Positions 1 to 64,000 of a DNA stretch of 64,000 nt are shown piece by piece. The position numbers and the translations under genes are program-made. Each line of letters begins with the position of its first letter. The stretch's first letter is position 1. The notes below the pieces were generated by a model. It made no database searches. It saw nothing but the letters and a program-made list of their open reading frames with translations, and had not been told where the DNA came from. The stretch spans positions 186,001-250,000 of the forward strand of contig NZ_FXUF01000002.1 of NCBI RefSeq assembly GCF_900182905.1. The letters are read 5' to 3'. The stretch is from Anoxynatronum buryatiense (GTDB taxonomy: Bacteria; Bacillota; Clostridia; Peptostreptococcales; Tindalliaceae).

Positions 1-1021
1 GCAGCGGGGTGATCGCAATCGGTTTTCAGAAAATATGGTCACACTGATGCAACAGCGCATACGACGCATGGTGATGCCGATCGTAGTGAAAAACAGGGTA
101 ACCGGATACTTGATGACCTGGGCGGTGGGAACACCTTTGGGAGGTTTTGATCTGTCGGTTCTGGAATCCGCGTCCACCACCATAGCGTTGGAAGTATTGA
201 AACAGCTTTCGGTTATGGATGTTGAAAACCGATATCGGACAGAGTTTTTTGAAGACCTGATTTCCATGGATGATACCCGGAAAAAGAAAGCCGTTGAAAA
301 AGCATCTCTTTTTCATTTGAACCCCACGGATCATTATCTTGTGGTTGTGATAAAAATTGACCGTGCACCGGAAGGATTAACTGACGAAGTGTTTCAAAAA
401 ATGAGCTGGATTACGCAGGAAACAGACGCTTATCTTCGTGATACGCAACTGCACGCCCTGGTGATTTCCAAAACAGACAGCCTGAATGTCATTTTTACTT
501 CGGCAGATAAAAAACTTTTAAATGAGCACGTGGCCACATACAGCCGGCAGTTGCTGGCCCGAAAGCCCAAAAAACTGATGGATATTGGTTTTAGAGTGGG
601 TATTGGGCGCTGTTATCAACAATTGGAGCAGGTGGACAAAAGTTACACAGATGCGGTGAAAGCGATTCAGCATGGCCCGTTGATAGGAGAAACAGAAGTT
701 GTTTATTTTGAGCAGCTGGGTATCTATAAAATCTTATGCCATCCCAGCCTGAAAGAGGAGCTGGAGCGTTTTTATCAGGCGGTACTGATGCCCTTGGTCA
801 GATATGATGAGAAAAAATCCACTGAGCTGGTGAAAACACTGGAAGTCTATTACCAGCAGGGTGGAAACTTGCGCAAAACAGCAGAGGTGCTGTTCACTCA
901 CTACAACACGACGCTGTACCGGATGGAGAGCATCCAGCGCATCACCGGAATGGATCTGAACCATCATAAAGACCGGCTTAATCTTGAGGTGGCCCTGAAA
1001 GTGAAAAAACTGCTGGAATAG
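1..1021 (+). CDS. PucR-family transcriptional regulator (5' end outside window)
   Basis: The reading frame is open back to the window edge, so the N-terminus (normally the purine-catabolism sensor domain) is missing. What remains is a middle region resembling the GGDEF-like CdaR domain and a C-terminal helix-turn-helix of the HTH_30 type in the last 60 residues, with the family pattern of NLRKTAEVLF, then N-T-T-L-Y-R, then the ITGMDL and DRLNLEVAL motifs. PucR proteins activate purine or allantoin catabolic genes in Firmicutes. It lies directly beside the xanthine-type BMC operon and is the obvious candidate regulator of it and of the divergent cyclase gene; that link is inferred from position. 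Confidence 0.85.
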   Translation, partial: QRGDRNRFSENMVTLMQQRIRRMVMPIVVKNRVTGYLMTWAVGTPLGGFDLSVLESASTTIALEVLKQLSVMDVENRYRTEFFEDLISMDDTRKKKAVEKASLFHLNPTDHYLVVVIKIDRAPEGLTDEVFQKMSWITQETDAYLRDTQLHALVISKTDSLNVIFTSADKKLLNEHVATYSRQLLARKPKKLMDIGFRVGIGRCYQQLEQVDKSYTDAVKAIQHGPLIGETEVVYFEQLGIYKILCHPSLKEELERFYQAVLMPLVRYDEKKSTELVKTLEVYYQQGGNLRKTAEVLFTHYNTTLYRMESIQRITGMDLNHHKDRLNLEVALKVKKLLE

Positions 1022-1033
1022 CAAGCAAAATAA

Positions 1034-1077
1034 AAGACCTCTCATAAGACGGTGAGGACTGTCTGACGGGAGGTCTT
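1034..1077. terminator. Bidirectional hairpin between convergent genes
   Basis: AAGACCTC (1034-1041) pairs with GAGGTCTT (1070-1077) around a long loop. It lies between the convergent ends of the PucR gene and the cyclase gene, where a shared terminator is expected. The T-tract is weak on both strands. Confidence 0.5.
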
Positions 1078-1103
1078 CAAATGTGGTCAAAAGGTGGTGC
1101 GAG

Positions 1104-1796
1104 TTACTCTTCAATCAGGGCAACAGCCCGAATGGGCGACCCGGATCCGTCCCGAATGCGCAGGGGAAGGCCCATGTACAAAAAGCGGCGATTTACCACC
1201 AGATGAAGATTGCACAGATTTTCAGTGTTGGTGATATCATACTCACCACACACCAGGTGGCCCGAGAAATCGGTATCTTCAGGATGATCAATGGCAGGTG
1301 CGTCAACACCAATGTTCACCACCCCCTGCTCTGCCAGCCACTTGGCACCTTCGTAGTTCAGGCCGCTGTAGGTGGTCTGCCAGTGTTCAGTTCCGAAATA
1401 ACGGTCAAAGTGGCCGGTGTAAAGCAACACAATATCGCCGCGCTGAATGCTTTGGCCGGATTTTTTAACAGCCTCCTGAAGTTCTCTGGGCCCCATGTGC
1501 TGGCGGGGAGTGATATGGGTCAGGTCAATGCAAATGGCACTGCCCCAGAAATGTGTGAGGGGCATGTTGTCGATGGTGGCGCCGCTGGGCTTGTATTCCC
1601 AGACGGCATCGGAGTGGGTGCCGCCGTGCTCGCTGATGAGCAGATTGCGCGCAGAAAATCCAAGTGTTTTGCTGCCGGTTGCCTGCTGATTATCCTCGTG
1701 AGTCATGTTGGTCATAATGAATGTTGGCTGGTGCATGGGAAAGACAGACATGCCCTGAAAGATTTCCTGAGAAAGATCAATAAGCTTTAATGCCAT
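1104..1796 (-). CDS. Cyclase-family metal hydrolase (kynurenine-formamidase-like)
   Basis: A 230-residue protein of the cyclase family (PF04199), which includes kynurenine formamidase and isatin hydrolase, metal enzymes that hydrolyse cyclic amides or N-formyl groups. The metal-binding signature is seen as HGGTHSD near residues 57-63, with a later GVDAPAIDHP segment. The start has an AAAGGAGG site 7 bases upstream. It is divergent from the BMC operon and shares its control region. In this context I propose, as inference only, that it opens the imidazolone ring to formiminoglycine (imidazolonase). Another amide or formamide hydrolysis is equally compatible with the family. Confidence 0.8.
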   Translation of the reverse strand: MALKLIDLSQEIFQGMSVFPMHQPTFIMTNMTHEDNQQATGSKTLGFSARNLLISEHGGTHSDAVWEYKPSGATIDNMPLTHFWGSAICIDLTHITPRQHMGPRELQEAVKKSGQSIQRGDIVLLYTGHFDRYFGTEHWQTTYSGLNYEGAKWLAEQGVVNIGVDAPAIDHPEDTDFSGHLVCGEYDITNTENLCNLHLVVNRRFLYMGLPLRIRDGSGSPIRAVALIEE

Positions 1797-1838
1797 TTCG
1801 AGTCCTCCTTTATCATCATCAAGGTGCTTTTGATCATC

Positions 1839-1867
1839 AGTATACCCAAGTGGCTGTCAAATGACAA
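1839..1867 (-). promoter_or_regulatory. Sigma-A promoter of the cyclase gene with overlapping palindrome
   Basis: On the minus strand TTGTCA (1867-1862) and TATACT (1844-1839) are separated by 17 bases. A perfect palindrome TGTCA-AA-TGACA (1855-1866) covers the -35 box and looks like an operator, possibly for the neighbouring PucR regulator. The rest of the 1797-2185 gap holds no gene. Confidence 0.6.
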
Positions 1868-2071
1868 CGTGCATGTCTGCAATATGATTAGCCAAAAAAA
1901 GAACCGGGTAAAAACCATCTGAGAGGGGTGCTTTCATTGCCGCTGGAATAACCTGGCACTTGCACACAGATTCTAAAAACCGACAAAAAAGCAGGTCGTT
2001 AGCATATATACACAAAATGACAACGTTATCATTAGCGTCGAAGGCGATAAATTTGTTAATAAATCACAAAG

Positions 2072-2086
2072 GATTTTGTCAAAATC
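2072..2086 (+). promoter_or_regulatory. Palindrome upstream of the BMC operon (candidate operator)
   Basis: GATTTT-GTC-AAAATC is a perfect inverted repeat about 100 bases before the first operon gene. It overlaps a loose -35-like TTGTCA, with TATGAT 20 bases further on, so the promoter itself is uncertain. Confidence 0.4.
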
Positions 2087-2185
2087 TGTTGAAAAATAGG
2101 ATATGATAGTAAGTGAAGAAATAAGACAGCTCTGTTAACAAACAAATACTGTTTACAGGCAAAGAATGTTGAAGGAGGCGTGTCC

Positions 2186-3094
2186 ATGTCTGCTGAGAAA
2201 CAATATGTACTGGCAGTACCGAATTTTAGCGAAGGCCGCAGAAAAGAAGTTATTGAAGCGGTGGCGGCACCACTGAAAAATCGCACAGGTGTGACGCTGG
2301 TCAGTGTTGAACCTGAACATGATTTCAACCGAACAGTCATCACAGTCATCGGCGAACCGGAGCCATTGAAAGAAGCTTTGCTGGAAATGGCAGGCAAGAG
2401 CTATGAACTCATTAACATGGAAGAACAACAGGGCAGTCATCCCCGTATTGGAGCGCAGGATACCATTCCACTTTTTCCTTTCAAGAATATCAGCCTGGAA
2501 GCCTGCACCCAGATGGCAGAGGAAATTGGGCAGGCGGTGTATGAGCGCTACCAGGTGCCGGTGTTTTTTTCCGGACAAAATGCCCGGAACGAAGATCGAA
2601 AGGCGCTGTCATTCATTCGAAAAGGGCAGTATGAAGGCCTGAAAGAAGTGGCCCATACAGATGAGCGCAAGCCGGATATCGGACCTGCTGCTTTGCATCC
2701 CACAGCCGGAGCCACCATCGTCAGTGCCGACACCGAAGGATTGACAGCCTACAACGTGTTCCTGGCTACAGAAGACCTGGCGATTGCCAAAGAAATTGCC
2801 AAGGGAGTCAGAGGGCCCAGCGGCGGGTTTTCCACCGTGCGTGCCGTGGGCATCAAGTTTCCCGAACGATCCGGTGTGGTGGTATCCATGAACATGTTCG
2901 ACTGTGGCGCAACCCCTCTTTACCGCACCTTCAACTTTGTTAAACAGGAAGCGGCCCGATACGGGGTGGCGGTGACCGGCTCAGAGCTGGTGGGCCCGGT
3001 GAAGCTGGACTACCTATTGAACTCACTGGAGTTTTACCTGGGGCTGGAAGGTTTCCGAAAAGAACAGATTCTGGAAACGCATCTGATGAAATAA
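2186..3094 (+). CDS. Formimidoyltransferase (FTCD N-terminal type), probable glycine formimidoyltransferase
   Basis: A 302-residue stand-alone formiminotransferase homologous to the N-terminal half of glutamate formimidoyltransferase/cyclodeaminase. Family motifs are VPNFSEGR near the N-terminus and HPRIGAQDTIPLFP around residue 85. It transfers a formimino group from a formimino amino acid to tetrahydrofolate. Here the donor is more likely formiminoglycine than formiminoglutamate, because no other histidine-degradation gene is present and the operon looks purinolytic; this is inference. I chose ATG 2186 (GGAGG 7 bases upstream) over GTG 2180, which overlaps the ribosome binding site. It is the first gene of the BMC operon. 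The matching cyclodeaminase lies at 45518-46144. Confidence 0.87.
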   Translation: MSAEKQYVLAVPNFSEGRRKEVIEAVAAPLKNRTGVTLVSVEPEHDFNRTVITVIGEPEPLKEALLEMAGKSYELINMEEQQGSHPRIGAQDTIPLFPFKNISLEACTQMAEEIGQAVYERYQVPVFFSGQNARNEDRKALSFIRKGQYEGLKEVAHTDERKPDIGPAALHPTAGATIVSADTEGLTAYNVFLATEDLAIAKEIAKGVRGPSGGFSTVRAVGIKFPERSGVVVSMNMFDCGATPLYRTFNFVKQEAARYGVAVTGSELVGPVKLDYLLNSLEFYLGLEGFRKEQILETHLMK

Positions 3095-3128
3095 CCCTGC
3101 ATAGTACTCCTGTGAAAATGACGCATGC

Positions 3129-3158
3129 CCGGTGCGCTTGCCCATCTCAGGGCACCGG
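3129..3158 (+). other. Intercistronic hairpin
   Basis: CCGGTGC (3129-3135) pairs with GCACCGG (3152-3158). There is no T-tract, so an mRNA processing or stability element is more likely than a full terminator. Confidence 0.4.
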
Positions 3159-3210
3159 TTGACCTCGATTCATCAACCAAAATATTCACCAATACCAAGG
3201 AGGTAAACTT

Positions 3211-4659
3211 ATGAAAGCTGATGTTGTTGTCAAGAACGCCCGTATTCCACAGGGAGATGACACTGTATTAACCAATATTCTTGTCGTGGATGAGAAAATT
3301 GCAGGTTTTGTCACTGATCTGGAAGGTGTCGAGTATGACCGTGAAATTGATGCCATGGGTCACCTGACCATTCCCGGCTGCTTCGATTCCCACACCCACT
3401 TCATGGACCCGGGTTTTGAACACCGTGAAAATTTCCTTACCGGCACTTCATCTGCAGCTGCTGGCGGTCTGACCACCATCATGGACATGCCCTGCTGCTC
3501 AAAGCCTTCAGTGAGAAGTATTCCAGAGTTGGAAAGCAAACTGAACCGAATTAAAGACAAGGCAGTCATTGACTTTGCCTTCTGGGGCGGCGTAACCGGT
3601 GAAGACATTCGCGCAGGCAAGTATGATATTGTGAAAGAGCAGGCTGACTATGGTGTATGCGCTTTTAAAGTATATATGACTCCCTCCGTACCCACCTATG
3701 AACGGGTGACTGATCCTGAAATGCTGGAAGCCTTCAGACTGGTTGCTGAAACAGGTCTTGTGGTGGGGATTCATGCAGAGAACTATGCCATGTGCGATTA
3801 TTTTGTGAAAAAGTTCAAAGAAGAAGGCCGCACCGATGGTCCCGCATGGGCTGAAGCGCGTCTTGAGCTGGCCGAAAAAGCAGCTATTCAGCTGGGAATC
3901 AGCTTTGCAGAAGAGACTGGAGCTCGTCTCCACATTGTTCACATGAGCACCGGCATTGGTGCCAAGCTGGTGGGCGAAGCCAAGCAAAAAGGGCTTGATG
4001 TGACTTCGGAAACATGCCCCCACTACCTGATGCTGAACTACCAGGAAGCCATGACAGAACACCGGCAGTTTGCCAAAATTGCACCGCCTCTTCGCACTAA
4101 AAAAGATAACGAAGAGTTGTGGGAAGGTCTGCGAAATGGCAGTGTTGACTTTATGGGAACCGACCATGCGCCTTACGAAATCGCCACTGAAAAAGAAGGG
4201 ATTGTGGATGGCGTTGAACTGGATATCTGGAACTCTTTCCCGGGAATTCCAGGAGTGGAAACATTGGTACCCATCATGGTCAGTGAAGGCTATAACAAGG
4301 GCCGCCTGAGCCTCAGCAGACTGGTGGAAGTACTCAGTACCAGTGCAGCCAAGCAATACGGTCTTTACCCTAAAAAAGGCGCCATGCACATCGGGTCCGA
4401 TGCTGACTTTACCATCATTGACCTGGACAAGGAATGGACCATTGACCAGAAAGAAACCTACTCCATGGCCAAATACAATCCCCTTCATGGCATCAAACTG
4501 AAAGGAAAACCTTTCAAAACCGTTGTACGCGGCACCGTGGTTTATGAAGACGGCAAAGGCATTGTTGGCAAGCCTGGTTATGGCCAGTTTGTCAAACGTC
4601 AAAGCATTCAAAAGCTGCCCCGCGCCATCAACTTTACCGGAGTGGATTTCAGATCCTAA
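3211..4659 (+). CDS. Hydantoinase/allantoinase-like amidohydrolase, candidate xanthine ring-opening enzyme
   Basis: A 482-residue cyclic amidohydrolase of the dihydropyrimidinase/hydantoinase/allantoinase group. The binuclear metal set is complete: H61 and H63 in SHTHFMDPG, K153 in AFKVYM (the carboxylated lysine), H188 in IHAEN, H244 in IVHMST and D318 in GTDHAPY. Length and residue order match the family. These enzymes hydrolyse the amide bond of cyclic ureides. Lying between a formiminotransferase and a ureido-type hydrolase in a BMC operon, the best inferred reaction is opening of the xanthine pyrimidine ring to 4-ureido-5-imidazolecarboxylate. Allantoinase or dihydropyrimidinase activity cannot be excluded from sequence alone. 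A GGAGG site precedes the ATG. Confidence 0.85.
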   Translation: MKADVVVKNARIPQGDDTVLTNILVVDEKIAGFVTDLEGVEYDREIDAMGHLTIPGCFDSHTHFMDPGFEHRENFLTGTSSAAAGGLTTIMDMPCCSKPSVRSIPELESKLNRIKDKAVIDFAFWGGVTGEDIRAGKYDIVKEQADYGVCAFKVYMTPSVPTYERVTDPEMLEAFRLVAETGLVVGIHAENYAMCDYFVKKFKEEGRTDGPAWAEARLELAEKAAIQLGISFAEETGARLHIVHMSTGIGAKLVGEAKQKGLDVTSETCPHYLMLNYQEAMTEHRQFAKIAPPLRTKKDNEELWEGLRNGSVDFMGTDHAPYEIATEKEGIVDGVELDIWNSFPGIPGVETLVPIMVSEGYNKGRLSLSRLVEVLSTSAAKQYGLYPKKGAMHIGSDADFTIIDLDKEWTIDQKETYSMAKYNPLHGIKLKGKPFKTVVRGTVVYEDGKGIVGKPGYGQFVKRQSIQKLPRAINFTGVDFRS

Positions 4660-4700
4660 ACATTAACATTCTTATTAAGAGAAGCATGAAATATAAGTAC

Positions 4701-4746
4701 TGATTGAGGGGACGGCGGTGGCCTTGTGGAGCAGCCGTCCCAATCA
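4701..4746 (+). other. Strong intercistronic hairpin
   Basis: TGATTG plus GGACGGC (4701-4716) pairs with GCCGTCC plus CAATCA (4734-4746), a 13-pair stem with a small bulge. It sits between the amidohydrolase and the isochorismatase-like gene and lacks a T-run. It may tune the relative expression of the two genes. Confidence 0.5.
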
Positions 4747-4815
4747 GTCAAATCATGATTGGTGCAGTTGAGAATGAACAGCAATCAAGCGTCTTATATT
4801 AAAGGAGGAAAACAA

Positions 4816-5418
4816 ATGCCAAGACATGCCATTTTAGTCATTGATATGTTAAATGATTTTGTGGGAGAAAAAGCACCGTTGCGCTGCCCAGGCGGCGATG
4901 ACATCATTGAACCACTGCAGAAGGTTTTCAAATGGGTACGTGCCCGCAAGGATGATGAGGTGCATCTGGTGCATATTCAGGAAGCTCACCGCAAGAATGA
5001 CGCCGACTTTAAAGTGCGTCCGGTACACGCAGTGGACGGTACCTGGGGTTCTGATTTTATTCCGGAGCTTTACCCTGAAGGTGACGAGTATATTGTGAAG
5101 AAGCGGCGTCACAGCGGCTTTGCCCACACCGATCTGGACCTTTATTTAAAAGAAGAGAAAATTGATACCGTTGTGGTAACAGGTGTATGGACAAACGTTT
5201 GTGTGCGCAGTACTGCCACCGATGCCCTGGCCAATGCTTATAAAGTGATCACCCTCAGCGACGGATGCGCTTCCAAAACAGAGGCAATGCATGAACATGG
5301 CCTGGTGGATCTCAGCATTTTCACAAAAGTGATGACCATCGATGAGTACATTGATGCCTGGGAAAAGGGAGAAGATCCATGGCTGGGTGGCGGCGACGCC
5401 GAAAACAAAGTAGAATAG
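4816..5418 (+). CDS. Isochorismatase-like cysteine hydrolase, candidate ureidoimidazolecarboxylate amidohydrolase
   Basis: A 200-residue cysteine hydrolase of the isochorismatase superfamily. The catalytic triad is visible as D10 (VIDMLNDF), K95 or K96 (VKKRRHSGF) and C129 (TNVCVRST). The start is ATG 4816, 7 bases after AAAGGAGG; an in-frame ATG at 4759 has no good site and lies just after the hairpin. Relatives include N-carbamoylsarcosine and ureidoacrylate amidohydrolases, which release NH3 and CO2 from ureido groups. That chemistry is exactly the second step of xanthine fermentation, 4-ureido- to 4-amino-5-imidazolecarboxylate, and is my inferred role. Confidence 0.85.
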   Translation: MPRHAILVIDMLNDFVGEKAPLRCPGGDDIIEPLQKVFKWVRARKDDEVHLVHIQEAHRKNDADFKVRPVHAVDGTWGSDFIPELYPEGDEYIVKKRRHSGFAHTDLDLYLKEEKIDTVVVTGVWTNVCVRSTATDALANAYKVITLSDGCASKTEAMHEHGLVDLSIFTKVMTIDEYIDAWEKGEDPWLGGGDAENKVE

Positions 5419-5455
5419 AAATGAAAGGCTGCTGATAATGAGGCAGCTCAAAAGG

Positions 5456-5487
5456 ATGAATGCTGTCTTATTAATGGCAGCATTCAT
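5456..5487 (+). other. Intercistronic hairpin before ubiX
   Basis: ATGAATGCTG (5456-5465) pairs perfectly with CAGCATTCAT (5478-5487). This is the third T-tract-less hairpin between consecutive genes of the operon. Confidence 0.45.
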
Positions 5488-5514
5488 TGAAATTGGAAGG
5501 ATGTGGCGCAACCC

Positions 5515-6069
5515 ATGAAAATCATTGTCGGTATTTCCGGCGGCAGCTGTGCCATCTATGGCGTTGCGTTGCTGCAGGTTATGAAACAGCTTGACATTGA
5601 GAGTCATCTGGTGGTTTCCACCATGGGGGAGCATGTGGTGAACCATGAGTGCGGCATGAGTCTTGACGAGCTGAAACAACTGGCGACAGTGACCCATGAC
5701 AACAAGGATCTGGCGGCACCTATTTCCAGTGGTTCGTTTCGAACGGACGGAATGGTGATTATTCCCTGCTCCATGAGGACGCTGGCCGCCGTAGCCAATG
5801 GCATCTCGGACAATCTGCTCACCCGGGCTGCAGACGTGGTCATGAAGGAAAAGCGAAAGCTGGTGGTGGTTCCCCGGGAAACACCCCTCAGTGTGATCCA
5901 TCTGGAAAATATGCTGAAGCTGGCCCGTATGGGAGTGACTGTTCTTCCTGCATCACCCGGGTTTTATCATCACCCGGCAAATCTTGAGGATATTATTGCC
6001 ATCATGGTGGGCCGCACCCTTGATCAGCTGGGCATTGATCATCAGTTGTTCAGGAGATGGGGAACCTGA
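5515..6069 (+). CDS. ubiX: UbiX-like flavin prenyltransferase
   Basis: A protein of about 184 residues with the UbiX N-terminal flavin motif GISGGSCAIYG and the C-terminal pattern PASPGFYHHP. UbiX attaches a dimethylallyl unit to FMN to make prenyl-FMN, the cofactor of UbiD decarboxylases. The start is uncertain: GTG 5503 sits too close to GGAAGG, while ATG 5515 gives the family's usual first residues MKIIVGISG but a long 14-base spacing. It directly precedes a UbiD gene, so the pair forms a decarboxylase system rather than ubiquinone synthesis, which a fermentative Gram-positive would not need. Confidence 0.88.
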   Translation: MKIIVGISGGSCAIYGVALLQVMKQLDIESHLVVSTMGEHVVNHECGMSLDELKQLATVTHDNKDLAAPISSGSFRTDGMVIIPCSMRTLAAVANGISDNLLTRAADVVMKEKRKLVVVPRETPLSVIHLENMLKLARMGVTVLPASPGFYHHPANLEDIIAIMVGRTLDQLGIDHQLFRRWGT

Positions 6070-6159
6070 TTGAAAAGGGCTTCAGAAAGCGACGTGCTGT
6101 GGTATAATAAAGCAATCAAATACAGCGGGTGAAGGAAACCCGCAGAAAGGAGGGAGTGG

Positions 6160-7512
6160 ATGGAAAGACAAATGCTCAGAGCAACCCTGGAAGCCTTTCG
6201 AAAGAGGGGCGACCTGAAGGTATGCCAGACGGAAGTTGACCCGATATTTGAGCTGGGAGCTGTTTTGAAGTACTATCGGAACGAGGTTCCCATTCTTTTT
6301 GAGCGCATCAAAGGTTATCAAATGCCGGTGGCGGGTGCCATTTTTGGTGAAAGAAGCGCTTACTACGACCTTATGGGGATGACACCTGAAAATCGCCTCT
6401 TTAAAATGATGGCATCGGTGGCCAACCCACAGCCAACCCGACTGCTTCCCAATGGACCGGTGAAAGAGAATATTGTCACCAGTCGCATCGATCTGCAGCG
6501 CATGTTCCCAATTCCCAAGTTTCATGAAGATGATTCTTCCACCTACCTCACATCTGGAATCGTGGTGCTGAAAGATCCGGAAACCGGCCAAACCCATATT
6601 TCTGTGCGAAGACTCCAGATCAATGGTGGTAATGAAGTGAGCGTGTTGGTGGCGTCGCCCCTGGCCCAACGCCAGTACGCCCAGATGGAAGCTCAGAATC
6701 GACCATTGGAAATTGCCATCGTGCTGGGGTATGATCACACCCTTTTACTGGCTTCGCAGATCAGCAGCGAAGTTTATGGTGTTGATAAATATCAGGTTGA
6801 CAGTGCCATGCGGGGAGAACCCTTGGAATTGGTGAAATGTCACAGTGTCGATCTGGAAGTGCCTGCTTATGCTGAAATTGTGCTGGAAGGCATTATGCCG
6901 CCACATAAACGCAAACCAGAAGGCCCCTTCGGAGAGCTTATGGGATACTATGGCGGCGTGGGTCCCCATCCGGTGGCAGAAATAAAGACGGTGATGCACC
7001 GAAATCAGGCGATTTTCCTGACGGCTTTCCCATGTCGTGAAGAACACCTTTCCAACGGCCTGATCAGGGAGATGGAGCTTTACAACGCTGTTAAACTGAT
7101 GGCTGATGTGGCAGATGTTAACGTGACCGTTTCAGGAGGCTGTCGTTTTCATGCAGTGGTGGCGATTCGCAACGCACGGCCAGGTCAGGCAAAGAGTGCC
7201 ATCCTGGCGGCACTGGGGAGTAACAAAGACTTGAAGCATGTGGTCATTGTGGATGATGATGTGAACATTTACAGTCATGATGATGTGGAAGCAGCCATCG
7301 CCACCCGGTTCCAGGCCTCGCGAGATCTGGTGGTGATCCCCGATGCCATCGGGTCAGGGTTGGACCCATCCAACAGCCTGCGGGGTGTTACCGATAAAAT
7401 GGGATTGGACGCCACCCGGCCAACGGATGAAAACGGGCAACGATTCCATCGGGCAGTGATTCCGGGATATGAAAAGATCGATATCAGCCGATATTTTCCG
7501 GGTGAAAACTAA
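6160..7512 (+). CDS. UbiD-family prenyl-FMN decarboxylase, candidate 4-amino-5-imidazolecarboxylate decarboxylase
   Basis: A 450-residue UbiD-family enzyme. The conserved active-site acids are present in EGPFGE (about residues 254-259), and a candidate conserved arginine in VRRLQ (R151). UbiD enzymes use prenyl-FMN for reversible decarboxylation of aromatic and heteroaromatic acids. The adjacent UbiX gene supplies the cofactor, and an AGGAGG site precedes the ATG. Sandwiched between purine-ring hydrolases and shell genes, the most economical substrate is 4-amino-5-imidazolecarboxylate, giving 4-aminoimidazole. That is inference; another heteroaromatic acid is possible. No clear encapsulation helix is seen at either end. 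Confidence 0.87.
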   Translation: MERQMLRATLEAFRKRGDLKVCQTEVDPIFELGAVLKYYRNEVPILFERIKGYQMPVAGAIFGERSAYYDLMGMTPENRLFKMMASVANPQPTRLLPNGPVKENIVTSRIDLQRMFPIPKFHEDDSSTYLTSGIVVLKDPETGQTHISVRRLQINGGNEVSVLVASPLAQRQYAQMEAQNRPLEIAIVLGYDHTLLLASQISSEVYGVDKYQVDSAMRGEPLELVKCHSVDLEVPAYAEIVLEGIMPPHKRKPEGPFGELMGYYGGVGPHPVAEIKTVMHRNQAIFLTAFPCREEHLSNGLIREMELYNAVKLMADVADVNVTVSGGCRFHAVVAIRNARPGQAKSAILAALGSNKDLKHVVIVDDDVNIYSHDDVEAAIATRFQASRDLVVIPDAIGSGLDPSNSLRGVTDKMGLDATRPTDENGQRFHRAVIPGYEKIDISRYFPGEN

Positions 7513-7535
7513 CGTGAAGGATGGAGATGGTAGTA

Positions 7536-7808
7536 ATGCAAGCATTGGGCTTTGTAGAAACCAGAAGTCTGGTCGCCGCCCTTCAGGCAGCAGATACCAT
7601 GGTCAAATCGGCTGATGTCAGAATTGCCGACTTCAATTTTGTCGGTTCGGGCATTGTGGCGGTTATTGTGGAAGGCGAAGTGGCGGCTGTGCAGGCAGCG
7701 GTGGATAACGGCCGGCTTGAGGCGGAAAAACTGGCTGAAGTTATCGCATACAATGTGATCGCCCGCCCCCATGATGAAGTGGCTGTGATGATGGAGCAGG
7801 AGGCGTAA
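7536..7808 (+). CDS. BMC-H shell protein 1
   Basis: A 90-residue single-BMC-domain protein (PF00936) expected to form hexameric shell tiles. It starts QALGFVETRSLVAALQAADTM, the usual first helix region, and has the C-terminal YNVIARPHDEV pattern. The pore loop reads NFVGSG instead of the usual K-I-G-S-G form, so its pore should differ from that of the other two shell proteins here. I prefer ATG 7536 to ATG 7521, since GGAG at 7523 gives proper spacing and the family begins there. Confidence 0.9.
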   Translation: MQALGFVETRSLVAALQAADTMVKSADVRIADFNFVGSGIVAVIVEGEVAAVQAAVDNGRLEAEKLAEVIAYNVIARPHDEVAVMMEQEA

Positions 7809-7811
7809 AAA

Positions 7812-8102
7812 ATGGCAAACCCACTGGCAAGACAAGTATTGAATCACATGGCTCAAAAAGCTGGCGAGACTGGTGTTGCTCATGCTGCCCCAGGTGGGAC
7901 ATCGACACTGCCTCAGGCTCCTGTTCAGCTTAATCCGCATGAGGAAAAACTGATGATGGATTTGATTCACCTGCGGCAGACACTTTACCCCGGCAAAAAA
8001 AGGCAGGCATCTCAGAGCCGTCGTGATGAGCCGATGAATGACAGGGTATCAGGTCAGAAACTGGTCTCGCTGTCAGAACTGGCAGGCAAAAATAGCCGTT
8101 GA
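7812..8102 (+). CDS. Small BMC-locus protein of unknown function, possible scaffold or encapsulation protein
   Basis: I do not recognise a family. The 96-residue protein starts three bases after BMC-H 1 with a clear coding context. Residues 3-17 (NPLARQVLNHMAQKA) form an amphipathic helix like BMC encapsulation peptides. Next come a Gly/Ala/Pro-rich linker (about 18-42), a second helix (HEEKLMMDLIHLRQTLY), a basic Arg/Gln-rich stretch and a last short helix (KLVSLSELAG). That layout suits an adaptor that links cargo enzymes to the shell or to each other. The role is inferred from architecture and position only. Confidence 0.7.
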   Translation: MANPLARQVLNHMAQKAGETGVAHAAPGGTSTLPQAPVQLNPHEEKLMMDLIHLRQTLYPGKKRQASQSRRDEPMNDRVSGQKLVSLSELAGKNSR

Positions 8103-8141
8103 ACTGAGGTATTACCAGAAGTCATGAAAGGGGGGCAATAG

Positions 8142-8525
8142 ATGAACTCAGCATTGGGACTGATTGAAGCCATTGGGCTGACATCTGCCATGACCGCCGT
8201 TGATGCCGCCTGCAAAGCGGCAGACATTAAGTTCATCGGTTATGAAAAGATCATTGGAGCAGGAGCGGCCATTTCGGTGACGGTGCATTTTGCCGGTGAA
8301 GTCGCGGCCGTTCAGGCAGGGGTGGCAGCAGGGGTGGCGGCTGCTCTTAAATCGGGACGCGTGCTGTCTCACCACGTCATTCCCCGGCCCCATGAAGAAG
8401 TGGATAAGCTTATTGAATGGTTCAGGCAGGAAAAAAAGGATGCGCTTCAATCAACACCGGCCAGTGATCCCGCAAAGGGTGACAAAGCCGAAACGGTTAA
8501 AAATCAACGTACAAAAACCAAGTGA
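8142..8525 (+). CDS. BMC-H shell protein 2 with charged C-terminal tail
   Basis: A 127-residue protein with one BMC domain (residues 1-90: NSALGLIEAIGL, KIIGAGAA at the pore, HHVIPRPHEEVDKL) followed by about 35 Lys/Asp/Gln-rich residues not found in minimal shell proteins. The pore loop has an extra residue and small side chains (IIGAGAAIS). The tail probably projects from the hexamer face and may bind cargo. GGGG precedes the ATG. Confidence 0.9.
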   Translation: MNSALGLIEAIGLTSAMTAVDAACKAADIKFIGYEKIIGAGAAISVTVHFAGEVAAVQAGVAAGVAAALKSGRVLSHHVIPRPHEEVDKLIEWFRQEKKDALQSTPASDPAKGDKAETVKNQRTKTK

Positions 8526-8555
8526 TCCAATGGATCCGGAACAGGAGGAAAGAAA

Positions 8556-8834
8556 ATGAGTCAAGCATTGGGTTTAGTTGAAACAAAAGGATTGGTAGGA
8601 GCCATCGAGGCAGCGGACGCCATGGTGAAAGCAGCAAGTGTCACCATTGAAGGGTATGAGAAAATTGGTTTTGGACTGGTCACCGTTATGGTGCGTGGTG
8701 ATGTGGGTGCGGTAAAAGCAGCAACAGATGCCGGCGCCGAAGCAGCGCGAGCTGTTGGTGAGCTTCATTCCGTTCATGTCATTCCACGACCCCATTCTGA
8801 AGTGGAGCGGGTTATCCTTAAAAAGTCGGAATAG
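8556..8834 (+). CDS. BMC-H shell protein 3 (PduA/EutM type)
   Basis: A 92-residue canonical BMC-H protein: [22 protein letters not shown] at the start, the pore loop KIGFG followed by [13 protein letters not shown], and [12 protein letters not shown] at the end. It is the most conventional of the three hexameric tiles and is probably the major facet protein. The strong AGGAGG site supports high expression. Confidence 0.93.
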
Positions 8835-8884
8835 CCATTGCATGAATGCATGAATGGTGCCCGTCCCCATAGGAGGGATAATCC

Positions 8885-9682
8885 ATGAATCAGAGAAATC
8901 AAACACAACAAATTCTTGCACATTTATCAGGTCATGTGGGTAAGTTGCCTGGCAAAACAACGGATGCTGTCTTGCAGCCGGCGCGCAGCCGCTCATTACA
9001 GGAACCCAGGCTGTTGGCTGTTTTTGCAGGCAACCCCATTGGGTTGGAGCAGGCAGTTCAATCCCTGGCCAGCTGGAAGAAAAAGGGATATACCTATGAC
9101 GTTGCTTTTTCGGCAAACGCAGAGGCACTGATGCAATCAGATGCCATTCTCAGAGCATTGCAGCCGATTCAGGTGATCCATCGCGATATGCAGGAACTGA
9201 AACACTACACACTGAATCACCTGTCGGGCGTCCTTGTGCCGCAGATCACCCACAACACAGCTCGAAAACTGGTTCAGGGCATACAGGACGGACTGGTGCC
9301 CAACCTGCTGTGGCAGGCGTTGTGGGATGGAATTCCTGTTTACTTGAATCTGGAAAGCCTGACCACCTACCATGGCAGACCCACACAAAACCAGGCAATG
9401 AACCGCATCATGAAACAAACCATCAGTTCATTGAAGGAAATGGGTGTGCGGGAGATGGGCCAGTTTTCTGGAGACAAGACTGAAAGAGTGGCAGCAGGAA
9501 AGGACTCGCCAGACGTGATCAACCGTGATCAAATGGCAGGCGCGGTTCAAGTGATTACCGAGAAAGATGTGCTGACACATGCCGCAGGAGCCACGTTGAT
9601 GGTGGAGGCGGCAGCCATTGTGACACCGCTGGCTCGGGACACAGCAGCGGCAAGAGGAGTACGGCTCGTTCGAAAAACTTAA
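8885..9682 (+). CDS. BMC-associated flavoprotein-like protein
   Basis: A 265-residue protein between shell genes. The central part (GVLVPQITHNTARKLVQGI, then GLVPNLLWQALWDGIPVYL) resembles HFCD/Dfp-type flavoproteins, which have a similar N-T-A-x-K segment before a G-x-P-V strand; UbiX is a relative of that fold. The C-terminus carries VITEKDVLTHA followed by IVTPLARDTAAARGV, a module seen at the ends of several BMC proteins. The N-terminus (TQQILAHLSGHVG) could be an amphipathic targeting helix. Catalytic role unknown; flavin binding is a guess from the motif. Start ATG 8885 with AGGAGGG. Confidence 0.65.
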   Translation: MNQRNQTQQILAHLSGHVGKLPGKTTDAVLQPARSRSLQEPRLLAVFAGNPIGLEQAVQSLASWKKKGYTYDVAFSANAEALMQSDAILRALQPIQVIHRDMQELKHYTLNHLSGVLVPQITHNTARKLVQGIQDGLVPNLLWQALWDGIPVYLNLESLTTYHGRPTQNQAMNRIMKQTISSLKEMGVREMGQFSGDKTERVAAGKDSPDVINRDQMAGAVQVITEKDVLTHAAGATLMVEAAAIVTPLARDTAAARGVRLVRKT

Positions 9683-9706
9683 GGCAGTCGGCAAGGAGAG
9701 AAAAAC

Positions 9707-9973
9707 ATGCGTATTGGAAAAATCATCGGTACTGTAACGGCAACCAGAAAAGATGAGCGCCTGACCGGATGCAAACTGATGTTAACCCAGCCTCTAAATG
9801 ACGGCCAGCCAGCTGGTGACCCGCTGGTGGCGGTGGATACCGTTGGGGCAGGCATTGGTGAAATCGTGCTGTTTGCCACTGGTGCTGCCTCCCGCCATGC
9901 TGCCAACCGGCAACAGTCGCCCATTGATGCTGCTATTGTCGGAATCATAGATTCGATTGATCTGGCCAAATAG
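9707..9973 (+). CDS. eutN: BMC-P vertex protein (EutN/CcmL family)
   Basis: An 88-residue EutN/CcmL-family protein (PF03319) that forms the pentamers capping the vertices of the shell. Family features are MRIGKIIGTVTAT at the start, VAVDTVGAGIGEIVLFATG in the middle and the C-terminal DAAIVGIIDSID. It is the only vertex protein in the locus and makes a closed icosahedral shell plausible. Confidence 0.93.
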   Translation: MRIGKIIGTVTATRKDERLTGCKLMLTQPLNDGQPAGDPLVAVDTVGAGIGEIVLFATGAASRHAANRQQSPIDAAIVGIIDSIDLAK

Positions 9974-10003
9974 GCCGTTTGAAAGGAGGGAGAGACACAA
10001 CGA

Positions 10004-11815
10004 ATGGATGCACAATGGATAAAGCAGGCAATGGAATACCGGCAACTGGTGGACGTCCTCATGTCCGATAAAGAGCATGCAGATTTGGTGCTCCATGGCG
10101 GGCAGGTGGTCAACGTACTCACTGCTGAAATTTATGAGGCTGACCTGGCCATAAAAGGGAAATACATCCTGATGGTGGGAGATGCACAGCAACTCATTGG
10201 ACCGGAAACCATTACCGTTGATGTAAGGGGTCAATACCTGGCTCCTGGTTTTATTGATTCCCATATGCATTTTGAGAGCAGTATGCTGACCATCACTGAG
10301 TTCTCCAGGCTGTCCATTCCTTCTGGAACCACCACACTGGTGGCAGATCCTCACGAAATCGGCAATGCACTGGGGCCGGTGGGAATGAAAGCCATGGCCG
10401 ATGAAGCAGGACTGGTTCCCAATCACGTTCATTTGGTGGTGCCTTCACTGACACCGGACTGCCCGGGCCTTGAGACTGCCGGATATGATGTCAGCTCCAA
10501 AGATATGGAAGATTTGCTGAATTATCCCAATGTCATCGGCATCGGCGAACTCCAGGGTTTCAGCAATGCAGCCCATGTCTACCGCAACACGGCAGACATT
10601 GTGACAGATCTGCTGGCTTCCACCATTTATGCCAAAAGCATTGGTAAAATGGTGGACGGCAATGCACCGGAGCTTTTTGGCGCAGAACTGGCGGCCCACA
10701 TTATTGCAGCCGGTGGCAGATGTTCCTGTCATGAGACCACCACAAAGGCAGAATGTGTGGAAAAACTGCGTCAGGGTGTCTATGTCTTCATGAGAGAAGG
10801 ATCGACTCAGCGAAACATGGCTGAGTGCATTCGAGCTGTCACAGAGGACGGGCTGGATTCCCGCCGTTGTATTTTGGCCACTGATGATATGGTGGCAGAA
10901 GATCTAGAAAAGCTGGGCCATATGAACGAAATCGTGAAGCGAACCATCGCAGAGGGTGTCGATCCGGCGATGGCCATTCAAATGGTAACCATTAATCCCG
11001 CCAGTTATTTTGGATTCCAGGACAGAGGTGTACTGGCGCCTGGCATGCTGGCAGATGTGGCGGTCATCAGCGACCTGCATCAAATGAAAGTGGAAGCAGT
11101 CTTTTTGGAAGGCCGTCTGGTGGCATCACAGGGAGAACTTCTGATTGATCTGCCGGAATATACCTATCCTGAGAGTGTTAAAAATTCAGTGAAACGTGAA
11201 CCTCTGGTGGAAAAAGACCTGGCCATCGCCAGTCAATCCCAGGAGGCCCGGGTGCGCTGCATCGGGCTTATTCCAGATCAAAACTTATCTGAAACGCTGG
11301 AGTTCACCCTCCGCACCCAGCAGGGAACGGTTATGCCCGATGTGCGTCAGGATGTGCTTGAAATTGCCTGCATTGAGCGTTACGGCAGAAATGGCAGCAT
11401 CGGAAAAGCTTTCGTACAGGGATTTGGTCTGGAGCAGGGAGCTTTTGCAGAGAGTGTGGCCCATGACACCCATAATATCATGGTGGTGGGTACCTGCCTG
11501 AAAGACATGACAGCAGCAGTAAATAGGGTGATTGAAATGGGTGGCGGTATAGCCGTGGCAAAGAACGGCCGGATTATTGACGACATGCGGCTGCCGGTGG
11601 GCGGTCTCATCACTGATGAACTGAACGGTCATGAAGTCAGCCGTAAAATTTCTCAACTGGAGCAAACGGTTAAAGAACAACTGGGTTGCAAGGTGCATGC
11701 ACCTTTCATGCACCTTTCTTTTCTTGCCCTGTCCACCAGTCCCAAATGGAAAATCACCGACCAGGGATTGGTTGATGTCAATAACTTTACCATTTTGCCG
11801 CCGGTGATTGAATAG
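10004..11815 (+). CDS. Adenine-deaminase-like amidohydrolase linked to the BMC locus, candidate 4-aminoimidazole deaminase
   Basis: A 603-residue protein of the AdeC family, with the metal site DSHMHFES (H87, H89), ADPHEIGN, and LATDD, and the characteristic AdeC C-terminal domain containing HDTHNI. It is diverged from the canonical paralogue at 18486-20210: where AdeC proteins usually have an acidic residue before the HE pair (TEHE in the paralogue), this one reads SCHE (S241-C242-H243-E244). Its place right after the vertex protein and before the permease suggests it belongs to the BMC pathway. I infer deamination of 4-aminoimidazole, the step otherwise without a candidate. Plain adenine deamination remains possible. 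Confidence 0.82.
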   Translation: MDAQWIKQAMEYRQLVDVLMSDKEHADLVLHGGQVVNVLTAEIYEADLAIKGKYILMVGDAQQLIGPETITVDVRGQYLAPGFIDSHMHFESSMLTITEFSRLSIPSGTTTLVADPHEIGNALGPVGMKAMADEAGLVPNHVHLVVPSLTPDCPGLETAGYDVSSKDMEDLLNYPNVIGIGELQGFSNAAHVYRNTADIVTDLLASTIYAKSIGKMVDGNAPELFGAELAAHIIAAGGRCSCHETTTKAECVEKLRQGVYVFMREGSTQRNMAECIRAVTEDGLDSRRCILATDDMVAEDLEKLGHMNEIVKRTIAEGVDPAMAIQMVTINPASYFGFQDRGVLAPGMLADVAVISDLHQMKVEAVFLEGRLVASQGELLIDLPEYTYPESVKNSVKREPLVEKDLAIASQSQEARVRCIGLIPDQNLSETLEFTLRTQQGTVMPDVRQDVLEIACIERYGRNGSIGKAFVQGFGLEQGAFAESVAHDTHNIMVVGTCLKDMTAAVNRVIEMGGGIAVAKNGRIIDDMRLPVGGLITDELNGHEVSRKISQLEQTVKEQLGCKVHAPFMHLSFLALSTSPKWKITDQGLVDVNNFTILPPVIE

Positions 11816-11942
11816 CGGCAATCAAGGGCTGATGTGAAGATCTTTTCCGACCGGCGACGGAACAGGATCTTCGCACCGGCCAGAAGATAATGGCGCAGAT
11901 GTACAGGGAACAACACGAACTGCAAAAAAAGGAGGCGTCAAT

Positions 11943-13265
11943 GTGAGTTCAAACGGAACCAGTCAGACAGGTTTTCTTGAAAAGACATTTAAATTGAAAG
12001 AACACCATACTGACACAAAAACCGAGATTCTGGCAGGCATTACAACGTTCATGACCATGGCCTACATTCTCATTGTTAATCCCCTGATTCTGTCGGATGC
12101 AGGAATGGATTTCGGTGCGGTTTTCACAGCAACAGCTTTGTCCTCAATCATCGCAACTCTAGTCATGGCATTTTATGCCAACTATCCATTTGCGCTGGCT
12201 CCCGGTATGGGGCTGAACGCATTTTTTGCCTATGGCATTGTTCTGGGCATGGGGTATTCATGGCAGATGGCTTTGGCAGCAGTTTTCATTGAAGGGATTA
12301 TTTTTATTCTGCTGACCATGTTCAATGTTCGTGAAGCAATTGTAAAAGCAATTCCGCTGAATCTGAAACATGCAGTTTCAGTGGGTATCGGACTCTTCAT
12401 TGCTTTCATCGGCTTAAAAAATGCTGGTGTTGTTATCGCCTATGAAGCAACCATCATTTCACTGGGGGATATGACTTCACCGGGTGCAATTGTTGCTCTT
12501 TTGGGTCTTGTGATCACAGGAATTCTGCTGGCCAAAGGGATTCGGGGAGCGCTGCTCATCGGTATTTTTGCCTCCACCATCATTGGAATTCCACTGGGAT
12601 TAACCCAGCTGCCCAGTCAGTTTATTTCAGCTCCCCCATCACTTGCACCGATTCTCTTCCAGTTTGATTTCTCTCGCCTTTTCTCTCTGGATATGGTGAT
12701 TATACTCTTCACCCTGTTATTTGTGGATATGTTTGATACGCTGGGAACCCTGGTAGGAGTAGCTTCAAAAGCCGATATGCTTGATGAAACTGGAAACCTT
12801 CCCAAAGCGAAGCAAGCACTCTTTGCTGATGCAGTGGGAACCACTGCTGGAGCCTGTCTGGGAACCAGCACAGTCACCACTTATGTTGAAAGTGCCGCCG
12901 GGGTGGCCGAAGGTGGGCGTACCGGTTTAACGGCACTTTCCACAGCGGTAATGTTCGGAGTGGCTTTGTTATTGTCGCCTCTGTTCATCATGATTCCCGG
13001 TGCTGCCACAGCGCCGGCACTGGTATTAGTAGGATTGTTTATGATGTCTCCCATAAACAAAATAGACTTGGATGATTTCACCGAGTCAATTCCTGCCTTT
13101 CTGACCATCATTATGATGCCGCTGACTTTTAGCATTGCAGACGGGATTGTGTTCGGGATGGTTTCCTACACAGCTCTTAAAATTTTAACCGGAAAAATGA
13201 AAGATGTTTCCCTGATCATGATTGTGCTCTCCATTCTTTTCATCATCAAATTTGCACTGGGATAA
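11943..13265 (+). CDS. NCS2-family purine permease (AzgA/PbuG type)
   Basis: A 440-residue integral membrane protein with about 12 hydrophobic segments, of the AzgA-like NCS2 branch that imports hypoxanthine, guanine or adenine by proton symport. Typical segments are TFMTMAYILIVNP, PGMGLNAFFAYG and GTSTVTTYVESAAGVAEGGRTG. The start is GTG 11943, 7 bases after GGAGG; an ATG at 11941 runs straight into a stop. As the last gene before a hairpin it probably supplies the purine substrate of the operon. Confidence 0.9.
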   Translation: MSSNGTSQTGFLEKTFKLKEHHTDTKTEILAGITTFMTMAYILIVNPLILSDAGMDFGAVFTATALSSIIATLVMAFYANYPFALAPGMGLNAFFAYGIVLGMGYSWQMALAAVFIEGIIFILLTMFNVREAIVKAIPLNLKHAVSVGIGLFIAFIGLKNAGVVIAYEATIISLGDMTSPGAIVALLGLVITGILLAKGIRGALLIGIFASTIIGIPLGLTQLPSQFISAPPSLAPILFQFDFSRLFSLDMVIILFTLLFVDMFDTLGTLVGVASKADMLDETGNLPKAKQALFADAVGTTAGACLGTSTVTTYVESAAGVAEGGRTGLTALSTAVMFGVALLLSPLFIMIPGAATAPALVLVGLFMMSPINKIDLDDFTESIPAFLTIIMMPLTFSIADGIVFGMVSYTALKILTGKMKDVSLIMIVLSILFIIKFALG

Positions 13266-13294
13266 CCTAGGTCAGACAACCTGACAGAAACCCG

Positions 13295-13327
13295 ATGCCC
13301 TAAGGATCATACCGATTCTTAGGGCAT
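13295..13327 (+). terminator. Terminator-like hairpin after the purine permease
   Basis: ATGCCCTAAG (13295-13304) pairs with CTTAGGGCAT (13318-13327). The following bases are only moderately T-rich. It marks the probable end of the BMC operon. Confidence 0.55.
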
Positions 13328-13390
13328 TGTCCCATCATCCTTTAATGTCAGCAGGTTTCAGTGCTGCCGGTACCGTCAGCTTGTCCCGAA

Positions 13391-13455
13391 GATTAAACTG
13401 AGCTGTTGCAATGGAAGAGGACCACTTTTATCCGTTGCAACAGCTGAGTTTAATC
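13391..13455 (+). repeat. 21-base inverted repeat before the aminohydrolase gene
   Basis: The arms 13391-13411 and 13435-13455 (starting GATTAAACTGAGC and ending GAGTTTAATC) are complementary with one mismatch, around a 23-base loop. The right arm ends 36 bases before ATG 13491. There is no T-tract. It could be an operator or an RNA control element. It does not match the three-way junction of purine riboswitches. Confidence 0.6.
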
Positions 13456-13490
13456 AATTGAATCCAATTACGAAAGGAGCACCACCGAAG

Positions 13491-14828
13491 ATGAAACGAC
13501 TGCTGATTCGTGACGGTCATATTGTCACCATGAACCAACAAAAAGAAATCATGAAAGGCGATCTGCTGATTGAAAATGATCGCATTACTGCCATAGCTCC
13601 CCGGTTGAATGTTGATGACTGTGAAGTGCTGGAGGCTGGAGGCATGACGGTCATTCCCGGCTTTATTCAGACGCACATTCACTTGACACAAACCCTGCTG
13701 CGGGGGCAGGCGGATGATCTGGAACTGCTGGACTGGCTGAAGAAGAGGGTCTGGCCCCTTGAAGGATCCCATACGGCCGAGTCCAACTATGTATCGGCAA
13801 AGCTGGGGATTGCAGAGCTGATTAAGGGCGGCACCACCGCCATCATTGATATGGAAACCGTGCATCATACGGAATCTGCCTTTGAAGCGTTGCTGGAAAC
13901 CGGTTATCGGGCCATATCAGGCAAGTGCATGATGGATTACGGCAATGGCGTACCTGCATCACTTATGGAAAAGACCAGCGATTCCATTAATGAAAGTCTC
14001 AGGCTCATGAAAAAATGGCATGGCACCGGAGGCGGGCGAATTGATTACGCCTTTGCCCCCCGGTTTGTGGTGTCCTGCACCGAAGAACTGCTGGTGCAGG
14101 TAAAGGATTTGGCAGCTGAGTATGGTGTGATGGTTCATACCCACGCTTCAGAAAATCGGGGTGAAATTGAACTGGTACAGCGTGATCGTGGAATGCGTAA
14201 TATTCAGTATCTAAAGCATCTGGGACTCACGGGCGAAAACCTGATTTTAGCCCATTGTATTTGGCTTGACGAAGAAGAAATGCAGATTCTGGCAGACACC
14301 GGCACCAAAATTGCCCATTGTCCTTCCAGTAATATGAAACTGGCCTCGGGCATTGCCAAAATACCGGAGCTGATGGAAATGAATGCGCAAGTGTCTCTGG
14401 CCGCCGACGGTGCGCCCTGCAATAATAATCTGGACATGTTCCGGGAAATGCGTCATGCCGCTCTGATTCAGAAGGCCCGCTTGTTAAGCCCCACGGTGAT
14501 GCCGGCAGCCACCATTTTTGAAATGGCAACAATGGGCGGTGCCAGAGCCATGGGAAAAGAAAGGGAGTTGGGCAGTCTGGAGCCAGGCAAAAAAGCGGAT
14601 GTGGTGCTGGTGAAGATGGACACACTGCACAATGCCCCCTGGGAATCTGGAGACCCTGTTTCCCAGCTGGTCTATTCTGCTACGGCGGCCGATGTGGATA
14701 CCACCATTATCAATGGAGAAATACTGATGAAGAACCGGCAGTTAACCACCATCAACGAAGCAGCGTTGAAAGATGAAGCTAACCGCCTCATTAAGGAACG
14801 GATCACCACTGCGGGTGTTGTCAAGTAA
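13491..14828 (+). CDS. Amidohydrolase-family aminohydrolase (guanine/8-oxoguanine/5'-deoxyadenosine deaminase-like)
   Basis: A 445-residue member of the TrzN/MtaD/SsnA branch of amidohydrolases, which mostly deaminate purines or purine nucleosides with one metal ion. Motifs: QTHIHLTQTLLRG, HTHASENRGE, LAHCIWLDEEE, HCPSSNMKLASG, and the metal aspartate in AADGAPCNNNLDMF. The start is ATG 13491 after AAAGGAG; a TTG at 13458 inside the inverted repeat is unlikely. As first gene of the xanthine-dehydrogenase operon it probably converts guanine, or a related aminopurine, to a substrate of the pathway. The exact substrate cannot be read from sequence, and 4-aminoimidazole is an alternative. Confidence 0.82.
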   Translation: MKRLLIRDGHIVTMNQQKEIMKGDLLIENDRITAIAPRLNVDDCEVLEAGGMTVIPGFIQTHIHLTQTLLRGQADDLELLDWLKKRVWPLEGSHTAESNYVSAKLGIAELIKGGTTAIIDMETVHHTESAFEALLETGYRAISGKCMMDYGNGVPASLMEKTSDSINESLRLMKKWHGTGGGRIDYAFAPRFVVSCTEELLVQVKDLAAEYGVMVHTHASENRGEIELVQRDRGMRNIQYLKHLGLTGENLILAHCIWLDEEEMQILADTGTKIAHCPSSNMKLASGIAKIPELMEMNAQVSLAADGAPCNNNLDMFREMRHAALIQKARLLSPTVMPAATIFEMATMGGARAMGKERELGSLEPGKKADVVLVKMDTLHNAPWESGDPVSQLVYSATAADVDTTIINGEILMKNRQLTTINEAALKDEANRLIKERITTAGVVK

Positions 14829-14869
14829 TGTGACCAGAAAGAAGCAATGGTTGAAAGGGGAGATATGCA

Positions 14870-15745
14870 TTGGTTCAGAAAGTCTACCAGGTACATGAAA
14901 TACAACAGGCGCTCGAACTGTTGCACCAGCATACCCATCAGGCAAAATTACTGGCGGGGGGAACTGATTTAATCATAAAAATGAGGGAGGGGCATGTGAA
15001 CCCCGCTGTACTCATTGATATCTCATCCATGGATAAAACGCGTATCATCGAAGTACAGGGGCAGGAAATCCACATTGGAAGCACTGCTACTTTCAGTGAA
15101 ATTCAGGAACACCCTCTGTTTCAGAAGGATCTAGGCGCCATTGCCGCAGCTGCCCGGTCAGTGGGATCGCCTCAGATCCGAAACCGTGCCACCATTGGGG
15201 GTAATATCTGTAATGCCTCTCCTGCAGCCGATTTGCTTCCCCCCCTCTTGGCAATGGAAGCCATGACCGTTTTGAGATCAAAGGAAACAAGCCGTCTGCT
15301 GCCCTTGTCGGATTTCCTCGTCGGCAAGGAAAAAACAGCCCTAAAATCGGAAGAAATGCTGGAACGGGTATGGTTCCGAAAACTGGAAGACAGATCAGGG
15401 CTTGGTTTCAGCAAACTGGGCATTCGAAACGCTCTGGCCATTGCCCGGCTCTCCATGGCGGTATATCTGAAACTGGACGCAACGGGTCGCTGTTTGGAAG
15501 CTCGGGTGGCCAGTGGTGCTCTTGGGCTGACAGCCCAGCGGGAAAATGAAGTGGAAGCCTTCCTGCAGCAGCAAGTGATTGACGAAACAATCATTGATCA
15601 GGCAGCACAGGTACTGGAAAAGACAACTGCCCAGCGATTGGCCGGCAGAAGCACACTGCCGTTTAAGAGACAAGCGGTGCAGGGTGTCTTCCGGGATGCG
15701 CTGTCTCAGGCGTTGAAAACCTCATTAAGGAGGGAACAGTCATGA
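14870..15745 (+). CDS. xdhB: Xanthine/nicotinate dehydrogenase-type FAD subunit
   Basis: A 291-residue FAD-binding subunit of the molybdenum hydroxylase (CO dehydrogenase medium-chain) family. FAD contacts are in KLLAGGTDLI near residue 27 and in NRATIGGNICNASPAADLLPP around residue 105. The start is TTG 14870, with GGGG 9 bases upstream; the nearby ATG at 14865 is out of frame. The stop overlaps the next start (ATGA), so translation is probably coupled. It passes electrons from the Mo and FeS centres to an acceptor, probably NAD(P). Confidence 0.9.
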   Translation: MVQKVYQVHEIQQALELLHQHTHQAKLLAGGTDLIIKMREGHVNPAVLIDISSMDKTRIIEVQGQEIHIGSTATFSEIQEHPLFQKDLGAIAAAARSVGSPQIRNRATIGGNICNASPAADLLPPLLAMEAMTVLRSKETSRLLPLSDFLVGKEKTALKSEEMLERVWFRKLEDRSGLGFSKLGIRNALAIARLSMAVYLKLDATGRCLEARVASGALGLTAQRENEVEAFLQQQVIDETIIDQAAQVLEKTTAQRLAGRSTLPFKRQAVQGVFRDALSQALKTSLRREQS

Positions 15746-16251
15746 AAACGATTCAACTGACGGTTAACGGTAAAGAAATGACCCTGACAGTGGAGGCAGA
15801 TCAGCGATTGTTGGATGTGCTTCGCAATAATCTGAAGCTCACTGGCACCAAAGAAGGCTGTGGAGAAGGTGAATGTGGCGCCTGTACGGTAATCATGGAT
15901 GGGGCCATCGTCAATTCATGCCTGGTGATGGCGTTTCAGGCGGATGGGAAATCCATTCAAACCATCGAAGCCCTCGACAGTGAAGATGGATCACTGCATC
16001 CCATTCAGCAGGCTTTTCTGGAAGAAGGAGCCGTTCAATGCGGTTTTTGCACACCGGGAATGGTGCTTTCTGCCAAAGCATTGCTGGACAAAAACCCCAC
16101 TCCATCAAAAGCTGATATTCAGGAAGGTATTTCCGGAAATCTCTGCCGCTGCACTGGCTATCATAAAATTGTGGAAGCCGTTGAAAAGGCTGCCGACACC
16201 ATGAAAGAAGGGGGAGAGAGCCATGGCACTGCGCGTCGTGGGACAAAATGA
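15742..16251 (+). CDS. xdhC: Xanthine/nicotinate dehydrogenase-type [2Fe-2S] subunit
   Basis: A 169-residue iron-sulfur subunit with the two usual clusters: a plant-ferredoxin set C40, C45, C48, C60 (EGCGEGECGAC) and a helical-domain set C100, C103, C135, C137 (CGFC, CRC). Its length is standard. The ATG overlaps the stop of the FAD subunit, and its own end overlaps the next gene by 29 bases, indicating one tightly translated complex. Confidence 0.93.
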   Translation: MKTIQLTVNGKEMTLTVEADQRLLDVLRNNLKLTGTKEGCGEGECGACTVIMDGAIVNSCLVMAFQADGKSIQTIEALDSEDGSLHPIQQAFLEEGAVQCGFCTPGMVLSAKALLDKNPTPSKADIQEGISGNLCRCTGYHKIVEAVEKAADTMKEGGESHGTARRGTK

Positions 16252-17491
16252 AATCAGAGTGGATGGAAAGGCAAAGGTCACTGGAAAGGCCCTTTACCCT
16301 GAAGACATCTACATGGACAACATGGTATTTGGAAAAACCCTGCGTTCCAACCGCCCCCATGCTCATTTCACCCTGAATCTGGAACAGGCGTCTCAAATGC
16401 CGGGGGTGCTTCGCATCTTCACAGCATCAGACGTGCCTCATAATGCCCATGGCGTTCTTTTCAAAGATCATGAAGTGATCTGCAGGGATAAAGTACGGCG
16501 GGTGGGAGACCCCATGGCTTTTGTGGTGGCAGAAACAGAAAAAGAAGCCACTGCCGCTCGGGACGCCATTCAGGTGAGCTACGAAGATCTGCCAGCTGTC
16601 TTTGACCCTGAGGAGGCATTGAAGCCGGGAGCTCCATTGGTACATGAACAGGGAAATTTGGTTTATCGTTTCAAGTTGCGCCGTGGCGATGTGGCAGCAG
16701 GGTTCCAGGAGAGTCATGCCATTGTGGAACAGGAATACCGGACGCCCATGGTGGATCATGCCTTTCTTCAGCCAGAGTCAGGACTGGCCTACATGGAAGA
16801 AGATGAGCGGGTGGTGGTGTGCGCCGCCACCCAGTATCCCCATTTTGATCAGCTGGAAATAGCAGAAGCCCTGGCGCTTCCAACAGAACAGGTGAAAGTG
16901 GTGAATCCGGCGGTGGGTGGAGCCTTTGGCGGCCGGGAAGATGTGACCATGCAGATTCATTTGGCATTGGCGGCTCAACATCTGAAACGGCCGGTGAAGA
17001 CCACCTACAGCCGGGAAGAGTCTTTCTATGCTCACAGTAAACGGCATGCCATGGTGATGCGCCTGAAAACCGGCGCCGACAGAGAAGGCAACCTGCTGGC
17101 CACTCAGGTGACCATCTATTCAGATACTGGTGCTTATGCCTCCTGGGCCATTAATGTGTTGCGGAAAGCAGGGGTGCATGCCACCGGCCCCTATGTGATT
17201 CCCCATGTGCATGTGGACGGCTACAGCGCTTACACCAATAACCCCTATGCAGGAGCCATGCGGGGCTTTGGGGCGACACAGATTCCCATTGCCCATGAAA
17301 TGCAGATGGATGCACTGGCAGAGCTACTGGGGATCAGTCCCCTGGAAATTCGTTTGAAAAACGCCTTCGTACCAGGTTCTGTGACTGCCACAGGCCAAAC
17401 CCTCTCTGAAAGTGTACCGCTGGTGGAATGTTTGGAGGCGGTGGCAGAAAAATTGGGCTTGAAACAGAGTCTTCGGGAGGTGTCACCATGA
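16223..17491 (+). CDS. Molybdenum hydroxylase, N-terminal half of the Mo subunit (split, NdhL-like)
   Basis: A 422-residue protein equal to the first part of the usual ~760-residue xanthine dehydrogenase Mo subunit: the a/b hammerhead domain (GKAKVTGKALYPEDI) and the first molybdopterin-binding domain (NPAVGGAFGGRED, then AGAMRGFGATQ). It ends at a clean boundary and overlaps the second half by ATGA with a proper ribosome binding site, so the split is natural and not a frameshift. Nicotinate dehydrogenase of Eubacterium barkeri is known to have the same split (about 50 and 37 kDa). Xanthine is the likely substrate here from context; purine hydroxylase or nicotinate-like activity is possible. 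Confidence 0.88.
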   Translation: MALRVVGQNEIRVDGKAKVTGKALYPEDIYMDNMVFGKTLRSNRPHAHFTLNLEQASQMPGVLRIFTASDVPHNAHGVLFKDHEVICRDKVRRVGDPMAFVVAETEKEATAARDAIQVSYEDLPAVFDPEEALKPGAPLVHEQGNLVYRFKLRRGDVAAGFQESHAIVEQEYRTPMVDHAFLQPESGLAYMEEDERVVVCAATQYPHFDQLEIAEALALPTEQVKVVNPAVGGAFGGREDVTMQIHLALAAQHLKRPVKTTYSREESFYAHSKRHAMVMRLKTGADREGNLLATQVTIYSDTGAYASWAINVLRKAGVHATGPYVIPHVHVDGYSAYTNNPYAGAMRGFGATQIPIAHEMQMDALAELLGISPLEIRLKNAFVPGSVTATGQTLSESVPLVECLEAVAEKLGLKQSLREVSP

Positions 17492-18486
17492 AAAAAAAAG
17501 GAAAAGGGATAGGATGCACCTTTTATGGTACTGGCTATGGGAATGGTTTTCCGGATGTTTCCCGATCCATCGCCCAACTGGAACGGGATGGATCAGTGAC
17601 TGTTTACGTGGGGGCCACTGAGGTGGGACAGGGGGCCAAGACTGTCTTGAGTCAAATCGCTGCGGAAGTGATGGCGCTTCCCTTGTCGGGCATTCATTTC
17701 GTGTGTGAAAATACTGATGAAACCCCGGATGCAGGGACAGCAGCTGCCAGCCGCCAGACCTACAACACCGGTAATGCCATCAAACGCACTGCCGAATTAT
17801 TGCTCAAAGAAATGAAAGTAACGGCAGCCCGGCACTGGGGGGTATCAACACCCGGCCGTATTTCCATGGATTCAGGAAAGCTGGTTCATCCTGAAAATGC
17901 TGCTGCAACGCTCAGCTACCGGGAAGTTGCCATGATAAAGGGACAGGAACTGCTTCGGGTGGAAGACAGCTTCACCGCCATGACCACCCGGCTGGATGAT
18001 GAAACCGGTCAGGGAAACCCATACTGGCCCTATACCTTCAACGTATATGGTGTGGAAGTGGAAGTGGATACAGATACAGGTAAAGTCTCAGTGGTGAAAG
18101 CTGTCTGTGCCCAGGATGTGGGACGGGCCGTGAATCCCAAACTCATTGAAGGGCAGATGGATGGTGGATTTGCCATGGGGCTGGGGTATGCGCTGATGGA
18201 AGATGTGAACCTGCAGCAGGGCCATATGAAGCATGACCGCTATTCCAATTATCTGATTCCCACTGCCATGGATTTGCCCGACTTGGAAAAAATCATCGTG
18301 GAAGCGCCTGAATCCACCGCACCCTTCGGGGCAAAAGGGATTGGCGAGCCAGTGATGCTGGGGGTGGCGCCGGCTATTTTAAACGCCATCTATGACGCAG
18401 TTGGTGTTCGGATGACGGAGATTCCAGTGACGCCAGACCGGTTGCTGGTGGCACTCAAGCAACATGAGGGGAAGGAAGGGATCTGA
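17488..18486 (+). CDS. Molybdenum hydroxylase, C-terminal half of the Mo subunit (split, NdhM-like)
   Basis: A 332-residue protein equal to the second part of the Mo subunit, with the cofactor loop VGATEVGQGAKTVLSQIAAE and, near the end, GAKGIGEPVMLG, where the glutamate is the family's catalytic base. The start is ATG 17488, with GGGAGG 7 bases upstream inside the preceding gene; the in-frame codons further upstream (from 17428) are overlap only. It works with the preceding subunit as one catalytic unit. YqeC and MocA genes downstream suggest a labile-selenium molybdenum cofactor. Confidence 0.88.
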   Translation: MKKKGKGIGCTFYGTGYGNGFPDVSRSIAQLERDGSVTVYVGATEVGQGAKTVLSQIAAEVMALPLSGIHFVCENTDETPDAGTAAASRQTYNTGNAIKRTAELLLKEMKVTAARHWGVSTPGRISMDSGKLVHPENAAATLSYREVAMIKGQELLRVEDSFTAMTTRLDDETGQGNPYWPYTFNVYGVEVEVDTDTGKVSVVKAVCAQDVGRAVNPKLIEGQMDGGFAMGLGYALMEDVNLQQGHMKHDRYSNYLIPTAMDLPDLEKIIVEAPESTAPFGAKGIGEPVMLGVAPAILNAIYDAVGVRMTEIPVTPDRLLVALKQHEGKEGI

Positions 18487-20210
18487 TGAAAACGGCGCTG
18501 AAAAAACGCATTGATGTGGCTGCCGGCCGGGAACCGGCAGACCTTGTTCTTAAAAACGCCCAAATTATCAATGTGTTCACGTCAGAAATCGTTAAAGGTG
18601 ACGTTGCCATCCAAGACGGCCTGATCGCCGGCATCGGCAACTATCAGGGCCGGGAAACGCTGGACCTGGAATGGGCCTATCTGTCACCAGGACTCATTGA
18701 CGGTCACGTTCACCTTGAATCGGCCATGGTGGCACCTGCGGAGTTTGCCCGGGCAGTGGTGCCCCGGGGGACCACTGCCGTGGTGGCAGACCCCCATGAA
18801 ATTGCCAATGTGGCGGGTATTCAAGGCATACGCTACATCCTTGAGGCCACCAAAGAACTTCCTCTGGATGTTCGGGTGATGCTGCCTTCCTGTGTACCGG
18901 CCACTTCCTTTGAAAATGCAGGGGCGGTTCTGAAAGCTGACGATTTGGCACCTCTCTATGGCGAAGAACGGGTGCTGGGACTGGGAGAATTAATGGATTA
19001 TCCCGGAGTGGTTGGGGGAGAGGCAGCTATTCTGGATAAAATTGTGGGCGCCGGCGACCGGGTGATGGATGGTCATGGGCCCATCATTGAAAAAAAGGAG
19101 CTGAATGCCTATGTGACAGCAGGTATTCAGACCGAACACGAATGCTCCACGGCAGATGAAATGCTGGAACGCCTGCGTCTGGGCATGTATATTCTCATTC
19201 GGGAAGGGTCAGCTGCCAGAAATCTGAAAGAGCTGGTGAAAGTGGTGAATCGGGAGAACCTGCGGCGCTGCCTGTTTTGTACCGACGATAAGCACCCTGA
19301 AGACCTGCTGCAGCGAGGTCACATCGACAATAATCTGAGAATGGCTGTGGAAGAAGGTATTGATCCTGTGGCCGCCATACAGATGGCTACCATCAACGCT
19401 GCAGAATGCTATGGGATGAAACGGGTGGGAGCGGTGGCACCCGGATACCGGGCCGATCTGGTGGTTTTTGACAATCTCAGGGACTTTAATGCACAAAAGG
19501 TCTTTCGGGAAGGCAAACTGGTGGCCCGTGACGGAAAAGCCCTCTTTGAGTCAGGACCTCAGGGAAACAACATGGTCAGTCAAACGGTTCATTTACCGCC
19601 ACTGACAGCAGAACAGCTGAAATTGGCGCTTTCATCAGACATTGTTCATGTGATCCAGTTGCTGCCCCACAGCCTGGTCACCCGAAAAACCGTGCGAAAA
19701 GTCAATGTGGAAGAAGGCTGCTTTGCCTATCACCGCAGCCTGGATATACTGAAGATGGCCGTTATTGAACGCCATCATGCCACCGGACAGATTGGACTGG
19801 GTTTGGTGGAAGGCTTCGGGCTGAGGCAGGGGGCCATTGCCACCACCATTGGGCACGATTCCCATAATCTGATTGTGATTGGTGACAACGATGCCGACAT
19901 GCTTCTGGCTGTCGAAACCATTCGACAGGCAGGTGGCGGCATTACCCTTTGCAGCCAGGGGGAGGTCCTGCAAACTCTTCCCCTTCCCATTGGAGGACTC
20001 ATGTCAGACGCACCCCTGGAAGAAGTGAACCGGCAACTGATGGCGATGCTCCGGCTGGCCCATGAAAAACTGTGCGTCAGCCACGACATTGATCCTTTTA
20101 TGACGCTGTCTTTTCTGGCGCTGCCGGTGATTCCGGAAATAAAACTGACAGATATGGGATTGTTTGATGTCAACGCTTTTGCTTTCATGGATATTCACGT
20201 TAAGGAGTAA
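18486..20210 (+). CDS. ade: Adenine deaminase
   Basis: A 574-residue AdeC-family enzyme converting adenine to hypoxanthine and NH3. Canonical motifs are DGHVHLESAM, ADPHEIANV, TEHECSTADE (residues 216-225), FCTDDKHPED and the C-terminal HDSHNL. The ATG overlaps the stop of the Mo subunit (TGATG). It supplies hypoxanthine for the adjacent hydroxylase. It should be contrasted with the more diverged BMC-linked paralogue at 10004-11815. Confidence 0.92.
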   Translation: MKTALKKRIDVAAGREPADLVLKNAQIINVFTSEIVKGDVAIQDGLIAGIGNYQGRETLDLEWAYLSPGLIDGHVHLESAMVAPAEFARAVVPRGTTAVVADPHEIANVAGIQGIRYILEATKELPLDVRVMLPSCVPATSFENAGAVLKADDLAPLYGEERVLGLGELMDYPGVVGGEAAILDKIVGAGDRVMDGHGPIIEKKELNAYVTAGIQTEHECSTADEMLERLRLGMYILIREGSAARNLKELVKVVNRENLRRCLFCTDDKHPEDLLQRGHIDNNLRMAVEEGIDPVAAIQMATINAAECYGMKRVGAVAPGYRADLVVFDNLRDFNAQKVFREGKLVARDGKALFESGPQGNNMVSQTVHLPPLTAEQLKLALSSDIVHVIQLLPHSLVTRKTVRKVNVEEGCFAYHRSLDILKMAVIERHHATGQIGLGLVEGFGLRQGAIATTIGHDSHNLIVIGDNDADMLLAVETIRQAGGGITLCSQGEVLQTLPLPIGGLMSDAPLEEVNRQLMAMLRLAHEKLCVSHDIDPFMTLSFLALPVIPEIKLTDMGLFDVNAFAFMDIHVKE

Positions 20211-20230
20211 GCGTCAGAATCAAAGGGGCG

Positions 20231-21031
20231 ATGATGATGGCCTTGAGAGACTTGCTCAATCTGCAACAGGCAGACATCCCTGTCATCTCCTTTGTGGGCG
20301 CCGGCGGTAAAACCACCGCCATGTTCACATTGGCGGCAGAACTGCGGGCTGCGGGGAAGGCGGTGATGGTGATCACCACCACCGCCATGTATGTTCCCCA
20401 AAAAGAACCTGTGGATCATCAATGGATCCACCCCACACTGCTTCCACGCTGCTTCCCCATTAAAATGGAAAATGGGACTGTCCATCCGCAAATCATGGTA
20501 TGGGGAAGTGGGATTCAAAGGGGTGACTCCGGTGGTGATAAGCTGACAGGAATTTCGCTGGACGCAGTCAGCAGATGGATGGAAGATCATTCAGGCGTGC
20601 CGCTGCTGGTGGAAGCCGATGGTTCCCGAAAGAGGCCTGTGAAAGCACCGGCAGATCATGAACCGGTGATTCCTGTGTCAACAAAGATGGTGATTGGTGT
20701 CATTGGATTAAATGCAATGGGTGCACCGGTGAGCGTTGAAAGCGTTCACCGGCTGGACCCCTTTTGTCGTGTGACAGAGAGTCAGCCAGGTGACGGGATT
20801 TCAGTTGATCATCTGAGACGACTGATCTTTCATGAAAAAGGACTCTTTAAAGATGCTCCGCCTGCTGCGGCGAAAATCGTCCTGCTCAACCAGGCAGATA
20901 CGGTACAACGACGTCTGATGGCGGCTAACCTGGCTGAACAGGTGATGAAAAGTGACGGTGGAGTTCAAGGCGTGGTGACGGCACAGCTTCATCCCACAGA
21001 GTACCGCTTATTATGGGGGGGAAGGCGATGA
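20231..21031 (+). CDS. yqeC: YqeC-type selenium-dependent hydroxylase accessory protein
   Basis: A 266-residue protein with a P-loop (VGAGGKTT near residue 20), LLVEADGSRKRPVKAP and LNQADT, as in YqeC. YqeC is found with SelD-dependent molybdenum hydroxylases and is thought to help place labile selenium in their cofactor. Three consecutive ATG codons (20231, 20234, 20237) follow AAGGGG; the third has the best spacing. Its presence next to the split Mo hydroxylase is the main evidence that the enzyme carries selenium. Confidence 0.87.
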   Translation: MMMALRDLLNLQQADIPVISFVGAGGKTTAMFTLAAELRAAGKAVMVITTTAMYVPQKEPVDHQWIHPTLLPRCFPIKMENGTVHPQIMVWGSGIQRGDSGGDKLTGISLDAVSRWMEDHSGVPLLVEADGSRKRPVKAPADHEPVIPVSTKMVIGVIGLNAMGAPVSVESVHRLDPFCRVTESQPGDGISVDHLRRLIFHEKGLFKDAPPAAAKIVLLNQADTVQRRLMAANLAEQVMKSDGGVQGVVTAQLHPTEYRLLWGGRR

Positions 21032-21618
21032 TTTCTGCCATATTGCTGGCATCGGGATATGGGACCCGCATGAAGCAGCCCAAGTTATTGTTACCGGTGG
21101 AGGGGGTTCCCATGATCCGCCGGGTGGCACAGGCAGTGAAGGCCTCCTGCGTCGATGAAAGTTTGCTGATTTATCGGGAAAACCAGGTAAAAGAGGCAGT
21201 TGCCGAACTGGTGAGCCGGTCAGTTTTTAATCCAGGGGCTCATCAGGGTCAGAGTGAGGCCATCAAGCTGGGAATCCGGCACCTTCACCCTGCAAGTCAT
21301 GCCTGTTTTTTTGTCATGGGAGACCAGCCCCTGATTCGGCCTCAGATTTTCAATCAACTGATTCAGGAACATGAGCAGCAGCCTCAAAAGATTATCGTAC
21401 CCGTCTACCAGGGTAAACGAGGCAGCCCTGTTCTTTTTCCATCCGAATTCTGGCCCCTGCTGATGCAACTGTCAGGAGACCAGGGTGGGCGGGTATTGCT
21501 GGAATCCCATGGTGAATCAGTGATCATGGCGAATGTTGAAGACGCTTATTCCGGAAAAGATGTGGACACCTGGGAATCATATGTGGACCTCACGGAGAAA
21601 CTGAAGTCAGAAAAATGA
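21028..21618 (+). CDS. mocA: MocA-like molybdenum cofactor cytidylyltransferase
   Basis: A 196-residue nucleotidyltransferase of the MobA/MocA group, with the NTP-binding start ILLASGYGTRMKQPKLLLP and the MGDQP motif near residue 96. It probably forms the cytosine dinucleotide form of the Mo cofactor for the upstream hydroxylase. The chosen ATG 21028 overlaps the YqeC stop (ATGA) after GGAAGG; ATG 21013 is less likely. It is the last gene of the operon. Confidence 0.87.
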   Translation: MISAILLASGYGTRMKQPKLLLPVEGVPMIRRVAQAVKASCVDESLLIYRENQVKEAVAELVSRSVFNPGAHQGQSEAIKLGIRHLHPASHACFFVMGDQPLIRPQIFNQLIQEHEQQPQKIIVPVYQGKRGSPVLFPSEFWPLLMQLSGDQGGRVLLESHGESVIMANVEDAYSGKDVDTWESYVDLTEKLKSEK

Positions 21619-21892
21619 TGAAAAGTTGCTAATCCCGTGAAGTTAACTGCCTCTTTCGCTTCTTCTGAAAACGCCTCTTCAGAAAAAGAGCACTCATGAT
21701 TGCAGACAGGGAGAATAATACAAAAAACACATGTGGCATGTGGCATAAAATGATATGATAAGTCATGATAGTATGAGGTTTGGATGATGAAATCATGATA
21801 AAATGCGGTGATAGTGAGGTCAGTGACGACGACGGAAGCAGTCCATGGGAGGCAGGGCTATTCGCATGGGCAATAAACAGGGAGGTGCATTG

Positions 21893-22897
21893 ATGAAACC
21901 GGTAAAGATCGTGGTATTGGATGGCTACGCATTGAATCCGGGAGATCAGGACTGGGAGCCGCTGGAGAAGTTCGGAGAACTGGTGGTGTATGAGCGAACA
22001 GGGTACGATGCGCACGAATCTCAGGCTCTCGTTGTGGAGCGGGCCCAGGGAGCACAGGTGCTTTTAACCAATAAAACACCCCTGACAGCCCAGGCGATGG
22101 AACAGCTGCCTGATCTTCAATACATTGGCGTGCTGGCAACGGGATATAATATTGTGGATGTGACAGCTGCAGAAAAGCAGGGGGTGGCAGTGACCAACAT
22201 TCCCACCTATGGAACCGCAGCGGTGGCACAAATGACCATCGCACTCCTGCTGGAGATGTGCCATCATGTAGGCGATCACAGCCAGGCGGTTCACGCCGGT
22301 GAATGGTCACAGAACCCTGACTGGAGTTTTTGGAAATTCCCCTTGATTGAACTGGATGGAAAGATTCTGGGACTTATTGGTTTTGGAAGAATCGGCCAGG
22401 CAGTGGCACGCATTGCTCAGGCACTGGGAATGAAGGTGCTGGTTCATACCCCGCGGCCTGACAAAGCAAAGGAATCAGAAAGTCTGACCTTTTCATCGCT
22501 GGAATCGCTTTTTCAACAGTCGGATTTCATCAGCCTCCACTGTCCCCTCTTCCCTGAAACCCGGGGAATCATCAATCAGAAAAACATTGAGTTGATGAAG
22601 CCTTCTGTGCGCATCGTCAATACTTCCAGAGGGCCGTTAATTGTCGAGGAAGATCTGGCAGAAGCCCTGAGTAAGGGCCGTATTGCCGGTGCCGCCCTGG
22701 ATGTTGTCTCTGCTGAGCCAATCGGGGAAGATAACCCATTGTTAAAAGCACCCAATTGTCTGCTCACCCCACACATTTCCTGGGCCCCCATTGAAGCGCG
22801 CAGGCGGTTGATGGCGCTGGCAGCTGCAAATCTGAAACATTACCTGGCAGGAGATCCCATTCATTTGGTGAATCATCCTGTTTTCAGGGAGAGGTGA
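21893..22897 (+). CDS. D-isomer-specific 2-hydroxyacid dehydrogenase (glycerate/hydroxypyruvate type)
   Basis: A 334-residue NAD-dependent oxidoreductase. The Rossmann motif GFGRIGQAVARIA lies near residue 165; the catalytic R, E and H are in NTSRGPL, VVSAEPI and LTPHISW. The start is ATG 21893, 7 bases after GGGAGG; ATG 21845 has no such site. The closest functional match appears to be glycerate dehydrogenase (hydroxypyruvate reductase). It may serve the glycine and serine end of purine fermentation, but that is only suggested by position. The 274 bases before it hold no gene that I can see. Confidence 0.82.
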   Translation: MKPVKIVVLDGYALNPGDQDWEPLEKFGELVVYERTGYDAHESQALVVERAQGAQVLLTNKTPLTAQAMEQLPDLQYIGVLATGYNIVDVTAAEKQGVAVTNIPTYGTAAVAQMTIALLLEMCHHVGDHSQAVHAGEWSQNPDWSFWKFPLIELDGKILGLIGFGRIGQAVARIAQALGMKVLVHTPRPDKAKESESLTFSSLESLFQQSDFISLHCPLFPETRGIINQKNIELMKPSVRIVNTSRGPLIVEEDLAEALSKGRIAGAALDVVSAEPIGEDNPLLKAPNCLLTPHISWAPIEARRRLMALAAANLKHYLAGDPIHLVNHPVFRER

Positions 22898-22901
22898 AAA
22901 A

Positions 22902-23888
22902 ATGCAACGACTGTTAAAGATACTGTCAGTCTGCTTCATGATGCTGATCTTGTTACTTCCGGTTCAGGCCCATGGAAATGCCGGCCCTGTTATTTATAAT
23001 GAAGATCCGGTGTTTTCCATCATGGCCGACAATGAAAGCAAACTTGCCGTTATTGAAGAAGATCTGGTGATTGATTTAAGCCAGGAAGGCCGTTTTACGG
23101 CTCATATAACAGCCACCTACCGCATGCAGAACCAACAAAATGAGGAACTGCGGCAGGGAATGTTGTTTCCTTTCACCTCGGTTCATGGACATGCTTCACT
23201 GGAGGATGTCGTGATTCAGGTGGACGGTGAATCCATTCCTGTTGAGGCGCATCATCTCTTCAATCTTCCCATGAATCACTACATGCGGGGTGACGGATCG
23301 GCCTACGAAGAATACGTGCAGCACCTTCAGGCAACCACACTGGATGAAATCATCGAAGTCATGAAAAATAAAGGTGATCTGCCCACAACATCTGAAAATA
23401 AGACTGACAGCGGTGAAATTCACGTGGGTGCATTTGCCTATGACGTTGACTTTGCCCCTGGCGAAGTCCGGGAAATACAGGTACAGTATACAGTCAGAAC
23501 CTCTCAGGATCGTTCTGAGACGGTGAAGTACAGCTCGCTGGTGGCCTATTTTCTTCGTCCGGCTTCCAGATGGCAGTCTTTTGAAGACCTGACTGTCACC
23601 GTTATTCCCCATGAAGAGCAGCCATTTTTATTGGCAAGCAGTTTGCCCCTTGTCTATGATCGGGCAGCAGAACGCTATTCAGGCTATTTTGAAACGCTGC
23701 CAGATCAAGACCTGGTTTTCAAAATGTATCATCGCCAAAAACCGGAATCAGGGTTGCTGAGGATTCTCAGCAACCCCTATATCCTTCTGTTGATTATACC
23801 GGCAGCATTGGTACTGGCTGTGCTGATTTTGGTGACGGTGGTGGTGTTGATGGCAATGAAGAAAAGCAAAATGAACCTGCGGGACTAA
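22902..23888 (+). CDS. Secreted membrane-anchored protein of unknown function
   Basis: A 328-residue protein with an N-terminal signal peptide (hydrophobic residues 5-22), a large extracytoplasmic region and one C-terminal membrane segment (about residues 290-317) followed by a short basic tail. The body is rich in beta-type sequence (DLVIDLSQEGRFTAHITATYRM). I recognise no enzyme motif. It begins 4 bases after the dehydrogenase gene and so may be cotranscribed, but there is no evident functional link. Confidence 0.75.
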   Translation: MQRLLKILSVCFMMLILLLPVQAHGNAGPVIYNEDPVFSIMADNESKLAVIEEDLVIDLSQEGRFTAHITATYRMQNQQNEELRQGMLFPFTSVHGHASLEDVVIQVDGESIPVEAHHLFNLPMNHYMRGDGSAYEEYVQHLQATTLDEIIEVMKNKGDLPTTSENKTDSGEIHVGAFAYDVDFAPGEVREIQVQYTVRTSQDRSETVKYSSLVAYFLRPASRWQSFEDLTVTVIPHEEQPFLLASSLPLVYDRAAERYSGYFETLPDQDLVFKMYHRQKPESGLLRILSNPYILLLIIPAALVLAVLILVTVVVLMAMKKSKMNLRD

Positions 23889-23891
23889 ATG

Positions 23892-25496
23892 CTACTCAAT
23901 GGATAAATCGCCCACCAGTACCCCGATAATTTCACCCGTGCCGGCCTTGATTGGAACAGCCAGTGAAACACAGTAGTGATAAGTGGCACTAGAGATATAG
24001 GGGTCTGTGACAAAATCACGCCCTGCGATGGCTTCAATAAAATATGGTCGATGACTGTATTCAAGGGGCTCATCAGGCAAATCAATGTTAGCGGCCACCA
24101 TCAGGCCGCTTTTTTCAATGAGTCCGATGTTTTCAAACTGAGCGTTTTTCATCTGAACCTCTTTCAGCAAAGGAGAAGCTTTGGAAAGTGGAAGTTGTTG
24201 CTTCGCCACCTGACCTGCTGTTTCTCTTAACACTTTAAAATCACCATCGATTCCTTTTCGCTGGTCTGCATTTAACTCAACATTTCCGATGAAAGTATTC
24301 AAATAGGCGTCGATGCTTTCCGCATCTTCGTGCATTCGGTGAATGCCTTCCATGACTTCGTGCATTAAAGAAGATTGTTCTTCTGCTGAAGCAGACACTT
24401 CCTGCGTAAAGGCAGCGGCATTTTCCGTACTGGCGGCAATGTGATCCATCAGCTGACTGGTGTGCTGGGACAGGTCGGCTGTATCGGAAGCCAGCAATTT
24501 TATGTCATTGACTGCAGAAAAAGTTTCCTGGGTGGAAGACAACACTTGTTGAAAAGAAGCTTTGGAGGCATCAGCAAAGGCAATGTCCTGAGCGGTTTTT
24601 TGGGCAGCGGCACCGGTGGAACCGGCAATTGTCTCGATGGAAGTCGTGATGCCGTCAATAAGGGTCTGAATTTCAGAAGTGGATGTTGCGGTTTGTTCTG
24701 CCAGTTTGCGCACTTCGTCTGCCACCACGGCAAACCCCCTCCCATGCTCACCGGCCCGGGCTGCCTCAATGGCCGCATTCAGCGCCAAGAGATTGGTGGT
24801 TTCGCTGATCCCGGAAACAACGGCAGAGATCTCATAAATACGACGGGCTTCCTGTTCCAGTGCAGTGATCTGATGAGTCACCTGCTGGTTTGCCGTTGCA
24901 TTTTCGTTCATTTTTTGAATAAGTGCTTCGAATACCTGACTGCTTTTCTCGACGATCTGAATCATCCCCTGGGCAGTCTGCAGCGTGGTTTCTGCATGCT
25001 GGTTGATGGCGTCAACTTTTTGAATCATATGGCTTGTTGTGGTGCGCGCCTCTTCCAGTGACTCGAACTGCTTGGAAGCGTTCTCTGCCACTTCATTGAT
25101 GGACACGGCAATTTCCTGGGAGGATTGCTGTGTTTGACGGATGTTGCTTTGCAGTTCATCAGACAAGACAAAGAGTTTTTGTGACATGGCGGCCATTTCA
25201 GATAGTATTTTTTTGGTGTTGAGGGACAACTGGTTAATGTTGCGGCTCAACTCCCGGGTGGTGCCAGTCCCTTTGATGCGGTGGGCTAACCGACCCTGGG
25301 TCAGCGGCTTGATTTCTTTCATGAGAAGCCGGGCTGCTTCATGCTGCTGCCGGTTAACTGCCAACAGCAGTAAAATTGTCAGGGAAGCAGTGCTGAGATT
25401 CAGCAGCGAACCTGGTTGCAACAGTAAAGTCGTGGCGAAGGCGATGAGGGCAATTAATGCGATGACCAGCAGGGGATTGATTTTTTTTCTCTCCAT
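23892..25496 (-). CDS. Methyl-accepting chemotaxis protein with C-terminal Cache-like domain
   Basis: A 534-residue chemoreceptor. Two membrane segments lie close together at the N-terminus (about 8-27 and 33-48) with almost no extracellular loop. A long coiled-coil signalling region follows with the conserved hairpin tip ([32 protein letters not shown] split over about 235-270). After it, residues 450-534 resemble a Cache/PDC sensor fold ([23 protein letters not shown], then [23 protein letters not shown]). The sensor would therefore be cytoplasmic and C-terminal. AAGGAGG precedes the start. Confidence 0.88.
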
Positions 25497-25836
25497 AGGA
25501 AACCTCCTTGAATAGATGTCTTGATAAGATATTCGACAGTAACGGAGAATCTCCTGCTTTGTTAAAAATGAAACATTTAAAATCGTTTAATAACATGAGC
25601 CAAAAACCAAGCGTACATGACACGATGAAGTCATTTGTGAAAAAAATGACGGCAATTATTCAAGTGGTGATTGCGATTTTTATCTAAACGCGATTTCGAA
25701 CAATAATAGAAGTCCTTTGATAACACATCATTCAAGATTGTTAAAAGTCAAAAAATCTATTATTCATCAAAACGAGCCATATCAATCACGAGAAGAGCAA
25801 TAAAATAAATTGCGCAAATATTGAACGACTTTGCAA

Positions 25837-25865
25837 TTGACAGAAAGTGCCGATGGTGGTAAATT
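25837..25865 (+). promoter_or_regulatory. Sigma-A promoter of the peptide-type ABC transporter operon
   Basis: TTGACA (25837-25842), 17-base spacer, TAAATT (25860-25865), 51 bases before the start of the binding-protein gene. The rest of the AT-rich 25497-25916 gap, which separates this operon from the divergent chemoreceptor, contains no gene that I can support. Confidence 0.7.
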
Positions 25866-25916
25866 GGAATGAGCCTAGAGCTATGCATCAATGTATATAA
25901 ACAAAGGAGGAGTACT

Positions 25917-27602
25917 ATGAATTTAATGAAAAAGAGAATGTGGATTAGTTTACTGGTGGTGGGAGTGTTGTTGTTGACCGCTTGCGGCGGTGGAGGAGCA
26001 TCTGCCCCTGCTGCACCGACAGAGTCGGACATACCCGATGAGGAAATGGGTGAAATTGTTCCTTCCATCACACTGCTCAGTTCATTGCCGGAAGCCAACA
26101 TGGTGAACTATGAAATGGCCGAGGAAATTGCCGAAGAACTGCGCCTGCTGGGTGTGGACGCTGTGGCACAACCCATGGACTTTGCCGTATTGCTGGATGT
26201 TTTGTATGGAGAAGACAGTGATTTTGACGCTTACACCATTGGCTGGTCTGGCCGTGTGGAGCGCTTGGATCCTGACATGTTCATCCACTCCATTAATCAT
26301 TCCGATAATGCTGAACCAGGCGGGAACAACACCAACCGTTATCGAAATCCGGCATTTGATGCTCTGGCTGACGCCCAGCGTCAGGAAATGGACATCGACG
26401 CACGTCGTGAGATTGTGTTCGAAGCCCAGGAAATTCTTGGACAGGATGTACCACAGGTAACCCTGTACTCCAGAGCCAACATGCAGACATACAACAAGGA
26501 ATTATTTGCTGATGTCATCAATATCCCTGGTGAAGGTCTGTTTAACGAATGGACTCCCTTCTCCATCAGACCGCTGACAGACAAAACAGTACTTACAGTG
26601 GCCAGTAACGTCAATATTGACGACATTAACCCCTTAAGCTCAAAAAGTGTCTACGGATGGCGTAACCTGCGCCTTATCTACGATAAGCTGGTACGCTTGT
26701 CACCGGAAATCGAACCTGTACCATGGGCAGCTGTGGGCTGGGACGTGGTGGCTGATGACGTGATTGATGTTGAACTGCGCCAGGGAATGACTTTCCATGA
26801 CGGTGAGCCCGTGACCGTGGAAGATGTGAAGTTCTCCTACGAACTGTTTATCAACGAAAACGTGGAGTACTTTGCTTCCTTCCTGACACCCATCGACACC
26901 ATCGAAATCATGGATGAAAACACCGTGCGTTTCAACCTGAAATACGCTTACGCACCCTTTATCACCAACACATTGGCACAAATTCCCATTTTGCCCATGC
27001 ACATCTGGGAAGACATTGAAAACCCGGTACAATATCCCAACATGGAAGCCATTGGCAGTGGTCCCTTCAAAATGGAGCGTTTCCAAACGGGTGAAGAATT
27101 AGTGGTTTCCCGTTTTGATGACTATTTTGAACAACCCATCATCGATGGTTATATCTTCCAGATCTTTGCTTCACCTGAAGGCGTACTGACTGCTCTTGAA
27201 CTGGGTACTGTGGACATTGTTTCTTATGACCTGGTACCGGCTCACACCGAACAGATTTCCAACAATGAAGGTGGCAAGTATGATCACCTTGAGTTGACAG
27301 AAGCCCAAGACATTGGTTTCTTCTATCTGGGAATGAATCTTGACCGCGCACCTTTCAACAACAAGGCATTTCGTATTGCTGTGGCCCACGTCACAGACTA
27401 CGATCTGGCTCTGGATGTACACCTGAACGGTTACGGTGCCCGCGGCGGCGGCGGACTGGTGATTGTGGAAGCCAACGAGTTCTGGCATAATCCGGATGCC
27501 CTTATTTACGACACCTATGACCCAGAACGGGCCAGAGAAATCCTGGCAGAAGCCGGCTTTACCTGGGACAGCGAAGGCCGTCTGCGTATGCCGGTGGAAT
27601 AG
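25917..27602 (+). CDS. Family 5 solute-binding lipoprotein, apparently circularly permuted
   Basis: A 561-residue lipoprotein (signal peptide with lipobox LLTAC, lipidated C23) of the oligopeptide/dipeptide/nickel-binding SBP_bac_5 family. The segments are in an unusual order. Residues about 45-215 correspond to the normal C-terminal part (LGVDAVAQPMDF, GWSGRVERLDPDMF, NRYRNPAFDAL, then ARREIVFEAQEILGQDVPQ). Residues about 220-561 correspond to the normal N-terminal and middle parts (LTVASNVNIDDINPL, RQGMTFHDGEPVTVEDVKFS, AIGSGPFKMERF) and stop at YDPERAREILAEAG, the point where the C-terminal part normally follows. Start ATG 25917 after AAAGGAGG. Ligand unknown; permease and ATPase genes follow. 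Confidence 0.85.
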   Translation: MNLMKKRMWISLLVVGVLLLTACGGGGASAPAAPTESDIPDEEMGEIVPSITLLSSLPEANMVNYEMAEEIAEELRLLGVDAVAQPMDFAVLLDVLYGEDSDFDAYTIGWSGRVERLDPDMFIHSINHSDNAEPGGNNTNRYRNPAFDALADAQRQEMDIDARREIVFEAQEILGQDVPQVTLYSRANMQTYNKELFADVINIPGEGLFNEWTPFSIRPLTDKTVLTVASNVNIDDINPLSSKSVYGWRNLRLIYDKLVRLSPEIEPVPWAAVGWDVVADDVIDVELRQGMTFHDGEPVTVEDVKFSYELFINENVEYFASFLTPIDTIEIMDENTVRFNLKYAYAPFITNTLAQIPILPMHIWEDIENPVQYPNMEAIGSGPFKMERFQTGEELVVSRFDDYFEQPIIDGYIFQIFASPEGVLTALELGTVDIVSYDLVPAHTEQISNNEGGKYDHLELTEAQDIGFFYLGMNLDRAPFNNKAFRIAVAHVTDYDLALDVHLNGYGARGGGGLVIVEANEFWHNPDALIYDTYDPERAREILAEAGFTWDSEGRLRMPVE

Positions 27603-27664
27603 GCTGACTTCTCCAAGGAATCAACATAATCAGTATGCATAAAAATTAACAAACATAAATAATC

Positions 27665-27708
27665 AGACAAACATGAAAGCCGGAAAAAGCGGCTTTCATG
27701 TTTTGTCT
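27665..27708 (+). terminator. Intrinsic terminator/attenuator between binding protein and permease genes
   Basis: AGACAAACATGAAAGCCG (27665-27682) pairs with CGGCTTTCATG plus TTTTGTCT (27690-27708) with one bulged base. The T-run lies inside the lower stem. Such an element often gives more binding protein than permease. Confidence 0.7.
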
Positions 27709-27764
27709 GGCATTACATGCATTTAAGCATTGAAAACCACGATAGAAAGAAGGAAGGTGAAAGC

Positions 27765-28736
27765 TTGTTAGGTTATTTTGCGAGACGTTTGGCAGTGATG
27801 CTGTTAATGATTTTTCTGGTTTCCACCATGATTTTTTTCCTGTTTCGCACCATGCCTGGTGATCCCACGGCCTTTGTGGTTGACCCGTCCATTCCAGCTG
27901 AAGCAAGGCAGCAGCTACTGGAGCGCTACGGGTTGCATGACAGCCTGTGGGTGCAATACCAGGTGTTTATGAAAGACCTGGTGAAACTTGATTTTGGCGA
28001 TTCTTTCTTTTACAATCGGCCAGCCATGGAAATCATCGGAGAAAAGCTGGCAGCCACGCTGATTCTCATGCTCACCGCCATGGTGTTTGCATATGTCATC
28101 GGTATTTTTGGAGGTGCCTGGATGGCTTGGAAACGGGGTACCCCACTGGAATCTGTGGGCATTACCATATCCCTCATCTTCCGGTCGGCACCCACCTTTT
28201 GGGTGGGGCTGATGGTGATTTTGCTATTTTCAGTACGTCTGGGCTGGTTCCCGGCGCAGGGGATGCGCACAGCTGGTACCGGCGGCGGCACATTCTCAGA
28301 AGTATTCTTAAACACAGACTTTCTTAAACACCTGGTGCTGCCTGCTCTGGTGGCCGGGTTATACTTTGTGGCAACACCCCTGCTGATTATGCGTAACAGC
28401 ATGCTGGAGGTTATGTCGGAAGACTACATTGAAATGGCCAGGGCCAAAGGCATCAAAGAGCGCATTATATTGTATCGCCACGCTGCCCGAAACGCCCTTT
28501 TGCCTGTTGTCACCGCTGGAGCCCTGTTCATTGGTTCTGCCATTGGCGGGCAGGTGCTGATCGAAGTGGTATTCAGCTGGCCGGGTTTGGGACGGGAAAT
28601 TGTTACGGCTGTTACCCGACACGACTATCCCCTGGCCCAGGGCTGCTTTATCATCATTTCTGCCATGGTTATGTTCATGAACCTGGTGGCAGACATGCTG
28701 TATGCAGTGCTTGATCCACGGATTTCATACAAATAA
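27765..28736 (+). CDS. Peptide-type ABC transporter permease (DppB/OppB family)
   Basis: A 323-residue membrane protein with six predicted membrane segments and the family's EAA loop (EVMSEDYIEMARAKGIKE, about residue 225). The first residues LGYFARRLAVMLLMIFL are typical of DppB. I chose TTG 27765, with GGAAGG 7 bases upstream, over the distant ATG 27717. It forms the translocation pore with the next gene. Confidence 0.9.
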   Translation: MLGYFARRLAVMLLMIFLVSTMIFFLFRTMPGDPTAFVVDPSIPAEARQQLLERYGLHDSLWVQYQVFMKDLVKLDFGDSFFYNRPAMEIIGEKLAATLILMLTAMVFAYVIGIFGGAWMAWKRGTPLESVGITISLIFRSAPTFWVGLMVILLFSVRLGWFPAQGMRTAGTGGGTFSEVFLNTDFLKHLVLPALVAGLYFVATPLLIMRNSMLEVMSEDYIEMARAKGIKERIILYRHAARNALLPVVTAGALFIGSAIGGQVLIEVVFSWPGLGREIVTAVTRHDYPLAQGCFIIISAMVMFMNLVADMLYAVLDPRISYK

Positions 28737-28757
28737 TCAGCGAAAAGAGGTGAATGC

Positions 28758-29654
28758 ATGAGTACGGCAACCCTTCATAAAAAAGCAAACAGCCAGAGCG
28801 TTATTCGGCTCTTTTTCAAAAATCTAAAACGGGATAAACTGGCCCTGATCGGCGTCGTGTTGCTGGTGTTTTTCATCGGCGTAGCTGCTTTTTCCGACAT
28901 CATTGCCCCTTATGGGCCCCGGGACAGACATTATAATGAAGATGGAAAAATCAGACGCCTTGAAGCTCCATCAGCGGCTCACCCCTTTGGAACCACCGAT
29001 GTGGGGCGTGATATATACTCTCAGGTGGTACTGGGAACCAAAACCGCATTGACGGTGGGGATCCTGGCAGCGCTGCTGGTTACCGTGGTGGGGTCCGTCG
29101 TGGGAATCATCGCAGGTTACTATGGTGGCTGGGTGGATACCGTCATCATGCGGGTGGTTGACTTTTTCTATGCCATTCCATTTATCCCCTTTGTCATTGT
29201 CCTGTCAGCAGTTCTGAAACCCAGCATCTGGAATATTATTTTGGCAGTTTCCCTGCTCTCTTGGCGAACAGTGGCACGTCTTGTGAGGTCACAGGTACTG
29301 TCCATTGCCAAAAGACCCTTTATCAAGGCAGCACGGGTGGCTGGTGCCAGCAATCCACGCATCATGTTTAAGTATGTTTTGCCCAATGTGGTGCCACTGA
29401 TCATGCTGGAGATGGCCTTTATGGTCAACTGGGCCATTGCAGCAGAAGCCAGCATTGCTTTCCTGGGGTTTGGTGACCCTACTGTGCCAAGCTGGGGCCA
29501 GATTCTCCACATCGTATTCACGACGGGTAACTCACGTGTGGCCTGGTGGTGGATCACCGCACCCGGTGTGGCTATTGTCTTACTGTTACTATCCATCTTC
29601 TTTGTGGCAAGAGCCCTGGAAGAAGTGGTTGATCCCAGATTAAGGAGGCGATAA
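28758..29654 (+). CDS. Peptide-type ABC transporter permease (DppC/OppC family)
   Basis: A 298-residue membrane protein with the DppC N-terminal domain (LFFKNLKRDKLALIGVVLL) and the core signature HPFGTTDVGRDIYSQVV, followed by five more membrane segments and the EAA loop (FIKAARVAGASNPRIMFKYVLPN). It pairs with the preceding permease. The start has AAGAGGTG upstream. Confidence 0.92.
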   Translation: MSTATLHKKANSQSVIRLFFKNLKRDKLALIGVVLLVFFIGVAAFSDIIAPYGPRDRHYNEDGKIRRLEAPSAAHPFGTTDVGRDIYSQVVLGTKTALTVGILAALLVTVVGSVVGIIAGYYGGWVDTVIMRVVDFFYAIPFIPFVIVLSAVLKPSIWNIILAVSLLSWRTVARLVRSQVLSIAKRPFIKAARVAGASNPRIMFKYVLPNVVPLIMLEMAFMVNWAIAAEASIAFLGFGDPTVPSWGQILHIVFTTGNSRVAWWWITAPGVAIVLLLLSIFFVARALEEVVDPRLRRR

Positions 29655-29656
29655 CC

Positions 29657-30703
29657 GTGACCCTGTTGGACGTTAAAAACGTAAGCATTGAATACACCAC
29701 TGAAGCCGGTGTGCTGAAAGCGGTGGACGACGTCTCCTTCAGCCTGGAAGTGGGCGAAAGCGTGGGCCTGGTTGGCGAAAGTGGCTGTGGCAAAACCACC
29801 CTGGCCAAATCCATCATGCGGTTACTGGCCAAAAACGGCAGCGTCAGCACCGGCCAAATGCTGTTCAAAGGTGAAGATTTGGTGACCAAATCTGATGAAG
29901 AAATTCGCCAGCTGCGGCTCAATGAAATCGCCATGGTGTCCCAAAGCGCCATGAACGCCCTGAATCCGGTGTATACCGTGGGAGATCAGCTGGTGGAAGG
30001 CATCATGACCCATACGAAAATGACAAAAAAAGAAGCCACTGACCGGGCCATCGAGGTATTTCGTATGGTGGGGCTGGAGGCCAAGCGTCTGAAAAGCTTT
30101 CCCCATCAGATGAGCGGCGGAATGAAGCAACGGGCCATTATTGCCATGGCCTTAACGTTGAATCCATCTCTCATCATTGCCGATGAACCCACCACCGCCC
30201 TGGATGTGGTCGTGCAGGACAGGATACTGCAACAGATCATACAGATTCAGAAAGAAATCAACAGCTCCATGATCCTCATTACCCACGATATTTCCGTTGT
30301 TTCTGAAACCTGCGAAACCATCATTGTCATGTATGGTGGTAAAGTCATGGAAAAAGCACCCACCCGGATCTTCTTCAAAACCCCGGCACACCCCTATTCT
30401 TTGGGGCTGAACAATGCATTTCCCAGCATTCATGAAATTGGCGAAGAGCTGATCTCCATCCCCGGCGCACCGCCAAACCTGATGGATGAACAGAATGGCT
30501 GCCGGTTCCAGGAGCGCTGCCCCTTTAAGACAGAGACCTGCGAAACCAAGGTACCTGAACTGGAAGAAGTGGCGCCGGGTCATTTTTCGGCCTGTCATTA
30601 CAATGATCAAGTAGAATCTTTCCGGGAAGCCTGCAAAAAGAGGGAAACCTGGGAACTGGTGCGGGATCGCATGATTGAAGAGAGAAAGCGGGGTGTGTCG
30701 TAA
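29657..30703 (+). CDS. Peptide-type ABC transporter ATPase (DppD/OppD family)
   Basis: A 348-residue ATPase: Walker A GESGCGKTT (about residue 38), signature QMSGGMKQR, Walker B LIIADEPTTALD and the C-terminal oligopeptide extension with Cys residues (CRFQERCPFKTETC) of the OppD/DppD class, which may bind an FeS cluster. It starts with GTG 29657, 2 bases after the permease stop, with AGGAGG upstream. Confidence 0.93.
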   Translation: MTLLDVKNVSIEYTTEAGVLKAVDDVSFSLEVGESVGLVGESGCGKTTLAKSIMRLLAKNGSVSTGQMLFKGEDLVTKSDEEIRQLRLNEIAMVSQSAMNALNPVYTVGDQLVEGIMTHTKMTKKEATDRAIEVFRMVGLEAKRLKSFPHQMSGGMKQRAIIAMALTLNPSLIIADEPTTALDVVVQDRILQQIIQIQKEINSSMILITHDISVVSETCETIIVMYGGKVMEKAPTRIFFKTPAHPYSLGLNNAFPSIHEIGEELISIPGAPPNLMDEQNGCRFQERCPFKTETCETKVPELEEVAPGHFSACHYNDQVESFREACKKRETWELVRDRMIEERKRGVS

Positions 30704-31719
30704 TGGGAACACCTTTGATACAGATCAAGGATCTGAAAAAGTACTATCCGGTGAACAAGGGTTTGAAGGACATGTTCAGCAAAGAAAAAGTATTTGTCAA
30801 AGCCATTGATGGGATTGACTTGACCATTCATAAAGGGGAAATCCTGGGACTGGCCGGTGAAAGCGGCTCTGGTAAAACCACGACAGGTGAAATTCTGGTG
30901 CGCCTTCAGGATGCCACCGAGGGCAGCATCACCATCGACGGACATCCTCTGGATGTGAAGGATGGAAAACTGAAAAAAAGCTTCCGCAAGGAAGTGCAGA
31001 TGATCTTTCAGGATCCCTACGAAACCCTAAATCCCCGGTTCAATGTCTTCGACACCATTGCCGAACCCCTGCGGATTCATGGCCTTCGGGATAAAAAGGT
31101 CTTGTATGAAAAAGTGATAAAAGTGCTGGAAATTGCTGAGTTGAAACCGGCAGAGCATTTTATCTTCCGTTATCCCCACGAATTGTCCGGTGGTCAGCGT
31201 CAGCGGGTGGCCATTGCCCGGGGCATTGTGGTGGAGCCGAAGGTACTGGTGGCAGATGAGCCCGTATCCATGCTGGATGTATCCATCCGGGCTGATATTC
31301 TCAATCTCCTGAAACGGTTGCGTCAGGATATGGGCCTTACCATGCTGTATGTATCCCACGACCTTTCCACCATCAAATACCTGTGCGACCGCATTGCCAT
31401 CATGTACCTTGGAAAAATCATGGAAATTGGCCCCGTGGACGAAGTCGTGGCCAACCCCCGGCATCCTTACACCCAGGTGTTACTGTCTGCAGTGCCGGTG
31501 GCTGATCCTGACTATCAGAAAGAACGGATCATCATTGATGATGAGGCACCGGATCAGATCAATCTGCCGGTTGGCTGTCGGTTCAGCCCCCGGTGTCCCT
31601 TTGCCCAGGAAGCCTGCACACGCTGCGATCACAGCTTCACTCAGGTGGGCGAAGACCACTATCATGCCTGCATTTTTGAAAAAGAAGCCTTGAAACCCCG
31701 GGGAAGCTCATCCGTTTAA
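30703..31719 (+). CDS. Peptide-type ABC transporter ATPase (DppF/OppF family)
   Basis: A 338-residue ATPase: Walker A GESGSGKTT, signature ELSGGQRQR, Walker B VLVADEPVSMLD and the C-terminal Cys extension CRFSPRCPFAQEAC. The ATG overlaps the stop of the partner ATPase (TAATG). Together the two ATPases drive the importer. Confidence 0.93.
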   Translation: MGTPLIQIKDLKKYYPVNKGLKDMFSKEKVFVKAIDGIDLTIHKGEILGLAGESGSGKTTTGEILVRLQDATEGSITIDGHPLDVKDGKLKKSFRKEVQMIFQDPYETLNPRFNVFDTIAEPLRIHGLRDKKVLYEKVIKVLEIAELKPAEHFIFRYPHELSGGQRQRVAIARGIVVEPKVLVADEPVSMLDVSIRADILNLLKRLRQDMGLTMLYVSHDLSTIKYLCDRIAIMYLGKIMEIGPVDEVVANPRHPYTQVLLSAVPVADPDYQKERIIIDDEAPDQINLPVGCRFSPRCPFAQEACTRCDHSFTQVGEDHYHACIFEKEALKPRGSSSV

Positions 31720-31838
31720 GCACTTAAACCGCCTGTTTTGGTGAATGCGGGTTCTCACCTTTTCGAAATAGTAATGACAAGATTTCTAAGATTGCCCGTT
31801 ACCGATCCCTTGTCTTAATTTAATGACATCTACAGTCT

Positions 31839-31866
31839 GAAAAGCCGCCTATCCGGGCGGTTTTTT
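31839..31866 (+). terminator. Intrinsic terminator of the ABC transporter operon
   Basis: AAAAGCCGCC pairs with GGCGGTTTTTT (one G-U pair) around a 6-base loop and ends in six T. The rest of the 31720-31995 gap shows no gene. Confidence 0.8.
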
Positions 31867-31995
31867 CGTCTGATGAGCTGAAAAGACTCATGCAAAATGA
31901 TTAGAGAAGCTTGATCTGGCGTATGAGTATAAGAACGGGATTGTATTGAAAGGCACGGTGCAGACAAGGACAGGTGGAAAGAGGAGGCAAAATCC

Positions 31996-34176
31996 ATGAT
32001 TACACGTCAAATTAACCCGCAAACCCTGTGGTTGACCTTTGGAACCCCTTTTGAGACAGAAAGCCTTATGTTTGACAGGGAGCAGACAACATTGCTGAAA
32101 AAAACACCGTCACTGCCGGTGAAGCTATCCCTTGAAAATGATCGATTGCAGTTAACAGACTCGTTGTCAGACGATACCAGGGTATTGGGACTGGGGGAAA
32201 ACTTGCGGGGAATGAACAAACGGGGCGGTATTTACGAATCCTTTTGCACCGATGACCCCATCCATACCCCCGGCAAAAAATCCCTGTATGGTGCTCATAA
32301 TTTTCTGCTGGTGGAGGGTGCAGTGCCCTATGGAATATTTATTGACTATCCGGGGAAAGTGATTTACGATATCGGATATACCAGGCATGATCAACTGATT
32401 ATTACCATCACCGGGAGTGATGTGGATATTTACCTGTTTCAGGAGGGAAATCTCAAGGAATTGGCACTTGCCTTCAGGAGGCTCATGGGTGAAAGTTACA
32501 TACCTCCCAAATGGGCTTTTGGATTTCAACAGTCCCGGTGGAGTTACCGAACCAGCAAAGAAGTGGAAGCGGTGGCAGCGGCTTTTCTGGAAAATGAGAT
32601 CCCATGCGATGCCATTTATCTGGATATTGACTACATGGAACGCTATAAGGACTTTACAGTTGACAAGGAAGCTTTTCCCGATTTTCCCGGATTGGTGGCC
32701 TCTCTGAAAGAAAAAGGATTTCGACTCATCCCCATTATCGATGCGGGTGTCAAAATCGAAACAGACTACCCTGTTTACGAAGAAGGCAAAGATCGGGGTT
32801 ACTTTTGCCTCAATCGCAAAGATGAGCCTTTTGTGGCCGCGGTGTGGCCAGGCAAGGTCCATTTTCCGGATTTTTTGAACCCGGAAGCCCGCCGCTGGTT
32901 TGGACTGCACTATCAGTTTCTGACAGACCAGGGTATCGAAGGATTTTGGAATGATATGAACGAACCATCCATTTTTTACACAGAAGAGCGGTTGCAGCAG
33001 GCCATTGACCTGGCAAAGGATAGTGAAGGACAAAATCTGGATATTGATGCATTTTTCCATCTCACCGACACTTTTAAAGCATTGTTTAATCATCCTGATG
33101 ATTATAAACAAATGTATCACCAGGTAAAGGGCGAGATGGTGAATCACGCCAAAATCCACAATCTTTATGGATTCAATATGACTCGGTCGGCTGCAGAAGG
33201 ACTGGCAGAACTGGAGCCAAATAAGCGTTTTCTACTCTTTTCAAGAGCTTCCACTGTGGGTCAGGGGCGTTATGCCGGCATCTGGACCGGGGATAACCAT
33301 TCATGGTGGGAGCATATTTTGCTAAACCTTCAAATGATGCCCGCCGTGAATCAGTGTGGTATCCTTTATACAGGCGCTGATACCGGCGGTTTCAGTGACA
33401 ATGCCAATGCCCAGCTGATGATTCGATGGAGTCAGTTCAGTCTTTTCACACCTCTGTTTCGCAATCATGCGGCCCTTCACACCCGGCACCAGGAGCCTTA
33501 TGCCTTTGATGGAGCTTCGACAGCCATATTGAGGGATGTGATTCGCTTAAGGTATGCCTTGATTCCCTACTTATACAGCGAATACATGAAAGCAGCTAAA
33601 AAAAGCGGGCTCTTTTTCATGCCCCTCTCTTTCGAGTATTCCGAAGAACAGGCCGCCTTAACTGATGACCAGCTGCTGGTGGGAGAGTCTCTGATGGCAA
33701 CGCCCGTTTACCGGGAAAATGCCAGGGGAAGACATGTCTACCTGCCTGAAACCATGCTTCTCTGGAAAGCAACAGGACCAGCGGGCGGTCAACTTGAAGT
33801 GGTGCCACAAGGGCACCATTATCTAAAGGCTGATTTGGCAGAAACCCTGATATTTCTTCGGAAAAACAGGATACTGGTATTGGGAGAGCCGGCCATGAGT
33901 GTGGAAAAAATGGATCTCTCCACCATGAGGGTACTGGCTTTTGTGGACGATACTGCCAGCTATGTGCTCTATGACGATGACGGACTCACCCATCATCACC
34001 GGGAAGGTGCTTACACTGAAATTCACCTGACCATCACCCACAAAGCAGGAGATTTTCAGGTGAAGGTGGCAGCATCATCCCATGTCAAAGTCAAAGTGCT
34101 GAAACTGGTGATGATTAATGCGGCAGGAAAGCAACAGGAACAAGTCGTCCAGGTAGTGCCAGATGCTGCCAACTAA
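31996..34176 (+). CDS. Glycoside hydrolase family 31 alpha-glucosidase
   Basis: A 726-residue GH31 enzyme without a signal peptide, so cytoplasmic. The catalytic nucleophile is D320 in WNDMNEPSIF and the acid/base is D433 in IWTGDNHSWWEH. Residues 1-150 form the N-terminal beta domain (GLGENLRGMNKRG, then FLLVEG), and the last 130 are beta-rich. It hydrolyses alpha-linked glucosides such as maltose or isomaltose; the exact linkage cannot be read. It has an AGAGGAGG site and no sugar transporter nearby. Confidence 0.92.
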   Translation: MITRQINPQTLWLTFGTPFETESLMFDREQTTLLKKTPSLPVKLSLENDRLQLTDSLSDDTRVLGLGENLRGMNKRGGIYESFCTDDPIHTPGKKSLYGAHNFLLVEGAVPYGIFIDYPGKVIYDIGYTRHDQLIITITGSDVDIYLFQEGNLKELALAFRRLMGESYIPPKWAFGFQQSRWSYRTSKEVEAVAAAFLENEIPCDAIYLDIDYMERYKDFTVDKEAFPDFPGLVASLKEKGFRLIPIIDAGVKIETDYPVYEEGKDRGYFCLNRKDEPFVAAVWPGKVHFPDFLNPEARRWFGLHYQFLTDQGIEGFWNDMNEPSIFYTEERLQQAIDLAKDSEGQNLDIDAFFHLTDTFKALFNHPDDYKQMYHQVKGEMVNHAKIHNLYGFNMTRSAAEGLAELEPNKRFLLFSRASTVGQGRYAGIWTGDNHSWWEHILLNLQMMPAVNQCGILYTGADTGGFSDNANAQLMIRWSQFSLFTPLFRNHAALHTRHQEPYAFDGASTAILRDVIRLRYALIPYLYSEYMKAAKKSGLFFMPLSFEYSEEQAALTDDQLLVGESLMATPVYRENARGRHVYLPETMLLWKATGPAGGQLEVVPQGHHYLKADLAETLIFLRKNRILVLGEPAMSVEKMDLSTMRVLAFVDDTASYVLYDDDGLTHHHREGAYTEIHLTITHKAGDFQVKVAASSHVKVKVLKLVMINAAGKQQEQVVQVVPDAAN

Positions 34177-34185
34177 ACGGTCGAC

Positions 34186-34590
34186 CTATTGCCAGTGAAG
34201 CGCCCGTGTGATCAAGAAAGTGACAGTGGTGACAGCGGCCCCCAGAGTGGTTCCCCAGGCCAGATCCACCAGGGTTACCAGCAACGGCCAGTCTTTCAGG
34301 GTAGCCAGATTGGTCAGATCATAGGTGGCATAGGTGATAAAACCAAAAAAAGCGCCTGTTAGAAGAGCTGTCTGCCAGCTTCCCTGGACAATGGCAGGCC
34401 GCAGAGCAAAGAAAACCATGCCTGCCACGTACAGCAAATAGAAAGTGATTGCCGCAGGCCAGTTTACCCGGGGACTGAGTAGAAAACCAATCTGCTGTTG
34501 GTAAAACCGCTGGGCGACGATTCCCAGCCAGATGAGGTCGATGCCAAAGAAAACTATTACGGCCATGAGGTACAAGCGGAACCAGTACAT
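34186..34590 (-). CDS. DUF2177 membrane protein
   Basis: A 134-residue membrane protein with four hydrophobic segments. The start (RLYLMAVIVFFGIDLIWLGI) and TGAFFGFITYATYDLTNLATLKDW match the DUF2177 family, of unknown function. AAAGGAGG lies 7 bases before the ATG. It converges on the glucosidase gene with only 9 bases between. Confidence 0.88.
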   Translation of the reverse strand: MYWFRLYLMAVIVFFGIDLIWLGIVAQRFYQQQIGFLLSPRVNWPAAITFYLLYVAGMVFFALRPAIVQGSWQTALLTGAFFGFITYATYDLTNLATLKDWPLLVTLVDLAWGTTLGAAVTTVTFLITRALHWQ

Positions 34591-34807
34591 ACAGCAAACC
34601 TCCTTTATCGTTCAAGAGATGAGAGAATCATGGTTGTTGATTGAGGGGCTTACCGATAAAAATACCCTGCAATGTGTCGGTCAATCATTCGTTTGAAAGA
34701 TAAGGCATGTATCAATGCCAGCAAACAAACCTGACGAAAATTGCGTCGTTCTGGAAGCCAAGCCAGGCGCATTGGTACAATAGAAATTCTGAAACGGATG
34801 TGGTGAA

Positions 34808-36688
34808 GTGGAAACGGTGAATTTGCGCACATTTTTGGAACAGGCTCCTATGGGATACGCTTATCATCGCATGGTGTGCGATGCTGATGGGCAGCCGGTG
34901 GATTATGTGTTTTTGGATGTAAACCGAGCTTACGAAGAAATGACAGGGTTAAAAAGAGAAAATGTGCTGGGTAAACACCTCAGCCAGGCGGTACCGGAAG
35001 TATTGGCCGACCATTTTGATTGGGTTAGCTTTTTTGCCCAGGCGGCACTGGAAGGTAAAACAATTGAAACAGAACAGTATGTGCCGTCATTGGAGCGCTA
35101 CTATCGGATCAAAGCAATACCTGCCGAAGAACCCCATTTCATTTGCTATGTTACCGACATCACTGCCGAGAAGGAGCAAATGGAGAGGTTCAGGTCAGTG
35201 GCTTCGGCACTGAATGACATTGTGCTGGATATTGATGACACCCTTCGATTCACGGGTGTCTACACCACTGATGAGAGTCAGTTGTTTTTCCCAAAGGAAA
35301 CGTTCATCGGGAAAACCGTGCCTGAAGTTTTTAATGAAGTGACCACCCGACAGATCCAGGAGAATTTGGAGAGGGTGCAGCAAAATGATTCCAAATTGTC
35401 CACAGAATATGCTTCCTGGCACACTGGCGAAGAACGATGGTATCAGGCCGTGTACCTTGGCCGTCAGGACAGCTTTGACCGCTGGCGTTACAATATTGTG
35501 ATTCGGGACATTACTGAGAGTCGTTTAGCGGCTCGGGCGCTGGAGGAAAGTGAGCGCAGTAAAAGTGTGCTGCTTTCCAATTTGCCGGGGATGGCCTATC
35601 GATGTCGCTATGATCGGCACTGGACCATGGAGTTTGTGTCGGAGGGCTGCCGGATACTGACAGGCTATTCGCCGGATCAACTCATCGGCAACCGGGATTG
35701 CTCTTTCAGCGATTTAATTCTGGAAGAGTACCGGGATCAGTTGTGGGAGGCGTGGGTTGAAGCCACGGCTGAAAAAAAACCCATGCAGGCGGAATACCGT
35801 ATTCTAATGGCAGACAACACTGAAAAGTGGGTGTGGGAGCAAGGGGTTCCAATTTACAATGACAATGGCGAAGTGGAGGCATTGGAAGGGCTGGTGATCG
35901 ATCTTTCGGAACGGAAGGCCATGGAGAGAGCCATGCGGCAAGCCCGGGATGCTGCCGAATCGGCCAATCTTGCCAAAAGTCAGTTTCTGGCTAATATGAG
36001 TCACGAAATCAGAACACCCATGAACGGACTTTATGGTTTTCTTCAGTTGATGGAGCTGACGGATCTAAAAGGCGAACAGCAGGAGTATCTGGCACATATG
36101 CGTCAGTCGATCGATACTTTGCTTTCAATCGTTAATGATATCCTGGACATCAGCCGCATTGAATCCGGAAAGCTGGAACTGGAGTACATACCCTTTGATT
36201 TAAGAGAAGAAATGAAAGCGGCAGTGATGCCTTTTTCCCTGAGAGCCCGGGAGAAAGAGCTGGAACTCAGTATGATCATTGATTCAGAAGTGCCCCGGCA
36301 GGTGATGGGTGACCCCATCAGGTTAAGACAGGTGCTGACAAACTTGGTGAGTAATGCAGTGAAGTTTACTGAGGCGGGAACAGTGCTGATTCATGCAACC
36401 GTCAGTGAGAAGCCTTTAGCGGATGAGGGTGAACCCATGATTGTGTTTCGTGTCATGGATACGGGCATTGGCATATCCGAAGCAGTGCAGAGCCGTCTCT
36501 TTGAGCCTTTTGTTCAGGCAGAAACCTCCACCACCCGGCGTTATGGCGGCACAGGACTGGGCCTGTCCATTGTACGGCACATTGTAGCCCTTATGGGTGG
36601 CTGGGTGAATCTGGCAAGCCAGCCAGGGAAGGGGACTGCCATCACATGCACCATTCCATTTCCCGAAATGCCGGAACAGGCTGACTGA
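34808..36688 (+). CDS. Multi-PAS sensor histidine kinase (orphan)
   Basis: A 626-residue cytoplasmic kinase with no membrane segment. Three PAS domains (about residues 8-115, 130-235, 250-375) precede a HisKA domain with H399 in SHEIRTPMNG and a HATPase domain with N (NLVSNAVKFT), G1 (DTGIGI) and G2 (GGTGLGLSIV) boxes. No response regulator or receiver domain lies next to it. GTG 34808 is the assumed start, with a weak site. Its signal and target are unknown. Confidence 0.88.
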   Translation: METVNLRTFLEQAPMGYAYHRMVCDADGQPVDYVFLDVNRAYEEMTGLKRENVLGKHLSQAVPEVLADHFDWVSFFAQAALEGKTIETEQYVPSLERYYRIKAIPAEEPHFICYVTDITAEKEQMERFRSVASALNDIVLDIDDTLRFTGVYTTDESQLFFPKETFIGKTVPEVFNEVTTRQIQENLERVQQNDSKLSTEYASWHTGEERWYQAVYLGRQDSFDRWRYNIVIRDITESRLAARALEESERSKSVLLSNLPGMAYRCRYDRHWTMEFVSEGCRILTGYSPDQLIGNRDCSFSDLILEEYRDQLWEAWVEATAEKKPMQAEYRILMADNTEKWVWEQGVPIYNDNGEVEALEGLVIDLSERKAMERAMRQARDAAESANLAKSQFLANMSHEIRTPMNGLYGFLQLMELTDLKGEQQEYLAHMRQSIDTLLSIVNDILDISRIESGKLELEYIPFDLREEMKAAVMPFSLRAREKELELSMIIDSEVPRQVMGDPIRLRQVLTNLVSNAVKFTEAGTVLIHATVSEKPLADEGEPMIVFRVMDTGIGISEAVQSRLFEPFVQAETSTTRRYGGTGLGLSIVRHIVALMGGWVNLASQPGKGTAITCTIPFPEMPEQAD

Positions 36689-36714
36689 CAGATCACGTGC
36701 CAGATACTTTTTCC

Positions 36715-36743
36715 TTGACAGACAGCAGCGCTTCCGCTATACT
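36715..36743 (+). promoter_or_regulatory. Sigma-A promoter of the carA-carB-pyrK-pyrD operon
   Basis: TTGACA (36715-36720), 17-base spacer, TATACT (36738-36743). Transcription from here would start near 36750 and make a leader of about 300 bases containing the attenuator described next. Confidence 0.85.
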
Positions 36744-36760
36744 GGTGAAAACCATATGTC

Positions 36761-36796
36761 CTTTAAACTGGTCCCGTGAGACTGGTAAGGAAACGC
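36761..36796 (+). promoter_or_regulatory. PyrR binding loop of a pyrimidine attenuator
   Basis: The segment GGTCCCGTGAGACTGGTAAG (36770-36789) fits the PyrR recognition consensus (A/G-UCC-N-G-N-GAG-A/G-C/U-U-N-G-N-AAGG). In known systems PyrR with UMP stabilises this hairpin and lets a downstream terminator form. The pyr genes below agree with it. Confidence 0.8.
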
Positions 36797-36817
36797 AAAC
36801 AGGCCATTAGAACCTGA

Positions 36818-36844
36818 GCCTTCCTTTCTCGCGCAAAGGAAGGC
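36818..36844 (+). terminator. First hairpin of the pyr leader
   Basis: GCCTTCCTTT (36818-36827) pairs with AAAGGAAGGC (36835-36844) around a 7-base loop, followed by TTCTTTG. It is likely part of the switch: either a terminator or one of the alternative structures. Confidence 0.6.
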
Positions 36845-36862
36845 TTCTTTGTGCGAAAAGGC

Positions 36863-36899
36863 AAATCCTTGCTGTCCCCCGTGACGGCAAGGATTTTTG
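36863..36899 (+). terminator. Strong intrinsic terminator of the pyr leader
   Basis: AAATCCTTGCTGTC (36863-36876) pairs with GACGGCAAGGATTT (36883-36896), with one G-U pair, and runs into TTTGTG. This is the best candidate for the PyrR-controlled terminator. About 150 bases without a gene follow before carA. Confidence 0.75.
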
Positions 36900-37049
36900 T
36901 GTCTTGAGATGTGGTGCAATGAACCAGGTTTGATCAAAGACAATCAGTGGGACACATTACTGAAAGTGAGATCACATAAGCACTGTCAAAAGAGGTTGGA
37001 GTGATTGGAAGTTGTTAAGTTAGCTCAAAAGGAATGAGGGAGGCATAAA

Positions 37050-38135
37050 ATGAAGGGAAAACTGATTCTGGAAGACGGAACACTATTCGAAGGAAAGCTG
37101 TTTGGAGCCATGAAGCAGGTACGGGGAGAAGTGGTGTTTAATACAGGCATGACCGGCTATCAGGAATTGCTGACAGATCCTTCCTATGTTAACCAGATGG
37201 TGGTGCTGACCTATCCGTTGGTGGGGAACTATGGATTTAACTGGGAAGATGTGGAATCTGCCAGTCCAAAAGTGAATGCGCTGATTGTGAAGGAGCTATG
37301 CCGCACCCCCAGTCATTTCCGTTCGGTGGGTCAATTGGAGCATTATCTGAAAGAACATGGGATAACAGGCATTGAAGGTATTGACACCCGGGCGCTGACC
37401 ATCCATATTCGCGAAAAAGGCATGATGCGCGGAGCGCTGGTTGCCGGTGACGAAATGCCGGATCAGCAATGGCTCACAGCACCACTGCCTGATCCGGTGG
37501 CGTCAGTGACCACGACCCAGGTGAAGACACTGGGAAATCCTGAGGGTACCCGTATTGCCGTTCTTGATTTCGGAATCAAAGGCGCCATTGTCAAACATCT
37601 GATTAACCGTGGCATGTGCGTCAGCTTATATCCTGCTCAGACAACCGCAAAAGAGATGCTGGCTTTCCAACCCTCGGGTATTTTACTTTCCAATGGTCCG
37701 GGCAACCCCAAAGATTTGCCGGCGGCCATTAAAACAGTGAACGATTTGTTGAAAATGGACATACCTCTCATGGGAATCTGCCTGGGACACCAACTGCTGA
37801 ACCTGGCCTGTGGCGGCGATGTGTACAAACTCCCCTTTGGTCACCGGGGCGGCAATCATCCGGTGAAGCATCTGGAAACTGGTGCTGTGACAATCACTTC
37901 TCAGAATCATAGTTATGCGGTGAAAGAAGAATGTCTGCCAGACTGTCTGACAGTCACACACCGAAACCTCAACGATGGCACGGTGGAAGGCATCCGGCAT
38001 CGGCAGAAGCCAGTTTTTTCAGTACAGTATCACCCTGAAGCTTCTCCCGGACCTGCCGATTCGGTTGCCCTTTTCGATACCTTTCAGCAGATGGTTGAAG
38101 AGTCGCTTCAAAAGGAGGAAAAACCATGCCATTAA
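37050..38135 (+). CDS. carA: Carbamoyl-phosphate synthase small (glutaminase) subunit
   Basis: A 361-residue glutamine amidotransferase subunit. The N-terminal CarA domain starts [19 protein letters not shown]; the class I glutaminase domain has the nucleophile cysteine in GICLGHQLL and the catalytic His-Glu in [10 protein letters not shown]. It releases NH3 from glutamine for carbamoyl phosphate made by the next gene. Under the PyrR attenuator it should serve pyrimidine synthesis. GAGGGAGG precedes the ATG. Confidence 0.96.
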
Positions 38136-41100
38136 ATCAACAACTGAAAAAAGTGATGGTCATTGGCTCGGGCCCTATCATCATCGGTCAGGCGGCAGAG
38201 TTTGATTATGCCGGTACTCAGGCCTGCTTGGCGCTGAAAGAAGAAGGGATTCACGTGGTACTGGTGAACAGTAATCCTGCCACCATCATGACAGACCCGG
38301 GCATTGCCGACACGGTCTATATGGAGCCGCTGACCCCTGCATTCATCAAGAAAATCATTCGAAAGGAAAAGCCCGACGGCCTCTTGCCCACACTGGGAGG
38401 GCAGGTGGGTCTGAATCTGGCAGTGGAACTGGCAGAGGAGGGGTTTCTGGAAGCAGAAGGTGTGACGTTGCTGGGTACGCCTGTGGAGGCTATCCAACGG
38501 GCAGAAGATCGTGAGTTGTTCAACCAAATGCTGGAAAGCATCGGTGAACCCATCGCCGAAAGCCGGGTGGTGGATCAGATGACAGAGGCACTGGCATTTG
38601 CCGATGTCATTGGGTACCCGGTAATTGTTCGACCGGCTTACACCATGGGGGGCACCGGCGGCGGTATCGCTGAGAATGAAAGGGAACTCAGGGAAATTGC
38701 CCGCATCGGCCTGAAAAGCAGCCGGGTGAACCAGATTCTGGTGGAGCGTTGTGTTTCAGGATGGAAAGAAATTGAATTTGAAGTCATGCGGGACGCCAAT
38801 AATACCTGCATTACTGTCTGCAGCATGGAAAATGTGGATCCGGTGGGAGTGCACACCGGTGACAGCATTGTGGCGGCACCCAGCCAGACATTGGCCAACC
38901 AGGAATATCAGATGCTGCGCACCGCTTCCCTGAAAATCATCCGCGCCCTGGGAGTGGAAGGGGGCTGTAACGTGCAGTATGCCCTGGATCCAGAGAGTAT
39001 GAACTATGTGGTGATTGAAGTCAATCCCCGGGTCAGCCGCTCCAGCGCCCTGGCTTCCAAGGCCACCGGGTATCCCATTGCCCGCATTGCCTCCAAAATT
39101 GCCGTGGGACTTCACCTTGACGAAATTCCAAACCCCATCACCGGCATGGGACATGCCGCTTTCGAACCTGCGCTGGACTATGTGGTGCTGAAGATACCCC
39201 GATGGCCCTTTGATAAGTTTGCACTGGCCGACAGAAAGCTGGGAACCCAGATGAAGGCCACGGGAGAAGTGATGGCCCTGGACAGAAGCTTTGAAGGTGC
39301 ACTCATGAAGGGAATTCGCTCGCTGGAGCTGAACCGCAACAGCCTGATACTCCGGGAACTGTCAGATCTGACAGACGAAGCCCTGATGGAACGTATAGGT
39401 GCCCGGGACGATGAACGGATCTTCTATATCGCCACTGCCCTCTATCGGGGAATGGACATGATGACCATTCACCGCCTCACAGGAATGGACCCCTTCTTTC
39501 TGACAAAAATCAACCATCTGGCGCTGCTGGAAAGGCGACTGGAACAGGAAACACTGCAAACTCTCTCAGAAGACCTGCTGCGGGAAGCAAAAGCAATGAA
39601 TCTGGGAGATGATCACATGGCCGCCCTGATGGGAGCCGATGAAATGACCCTTCGCCGGCACCGAAAAGCACTGGGAATCACACCTGCCTACCACATGGTG
39701 GATACTTGCGCCGGCGAATTTCCTGCAGTGACGCCCTACTTTTACGCCAGTTACGAAGGCACCAATGAAGCACAACCCACATCACGGCGAAAGGTACTGA
39801 TTCTTGGTTCGGGCCCCATTCGAATCGGGCAGGGAGTGGAATTTGACTACTGCACGGTTCATTCCTTGTGGGCGCTTCGGGAAATGGGCATCGAATCCAT
39901 TGTCATCAACAACAATCCTGAAACTGTCAGTACTGATTTCAATACCTCAGACCGGCTCTACTTTGACCCCCTTACCACAGAAGATGTGATGAATGTCATT
40001 GATTTGGAAGAACCGGAGGGTGTCATTGTTCAGTTTGGCGGCCAGACGGCCATTAATCTGGCAGAATCCCTTGAGAAAGCTGGCGTGACCATTCTGGGCA
40101 CCAGTGTGGCAGACATTGATGCAGCAGAGGATCGGGACAAGTTTAACCAGCTGGTACAGTCGCTGGGCATTCCCATGCCCTTTGGAAAAACCGCCCGATC
40201 AGAAGCAGAGGCGGTGGCCTGCGCAGGCGAGATTGGTTTTCCCCTGGTGATTCGTCCTTCCTATGTGCTGGGGGGGCGCAACATGGAAATTCTCTATTCC
40301 ATGGAAGAGCTGGAAGAATACATGACCAATGCAGCACTGGTGTCGCCCCGGCATCCGGTACTGCTGGACCAGTATCTTCAGGGCATGGAAGTGGAGGTGG
40401 ATGCCGTTTCTGATGGCGAAGCCATCCTGGTACCGGGTATTATGGAACATATCGAGCGGGCCGGAGTGCATTCCGGCGACAGTATCGCAGTGATTCCACC
40501 ACTGCATCTGAACCGGCACATGCAGGAAACGGTGATGGACTATACCCTGCGACTGGCAAAAGCGCTGAAAATAAAGGGAATGATCAATCTGCAGTTCGTC
40601 ATTCGCTACAACCGGGTGTATCTGCTGGAAGTAAACCCCAGGTCCAGCCGCACCGTGCCCTTTCTCAGCAAAGTGACAGGTGTTCCCTTGATTAAGCTGG
40701 CCACCCAGGCCGCCATGGGTATGAGCCTTCGGGAGCAGGGAGTTCGCCCGGGGCTCATGTCGCCGCCGGCAGGCTATGCGGTGAAGGCACCGGTATTCTC
40801 CTTTTCCAAACTCATTGAAGTGGACACCTCTCTGGGGCCGGAAATGAAATCCACCGGTGAGTCCATCGGATTGGATGAGTTTTATCCCAAAGCACTCTAC
40901 AAAGCACTTACCGCCTCAGGGTTGGAGGTGCCGGCAGACGGCAGTATTTTGGTAACTGTTGCCGACAAAGATAAGGATGAAGCCATCCCCATCATTCGGG
41001 AGCTGTGGGAAATAGGATTTTCACTTTACGCCACCAGTGGCACAGCGCAGGCACTGCGCCGGGGAGGGATTGAAGTTCGAGAGGTTCGCAAGCTTGACGA

Positions 41101-41314
41101 ACCTGCACCCAACCTGCTGAACCTGATTCAGGAAGAAAAAATTCATCTGGTGATCAACACGCCTGCAAAAGGAAAACAACCAAAAAGGGACGGCTTTAAG
41201 ATTCGCCGGGCAGCGGTGGAATCTGGAGTGCCCTGCGTCACCTCCATGGATACGGCGCGTGCAGTTCTGGAGGTGCTGAAAAGTATTTCCTTTAAAGTGA
41301 CCGGATTATCATGA
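38126..41314 (+). CDS. carB: Carbamoyl-phosphate synthase large subunit
   Basis: A 1062-residue full-length CarB with two homologous ATP-grasp halves ([19 protein letters not shown] at the start, [19 protein letters not shown] near residue 557) and a C-terminal MGS-like allosteric domain (about 930-1062). It makes carbamoyl phosphate from bicarbonate, NH3 and two ATP. It overlaps carA by 10 bases, with AAAGGAGG upstream. Confidence 0.96.
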
Positions 41315-41343
41315 TGAGCTGTCAAAGAATGGGAGGGGCACAC

Positions 41344-42144
41344 ATGAAACGGGAGTACACAGGCAACATCATGTATCAGGAACAGCTGCTGGAAGACTGT
41401 TACCGCATGGTACTGAAAACCGATGCAGACTTACTGCAACAGGCTTTGCCAGGGCAGTTTGTTCACTTGAGAATCAATCCGCTGGGAGGGCCTTTGTTAA
41501 GACGTCCCTTCAGTATCCACAGTATTGACCAGGAACAGGGCACCTTGTCATTGCTTTACGCCGTGGTGGGCCAGGGTACCCGGATCATGGCGGCAGATCT
41601 GCCGGGAAAAACCGTCACCTTGCTGGGCCCTCTGGGAACCGGGTTTCCCCACCTGCCTGCCTCCACTGGCGAGGTGGTGCTGGTGGGTGGTGGTTTGGGA
41701 ACGGCGCCGCTGCTGCATACAGCCAGTTGGTTACAGGCTGCCGGCAGAAAGACCCGGGTGATTCTGGGATTCCCCTCGCAAGACCGGGCCATGTTGGCCA
41801 GTGACTTTACCCAAATAGGGGCAACTGTTCACATTACCACTGAAGACGGCAGCGAAGGCTACCATGGGTATCCCACGTCATTGTTACACAAAGTGCTGCT
41901 GAGAGAGTCGGTTCAGGCCGTCTTTGCCTGCGGTCCCCATGCCATGCTGGAAAATGTGGCAAAGGTATGCGGCGAAGCCGGGATTGATGCCTGGATTTCC
42001 ATGGAAGAAAAAATGGCCTGTGGCATTGGGGCCTGTCTGGGCTGTGTGGTAAGAATCCGGGATGAAATGGGGAGCCATTATGAGAAGGCTTGTCTGGACG
42101 GTCCGGTGTTCAAAGCTTCGGAGGTGATTTTTGATGAAACATAA
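41344..42144 (+). CDS. pyrK: Dihydroorotate dehydrogenase electron transfer subunit
   Basis: A 266-residue FAD/[2Fe-2S] protein. The FAD-binding region has LLRRPFSIHSI, the nucleotide region VLVGGGLGTAPLLH, and the C-terminal cluster cysteines lie in EEKMACGIGACLGCVVR plus a later CLDG. It passes electrons from PyrD to NAD+. I chose ATG 41344 after GGGAGGGG; ATG 41311 overlaps the end of carB and has no clear site. It overlaps pyrD by 11 bases. Confidence 0.93.
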   Translation: MKREYTGNIMYQEQLLEDCYRMVLKTDADLLQQALPGQFVHLRINPLGGPLLRRPFSIHSIDQEQGTLSLLYAVVGQGTRIMAADLPGKTVTLLGPLGTGFPHLPASTGEVVLVGGGLGTAPLLHTASWLQAAGRKTRVILGFPSQDRAMLASDFTQIGATVHITTEDGSEGYHGYPTSLLHKVLLRESVQAVFACGPHAMLENVAKVCGEAGIDAWISMEEKMACGIGACLGCVVRIRDEMGSHYEKACLDGPVFKASEVIFDET

Positions 42145-43075
42145 AGGCCTGCAGGTGGTGATTCCAGGCAGAAGAGAAGGTGCCCGCTCTTTGACGCTGG
42201 ACAATCCGGTGATTGCTGCCTCCGGTACATTTGGTTCTGGCCGGGAATACGGAGAATATCTGGACTTGAATCAGCTGGGAGGCATTGCTGTCAAAGGGCT
42301 GACTCCGGAACCCCGGGAAGGGAACCCTCTTCCCCGAATTGTGGAAACCCCCATGGGAATGCTTAACTCCATCGGTTTGCAAAATCCCGGGCTTGAAGGA
42401 TTCATTAAAGAAGAGATGCCTTTTCTCCGCACATACGAAACGGCGGTGATCGCCAATATTTCTGGCAACACCGTGGCAGAATTTACAGCCATGGCAACCC
42501 GGCTGGAGTCAGTACCCGGCATTCACGGGCTGGAAGTGAATGTGTCCTGTCCCAATATTCATCGGGGAGGTGAAGTTTTTGCCACCAACCCGGAGATGGT
42601 GCAGACGATTACCGAAGAAGTGGTAAAAGTGACCACGTTGCCGGTGATCGTCAAATTGTCTCCCAATGTGACCGATATTGGACTCATTGCTCAAAGTGCT
42701 GAAGCGGGGGGAGCAGACGCCGTTTCTCTCATCAACACAGTGCTGGGCATGGCCATTGACATCAAGACCCGGCAGCCTGTGCTGAAACGGGTTATGGGAG
42801 GTCTCTCCGGGCCGGCGGTAAAACCCATCGCCCTGCGCCAGGTCTGGCAGGTGTACCAGGCGGTGAAAATCCCCATCATTGGCATGGGCGGCATTATGAC
42901 GGCGGAAGACGCCCTGGAGTTTCTCATGGCCGGTGCGGCGGCGGTTTCGGTGGGAACCGGCAACTTTGTGAACCCCACCGCCTGTATCGATGTGGCTGAG
43001 GGAATCAATGCGTATATGGAGAAACATGGGCTTCATCGGGTGAGTGAACTCACGGGTGCTGCCCACAAACAATAA
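42134..43075 (+). CDS. pyrD: Dihydroorotate dehydrogenase (NAD+), catalytic subunit
   Basis: A 313-residue class 1B dihydroorotate dehydrogenase. The FMN-binding TIM barrel has VIAASGTFGSGREYGEY near residue 22, NVSCPNIHRGG with the catalytic cysteine, LINTVLGMAID and GMGGIMTAEDALEFLMAGA. It works with PyrK. The operon has no pyrB, pyrC, pyrE or pyrF here, so those genes must lie elsewhere. Confidence 0.94.
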   Translation: MKHKGLQVVIPGRREGARSLTLDNPVIAASGTFGSGREYGEYLDLNQLGGIAVKGLTPEPREGNPLPRIVETPMGMLNSIGLQNPGLEGFIKEEMPFLRTYETAVIANISGNTVAEFTAMATRLESVPGIHGLEVNVSCPNIHRGGEVFATNPEMVQTITEEVVKVTTLPVIVKLSPNVTDIGLIAQSAEAGGADAVSLINTVLGMAIDIKTRQPVLKRVMGGLSGPAVKPIALRQVWQVYQAVKIPIIGMGGIMTAEDALEFLMAGAAAVSVGTGNFVNPTACIDVAEGINAYMEKHGLHRVSELTGAAHKQ

Positions 43076-43082
43076 ATAAGTA

Positions 43083-43112
43083 AAGACGCCCCCAAAAGGA
43101 GGCGTCTTATTT
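43083..43112. terminator. Bidirectional intrinsic terminator
   Basis: AAGACGCC (43083-43090) pairs with GGCGTCTT (43101-43108), with extra C-G pairs at the top. It serves the pyr operon and the convergent reductase gene, whose last codons lie just beyond it. Confidence 0.75.
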
Positions 43113-44808
43113 AAATCGTACCAGAATCATCCATGGGTGACGCTGTGACAGCTGTTTCTTCAGGACGGAACACGGCCTGCCAGGTGGCATATCCCCCGTC
43201 AAGATTTTTGACATCATAACCCCGCTGTGAAAGCACGCGGGCGGCAATGTAACCCCGAACCCCTACCCGGCAGTAAACGTGAACAGCTTTGTTTTCGGGA
43301 AGTTCCTGAAGACGGGTGCGAAGCTGACTAAGGGGAATGTGACGGGCACCCGGAATGACTCCCTGGGCCACCTCGTCGTCATCCCGCACATCAAGGAAAA
43401 AAGCGCCGTCAGCATTCAGATTATCCACCTCATGCCACTGAAAAGAAGTCACCATGCCTTCCCGCAGGTTGGTGGCAGCGAATCCCAGCATGTTCACCGG
43501 GTCTTTGGCAGAGGAATAAGGAGGTGCGTAAGACAGTTCCAGCTCCTGCAGATCTTCAACTGTCAATCTGCCCCGTATGGCCGTCGCCAGCACATCAATG
43601 CGCTTCTCCACCCCTTTGGAACCAATGGCCTGTGCACCAAGAATTTTTCCGGTGACCGGGTCGTAGAGCATTTTCATGGAAATGGGATCTGCTCCGGGGT
43701 AGTAACCGGCATGAGCTCCCGGATGGATGTGCAGGGCTTCATAGGGAATATGCAGCTGCTTCAGGCGTTTTTCGTTGTTGCCCGTTGATGCCGCAGTCAA
43801 CTGAAATACTTTTACTACGGCAGAGCCGAGGGTGCCGGGGTAAGCCACCGGGCGTCCGCAGATGTGATCGGCCACCAGGCGACCCTGCTTGTTGGCTGGG
43901 CCGGCCAAAGGAATCATGGCAGGCTGTCGGTTGATATAATCAGTGACCTCTACGGCATCACCAATGGCATAAACAGAAGGATCACTGGTTTGCATGGCAT
44001 TGTTCACCAGAATACCGCCCCGCTCGCCCAAGGTTAAGCCGGCTTCTTTGGCCAGCTGATTTTCAGGTTTCACACCGATGGCCATGATGGTCAGGTCGGT
44101 GTTCAGCAGCTTGCCGCTGGAAAGCTGAATTTGGCTTCCGGACTCCAGAAAGGCCGAAACACCATCCGCTAAGATCAATTGAACACCCTGCTGGCGGATG
44201 TGATTGTGAAGAATGGCGGCCATTTCATAATCCATGGGTGCCATCACCTGATCCTGCATTTCCACCAACGTGACATGGATCCCCCGCTCATGAAGATTTT
44301 CGGCCATTTCAACACCGATAAAACCACCGCCAATCACCACAGCCTTTTTTGGCTGATGCAAGTCAATGTAATGATTGATCTGGTCGGTGTCGGGAATAGA
44401 ACGCAGAGTGAACACGTTGTCTGCTTCCTGCAACCCGGAAATGGGAGGCTTCACCGGGCTGGCACCTGGTGACAGGATCAAGACATCATACATTTCAGTG
44501 TACGTTTCATCGGTCAAATGATTGTGCACTGTCAGTTCTTTTTTATTGCGGTGAATGGCGGTGACTTCATTGTAGGGACGTACCGAGAGATTGAAACGGG
44601 CTGACATGCCTTCGGCAGTCTGTACCAGTAAATCATCCCGGTTTTCAATGATGCCCCCGATGTGATATGGCAGACCGCAATTGGCAAAAGAAATGTAGCC
44701 ACCCCGTTCCAATAAAACAATTTCAGCCTGTTCATCAAGCCGTCTCAAACGGGCAGCGGCTGTGGCGCCGCCGGCCACGCCGCCCACAATAACGATTTTT
44801 TTACGCAT
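43111..44808 (-). CDS. CoA-disulfide reductase/NADH oxidase fused to a rhodanese domain
   Basis: A 565-residue CoADR-RHD protein. The FAD motif VGGVAGGATAAARLRRL opens the protein, the redox cysteine is C44 in FANCGLPYH, and an NAD(P)H motif lies in VVIGGGFIGVEMAENL. A rhodanese domain covers about residues 460-550, with its own active cysteine in VYCRVGVRG. Such fusions reduce CoA disulfides, CoA persulfides or polysulfide. An ArsR regulator lies just upstream on the same strand, suggesting control by thiol or sulfur stress. AAGGAGG precedes the start. Confidence 0.9.
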   Translation of the reverse strand: MRKKIVIVGGVAGGATAAARLRRLDEQAEIVLLERGGYISFANCGLPYHIGGIIENRDDLLVQTAEGMSARFNLSVRPYNEVTAIHRNKKELTVHNHLTDETYTEMYDVLILSPGASPVKPPISGLQEADNVFTLRSIPDTDQINHYIDLHQPKKAVVIGGGFIGVEMAENLHERGIHVTLVEMQDQVMAPMDYEMAAILHNHIRQQGVQLILADGVSAFLESGSQIQLSSGKLLNTDLTIMAIGVKPENQLAKEAGLTLGERGGILVNNAMQTSDPSVYAIGDAVEVTDYINRQPAMIPLAGPANKQGRLVADHICGRPVAYPGTLGSAVVKVFQLTAASTGNNEKRLKQLHIPYEALHIHPGAHAGYYPGADPISMKMLYDPVTGKILGAQAIGSKGVEKRIDVLATAIRGRLTVEDLQELELSYAPPYSSAKDPVNMLGFAATNLREGMVTSFQWHEVDNLNADGAFFLDVRDDDEVAQGVIPGARHIPLSQLRTRLQELPENKAVHVYCRVGVRGYIAARVLSQRGYDVKNLDGGYATWQAVFRPEETAVTASPMDDSGTI

Positions 44809-44912
44809 GAATAAATCCTCCTTGAGTTATGATGGATAATCGCAGGTCAAGCAAAAGATGAATCGTAATGAGTGTATATCATACCGATCACTTGTGAAAA
44901 AGTATGCAACTG

Positions 44913-45230
44913 TCACGGTGAGCTGTCGTCATTCATGGATAATTGCAGTTGATGAATGAGCGCCGGCACCTGAGGATGAATAATCTGGTAATGAATTTCC
45001 AAACCCTGGCGCTGACCCTGAATGATCCCTGCGTTTCGCAGGACAGCCAGGTGCTGGGAAACGGTTGACTGGGGCACCGACAAACAATGCTGGAGCTGTT
45101 GTACATTGGTGACGCCTCTATCAGTGAGTCGCTTTAAAATGCATAACCGAACGGGGTGTCCCATGGCTTTCAGCAGGTCGGCTGCCTGCTGAAGCTGAAT
45201 CATTGTGGTGTTGTCGCTGTTGTGCGGCAT
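44913..45230 (-). CDS. ArsR-family transcriptional regulator
   Basis: A 105-residue winged-helix regulator (MGHPVRLCILKRL, then VPQSTVSQHLAVLRNAGI). It has two cysteines, C30 and C49, which could form a thiol switch as in persulfide-sensing ArsR proteins, and lacks the CVC metal motif of the CadC type. The start is at 45230 with AAAGGAGG; an upstream in-frame ATG at 45281 has no site. It likely controls itself and the adjacent CoADR-rhodanese gene. Confidence 0.85.
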   Translation of the reverse strand: MPHNSDNTTMIQLQQAADLLKAMGHPVRLCILKRLTDRGVTNVQQLQHCLSVPQSTVSQHLAVLRNAGIIQGQRQGLEIHYQIIHPQVPALIHQLQLSMNDDSSP

Positions 45231-45302
45231 GATAGTCCTCCTTTCGGTGAGCCATTCAGTGCCATTGTGCTGAAGTGGCATTAGATATAATGCTATATTA
45301 GA

Positions 45303-45331
45303 ATATTACGATATATCAGGCTGAATGTCAA
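45303..45331 (-). promoter_or_regulatory. Sigma-A promoter of the arsR-like and CoADR genes
   Basis: On the minus strand TTGACA (45331-45326), 17-base spacer, TAATAT (45308-45303). The AT-rich stretch just downstream (TAATATTCTAATATAGCATTATA) contains repeated AATAT half-sites that could be the ArsR operator. Confidence 0.75.
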
Positions 45332-45455
45332 TCATTTATCGGGAGTCATCTTTAGATGGAGGGTGGATGATTTCCCTCAAAGGTATTGTTTGGATTTCAC
45401 AGGAATTATCTGCAGTTTCACCGTTTAGAACAGACTCATTTGTCAGGATATCACA

Positions 45456-45484
45456 TTGACATGATCTGTTAGAATTGATATGGT
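45456..45484 (+). promoter_or_regulatory. Promoter of the cyclodeaminase gene
   Basis: TTGACA (45456-45461), 17-base spacer, weak -10 TATGGT (45479-45484). The gene thus appears to be an independent unit. Confidence 0.5.
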
Positions 45485-45517
45485 GAAAAAAGCCTACATA
45501 TGGAGAGGAGAAGTCAT

Positions 45518-46144
45518 ATGAAACTAACCGAACTGAAAACAAAAGAATTTGTCAGCACGCTGGCATCAGATGCACCTGCACCAGGCGGCGGAAGCGCTTC
45601 AGCATTGTTTGGAGCTCTGGGAACTGCCTTGGTATCAATGGTGGCAAACCTGACAACGGGCAAAGAAAAATACGCCGCCTATGAAGACCGCATGAAGGAA
45701 GTATTAAAAGAAACAGAAGGGTTAATGGAATCCTTCAATAATCTAATTGAGAAAGATACCGAAGTGTATAATGCAGTGGGTGATGTGCTGACCATGCCTA
45801 AAACGACAGATGAAGAAAAGGCAAAGCGAAAAGAAGCCATGCAGCAGGCTCTGAAAGAAGCAACCATTGTTCCTTACACCATGATGGAGGAAGCCGCAAA
45901 AGTGCTGGTGGTGCTTCAAAAGGCTATGGGTCATTCAAACCCCAATGCAGTGAGTGATCTGGGAGTCGGTGCGCTTGGTCTGAAAGCGGCCATGCAGGGA
46001 GCCTGGCTTAATGTGAAAATTAATCTGGGCAGCATTAAAGATGAAGCCTTTGTCAGTGAGTATCGGGCCAAGGGAGAAAAGCTGCTGGCGGATAACCTGG
46101 CGCTGGCTGACAGTCTCTACCAGGAAGTGGAAAAACAGCTTTAA
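45518..46144 (+). CDS. Formimidoyl-tetrahydrofolate cyclodeaminase (cyclodeaminase/cyclohydrolase family)
   Basis: A 208-residue helical protein homologous to the C-terminal half of FTCD, with the motif DAPAPGGGSASALFGALG near residue 22. It converts 5-formimino-THF to 5,10-methenyl-THF and NH3, or hydrolyses methenyl-THF as FchA of purinolytic clostridia. The start is ATG 45518 after GAGGAG. It completes the formimino step begun by the transferase at 2186-3094, although it lies 42 kb away. This spatial separation from the BMC operon suggests a general cytosolic folate role. Confidence 0.88.
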   Translation: MKLTELKTKEFVSTLASDAPAPGGGSASALFGALGTALVSMVANLTTGKEKYAAYEDRMKEVLKETEGLMESFNNLIEKDTEVYNAVGDVLTMPKTTDEEKAKRKEAMQQALKEATIVPYTMMEEAAKVLVVLQKAMGHSNPNAVSDLGVGALGLKAAMQGAWLNVKINLGSIKDEAFVSEYRAKGEKLLADNLALADSLYQEVEKQL

Positions 46145-46191
46145 AGTTCTTTTTGTCTCTTCAACAATCTTTCAATCCAGTCAACAACCAC

Positions 46192-46240
46192 CGGCATGCC
46201 AGCATTCTCACATAAGAAGAATGCTGACGTGCCGTTTTTT
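46192..46240 (+). terminator. Intrinsic terminator after the cyclodeaminase
   Basis: CGGCATG and AGCATTCT (46192-46208) pair with AGAATGCT and CGTGCCG (46218-46234), separated by a small internal loop, followed by six T. Confidence 0.8.
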
Positions 46241-46285
46241 GTGGCAGGAACACGGCTTTTATACACATTATTCACTCAGGTGATT

Positions 46286-46906
46286 TTAAAGCTTGTGCCG
46301 GTGAATGAGCGTCATTTTATGGGGCCTATGAGCCACGCCCCCAATGAAAATGTCCCTGTAGACCGGATAAAGCTCCATTTGTTCAAATCCTGTTGCGGCA
46401 ATGGCATCCAGGGTCTCTCTGTTGAGATGACATTGATTGGCCATGCGCTTCCAAAGAGGTGTCAACCGTTGAAAAACATTTTTAAGCCGCTGGTTTTCAG
46501 GCAGCACATGCTCAATAAAAATGAATCGGCCGCCAGGTTTTAACACACGAAAGATTTCAGCAAGGCTGCCCATGACATCGGTGACTGAGCAGAGCACCAG
46601 CGAAACGACAACAAAATCATAAGACTCATCGGGGAAGGGCAACGCTTCGGCCTGCCCTTCCACAAAGCGCAGCGGCAGGTGGTCGGGGTAATGGTGACGG
46701 CGTACTTTTTCGCCAATGGTCAGGTCGAGAAGATCAAGATGATCAATATACTCGTAACGGTAGTAGGGCAAATTGGCACCAGTACCCACACCAATTTCCA
46801 GCACCATCCCTCTGGGGCGGACCATCAAAGACCGCCGAACTTTTTCAAGCAGCCTTTTTTCCAGTGGACGCATCAGTAAATCATAAAATGAATCACCTGC
46901 AGACAT
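46286..46906 (-). CDS. Class I SAM-dependent methyltransferase
   Basis: A 206-residue methyltransferase with motif I LEIGVGTGANLPYY (about residue 37), the acidic motif near LDLLD, and VLKPGGRFIFIEH. It resembles the UbiE/phospholipid N-methyltransferase group, but the substrate cannot be inferred. The start is ATG 46906, 6 bases after GAGGTG; GTG 46915 overlaps that site. Confidence 0.85.
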   Translation of the reverse strand: MSAGDSFYDLLMRPLEKRLLEKVRRSLMVRPRGMVLEIGVGTGANLPYYRYEYIDHLDLLDLTIGEKVRRHHYPDHLPLRFVEGQAEALPFPDESYDFVVVSLVLCSVTDVMGSLAEIFRVLKPGGRFIFIEHVLPENQRLKNVFQRLTPLWKRMANQCHLNRETLDAIAATGFEQMELYPVYRDIFIGGVAHRPHKMTLIHRHKL

Positions 46907-47087
46907 GGGGAACACCTCGTTTCAACATGTGTGATCAGTTCGTTTGTTCCGGTAATAGATACCCCAAAATCAAATAAACAAAGCCCTCTCAAAAAATCGC
47001 CGGGACCAGACAGGGGTTCTTGGATACGCCCATTGAATGACAAAAGTACCACGCATCACTGGCAATCGTGGTATGGGAACGTTAAGT

Positions 47088-47098
47088 CATGGTATAAT
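47088..47098 (+). promoter_or_regulatory. Extended -10 promoter of the XRE regulator
   Basis: TGG-TATAAT (47090-47098) is a good extended -10 element; no convincing -35 box lies upstream. Confidence 0.5.
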
Positions 47099-47168
47099 GA
47101 GTGGTCAGGGAAAAATGATTCTTTGTGGAAAGCAAAGAAAAAGATGATGGCTGAAAGGAAGTGAATGG

Positions 47169-47879
47169 ATGAATCCAATCGCAGAAGCCATTCGAAAAGC
47201 GCGGTTGCGTGCCGGGATGAGTGAAAAAATGCTGGCAAAAAAATGTGGCTTGGCTGAAAACTATATTAAACAGGTGGAGTCGGGCAGGAAAGTGATTCAG
47301 GAACAGGCAGCCCAGCGTATTTTACAGGTGTTGGGAGAAGAGACGGATGTATTGCAGCAGGGGTCCCATCTTCGTCGGGACTCTGGGGAGAACGAGGGTG
47401 ACCGAGAAACAGAAAACAATCAATCAACCAGAAAGCAGGCGGTGAAACGAGATGCCCCCCTTTCCATCGAACCCAATGATCAGTGGACGGATGCCCTGGC
47501 CCATATCATCAGGCGTTTCCCGGTTGAAAATCTGGCAACGGGGAAAATAGTGGCGCATAAAGAACTGCCGGTATTGGGCAAAAAAATAGAGGGAGTTCCC
47601 TGGGAGAAAATTCGCTTTTTTCAGGTGGCAGATGGTCAGTTGCAGTCATTGCGAATTTATAAGGATGATCTGGTAATGGTCTGTGAAACAACTGAAATCA
47701 TCAATGGCAAAATCTACGTCATCGAAGTGAATGGTCAAAAAATGATTCGAAAACTTTCGAAAGATCATCAGAAAAAAATCCTGTTATCCACCGGAAGTCC
47801 AGGGGAAGTGCCCACCGCTGTCACTGAGAAGCAGTTAAAGTTGATTGGCCGTTGTGTCGGCGTTGAATTCAGAGTCTGA
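47169..47879 (+). CDS. XRE-type regulator with degenerate S24/LexA-like C-terminal domain
   Basis: A 236-residue protein. Residues 3-58 form an XRE helix-turn-helix (IRKARLRAGMSEKMLAKKCG). After a charged linker, residues about 110-236 resemble the S24 peptidase fold of CI/LexA repressors (YKDDLVMVCETTEIINGKIYVIEVNGQ split in the middle). The usual catalytic G-x-SM is replaced by GQLQSL and the catalytic lysine position reads MIRKL, so self-cleavage is unlikely. The domain may serve for dimerisation. Target unknown. It converges directly on the tupC-like gene. Confidence 0.8.
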   Translation: MNPIAEAIRKARLRAGMSEKMLAKKCGLAENYIKQVESGRKVIQEQAAQRILQVLGEETDVLQQGSHLRRDSGENEGDRETENNQSTRKQAVKRDAPLSIEPNDQWTDALAHIIRRFPVENLATGKIVAHKELPVLGKKIEGVPWEKIRFFQVADGQLQSLRIYKDDLVMVCETTEIINGKIYVIEVNGQKMIRKLSKDHQKKILLSTGSPGEVPTAVTEKQLKLIGRCVGVEFRV

Positions 47880-48587
47880 CTAAATTAATCCCTGCTGGAT
47901 AAAGGAATGTACCAAAGGGTGTGCATGACCGCCAAAGACCTTTTCAAGGGGGCCGGCATCCTGCAGGGTACCTTCATGCAAAAAGGCTACCTGATCACAC
48001 ATGCGTTTTGTCTGTTGCAGGTTATGGGTGACCATTAACACCGTGGGGCGATAGGTTTCGTAGTGGATGCGAATCTGTTTTTCAAGAAGCAGAATGGAGG
48101 TGGGGTCGATATTGGCAGTGGGCTCATCCAGCATGATCAACCGGGGTTTGAAAACAAGGGCCCTGGCCAAAGCTACTTTTTGAGCCTCGCCACCTGAAAG
48201 TGTCCAGGCTTTTTGATCCCGTAAATGTTCAATTTGAAAGCGTGTCAGCATTTCCTCCACTTGTTCCTTCAGCTGCCGTGAGGAAACATGGCGCAGTTGC
48301 AATGGGTATGCTATGTTTTGAAAAACAGAAGTGCGCAACAGGTAAGGCTTTTGGAAAACCAAAGTCATATCAAGAAGCAATCGGTCATTCAGAGGCAGAC
48401 CATCATATAAGATCCGACTCTGACAGGGGGCTGTCAGGGAAGAAATGATTTTCAGAAGGGTGCTTTTTCCGGATCCGTTAGGGCCAATGATTCCCCAAAA
48501 ACAGCCACTGTCAATCTCCAACCGGGAGATATCCAGCACCTTTTTTTCATCATAGCTTTTGGTAAGGTGTTCGATGAAAAGATGCAT
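47880..48587 (-). CDS. tupC: Tungstate/molybdate ABC transporter ATPase (TupC-like)
   Basis: A 235-residue ATPase with Walker A GPNGSGKST, signature TLSGGEAQK and Walker B RLIMLDEPTANID. The next gene upstream on the same strand is a TupB-like permease, separated by one base. The complex would import the oxyanion for molybdenum or tungsten cofactors, which this organism needs for the hydroxylase at 14.9-18.5 kb. The stop is adjacent to the convergent XRE gene. Confidence 0.82.
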   Translation of the reverse strand: MHLFIEHLTKSYDEKKVLDISRLEIDSGCFWGIIGPNGSGKSTLLKIISSLTAPCQSRILYDGLPLNDRLLLDMTLVFQKPYLLRTSVFQNIAYPLQLRHVSSRQLKEQVEEMLTRFQIEHLRDQKAWTLSGGEAQKVALARALVFKPRLIMLDEPTANIDPTSILLLEKQIRIHYETYRPTVLMVTHNLQQTKRMCDQVAFLHEGTLQDAGPLEKVFGGHAHPLVHSFIQQGLI

Positions 48588-48588
48588 G

Positions 48589-49278
48589 TTATCGCTCCTG
48601 TTGCCAATGATACAGCAGTGAATTGATGATGAAAGAAATCAGTAGCAGCACAATGCCGGTGGCAATGGCCAGTGAATATTCTCCCATGTTGCGAAGCATG
48701 GCAATGGTGGTGGTCATGACCCGGGTGTGCCCCCGAATATTTCCGCCCACCACCATGACGGCCCCCACTTCAGAAATGGCCCGGCCATATCCGGTGACAA
48801 CAGCCGACATGATATTGATGCGTAACTCTCGAATGAGCAGCCAGAGCGTTTGAGAAGGGGAGGCCCCCAAGGTTTTGGCGAGGTCTCTGATCTCGCTGCC
48901 CCTTTCTTTGGTGCCATTAAAAACAACACCGGTGATGATGGGTGTTACCAGGCAGAACTGGGCAATGATCATGGCAGTGGGGGTAAAGTTGAGGCGAAAT
49001 CGCCCCAAGGGGCCGCTGCGAAGCAGTAACAGAAAAATAACAAGCCCAATGACCACCGGCGGCATACTCATCAGTGTATAGATCAATCGAACCAGCATTT
49101 TTTTGCCAGGAAATTCTTTGATTCCGATGGTGAGGCCAAAGGGGATTGCCACAATGCCTGCCAGGAAAGTGGCTGTCAGGGAAACAAAGAGAGACAGGCC
49201 GACAATTTCAAGGAATTCCGGGTCCATGCTGATGAGCAGATGAACGGCATCCCGGGTTCCCTGTAAGAGATTATCCAT
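48589..49278 (-). CDS. tupB: Tungstate/molybdate ABC transporter permease (TupB-like)
   Basis: A 229-residue membrane protein with five or six membrane segments and the family sequence GYGRAISEVGAVMVVGGNIRG followed by TRVMTTTIAML. The EAA-like loop is DLAKTLGASPSQTLWLLI. No binding protein (TupA) is found on either side, so it must be encoded elsewhere or the operon is partial. A probable cofactor riboswitch lies in its leader. Confidence 0.85.
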   Translation of the reverse strand: MDNLLQGTRDAVHLLISMDPEFLEIVGLSLFVSLTATFLAGIVAIPFGLTIGIKEFPGKKMLVRLIYTLMSMPPVVIGLVIFLLLLRSGPLGRFRLNFTPTAMIIAQFCLVTPIITGVVFNGTKERGSEIRDLAKTLGASPSQTLWLLIRELRINIMSAVVTGYGRAISEVGAVMVVGGNIRGHTRVMTTTIAMLRNMGEYSLAIATGIVLLLISFIINSLLYHWQQER

Positions 49279-49330
49279 TAGTACGCCCCTTTGTCAAAGT
49301 AATAAACTGCGTGGAATCATGAAACAAAAA

Positions 49331-49364
49331 AACTCCCTCGAGCTGAAAATGCAGAAAGGGAGTT
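49331..49364 (-). terminator. Intrinsic terminator in the tupB leader (riboswitch platform)
   Basis: On the minus strand AACTCCCT (49364-49357) pairs with AGGGAGTT (49338-49331) and is followed by TTTTT. It stands between the aptamer and the gene, as in an OFF-type riboswitch. Confidence 0.78.
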
Positions 49365-49367
49365 TTG

Positions 49368-49495
49368 GTGACTTTTCGGCTCCTTTCCACAGTGGGAGGC
49401 ATCGCTGTTTCCGGCAATACCTTAATGGTTTTTGGTCATGGCGCTGTGCGCGGTAGACGCAAAAACTCGGAGACTTAAGCATTGGTCAGTGATAA
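49368..49495 (-). ncRNA. Probable Moco/Tuco riboswitch aptamer
   Basis: The leader read on the minus strand contains GCCTCCC, GGAAAGGAGCCGAAAAG and CATGACC segments that recall the molybdenum-cofactor RNA motif. It sits between a strong promoter and a terminator ahead of a tungstate/molybdate transporter, the usual place for this element. I recognise it from partial sequence memory and context; a covariance search is needed to confirm the folding. Confidence 0.6.
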
Positions 49496-49507
49496 CGCTT
49501 ACTGCTG

Positions 49508-49536
49508 ATTATACCGAAGGCGTGGCGGCTTGTCAA
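49508..49536 (-). promoter_or_regulatory. Sigma-A promoter of the tupBC leader
   Basis: On the minus strand TTGACA (49536-49531), 17-base spacer, TATAAT (49513-49508): both consensus boxes at ideal spacing. The rest of the 49279-49676 gap is riboswitch leader plus the short upstream region of the divergent kinase gene. Confidence 0.88.
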
Positions 49537-49676
49537 CGATCATACGGTACACCCGGCGGCATGATACCATTGATTTCAGGGGAAGGCAGATCGACCAGAA
49601 GGTAACTTTGTGATAAAATGAATCAAACCGCCGGAAAAGCACCGGACCGGATTACCGGAAGGATGATGGGGTTCGT

Positions 49677-51311
49677 ATGAAAAAGCATAACCAGCGCAGG
49701 AAAATCAGCCTGCAGGCTAAAATCATGTTCTTTTCTGCTTTTATTGTGACGATGAGTGTTCTAAGTGTCAGTTATGGGTTTCTTAAGACCATGGAGGCCA
49801 GCCTGCTAAAAGAAGTGGAAAGCAATGTTCTCAATACAGCCCGCATTGTTGCCCGCATGCCCACGGTGATTGACGCATTTGAAACAGCACACCCCGAAGA
49901 AATCATCGATCCGCTTATGAAAGTGATACGAAACAGCAGCCGTGATGTTCAGTTCATCACGGTCACTGATATTGAAGGAATTCGCTATTCTCATCCCAAC
50001 CCGGAACAGCTTCTCAAGCCTTTCGCCGGCGGCGATGAAGGACCCGTGTTGCAGGAAGGAATCGAATATATTTCAGTGGCGCAGGGAACGCTGGGAATTT
50101 CCACCAGGGCGCTGACTCCCATCATCCATCCTGAGGGCCATCGCCTTGGCATGGTGGCGGTTGGCACACTGAATCGCAACATCGAACAGGCGACGGCAGA
50201 ATTACGATGGCAGGTTTATCGTTTTGCACTATTTGGATTAGTATTGGGCCACTTGGGCTCGATTTGGATGGCAAAGCACCTGAAGAAAATTCTGCTGGGG
50301 TTGGAACCTTATGAAATATCAAAGCTGTTGAAGGAGCGTAACGGCATTCTGAAAGCCATTAAAGAAGGGGTAATGGCCATTGATGCGGACGGAAATGTTT
50401 CCATGATCAATGAAGCGGCGCGTACGATGCTGAGTATCTCTCCGGATAAACGGGAAGGGATGCACATCAGTGAAATTTTGCCTGAATCCAAGATGCCCCG
50501 GGTACTGAAGACCGGACAGGCAGAGTTTGATATTCAGGACGTCATGAACAGTGTTCCCATCATGGTCAACCGCATTCCCATCACAAACGGCAACAATGAA
50601 ATTGTGGGTGTGATATCCAGCTTTCGTCTCCAGGATGAACTGACCACTCTGGCAGAACAGCTCACAGGTGCCCGGATGCTGGTGGATTCGCTGCGTGCCA
50701 ACACCCATGAATTCATGAGCAAGATGCATGTGCTGTTGGGCTTGCTGCAGCTACAGAATTACGATCTTGCCGAGAAATATATACTGGAAGAGACAGAAAG
50801 TCAGCAACAGATCACCAGTCAGGTCATTCGCCACATTAAAGAACCTGCCGTGGCAGCGCTGATCATCGGGCGGTTCAGTGCGGCGAGAGAGTCGGGGTTA
50901 ACCATGATGGTTGACCCTGCCAGTCATTTGTCGGTTCTGCAGGGCCGCATCAGCAGCAACGCATTGGTCACCATCATCGGCAACCTTCTGAATAATGCTT
51001 TTGACGCTCTGAATCAGCGGGAAAACGGGCAGGTGACACTGAGTATTCAGGAAACGGATCATGCCATCATGCTTCAGGTGGTGGACAATGGAGAAGGCAT
51101 GTCATGTGACATACAGGAAAAGATTTTTAGTCGGGGATTTTCCACCCGTGAAGGAGACAGGGGAACGGGTCTTTTTCTTGTCAATCAAGTGGTGGCGACA
51201 CTTCATGGAACCATTCGGGTTCAGTCGGAAACAGGAAATGGAACCACTTTTTGGGTGAGACTGCCCAAACAATGGCCTGCTGTCAGGGAAAATGAGGGGG
51301 AGGATCAATGA
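49677..51311 (+). CDS. DcuS/CitA-type sensor histidine kinase
   Basis: A 544-residue membrane kinase: membrane segments at about 15-36 and 180-200 flank an extracellular PDC domain, then a cytoplasmic PAS domain (about 220-325) and a kinase core of the citrate/C4-dicarboxylate family with H344 in NTHEFMSKMH and a HATPase domain (NLLNNAFDAL, DNGEGM, GTGLFLVNQVV). It senses small carboxylates in known members. It overlaps its response regulator by ATGA. No transporter is adjacent to hint at the ligand. Confidence 0.92.
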   Translation: MKKHNQRRKISLQAKIMFFSAFIVTMSVLSVSYGFLKTMEASLLKEVESNVLNTARIVARMPTVIDAFETAHPEEIIDPLMKVIRNSSRDVQFITVTDIEGIRYSHPNPEQLLKPFAGGDEGPVLQEGIEYISVAQGTLGISTRALTPIIHPEGHRLGMVAVGTLNRNIEQATAELRWQVYRFALFGLVLGHLGSIWMAKHLKKILLGLEPYEISKLLKERNGILKAIKEGVMAIDADGNVSMINEAARTMLSISPDKREGMHISEILPESKMPRVLKTGQAEFDIQDVMNSVPIMVNRIPITNGNNEIVGVISSFRLQDELTTLAEQLTGARMLVDSLRANTHEFMSKMHVLLGLLQLQNYDLAEKYILEETESQQQITSQVIRHIKEPAVAALIIGRFSAARESGLTMMVDPASHLSVLQGRISSNALVTIIGNLLNNAFDALNQRENGQVTLSIQETDHAIMLQVVDNGEGMSCDIQEKIFSRGFSTREGDRGTGLFLVNQVVATLHGTIRVQSETGNGTTFWVRLPKQWPAVRENEGEDQ

Positions 51312-51988
51312 TTCGAGTCATGATTGTTGAAGACGATCCAATGGTGGCAGAAATCAATCACCGGTATGTCAGTTCTGTAGAGGGTTTTCAGGTTGCAGCC
51401 ATCGCCCGAAACGGAGAACAGGCGATGGAAATGCTTGAAAAAGAAACCGTTGATCTCATGATACTTGATATTTACATGCCCCGAAGTAATGGGCTTCAGC
51501 TTTTGAAAAAGATCAGAAATCAAAGCTGGACCATCGACGTGATACTTGTTACAGCCTCTCAGGATCCTGCTCATATTGGCGAGGTGCTGAAACTGGGTGC
51601 CTTTGACTATCTTGTCAAACCCTTCGAATTTAAGCGGCTGAAACAGGCGTTGGAAAATTACCGGTTACGAAAAAAAACACTGGAGAATACCCGACTGGTT
51701 TCACAGAATGATATCGATCGTCTGATCATTTCCCGGTCAGAGACAGAACTGGAAACGAACTACGAAAAAGGGATTCATCCCAAAACACTGGCAACCATAA
51801 AAGAACACCTTCTAAACCGGCGGCAGCCAGTGGATGCCACCCAGGTAGCTGACGATATTGGTGTTGCCCGTGTGACAGCCAGGCGTTACCTGGAGTACCT
51901 GGTGAAAACAGGCTTTCTTGAGCTGGATGTTCGCTATGATACGGGAGGTCGGCCGCGACACCTGTATCATCTTAGTGCATCCCAATGA
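51308..51988 (+). CDS. DcuR/CitB-type response regulator
   Basis: A 226-residue regulator with a receiver domain (acidic D9 and D10, phospho-acceptor D54, K in YLVKP) and a C-terminal helix-turn-helix of the CitB group (QVADDIGVARVTARRYLEYLV, about residues 179-200). It is the partner of the overlapping kinase. Confidence 0.93.
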   Translation: MIRVMIVEDDPMVAEINHRYVSSVEGFQVAAIARNGEQAMEMLEKETVDLMILDIYMPRSNGLQLLKKIRNQSWTIDVILVTASQDPAHIGEVLKLGAFDYLVKPFEFKRLKQALENYRLRKKTLENTRLVSQNDIDRLIISRSETELETNYEKGIHPKTLATIKEHLLNRRQPVDATQVADDIGVARVTARRYLEYLVKTGFLELDVRYDTGGRPRHLYHLSASQ

Positions 51989-52145
51989 TCGGCACATCAA
52001 GCATACCGTCAACAGCGTATCTGTACCATCGGTGATTGACCCGGGACACCTGTTTACCGGCAGATGAACAGATACTGAAAAGTGGTCTGCCCTTTAATAG
52101 ATGATCCGGGGAGTAAAGCTGCCTGCAGCGGATGTGAAGTGGATC

Positions 52146-52191
52146 AAAAAAAGCGTCTGTTCCGAACGTGTTTGGATCAGACGTTTTTTTT
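52146..52191 (+). terminator. Intrinsic terminator after the two-component system
   Basis: GCGTCTG (52153-52159) pairs with CAGACG (52178-52183), flanked by A- and T-runs with eight T at the end. The remainder of the 51989-52310 gap holds the promoter and operator of the next operon. Confidence 0.8.
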
Positions 52192-52231
52192 GTGCGTGTT
52201 TTCATTTGACGAGTATCAGAGAAAAGAAATC

Positions 52232-52261
52232 TTGACAACAGGGCAGTGAAAGGTGTATCAT
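52232..52261 (+). promoter_or_regulatory. Promoter of the metal-resistance operon
   Basis: TTGACA (52232-52237), 18-base spacer, TATCAT (52256-52261). Confidence 0.75.
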
Positions 52262-52271
52262 TAAATAAAAC

Positions 52272-52291
52272 ATATGAGCAAGTATTCATAT
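52272..52291 (+). promoter_or_regulatory. ArsR/SmtB-type operator
   Basis: ATATGA, 8 bases, TCATAT: an inverted repeat close to the known 12-2-12 operator of CadC/SmtB regulators (ATATGAACAAATATTCATAT type). It lies between the -10 box and the ribosome binding site, so the regulator would block transcription. Confidence 0.78.
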
Positions 52292-52310
52292 ATCAAGGAG
52301 GCGAAGTTAT

Positions 52311-52730
52311 ATGATGAGTGATAACATTGATAAAGACCGTTGTGGCTGCAATATCATTCATGAAGAAGCGGTAAGTGAAGTTGAAGATCAGATGATTGCC
52401 GATGAACATGCACAGGAAATGGCCGTGTTTTTTAAAGTTTTCGGTGATGCCACCCGTTTAAAAATTTTGTATGCTCTGAATCTGAAAGAGTTGTGTGTCT
52501 GTGATCTCTCCATCGTTCTGGGAATGACCCAGTCGGCCATCTCTCACCAGCTGAAAATGCTGAGAACGAATCGCGTTGTTAAGTCGCGCAAGGAAGGAAA
52601 AGTTGTGTACTATTCCATGGATGATGATCACATTCGACGAATTTTTGACCAGGGACTGTCTCATCTAAGCCACCTTGATGACCGCACTCTACCAAAGGAG
52701 ATGACCTCAGATGAATTCACATCCGTATGA
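52311..52730 (+). CDS. cadC: CadC/SmtB-type metal-responsive repressor
   Basis: A 139-residue ArsR-family regulator with the ELCVCDL metal motif in the DNA-recognition region (C62, C64) and N-terminal C11 and C13, the ligand set of Cd/Pb/Zn-sensing CadC. The helix-turn-helix is GMTQSAISHQLKMLR. The C-terminal helix also has Asp/His residues (DDDHIRRIFD) usable as a zinc site. GGAGG is 9 bases upstream. It controls the following ATPase gene, which it overlaps by 20 bases. Confidence 0.9.
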   Translation: MMSDNIDKDRCGCNIIHEEAVSEVEDQMIADEHAQEMAVFFKVFGDATRLKILYALNLKELCVCDLSIVLGMTQSAISHQLKMLRTNRVVKSRKEGKVVYYSMDDDHIRRIFDQGLSHLSHLDDRTLPKEMTSDEFTSV

Positions 52731-54846
52731 AATCTACCGTCTGAAAGGGCTTGGCTGTGCAGATTGTGCCGGCCGCATGGAAAGAGAAATCAGCCAAATC
52801 AATGGCGTGGCTGAAGCAACGGTGGATTTTGTCACCCAAAGACTGACTGTGCATTTTCTCGAAGAACACAGGAGAGATGAAATAATCAACGAAACAGCAT
52901 CAGTGATTCAAAGCATCGAACCGGATGTCCGTATAGTGCCGGAATCGGATCATCAACAAATAGATGGCCATTCGCATGAGATGGAGGATGACGACAACCG
53001 ATGGAAAGCAAAAGGGATGATGGTGGCTGCTTTTCTTCTTTTTGCAGCTCCCTGGACACTTAAACTGGAGGGAACCCTTGCACTGAGCCTCTATCTGGCA
53101 GCGTATCTGTTGTCAGGAGGGCGTGTCCTGTTGCGGGCAGGGCGCAACCTGATCAATGGCAGGGTCTTCGATGAAAACTTTCTCATGAGTGTTGCCACCA
53201 TTGGCGCCTTTGCCATTGGCGAATACCCTGAAGGTGTGGCAGTGATGCTCTTTTATCAGGTAGGTGAATATTTTCAGGACCTGGCAGTTCATCGCTCCAG
53301 AAAATCCATTGCTGCACTAATGGACATACGGCCGGATACGGCACATCTTATACAGGATGGCCGCGTTCAAACAGTTAAACCGGAACAAGTAAATAAAGGG
53401 CAGCTAATCCTGGTGAAGCCGGGTGAAAAAGTCCCCATGGATGGTGTTATCGTTAAGGGAATCAGTTTGGTGGACACGGCTGCCTTAACAGGCGAGTCGC
53501 TGCCACGGGATGTTTCTTCAGGGGATGAGGTGCTGGGAGGATTTGTGAATCAATCAGGGGCCCTAACAATAAAAGTGAAACGCACTTACGAACATTCAGC
53601 GGTTTCCAAAATACTGGAACTGGTTCAAACTGCCGGTAGTCGAAAAGCCCGCACAGAACAGTTTATCACCAAATTCGCACAGATATACACCCCGCTGGTG
53701 GTGGGAGCTGCTGTACTGTTGGCAGTGATTCCGCCCCTCTTACTGGCTGACGCGACATTTGGTGACTGGATCTACCGCGCTTTGATCTTTCTCGTCATAT
53801 CCTGCCCCTGTGCGTTGGTGATTTCCATTCCCCTTGGATTTTTCGGGGGCATAGGCGGGGCTTCAAGCCAGGGCATTCTTGTTAAAGGTGGTAATTATCT
53901 GGAAGCACTGAATCAGGTGGACACTATTATATTTGATAAAACAGGTACACTGACCAAAGGGATTTTCAGAGTGAGCCATCTTTTGCCGCAAGAGGGGATA
54001 GACGAAGCTAATCTGTTGGAAATGGCAGCGCTGGTAGAAAGCCAGTCGACGCATCCCATTTCTGTTTCCATTCAAAAAGCATGGGGAGGGAACACGGCCG
54101 CACACCAGGTGGAAGCAGTCAGGGAGACGCCGGGAAAAGGAGTGGAAGCTCTGGTTGACGGTCAGCAGATCAAGGCAGGCAATGCAGCCTTTTTGATGGA
54201 GGCAGGAATAAATGCTCCCCAGGTCGCTGAATCAGGAACACTGGTCCATGTAGTTCGCGAGGATCAGTTGATGGGAAGTTTGGTCATCAGTGATGAGATG
54301 CGTCCAGGAGTTAGAGAGACCATGGAAGGGCTTCGCAGGGCAGGTATCAAGCGGTTGGTGATGCTGACGGGTGACCGGGAAATGATTGCCCGTCAGGTGG
54401 GTGATGCAGCTGGTATCAGTGAGATCTACGCAGAGTTGCTTCCACAGGATAAAGTGACCATCACCGAAAAAATCATGGCTGAACAGACTGGTAAGCGCAA
54501 AGTCATGGTGGTGGGAGACGGTATTAACGATGCACCGGTATTGGCCAGAGCCGATGTTGGGGCAGCCATGGGCGGGCTTGGTTCTGACGCCGCCATTGAA
54601 GCGGCTGATGTGGTCATCATGGATGATGAGCCTGCCCGGCTGATCACTGCTCTAAAAATTGCCCGGCGTACCCGGCTCATTGTCTGGCAAAACATCGTGC
54701 TGGCCATTGGCGTTAAACTCATTGTGCTGGCCCTGGGGGCCGGAGGCCTGGCAACCATTTGGGAAGCGGTTTTTGCCGACGTTGGTGTGGCAGTGCTGGC
54801 AACGCTGAACGCCATGAGAGTGATGAAAACACCCCCGCAGAAATGA
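52711..54846 (+). CDS. cadA: Zn/Cd/Pb-exporting P1B-type ATPase (CadA/ZntA)
   Basis: A 711-residue heavy-metal ATPase: one HMA domain with C16-x-x-C19 (GLGCADCAG), a His/Asp-rich linker, the membrane metal site C365-P-C367, phosphorylation site D409 in DKTGTLTKG, TGES in the actuator domain, and GDGINDAP. The CPC motif and CadC regulator point to Zn2+/Cd2+/Pb2+ rather than Cu+. It pumps the metal out at the expense of ATP. Confidence 0.94.
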   Translation: MNSHPYEIYRLKGLGCADCAGRMEREISQINGVAEATVDFVTQRLTVHFLEEHRRDEIINETASVIQSIEPDVRIVPESDHQQIDGHSHEMEDDDNRWKAKGMMVAAFLLFAAPWTLKLEGTLALSLYLAAYLLSGGRVLLRAGRNLINGRVFDENFLMSVATIGAFAIGEYPEGVAVMLFYQVGEYFQDLAVHRSRKSIAALMDIRPDTAHLIQDGRVQTVKPEQVNKGQLILVKPGEKVPMDGVIVKGISLVDTAALTGESLPRDVSSGDEVLGGFVNQSGALTIKVKRTYEHSAVSKILELVQTAGSRKARTEQFITKFAQIYTPLVVGAAVLLAVIPPLLLADATFGDWIYRALIFLVISCPCALVISIPLGFFGGIGGASSQGILVKGGNYLEALNQVDTIIFDKTGTLTKGIFRVSHLLPQEGIDEANLLEMAALVESQSTHPISVSIQKAWGGNTAAHQVEAVRETPGKGVEALVDGQQIKAGNAAFLMEAGINAPQVAESGTLVHVVREDQLMGSLVISDEMRPGVRETMEGLRRAGIKRLVMLTGDREMIARQVGDAAGISEIYAELLPQDKVTITEKIMAEQTGKRKVMVVGDGINDAPVLARADVGAAMGGLGSDAAIEAADVVIMDDEPARLITALKIARRTRLIVWQNIVLAIGVKLIVLALGAGGLATIWEAVFADVGVAVLATLNAMRVMKTPPQK

Positions 54847-54950
54847 CCACACCAGTGGATCTCTTTTGAGCTGATATACAGGTTCAGGTTCTTCGGGAGA
54901 CAGGTTCGTCCGTTTAAAAAAGTAGATCTGCCTATACAGATTTGAAAAAG

Positions 54951-54987
54951 ACACTGCTGGCCAATAAATGGTTAGCAGTGTTTATTT
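54951..54987 (+). terminator. Intrinsic terminator after cadA
   Basis: ACACTGCT (54951-54958) pairs with AGCAGTGT (54974-54981), with further C-C-A/T-G-G pairs inside; TTATTTT follows. Confidence 0.75.
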
Positions 54988-55043
54988 TGGTTATATATAC
55001 CCGTGTGAGTTCCAACAAGATCGAAAGCTATGGGGGGTACGAC

Positions 55044-56984
55044 ATGAAACGGGATGGAAAAATAATACTGGCATTGACACTGGTTATTGCAGTGGTTTTG
55101 ACCGCTGTTTTTGCGTATTTTATATCGCGCACCGAAAAAGACTTTGATCTTTTTTACACCAAACAAATGGATAACCACGCCAGTCTCATCCGTAAAACCG
55201 TCAACTTGGCAGAAAGCTATACAGAAACCTACACCCGCCTGATTAACGAAGATCTTTACCACAGGCTTTATGGATTGAATCAGGAGTTGGCCGGTGTGGC
55301 TGCAGATCAGCTAACCCCGGGGGTGCTGATGACTTACCGGGACAACTATGACCTTGCCGGGTTGGCCATTTTTTCGCCCGTTGATGACGAAGATATTGCC
55401 ATTTCGGCGTCAACAGTTTTGGAGGAGATTGGTGAACGAACTGCTTTCTGGGGTTATTGGCATGAAGCCTTCAGTGCATTGCTTCAGGGAGAAACACCGA
55501 ATGTGGGCAGAGGGTATACACGGGAAAATTTCTGGGTGGGCCCTCGAAGCCGTTCTCATTATATGGAGGGGTACTATCGCTTTGCCTATTACCACAATGA
55601 AGCGCAGGGATACCTTATTAATGGTTACATTGAAGACGCTGCCTCCTATGATGATAACATACGCAATCTCATGGATGATCTATTTGCATACTTGGATGAA
55701 GAAATCAGCTATATCCAGTCAAGCTCACTAATTGATTTGAACGCATGGGAAGTGGCATATCACAATGAATACAGCAACCCGGAAGACCCCGCTTTTATAT
55801 ACGGAAACTTCGACCGCAACCTGTTTATTCAACTGGGATTAACACCTGAAGAATTGTATGCCATGACAGAAACTCAAAGGCATGTGTTAAAGGCAGATTC
55901 TGGAGAAGCGCTGATTTACCTGATACCGGCAGGTGTGGCAGAGCACCCCTATCTGGTGGCTGCTCTCATCGATGACAGTGATCACTGGCTGTTGCGGGAA
56001 AATGCCGGCAACTCTTTTTTACTCATGGGACTGATCGCGCTGGTAATTGTCCTGCTGGGAGTATCGTTTGTCATGCATCACTACCGGTCGCAACTAACGT
56101 TTGAAATTGAACGCAAAGAAGCTTCTGAGGCATTTGCCAGAAGCATTGCAGCGCTTCCTGAATTTATCTACCGCTGTCAAATTGCCGAGGATAATACCTT
56201 GTTACTTACGTATAATGACGGGCGGTCGGTGGGGCGCGAACAGGCTGTGGCAATGGAAAAGCATTATCTGAAAATGAACGATATCTACCCGGAAACCTAC
56301 ACACAAATCCTCCGGGAAAATGTTGAAAAAGCACTGGCGGGAGTTGCTCAGAGATTCGAAGTGGCCTATAATGGACGGATTTATGAACATTATATCAGTC
56401 GGGTGGAAAATGAGAATGAAGTAGCAGGATTTGCCACTGATATTACTGAAAAAAGGCATCAGGAAGAAAAAGCCAGGTATCGGGCTGACCACGATTCACT
56501 GACAGAGTTGAAGAACAGGGGTGCTTTTGAACTCTATATCAGGGAAATAACCAGCCGAAAGCCCAGTGATTCGTACGCGCTTTTTTTCATGGACTTGGAT
56601 CACTTTAAAGAAGTGAATGACACTTACGGGCATTTATTGGGAGATCACTTGTTGCGAGCAGTTGCGAATCAAATTCGCCAGGCAGTGGCAGGCAGCGAGG
56701 GGATTCTGGCAAGGGTTGGCGGCGACGAATTTGCGTTTTTCTTCCGGGAAAGCAGTAAAGAAGTTATTGAGAAAACTGCAGAAAACATCATCGCTGGTTT
56801 TCAGGAACCACTGGAGGTTGAAGGGCAGTTATTAACCATCGGTGTGAGTGTTGGCATTGCCAGGTATCCTCAAGATTCGGCAAATGACCGGGAATTGATA
56901 CATTTTGCTGATCAGGCCATGTATGCAGTCAAGCATGAACCGGGGAAAAAGTACGCTTTTCACCGAAAGCATTCTGTCCGGTGA
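55044..56984 (+). CDS. Membrane-bound diguanylate cyclase
   Basis: A 646-residue protein: a membrane segment at about 8-28, an extracellular sensor region to about 345, a second membrane segment (about 350-372), a PAS-like region (380-480) and a C-terminal GGDEF domain. The active site reads RVGGDEFAFFF, so it should make cyclic di-GMP. The RxxD inhibitory site usually five residues upstream is not seen. The start is ATG 55044 after GGGGGG; an in-frame ATG at 54942 lies before the terminator and is not used. Confidence 0.9.
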   Translation: MKRDGKIILALTLVIAVVLTAVFAYFISRTEKDFDLFYTKQMDNHASLIRKTVNLAESYTETYTRLINEDLYHRLYGLNQELAGVAADQLTPGVLMTYRDNYDLAGLAIFSPVDDEDIAISASTVLEEIGERTAFWGYWHEAFSALLQGETPNVGRGYTRENFWVGPRSRSHYMEGYYRFAYYHNEAQGYLINGYIEDAASYDDNIRNLMDDLFAYLDEEISYIQSSSLIDLNAWEVAYHNEYSNPEDPAFIYGNFDRNLFIQLGLTPEELYAMTETQRHVLKADSGEALIYLIPAGVAEHPYLVAALIDDSDHWLLRENAGNSFLLMGLIALVIVLLGVSFVMHHYRSQLTFEIERKEASEAFARSIAALPEFIYRCQIAEDNTLLLTYNDGRSVGREQAVAMEKHYLKMNDIYPETYTQILRENVEKALAGVAQRFEVAYNGRIYEHYISRVENENEVAGFATDITEKRHQEEKARYRADHDSLTELKNRGAFELYIREITSRKPSDSYALFFMDLDHFKEVNDTYGHLLGDHLLRAVANQIRQAVAGSEGILARVGGDEFAFFFRESSKEVIEKTAENIIAGFQEPLEVEGQLLTIGVSVGIARYPQDSANDRELIHFADQAMYAVKHEPGKKYAFHRKHSVR

Positions 56985-57062
56985 TTCCACTTTGCGAACT
57001 TTTCTGGTAAAATGGATGACATTCACAGGTTGTCTGATAACAGATGGAAGAGGGGTTCGGCA

Positions 57063-57857
57063 ATGATCGATATTCAGAATGTTTCATTGTGGCGGGGAAA
57101 TGCGTTTTTGCTGAAAAATGTCAGTTGGAAGGTGAACGCGGGAGAGCATTGGGCGATCCTTGGACTTAACGGCTCTGGAAAAACCACGTTGCTGAACATG
57201 ATAAACGGCTATCTGTTTCCTTCAAGTGGAGAAGTGACCGTACTGGGACAACGCTTTGGTGATTATGATCTAAGAGAATTGAGAAAATCCATTGGGTGGG
57301 TTAGCTCAGCGCTTCAGGAACGTTTTTACATGGCAGAATCGGCTGTTGATATTGTGGTAAGCGGGAAATCAGCCATGATTGGCCTTTTGACAGAGCCTTC
57401 TGAAGAAGATGCAGCTGAGGCCAACAAGCTGCTGGATCAGCTGGGATGTGGTTCTTATGCGAAAAGAGCGTATCAGACTCTCTCACAGGGTGAAAAGCAA
57501 AAAGTGCTCATTGCCCGGGCATTAATGGCGAAGCCGCAGCTGCTGGTACTGGACGAGCCGTGCACTGGTCTTGATCTGTTTGCAAGGGAACAGCTTCTCA
57601 CATTCATTGAAGCACTTGGCAGAAAACCAGATGCCCCAGTCTTGCTCTATGTGACGCATCGAACAGAAGAAATCCTGCCCATATTCTCCCACACCATACT
57701 GTTAAAAAAAGGACATGTCTATGAGGCGGGTAAAACAGAGGCAATCCTCAGCGAAAAGGTGCTCTCATCATTCTTTGACGAACCGGTACAGGTCAGAAAG
57801 CATCAAAAGCGTATCTGGGTAACATTGGCAGATCATCGGCACCAGGCGGAAGATTAG
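57063..57857 (+). CDS. Stand-alone ABC transporter ATP-binding protein (YlmA/ModF-like)
   Basis: A 264-residue ATPase with Walker A GLNGSGKTT, signature LSQGEKQKVLIARAL and Walker B LLVLDEPCTGLD. It has no permease or binding-protein neighbour. The sequence resembles the YlmA/ModF group of soluble ABC proteins, whose role is poorly known. Start ATG 57063 after AGAGGGG. Confidence 0.83.
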   Translation: MIDIQNVSLWRGNAFLLKNVSWKVNAGEHWAILGLNGSGKTTLLNMINGYLFPSSGEVTVLGQRFGDYDLRELRKSIGWVSSALQERFYMAESAVDIVVSGKSAMIGLLTEPSEEDAAEANKLLDQLGCGSYAKRAYQTLSQGEKQKVLIARALMAKPQLLVLDEPCTGLDLFAREQLLTFIEALGRKPDAPVLLYVTHRTEEILPIFSHTILLKKGHVYEAGKTEAILSEKVLSSFFDEPVQVRKHQKRIWVTLADHRHQAED

Positions 57858-57948
57858 CGTCCTTGAGAATGATCATGTGACGCTGTCGTAAGATCAGGCA
57901 GAAGCCTGGAGAAGTTGTGGGAATCTTATTGGAAAGGAAGCATACTGA

Positions 57949-58269
57949 ATGACAGAGATTAGGTTAACAGATCATTTGAAGCAATATCTATCTCAAAAGA
58001 AGATCACCGCTATCACACTGGACAGGCAAATGAAAAAAGTCTGTTGTGCAGGACCGCCGCTGCCTTCTGTCAAGGCGGGGAAACCCAGGGATCAAACTGG
58101 TTTTGAGTGTTTCAGCATTGACCATATTTCCATTTACTGGCATCGTCAAATCAAGTATTCAAAACCAACCCTGTGCATCAGTGTGCGCACTTTTTTGCTG
58201 ATGAAAAATATCTTTGTTTATGACCCTGATACTGTCTGTCTTTGCAGTGGTGGGCAGCAGGACGGTTAA
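57949..58269 (+). CDS. Small CC/Se-motif-like protein
   Basis: A 106-residue protein with vicinal C32-C33 in KKVCCAGPPLP and a following GKP, resembling the CC/Se motif family, in which some members carry selenocysteine in place of the second cysteine. Here both are ordinary cysteines. The last ~15 residues may be extra. GGAAAGGAAG precedes the ATG. Its function is unknown; a redox role is suggested by the cysteine pair. Confidence 0.6.
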   Translation: MTEIRLTDHLKQYLSQKKITAITLDRQMKKVCCAGPPLPSVKAGKPRDQTGFECFSIDHISIYWHRQIKYSKPTLCISVRTFLLMKNIFVYDPDTVCLCSGGQQDG

Positions 58270-58283
58270 AAAGCGGGAAATAG

Positions 58284-58309
58284 AAAAACCCGTCGCGTGA
58301 CGGGTTTTT
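58284..58309. terminator. Bidirectional intrinsic terminator
   Basis: AAAAACCCGTC-GCGT-GACGGGTTTTT is a perfect 11-pair hairpin. It serves both the small CC/Se-like gene and the convergent minus-strand gene. Confidence 0.88.
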
Positions 58310-58336
58310 ATCAGAAGGTGTGAACAGGTCGCCAAA

Positions 58337-58660
58337 CTAAACAGAGACGCGCGTTGCCAGGTATTTTGCCCGGCATTCCCAGCTGCAAAAGTAAACAGGC
58401 TGATCCTGATCATCCAGCAATATATAAGCCTGCTTTCGGGGTATCTCACAATTGCAGGTGGTATCCATAACCATTTCCACCGGGACAGCTTTTTCTTCTT
58501 TATTCGGCAACTCTTCAACAGGGGTATCGGTACGTGTCAGACCTTTTTTACGGGTTACTTGGAAAGCTGCAGTGTTTCGATAACTGAAAAAACGCAAAAT
58601 GGTTCTAAAAATGAGAACCATCACCGTGATTCGCAAAACAGAGTAAATAAATGTATCCAT
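58337..58660 (-). CDS. Small membrane-anchored protein with C-terminal zinc-ribbon-like cysteines
   Basis: A 107-residue protein with one N-terminal membrane segment (about residues 3-22) and a cytoplasmic C-terminal end with CNCEIP, then VYFCSWECRAKY, a four-cysteine set like the TRASH/PP0621 type. Function unknown. The start is at 58660 with GGAGGTG upstream; an upstream in-frame ATG at 58822 lacks a good site. Confidence 0.7.
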   Translation of the reverse strand: MDTFIYSVLRITVMVLIFRTILRFFSYRNTAAFQVTRKKGLTRTDTPVEELPNKEEKAVPVEMVMDTTCNCEIPRKQAYILLDDQDQPVYFCSWECRAKYLATRVSV

Positions 58661-58885
58661 TTCATTCACCTCCAGGCTGATTGACTCATCAGGTAATACA
58701 AAAAGACTATACAGGTTACATACCCGTTCGAAGTCATTCAAATCAATTCCAGTAACGGTTACTCGCTGATCGGGTACTGTTTCATTGTACCGGAGGATCA
58801 GCAAGGGGTCAAGGAATTTCAAACATCAGCACAACAGAACTGTTACAATACATCCGGTTTTGAGGTGCTCAGGGGGTGTGTCATT

Positions 58886-59152
58886 GTGATATTGAACCCG
58901 GAACATGAACAGATCATAGAAAGTGGTGCTTCTTACCAGGAAATTATCCATTATTTGCTGACAATTTCTGAAAGTGTGCAGGGTTCTACCTATAATGGCG
59001 GCAAATGGCAGATCATCCTTCAAAATCATGAACATGTAAGCCTGGGTTCTCTGAAATTGCACAGGACAACGCTCGTTTTTCGTGGTGATCCAGATGCTGT
59101 AACCTTTCAGGTGCAGGCGTTTCGCATGCGGTTTCTTTCTGCAGGCGGATAA
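58886..59152 (+). CDS. Small hypothetical protein
   Basis: An 88-residue protein starting with GTG 58886, 8 bases after AGGGGGTG. It begins ILNPEHEQIIESG and is predominantly polar. I recognise no family. A longer antisense frame over the same bases looks like a shadow. The site and codon use favour this one. Confidence 0.45.
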   Translation: MILNPEHEQIIESGASYQEIIHYLLTISESVQGSTYNGGKWQIILQNHEHVSLGSLKLHRTTLVFRGDPDAVTFQVQAFRMRFLSAGG

Positions 59153-59201
59153 GCCGGGAATGTAGCCGGCGTTACAAACGGTTTTGTTACATAATTGTAA
59201 G

Positions 59202-59253
59202 ATTACAGATTGTTTTTTTTTGATATAATGAGGCGTGTGCGACAAAAGTCGCA
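59202..59253 (+). promoter_or_regulatory. Promoter and 5' hairpin of the acidic secreted protein
   Basis: A perfect -10 TATAAT (59224-59229) has a weak -35-like ATTACA (59202-59207). Just downstream, TGCGAC-AAAA-GTCGCA (59238-59253) forms a small hairpin at the mRNA 5' end, which could stabilise the transcript. Confidence 0.6.
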
Positions 59254-59279
59254 AAAAATACAGAAAAGGAGATGACACG

Positions 59280-60044
59280 ATGAACAAAAAAGTATGGTTA
59301 TCCGCATTACTGGTTCTGATGCTCGTATTCTCTTCGTTTGCTGTCTATGCAGATGAAAACATGACAGAGGAAGAGGTTGTAGGAGAAGAAGAACTCGAAG
59401 AGGTTGAAGCTGTTGAAGAAGAAGCTGTAGAAACAGAAGAAGAAGCTGAAGAAGCTGAAGAAGAGGCAGTAGAAGAAGTTGAAGCTGAAGTGGTGCCTAT
59501 TTCTGTTCAAGAAGGAACAGTGATTGTACTGACACTGGGAAGCAAAACAGCAATGGTAAATGGCGAAGCCAAAGACCTTGATGTTGCTCCTTATGTCGAT
59601 GAAAACAACAGAACGCTTGTTCCGGTGAGCTTTGTCAGTCGTGAACTGGGTGCTAAAGTTGACTGGAATGCTGATGAAAAAGCAGTTACTTACACAAAAG
59701 GCGATACTGTCATTGTGCTGCACATTGATGTTGCTCACGCAATGGTGAATGGTGTTGAAGTTGAGTTGGATACAGCTCCCGTAATTGCTGAAGGACGCAC
59801 CATGGTTCCCGTCAGCTTTATCAGCCGTACCCTTGGCTATGATGTTGTTTGGGATGGCGAAGCTAAAACAGTGACTGTTACCGAAGGTGTTGTTGTAACA
59901 GAACCCGTTGAAGAAGAAGTTGAAGCTGAAGAAGAAGTAGAAGAAGTTGAAGAAGTTGAAGAAGTAGAAGAAGCTGAAGAAGCTGAAGAAGCTGAAGAAG
60001 CTGAAGAAGCTGAAGAAGAAGTAGAAGAGGAAGAGGAAGTATAA
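59280..60044 (+). CDS. Secreted acidic protein with a copper-amine-oxidase-like N1 domain
   Basis: A 254-residue exported protein. A signal peptide (residues 1-21, ending VYA) is followed by a Glu-rich stretch, then two beta repeats of the Cu_amine_oxidN1 type (TLVPVSFVSRELGAKVDWN and TMVPVSFISRTLGYDVVWD), often found in Firmicutes surface proteins. The last ~55 residues are almost all Glu, Ala and Val in short repeats. The pI should be very low. It is probably a cell-surface or cell-wall protein; no catalytic residues are seen. Confidence 0.85.
   Translation: MNKKVWLSALLVLMLVFSSFAVYADENMTEEEVVGEEELEEVEAVEEEAVETEEEAEEAEEEAVEEVEAEVVPISVQEGTVIVLTLGSKTAMVNGEAKDLDVAPYVDENNRTLVPVSFVSRELGAKVDWNADEKAVTYTKGDTVIVLHIDVAHAMVNGVEVELDTAPVIAEGRTMVPVSFISRTLGYDVVWDGEAKTVTVTEGVVVTEPVEEEVEAEEEVEEVEEVEEVEEAEEAEEAEEAEEAEEEVEEEEEV
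59908..60042 (+). repeat. Low-complexity GAAGAA/GCTGAA coding repeat
   Basis: Tandem units of 9 bases or less (GAAGAAGTT, GAAGAAGCT) encode the Glu-rich tail of the acidic protein. Such tracts can change length by slippage. Confidence 0.8.
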
Positions 60045-60069
60045 GCCTCATTCCAATGATAGGAATAAG

Positions 60070-60101
60070 AAAAGCCGGTGCCAGAAATGGTGCCGGCTTT
60101 T
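60070..60101 (+). terminator. Intrinsic terminator after the acidic protein gene
   Basis: AAAAGCCGG (60070-60078) and CCGGCTTTT (60093-60101) pair, with inner C-C-A/T-G-G pairs around a GAAA loop. Confidence 0.85.
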
Positions 60102-60208
60102 GATTGGGTATTACTGTGGAAACCATTTGATGGGACCATTGAATTTTTAAGAGGTTATGTTAAGATAATAAAAACGACCCAGCGTTCACCACACAGGAGG
60201 CTTTACCG

Positions 60209-62125
60209 ATGAAAAGAAGCTGGATAATTGCCATGCCTGACACACAAACAGTCAAACTGATTCTCCTTTTTTCATTGTCGCTGTTGTTTAAAATGATGAT
60301 TCTCCACCAGCAAATGCACATTGAACTCCACTACTGGCTGGTGGCGTTCATGAATCTGGCGAGCATTTTTTTCGTTTATTTGCTGATGACATTTTTACTG
60401 AAACCTGAAAAGCGTCTTGTCGGCTATCTCTGGATCCATGGCATACTGACAGTGTTGATTTTCATCAATACCGTCTATTACAGTCATTTTTACACATTGG
60501 TGCCGGCACACAGTGTTTTTCAAATTGGGCAGCTGGGGGGCGTGACAGAAAGTATTGCTGCGCTGATCAAACCCATCTACTTCTTATATTTCATCGACAC
60601 GGTGGTGCTGGCTGTCCTTTGCCGACGAAAGCAGTTGAAAGTGAGCCAAAGAGAAAAACGATACAATTCGTTTTATGTACTGCTCCTGCTGCCACTGGTT
60701 TTAGGCATGGGCATTACTTTTTTTGCGCTTGAAGAGCGTACGGAAGGCCACCTGACACCTTTGAACCTGGGTATGCTGAACTATCATCTGGTGGATGTGA
60801 TTCAGCTGTTCAAGCCGGCAACGGTTGACCCCGAACTGGCTGAAGAAGCTGTTTCAGCAATTGTTCAGGAAGCAGATGAGCGTCAATTCAAAGGGTTACT
60901 GGAGGGAAGAAATTTGTTCGTCATTCAGGCAGAGTCGTTGCAGACGTTTGTCATGGAACATCCTCTGGCAGGGCAGGAAATTACACCAGTGTTGAATCAG
61001 CTTGTACAGGAAGACAGCATCTATTTCTCGCGATTCTATGAACAGGCAGGGTGGGGCAACACATCAGATGCCGAATTTGTGAGCCATAACAGTTTTTACC
61101 CCTCAACGAAAACTTTCAGTTACCGGGCCTATGAGAACAATGCTTTCTATTCACTGCCACTTCACTTAAAAAAGCAGGGTTACACCACCATGGTCTTTCA
61201 TGGGAACGACCCGTCCTTCTGGAACCGTGAAAACGCTTATTCAGGTCAGGGAATTGACCATTTTTATGCCAGCGAAGACTTTGAGATGAACGATCTGATT
61301 GGTATGGGACTCAGTGACAGGGAGTTGTTTCAACAATCCATCACTGCCATCAGGCAGATACCAGAACCTTTCTACGCCTTTTACATTACACTGACTTCAC
61401 ATCATCCTTTTGTGATGCCTGATGAACTGCAAAAGCTGGAAATGAATGCTGATTATAAAGACACTGTTTTGGGACACTATTTGCAGTCTGTCCACTATTT
61501 GGATGAGGAAATCGGACGTTTTATCCAGCGTTTAAAATCAGAAGGACTCTATGATAATGCTGCCATTATCATCTATGGTGACCATCAGGGTCTTGACATG
61601 CGCAATGAAGAAGCCAACGATTTGGTGAGCCGGTTTATTCGACGACCCTATGAAGAAGATGAAATGTTCCGGGTACCCCTGATCATTCACATTCCTGGCA
61701 GCGGTCTGGCGGAGACCGTCGAGACAGCCGGAGGACAGATTGACTTTTTTCCCACTATTGCCAATCTGGCAGGTGCACCTTTGCATCCCAATCGTGTGAT
61801 GGGAAAGGACCTGCTGAATATCAGTGAAGGTTTTGTGGCAAAACAGGTTCACGTGGCTGCTGGCTCATTCATTGACAATGAAAAAGTGTTTATTATGTCA
61901 CCTGACGGGCTTTATGATAACAGTCGTGCCTGGAAGCTTGGCACCGGAGAACCAGTGTCGCTGGAAAAGTGCCGTGAAAACTATGAACGTGCGCTGGCGG
62001 AAATCACTCTCTCAGAGTACATCCTTCAAAATGATTTGATTCCACGGGTACAGGAGGCCGGGCTGGAAGGCATCCTGGATGAAATTCGCCAGGCATTGCA
62101 GCTGGAAGAAATGCCTGATGAGTAA
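60209..62125 (+). CDS. LtaS-family phosphoglycerol transferase (lipoteichoic-acid synthase-like)
   Basis: A 638-residue membrane enzyme with about five N-terminal membrane segments (to ~185) and an extracellular sulfatase-fold domain. The catalytic threonine is T285 in WGNTSDAEF, with metal ligands E242 in QAESLQ and D/H in IYGDHQG, and a substrate motif FHGNDPSFWNR. It transfers glycerol phosphate from phosphatidylglycerol to a polymer or membrane lipid. Its presence supports a Gram-positive host. AGGAGG precedes the ATG. Confidence 0.9.
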   Translation: MKRSWIIAMPDTQTVKLILLFSLSLLFKMMILHQQMHIELHYWLVAFMNLASIFFVYLLMTFLLKPEKRLVGYLWIHGILTVLIFINTVYYSHFYTLVPAHSVFQIGQLGGVTESIAALIKPIYFLYFIDTVVLAVLCRRKQLKVSQREKRYNSFYVLLLLPLVLGMGITFFALEERTEGHLTPLNLGMLNYHLVDVIQLFKPATVDPELAEEAVSAIVQEADERQFKGLLEGRNLFVIQAESLQTFVMEHPLAGQEITPVLNQLVQEDSIYFSRFYEQAGWGNTSDAEFVSHNSFYPSTKTFSYRAYENNAFYSLPLHLKKQGYTTMVFHGNDPSFWNRENAYSGQGIDHFYASEDFEMNDLIGMGLSDRELFQQSITAIRQIPEPFYAFYITLTSHHPFVMPDELQKLEMNADYKDTVLGHYLQSVHYLDEEIGRFIQRLKSEGLYDNAAIIIYGDHQGLDMRNEEANDLVSRFIRRPYEEDEMFRVPLIIHIPGSGLAETVETAGGQIDFFPTIANLAGAPLHPNRVMGKDLLNISEGFVAKQVHVAAGSFIDNEKVFIMSPDGLYDNSRAWKLGTGEPVSLEKCRENYERALAEITLSEYILQNDLIPRVQEAGLEGILDEIRQALQLEEMPDE

Positions 62126-62167
62126 ATGGAAAAAGACGCTAATGCCGGGTTAAACAAAGGGCGTCCC

Positions 62168-62196
62168 TTGACTTAACCTGCGAAGAGCAGTATAAT
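62168..62196 (+). promoter_or_regulatory. Sigma-A promoter of the TPP riboswitch leader
   Basis: TTGACT (62168-62173), 17-base spacer, TATAAT (62191-62196); transcription would begin just before the aptamer. Confidence 0.85.
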
Positions 62197-62213
62197 TAAA
62201 AGGCACAAATGAA

Positions 62214-62298
62214 AACGGGGAGCTGAGACAGACTCGGCTGAGAGGGAACTATTCTGTTCCGACCCGCAACCTGATCTGGATAATGCCAGCGGAGGGAT
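62214..62298 (+). ncRNA. TPP riboswitch (THI element)
   Basis: The conserved parts are present: GGCTGAGAGGG (62237-62247), GACCC, then ACCTGATCTGGATAATGCCA followed by GCGGAGGGA (62269-62297). It senses thiamine pyrophosphate and, with the downstream terminator, should turn off the ThiY gene when thiamine is plentiful. Confidence 0.95.
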
Positions 62299-62312
62299 CA
62301 ATAAAATCATTG

Positions 62313-62346
62313 AAACCCTGTAACCGCTGTGGCTACGGGTTTTTTT
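62313..62346 (+). terminator. Terminator of the TPP riboswitch
   Basis: AAACCC and GTA (62313-62322) pair with TAC and GGGTTT (62334-62342), followed by a run of T. It is the likely expression platform. Confidence 0.82.
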
Positions 62347-62397
62347 ATGTTGTGGACCGGATCAGGCCTCAAAAAACATCAACAGGAGGACGGTCAA

Positions 62398-63474
62398 ATG
62401 AAGCATCAGTACAACCGTATACAGAGCAAAGAAAGAAACGGTATCAGTTTCCCCGGATGGATCACGGCATTGCTCATCGCAGGCCTTATGGTGACAGGAG
62501 CCATTACCGGGTGTCAGTCGCCGCCGGCCTCCGACAGCGGGGTGCCCGGTGAGCCGCTGCAGGCTGTTACGCTGGTGCTGGACTGGGTGCCCAACACCAA
62601 TCACACTGGTTTTTACAGCGCCGCAGCCATGGGGTATTTTGCAGAAGAGGGTCTGGAGGTGGAGATCATTCAGCCCACTCATGGGGGCAGTGCTGATTTA
62701 ATCGCAGCCGGCCAGGGTGAGTTTGGCATCAGCTATCAGGAACAGGTGACTTATGCCCGCACCGCTGCTGATCCATTGCCCATCAAGGCCATTGCCGCCA
62801 TTATCCAGCATAACACCTCCGGATTTGCTTCGCCGGCATCTAAAGGCATCGAACATCCTGGAGATTTTGAAGGAAAGACTTACGGAGGTTGGGGTTCGCC
62901 GGTGGAAGAAGCGATGCTGCAAGCGCTGATGACAAGTGATGGCGGTGATTTTTCTCAGGTGGAGATGATGAGCATCGGAACGGCTGATTTTTTTGATGCC
63001 GTTGAAAACCACGTTGATTTCACCTGGATTTACTATGGGTGGGATGGGATTGCCGCTGAACTGCGGGATTACGATATCAATTTCATTCTTCTGCAGGATT
63101 ATGTGCCGGCGCTGAATTTCTATACACCAGCATTAATTACCAGCGAAAAGCTCATCGATGAAGAGCCTGAGCTGGTACAAGCTTTTGTCAGGGCGTCTGC
63201 CAGAGGATATCAATTTGCAATGCAACAACCGGAAGAAGCCGCCGCACATTTGCTGGCAGCAGTCCCTGAGCTGGATGAAGCGATGGTGGTGGCCAGCCAG
63301 CAGTACCTTGCGCAGCAGTATCAGGCAGATGCCCCCCGCTGGGGAGAAATGAAGCTATCGGTCTGGGAAGATTATGCCCACTGGATGTTTCAGCAGGGAT
63401 TACTGGAAAATCAGCTGGATGCATCTGCAGCCTTCACCAACGCCTATCTTCCTGAAGCGGGTGATATCAAATGA
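62398..63474 (+). CDS. thiY: Thiamine-precursor ABC transporter binding lipoprotein (ThiY/NMT1 type)
   Basis: A 358-residue lipoprotein with a signal peptide and lipobox (GAITGC). The NMT1/ThiY fold is recognised by LVLDWVPNTNHTGFYSA near residue 60 and GYFAEEGLEVEIIQPTHGG. It binds formylaminopyrimidine or a related HMP-type precursor for an ABC importer whose permease and ATPase presumably follow beyond the window. It is controlled by the TPP riboswitch. ATG 62398 follows AGGAGG; ATG 62329 lies in the terminator. Confidence 0.92.
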   Translation: MKHQYNRIQSKERNGISFPGWITALLIAGLMVTGAITGCQSPPASDSGVPGEPLQAVTLVLDWVPNTNHTGFYSAAAMGYFAEEGLEVEIIQPTHGGSADLIAAGQGEFGISYQEQVTYARTAADPLPIKAIAAIIQHNTSGFASPASKGIEHPGDFEGKTYGGWGSPVEEAMLQALMTSDGGDFSQVEMMSIGTADFFDAVENHVDFTWIYYGWDGIAAELRDYDINFILLQDYVPALNFYTPALITSEKLIDEEPELVQAFVRASARGYQFAMQQPEEAAAHLLAAVPELDEAMVVASQQYLAQQYQADAPRWGEMKLSVWEDYAHWMFQQGLLENQLDASAAFTNAYLPEAGDIK

Positions 63475-64000
63475 CCTTTTTTAACAGTGTTGCCAACGAA
63501 TATGACCAGTGGTACACAACACCCATGGGCAGTCTGGTGGACCGGGTTGAAACTGATCTGGCCATGAAGCTGTTTCCCCTTCAGCCAGGGATGCAGGTGC
63601 TGGATGCCGGGTGTGGCACCGGAAACTTCAGCCTGAAACTGGCTCAACAGGGAGTGGCGGTTACGGGAATAGATGTGTCCACCGAAATGCTTGCTTTTGC
63701 CCGGGAAAAAGCCAAGGTCGCCGATTTTGAGATTCCATTTGTTGAAATGGACATGTACCAACTTGATTATTCGGATCAGACCTTCGATGGCGTCTTCTCC
63801 ATGGCGGCTTTTGAATTCATTCGCGAACCTGAAAGAGCACTGAAAGAATTATTTCGGGTATTGAAGCCCGGCGGTTTTTTGCTGGTGGGCACCATTAACC
63901 GGGAGAGTGCCTGGGGAGAATTATATACTTCTCCTGACTTTCAAAAAAACACCGTTTTTAAGCATGCTTCGTTTAAGTCATTGGATGACATGAAGGCATG
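63471..64000 (+). CDS. Class I SAM-dependent methyltransferase (3' end outside window)
   Basis: The frame runs open to the window edge, with at least 176 residues. Motif I is VLDAGCGTGNFSLKLA near residue 43; the acidic motif GIDVSTEML and VLKPGGFLLVGTINRES follow. The ATG overlaps the thiY stop (ATGA), so it lies in the TPP-controlled operon. Such methyltransferases are sometimes linked to thiamine salvage transport genes, but its substrate is unknown. Confidence 0.85.
   Translation, partial: MTFFNSVANEYDQWYTTPMGSLVDRVETDLAMKLFPLQPGMQVLDAGCGTGNFSLKLAQQGVAVTGIDVSTEMLAFAREKAKVADFEIPFVEMDMYQLDYSDQTFDGVFSMAAFEFIREPERALKELFRVLKPGGFLLVGTINRESAWGELYTSPDFQKNTVFKHASFKSLDDMKA

Follow-up and report, generated by a model that had tools for sequence, protein, structure and literature searches.

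The solute-binding proteins of cluster C include DppA, OppA, AppA, NikA and GsiB. The protein described here, P0001 of Anoxynatronum buryatiense, resembles them in its PF00496 homology, its predicted fold, its exported leader, and its DppBCDF-type operon, and differs from them in the rotated order of its segments, in a loop insertion, and in its new chain ends, which would fall in lobe II. The family is common: among the matches listed, 71 of the 81 genomes sampled from the phylum have an SBP_bac_5 match. Betaine-binding proteins of the OpuAC/ProX type have also been described as mutually permuted. Among open-licence PMC papers we found no report of permutation in SBP_bac_5 proteins, and the closest natural precedent that we found belongs to another solute-binding protein cluster: TpMglB-2 (Tp0684) of Treponema pallidum, a circularly permuted glucose-binding lipoprotein of cluster B (PMC4990184). 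That report places relatives of the same form mostly in treponemes and Gram-positives. P0001 and TpMglB-2 are alike in being natural circular permutations of an ABC solute-binding lipoprotein, whereas TpMglB-2 is a cluster B protein with strands from near the N-terminus of MglB lying near its C-terminus (PMC4990184) and P0001 is a family-5 protein cut at a different site. P0001 has a circularly permuted topology with a cut site unlike that of TpMglB-2, and it shows no MglB-type sugar-binding homology, PF00496 being the sole Pfam family found on it at E-values up to 0.001. To the precedent of TpMglB-2, P0001 adds a second solute-binding protein cluster.

The gene for P0001 lies in the window, by which we mean the whole stretch of 64,000 nucleotides of A. 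buryatiense DNA that was analyzed. The features of the gene and of the operon that it heads are listed below.

25837..25865, plus strand: promoter-like site TTGACA-17-TAAATT (consensus scan)
25903..25912, plus strand: ribosome-binding site AAAGGAGGAG ahead of the ATG at 25917 (read in the sequence)
25917..27602, plus strand: P0001, circularly permuted SBP_bac_5 lipoprotein of 561 amino acids (Pfam, phmmer, order test, AlphaFold2)
25917..25985, plus strand: putative signal peptide and lipobox LLTAC, with Cys23 expected to be acylated (sequence pattern)
26058..26564, plus strand: module B, residues 48-216, equivalent to the C-terminal third of usual-order members (Pfam 288-366; fold match)
26241..26276, plus strand: binding-loop motif GWSGRVERLDPD, including the insertion characteristic of the permuted clade (loop motif count)
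26565..26585, plus strand: junction where the natural C-terminus is fused to the natural N-terminus, at about residues 217-223 (phmmer, VIA-align)
26583..27584, plus strand: module A, residues 223-556, equivalent to the N-terminal two thirds of usual-order members (Pfam 1-287; model against 1xoc)
27717..28736, plus strand: DppB-type permease (Pfam BPD_transp_1; also 3' of the permuted gene in relatives)
28758..29654, plus strand: DppC-type permease (Pfam BPD_transp_1, OppC_N)
29657..30703, plus strand: DppD-type ATPase (Pfam ABC_tran, oligo_HPY)
30703..31719, plus strand: DppF-type ATPase (Pfam ABC_tran, oligo_HPY)

P0001 is a real, conserved, and functional-looking circular permutant, and its permutation is supported by its sequence, by fold prediction together with solved folds, and by a large clade of proteins with the same order. 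Our main reading, to which we assign a probability of about 0.88, is that P0001 is a family-5 (cluster C) solute-binding protein that has undergone natural circular permutation, retains the usual clamp, feeds a DppBCDF importer, and belongs to a single horizontally spread clade.

An earlier, sequence-only reading of this DNA had proposed that the usual C-terminal third comes first after the lipobox, that every family segment is present once in rotated order, and that the junction lies near residue 218. Profile alignment agrees on all of these points. PF00496 matches P0001 in two stretches with a score of 215.6 bits against a cut-off of 32.4, and in a whole-genome profile scan positions 288-366 of the 368-position profile fall at 26067-26312 of the window, upstream of positions 1-287 at 26712-27587. 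The profile is thereby covered once and nearly completely, with its segments rotated rather than in the usual N-to-C order. By itself, the smaller piece scores 23.7 bits, which is below the cut-off (E = 5.1e-5), and profile tools read rotated members of the family as two fragments. The same order was obtained with phmmer in the two alignments listed, against AppA (1xoc) and 5u4o, where residues 283-549 or 225-549 of P0001 align to the N-terminal parts and residues 58-188 or 63-180 align to the C-terminal parts. Thus, the usual-order alignment that had been named as an outcome speaking against permutation appeared with neither tool, and the natural ends are joined at about residues 217-223. Since eight other SBP_bac_5 genes of the A. 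buryatiense genome each give a usual-order, one-piece match to PF00496, the search itself does not produce the rotation. On contig C6, the same genome has another rotated gene, with profile positions 277-365 upstream of positions 2-285. No NCBIfam equivalog model matches P0001 at its own cut-off, the best being Opp4A with 122.8 of 650.

The reading frame of P0001 is intact from the ATG at 25917, as had been claimed, and its leader is lipoprotein-like by sequence pattern. The transporter genes said to follow it form a complete set, of the DppB, C, D, and F types by Pfam. A promoter of its own, which had also been proposed, is only weakly suggested by the single 10/12 match at 25837-25865 from the consensus scan; this site must be set against a background of 13 promoter-like matches in its region, compared with a mean of 8.2 in shuffled sequences.

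Structure prediction had been suggested as a check on the rotation, and the two pieces of P0001 fit complementary parts of solved family-5 chains. AlphaFold2, supplied with an alignment of 55 rotated sequences, gave a model of P0001 with a pLDDT of 92.9 and a pTM of 0.87. Comparison by VIA-align of residues 218-561 of the model with 1xoc residues 18-358 gave a Z score of 25.9 (rmsd 5.1, 332 residues), and comparison with 1uqw residues 3-326 gave a Z score of 24.1 (rmsd 2.4, 317 residues), so that this part of the model corresponds to family-5 chains from near the N-terminus to about residue 330-400. When modelled on its own (pLDDT 86.2 in AlphaFold2), module B matches 1xoc residues 356-520 with a middling Z score of 8.8 (rmsd 5.4, 163 residues), and its 50 listed matches, which by title are family-5 solute-binding proteins, fall at the C-terminal third, about residues 320-560. 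The two pieces match 1xoc ranges that complement each other, and the cut falls at about residue 357. The predicted models therefore have the cluster C fold, and module B would pack in its usual place, judging from the pLDDT and pTM values and the two partial matches.

Sequence, fold prediction, and conservation show that the natural C-terminus is joined to the natural N-terminus and the chain reopened in the loop that follows the helix of ..AREILAEAG, such that the usual C-terminal third now comes first. P0001 would fold as the same two-lobed clamp, hold its ligand between the lobes, and hand it to the DppBCDF-type importer that is encoded directly 3'. Domain III of OppA presumably spans about residues 271-486, which would put the new ends of P0001 in lobe II and the fused natural ends in lobe I. 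Given these positions, we infer that the lipid tether has switched lobes, and the anchor would be attached to lobe II, the counterpart of domain III of OppA, instead of lobe I. P0001 is thus predicted to be, most likely, a normal binding protein of a Dpp-type importer with its anchor on the other lobe. The rotated clade offers a natural test of how lipid-anchor position affects docking of the binding protein on the permease; if the prediction is true, nature has already run the tether-position experiment on Dpp-type importers.

The search for relatives of the same order revealed a widespread subfamily and not one odd gene. A pattern scan of genome contigs retained the best 80 of 556 relatives, ratios among which are not frequencies. 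In a two-HMM order test, from which open reading frames shorter than 300 residues or with less than 40 bits for module A were dropped, these best 80 of 556 comprise 42 rotated, 36 usual-order, and two undecided loci, the latter being L067, which starts near a contig end, and L107, which has no module B match. The cut site is that of the window gene in 41 of the 42 and a different one in L103. Loci L042 and L073 each carry a rotated gene together with a usual-order gene. The rotated loci among the best 80 of 556 come from Bacillota, Spirochaetota, Pseudomonadota, other phyla, and haloarchaea, and isolates with a rotated gene include Alkaliphilus peptidifermentans, Alkalispirochaeta alkalica, Halomonas-group species, Dethiosulfatibacter aminovorans, Paracoccus sp., and haloarchaea; the rotated genes of Actinomycetota, Deinococcota, and CSSED10-310 are from metagenome bins only. 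Counting A. buryatiense itself, a rotated gene was found in 6 of 60 genomes at E 1e-30 and in 8 of 398 genomes of the phylum at E 1e-60, one of the eight (L121, in genome G268) being broken by an internal stop. By eye, L121 (contig C27 of G268) contains module B and the start of module A followed in the same frame by ABC-ATPase-like sequence, and the wider match is interrupted by a TGA, which would fit a deletion that joined the binding-protein and ATPase genes.

By comparison of their sequences, the window-type rotated proteins form one clade with one cut site. For the trees, modules were first restored to the usual order, and usual-order rows were collected by similarity to the rotated query. 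In an unrooted tree of 120 rows, built without identical rows, L103, L121, and L126, and without L005, L067, and L107 (no module B match), one branch with an SH-aLRT of 99 parts 56 rotated from 64 usual-order rows. The same was seen in an unrooted tree of 57 thinned rows, 20 of them rotated (UFBoot 100, SH-aLRT 99, and 100% of 200 bootstrap trees), from which rows sharing at least 62% identity with a retained row and at most six rows on long branches were also left out; L046 was excluded from A2 and A3. A tree from module A only has the same single split, and a tree from module B only is poorly resolved, with two changes. Since the clade occurs in many phyla and in haloarchaea, its distribution implies horizontal transfer.

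The rotated clade is also marked by its binding loop. An insertion with an arginine is found in 54 of 56 rotated rows, the exceptions being haloarchaeal L068 and L074, and in none of 62 usual-order rows (two usual-order rows lacking the loop residues were omitted), where the loop reads GW-SGR(V/I)(E/D)R-xDP without an insertion. In DppA and OppA, the usual loop carries the acidic residue to which the amino group of the peptide binds, so the rotated proteins may bind something other than a plain peptide. In the 56 rotated rows, module B begins 28-88 residues past the script-picked start and the chain ends at most 16 residues from the end of module A. A lipobox pattern is present in 31 of them; judged by pattern and eye, haloarchaeal leaders are twin-arginine-like and most proteobacterial ones are ordinary signal peptides.

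A second subfamily contains two further rotated family-5 proteins, L103 and L166. Like P0001 they are rotated, and the chain of L166 is opened in the loop where the window family is cut; they differ from the P0001 clade in forming a separate lineage that includes usual-order L094 and in lacking the loop insertion. L103, from a Syntrophomonadaceae bin, has a leader, then profile positions 210-366, then positions 2-209 (order A2-B-A1). Its modules are 64-69% identical to L094, with which its leader also aligns, and per module it is 64-83% identical to L094, L165, and L168, all of usual order. L166, from the 99% complete genome G428, has the order leader-B-A1-A2 (profile positions 281-365 upstream of 2-278) and is 74-78% identical to L165 and L168, with which it groups (100/99) in a 15-row tree, built without L098 and L104, that places L103 outside. 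Given these supported branches, the order has changed twice in this subfamily; alternatively, one rotation followed by a reversion may account for L103 and L166.

Both genes start at contig ends, and their rotated parts and the permease genes that follow lie inside single contigs (the genes after L166 were judged by eye). No long repeat shared by the L103 and L166 contig ends was found. The end of contig C27 of G428 overlaps C8 by 28-29 bases, with a one-base difference in an A run, and C8 supplies an in-frame start codon. With the L103 protein as query, no second case of its rotation was found in 398 and 299 genomes at E 1e-75: the search was passed by 4 of the 398 and by 3 of the 299, L103's own genome being among the 299, and the other passers were G269 and G250 (usual order), G428 (the L166 type), and G411 (only one piece).

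With two further rotations in the second subfamily, permutation recurs. We consider it probable that family-5 solute-binding proteins are permutation-prone, with at least three events (the window clade, L166 in G428, and L103 in G456), two of them at the same lobe-II loop, and that one event founded a subfamily that crosses phyla and the boundary between bacteria and archaea, its tether moving from lobe I to lobe II while its transporter partners were kept. Tandem duplication followed by loss of the outer parts, the origin suggested in the sequence-only reading, is plausible for P0001, and rotations beside usual-order kin of 64-83% identity fit it. The expected intermediate did not appear among open reading frames of at least 300 residues in L001-L127, where only split hits of one module were seen, and G269, considered as a candidate intermediate, proved to be a plain usual-order gene (L165). 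The close usual-order kin of the second subfamily might let the steps of permutation be traced, and rotated binding proteins are ready permuted scaffolds for biosensors.

The transporter partners of the rotated proteins are conserved. Using tblastn (E 1e-15) with DppB, DppC, DppD, and DppF of the window as queries and a range of 9 kb, we found matches to all four 3' of the rotated gene at 32 of the 34 main-clade loci that extend at least 4 kb downstream. The exceptions are L043, which lacks the two ATPases downstream, and L068, whose set is 4.8 kb away with one ATPase in reach. The window gene itself heads an operon with OppBC/DppBC permeases and two oligo_HPY ATPases. No DppB was found in the 1.5 kb downstream of L115 and L116 (one copy each in G111 and G064), which by eye have transporter-like open reading frames upstream instead, and no DppB or permease match was found in the 1.5 kb downstream of the C6 paralogue.

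In Halomonas- and spirochaete-type loci, the DppC partner carries about 340 extra residues between its first transmembrane segment and the permease core (L051:10596-12329, L045:10637-12310, L053:10921-12657), with weak beta-propeller-like matches to PF14870 and PF23366; a shifted start of the DppC match suggests the same extra part in L045-L049, L051-L054, and L057-L060. At L051:12329-14635, both Dpp ATPases are fused into one protein of 769 residues with two ABC_tran and two oligo_HPY stretches. At L128:4960-9287 (contig C6 of A. buryatiense, G000), the second permuted binding protein is followed by a Cache-GGDEF-EAL gene, possibly as a ligand-sensing pair.

Other explanations of P0001 can be weighed against these data. 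The probability that the junction near residue 218 is an assembly artefact, the other outcome named as speaking against permutation, is negligible, for the junction is conserved in independent genomes. Four of these (G003, G004, G058, and G011) have proteins of the same order at 81-84% identity that are colinear over their full length, and both a 36% identical relative in G032 and the 42% identical paralogue on contig C6 are colinear across the junction, as are 41 loci of the same type among the best 80 of 556 relatives. In addition, tblastn with P0001 at E 1e-30 matches 31 plasmid records, 21 of which contain a single region that spans at least 80% of the query. All five copies inspected among the 31 records, on circular plasmids of Alphaproteobacteria and haloarchaea, are rotated, are adjoined by annotated transporter genes, and are annotated as 'ABC transporter substrate-binding protein'. 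Misassembly is ruled out by the independent genomes, the paralogue, and the circular plasmid records, and a chance rotated match is ruled out by the 56 distinct rotated sequences of this order. Given its conservation in many bacteria and in salt-loving archaea, the rotated form is real and long established. Only slightly less remote is the idea that the rotated order came first and the usual order arose from it. The unrooted trees leave room for it, in that a branch sets the permuted rows apart and no root is placed; against it, the Pfam profile and the matched solved members are in the usual order, and the permuted L166 of the second subfamily is nested within usual-order rows.

A true rotation also has to be distinguished from a fusion that brought in the first third of P0001 from a different family-5 gene, an option weighed by the authors for TpMglB-2 (PMC4990184) and one that we regard as unlikely here. 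Distances calculated from 14 of the 56 permuted rows give L019 and L122 as the nearest usual-order rows by module A, whereas by module B L122 is only twelfth and L019 is outside the first 14. Nevertheless, L003, which shares a subgroup with L019 and L122 in the joint tree, is third nearest by module B, and the module B scores of this subgroup, 66-82 bits, are in the upper range of usual-order proteins. Moreover, as both modules of L103, in the second subfamily, are 64-69% identical to one and the same usual-order protein, L094, true rotation does happen. It is less likely still that P0001 is mainly a signal receptor, presenting its ligand to a chemoreceptor or c-di-GMP protein, and not a transport protein. 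Such a role would suit the divergent methyl-accepting chemotaxis gene at 23892-25496 and the C6 paralogue, which is followed by the Cache-GGDEF-EAL gene and not by a nearby DppB, but it sits poorly with the full DppBCDF set that the window gene heads and that is conserved in 32 of 34 loci.

Guilt by association suggests that the ligand is probably an amino-acid derivative that is no plain L-peptide, such as a gamma-glutamyl, cyclised, or D-amino-acid compound. L062 is neighboured by genes for a sigma-54 activator, a creatininase, and two gamma-glutamyltranspeptidases, homologues of which cluster in L063 and L064, and an alanine racemase gene is found in G032. In G003 (L132:357-5727), prdC, prdA, and prdB, all scoring above their cut-offs, are located directly 5' of the permuted operon together with a prdA/prdD-like gene. 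Four separate plasmid records have, respectively, a gamma-glutamylcyclotransferase; two creatininases and an M20 hydrolase; four hydantoinase/oxoprolinase genes; and dipeptide epimerases with D-aminoacylases. L068 has a mandelate-racemase-type gene and an IclR regulator. This theme of amino-acid derivatives with gamma, cyclic, or D linkages is suggestive only, since such genes are missing at the window, within 9 kb of the Nitratireductor copy, and among the scanned neighbours of L038, L045, L049, L053, and L058, which are unrelated to it.

Two further candidates for ligand clues were considered in the window. The 3' neighbour of the operon is an alpha-glucosidase-like gene (at 31996, 726 aa; 402.7 bits, below the cut-off of 800), and the 16-kb stretches that surround the rotated genes of G003 and G011 contain no open reading frame of that size. 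Xanthine dehydrogenase and adenine deaminase genes at 14-20 kb are separated from the binding-protein gene by five open reading frames. For these reasons, neither was adopted as a clue.

The window contains other features of note. The divergent chemotaxis protein (23892-25496, minus strand) has its MCP signalling domain (residues 199-340) ahead of a dCache match (residues 390-533), which is the reverse of the usual order. The molybdenum subunit of xanthine dehydrogenase is encoded as two adjacent open reading frames, 16223-17491 and 17428-18486, split near profile positions 406-433, and apparently also in this form in Alkaliphilus peptidifermentans (L036:3818-6017). Two riboswitches score above the Rfam gathering score: a molybdenum-cofactor riboswitch at 49364-49484 on the minus strand and a TPP riboswitch at 62206-62314 on the plus strand.
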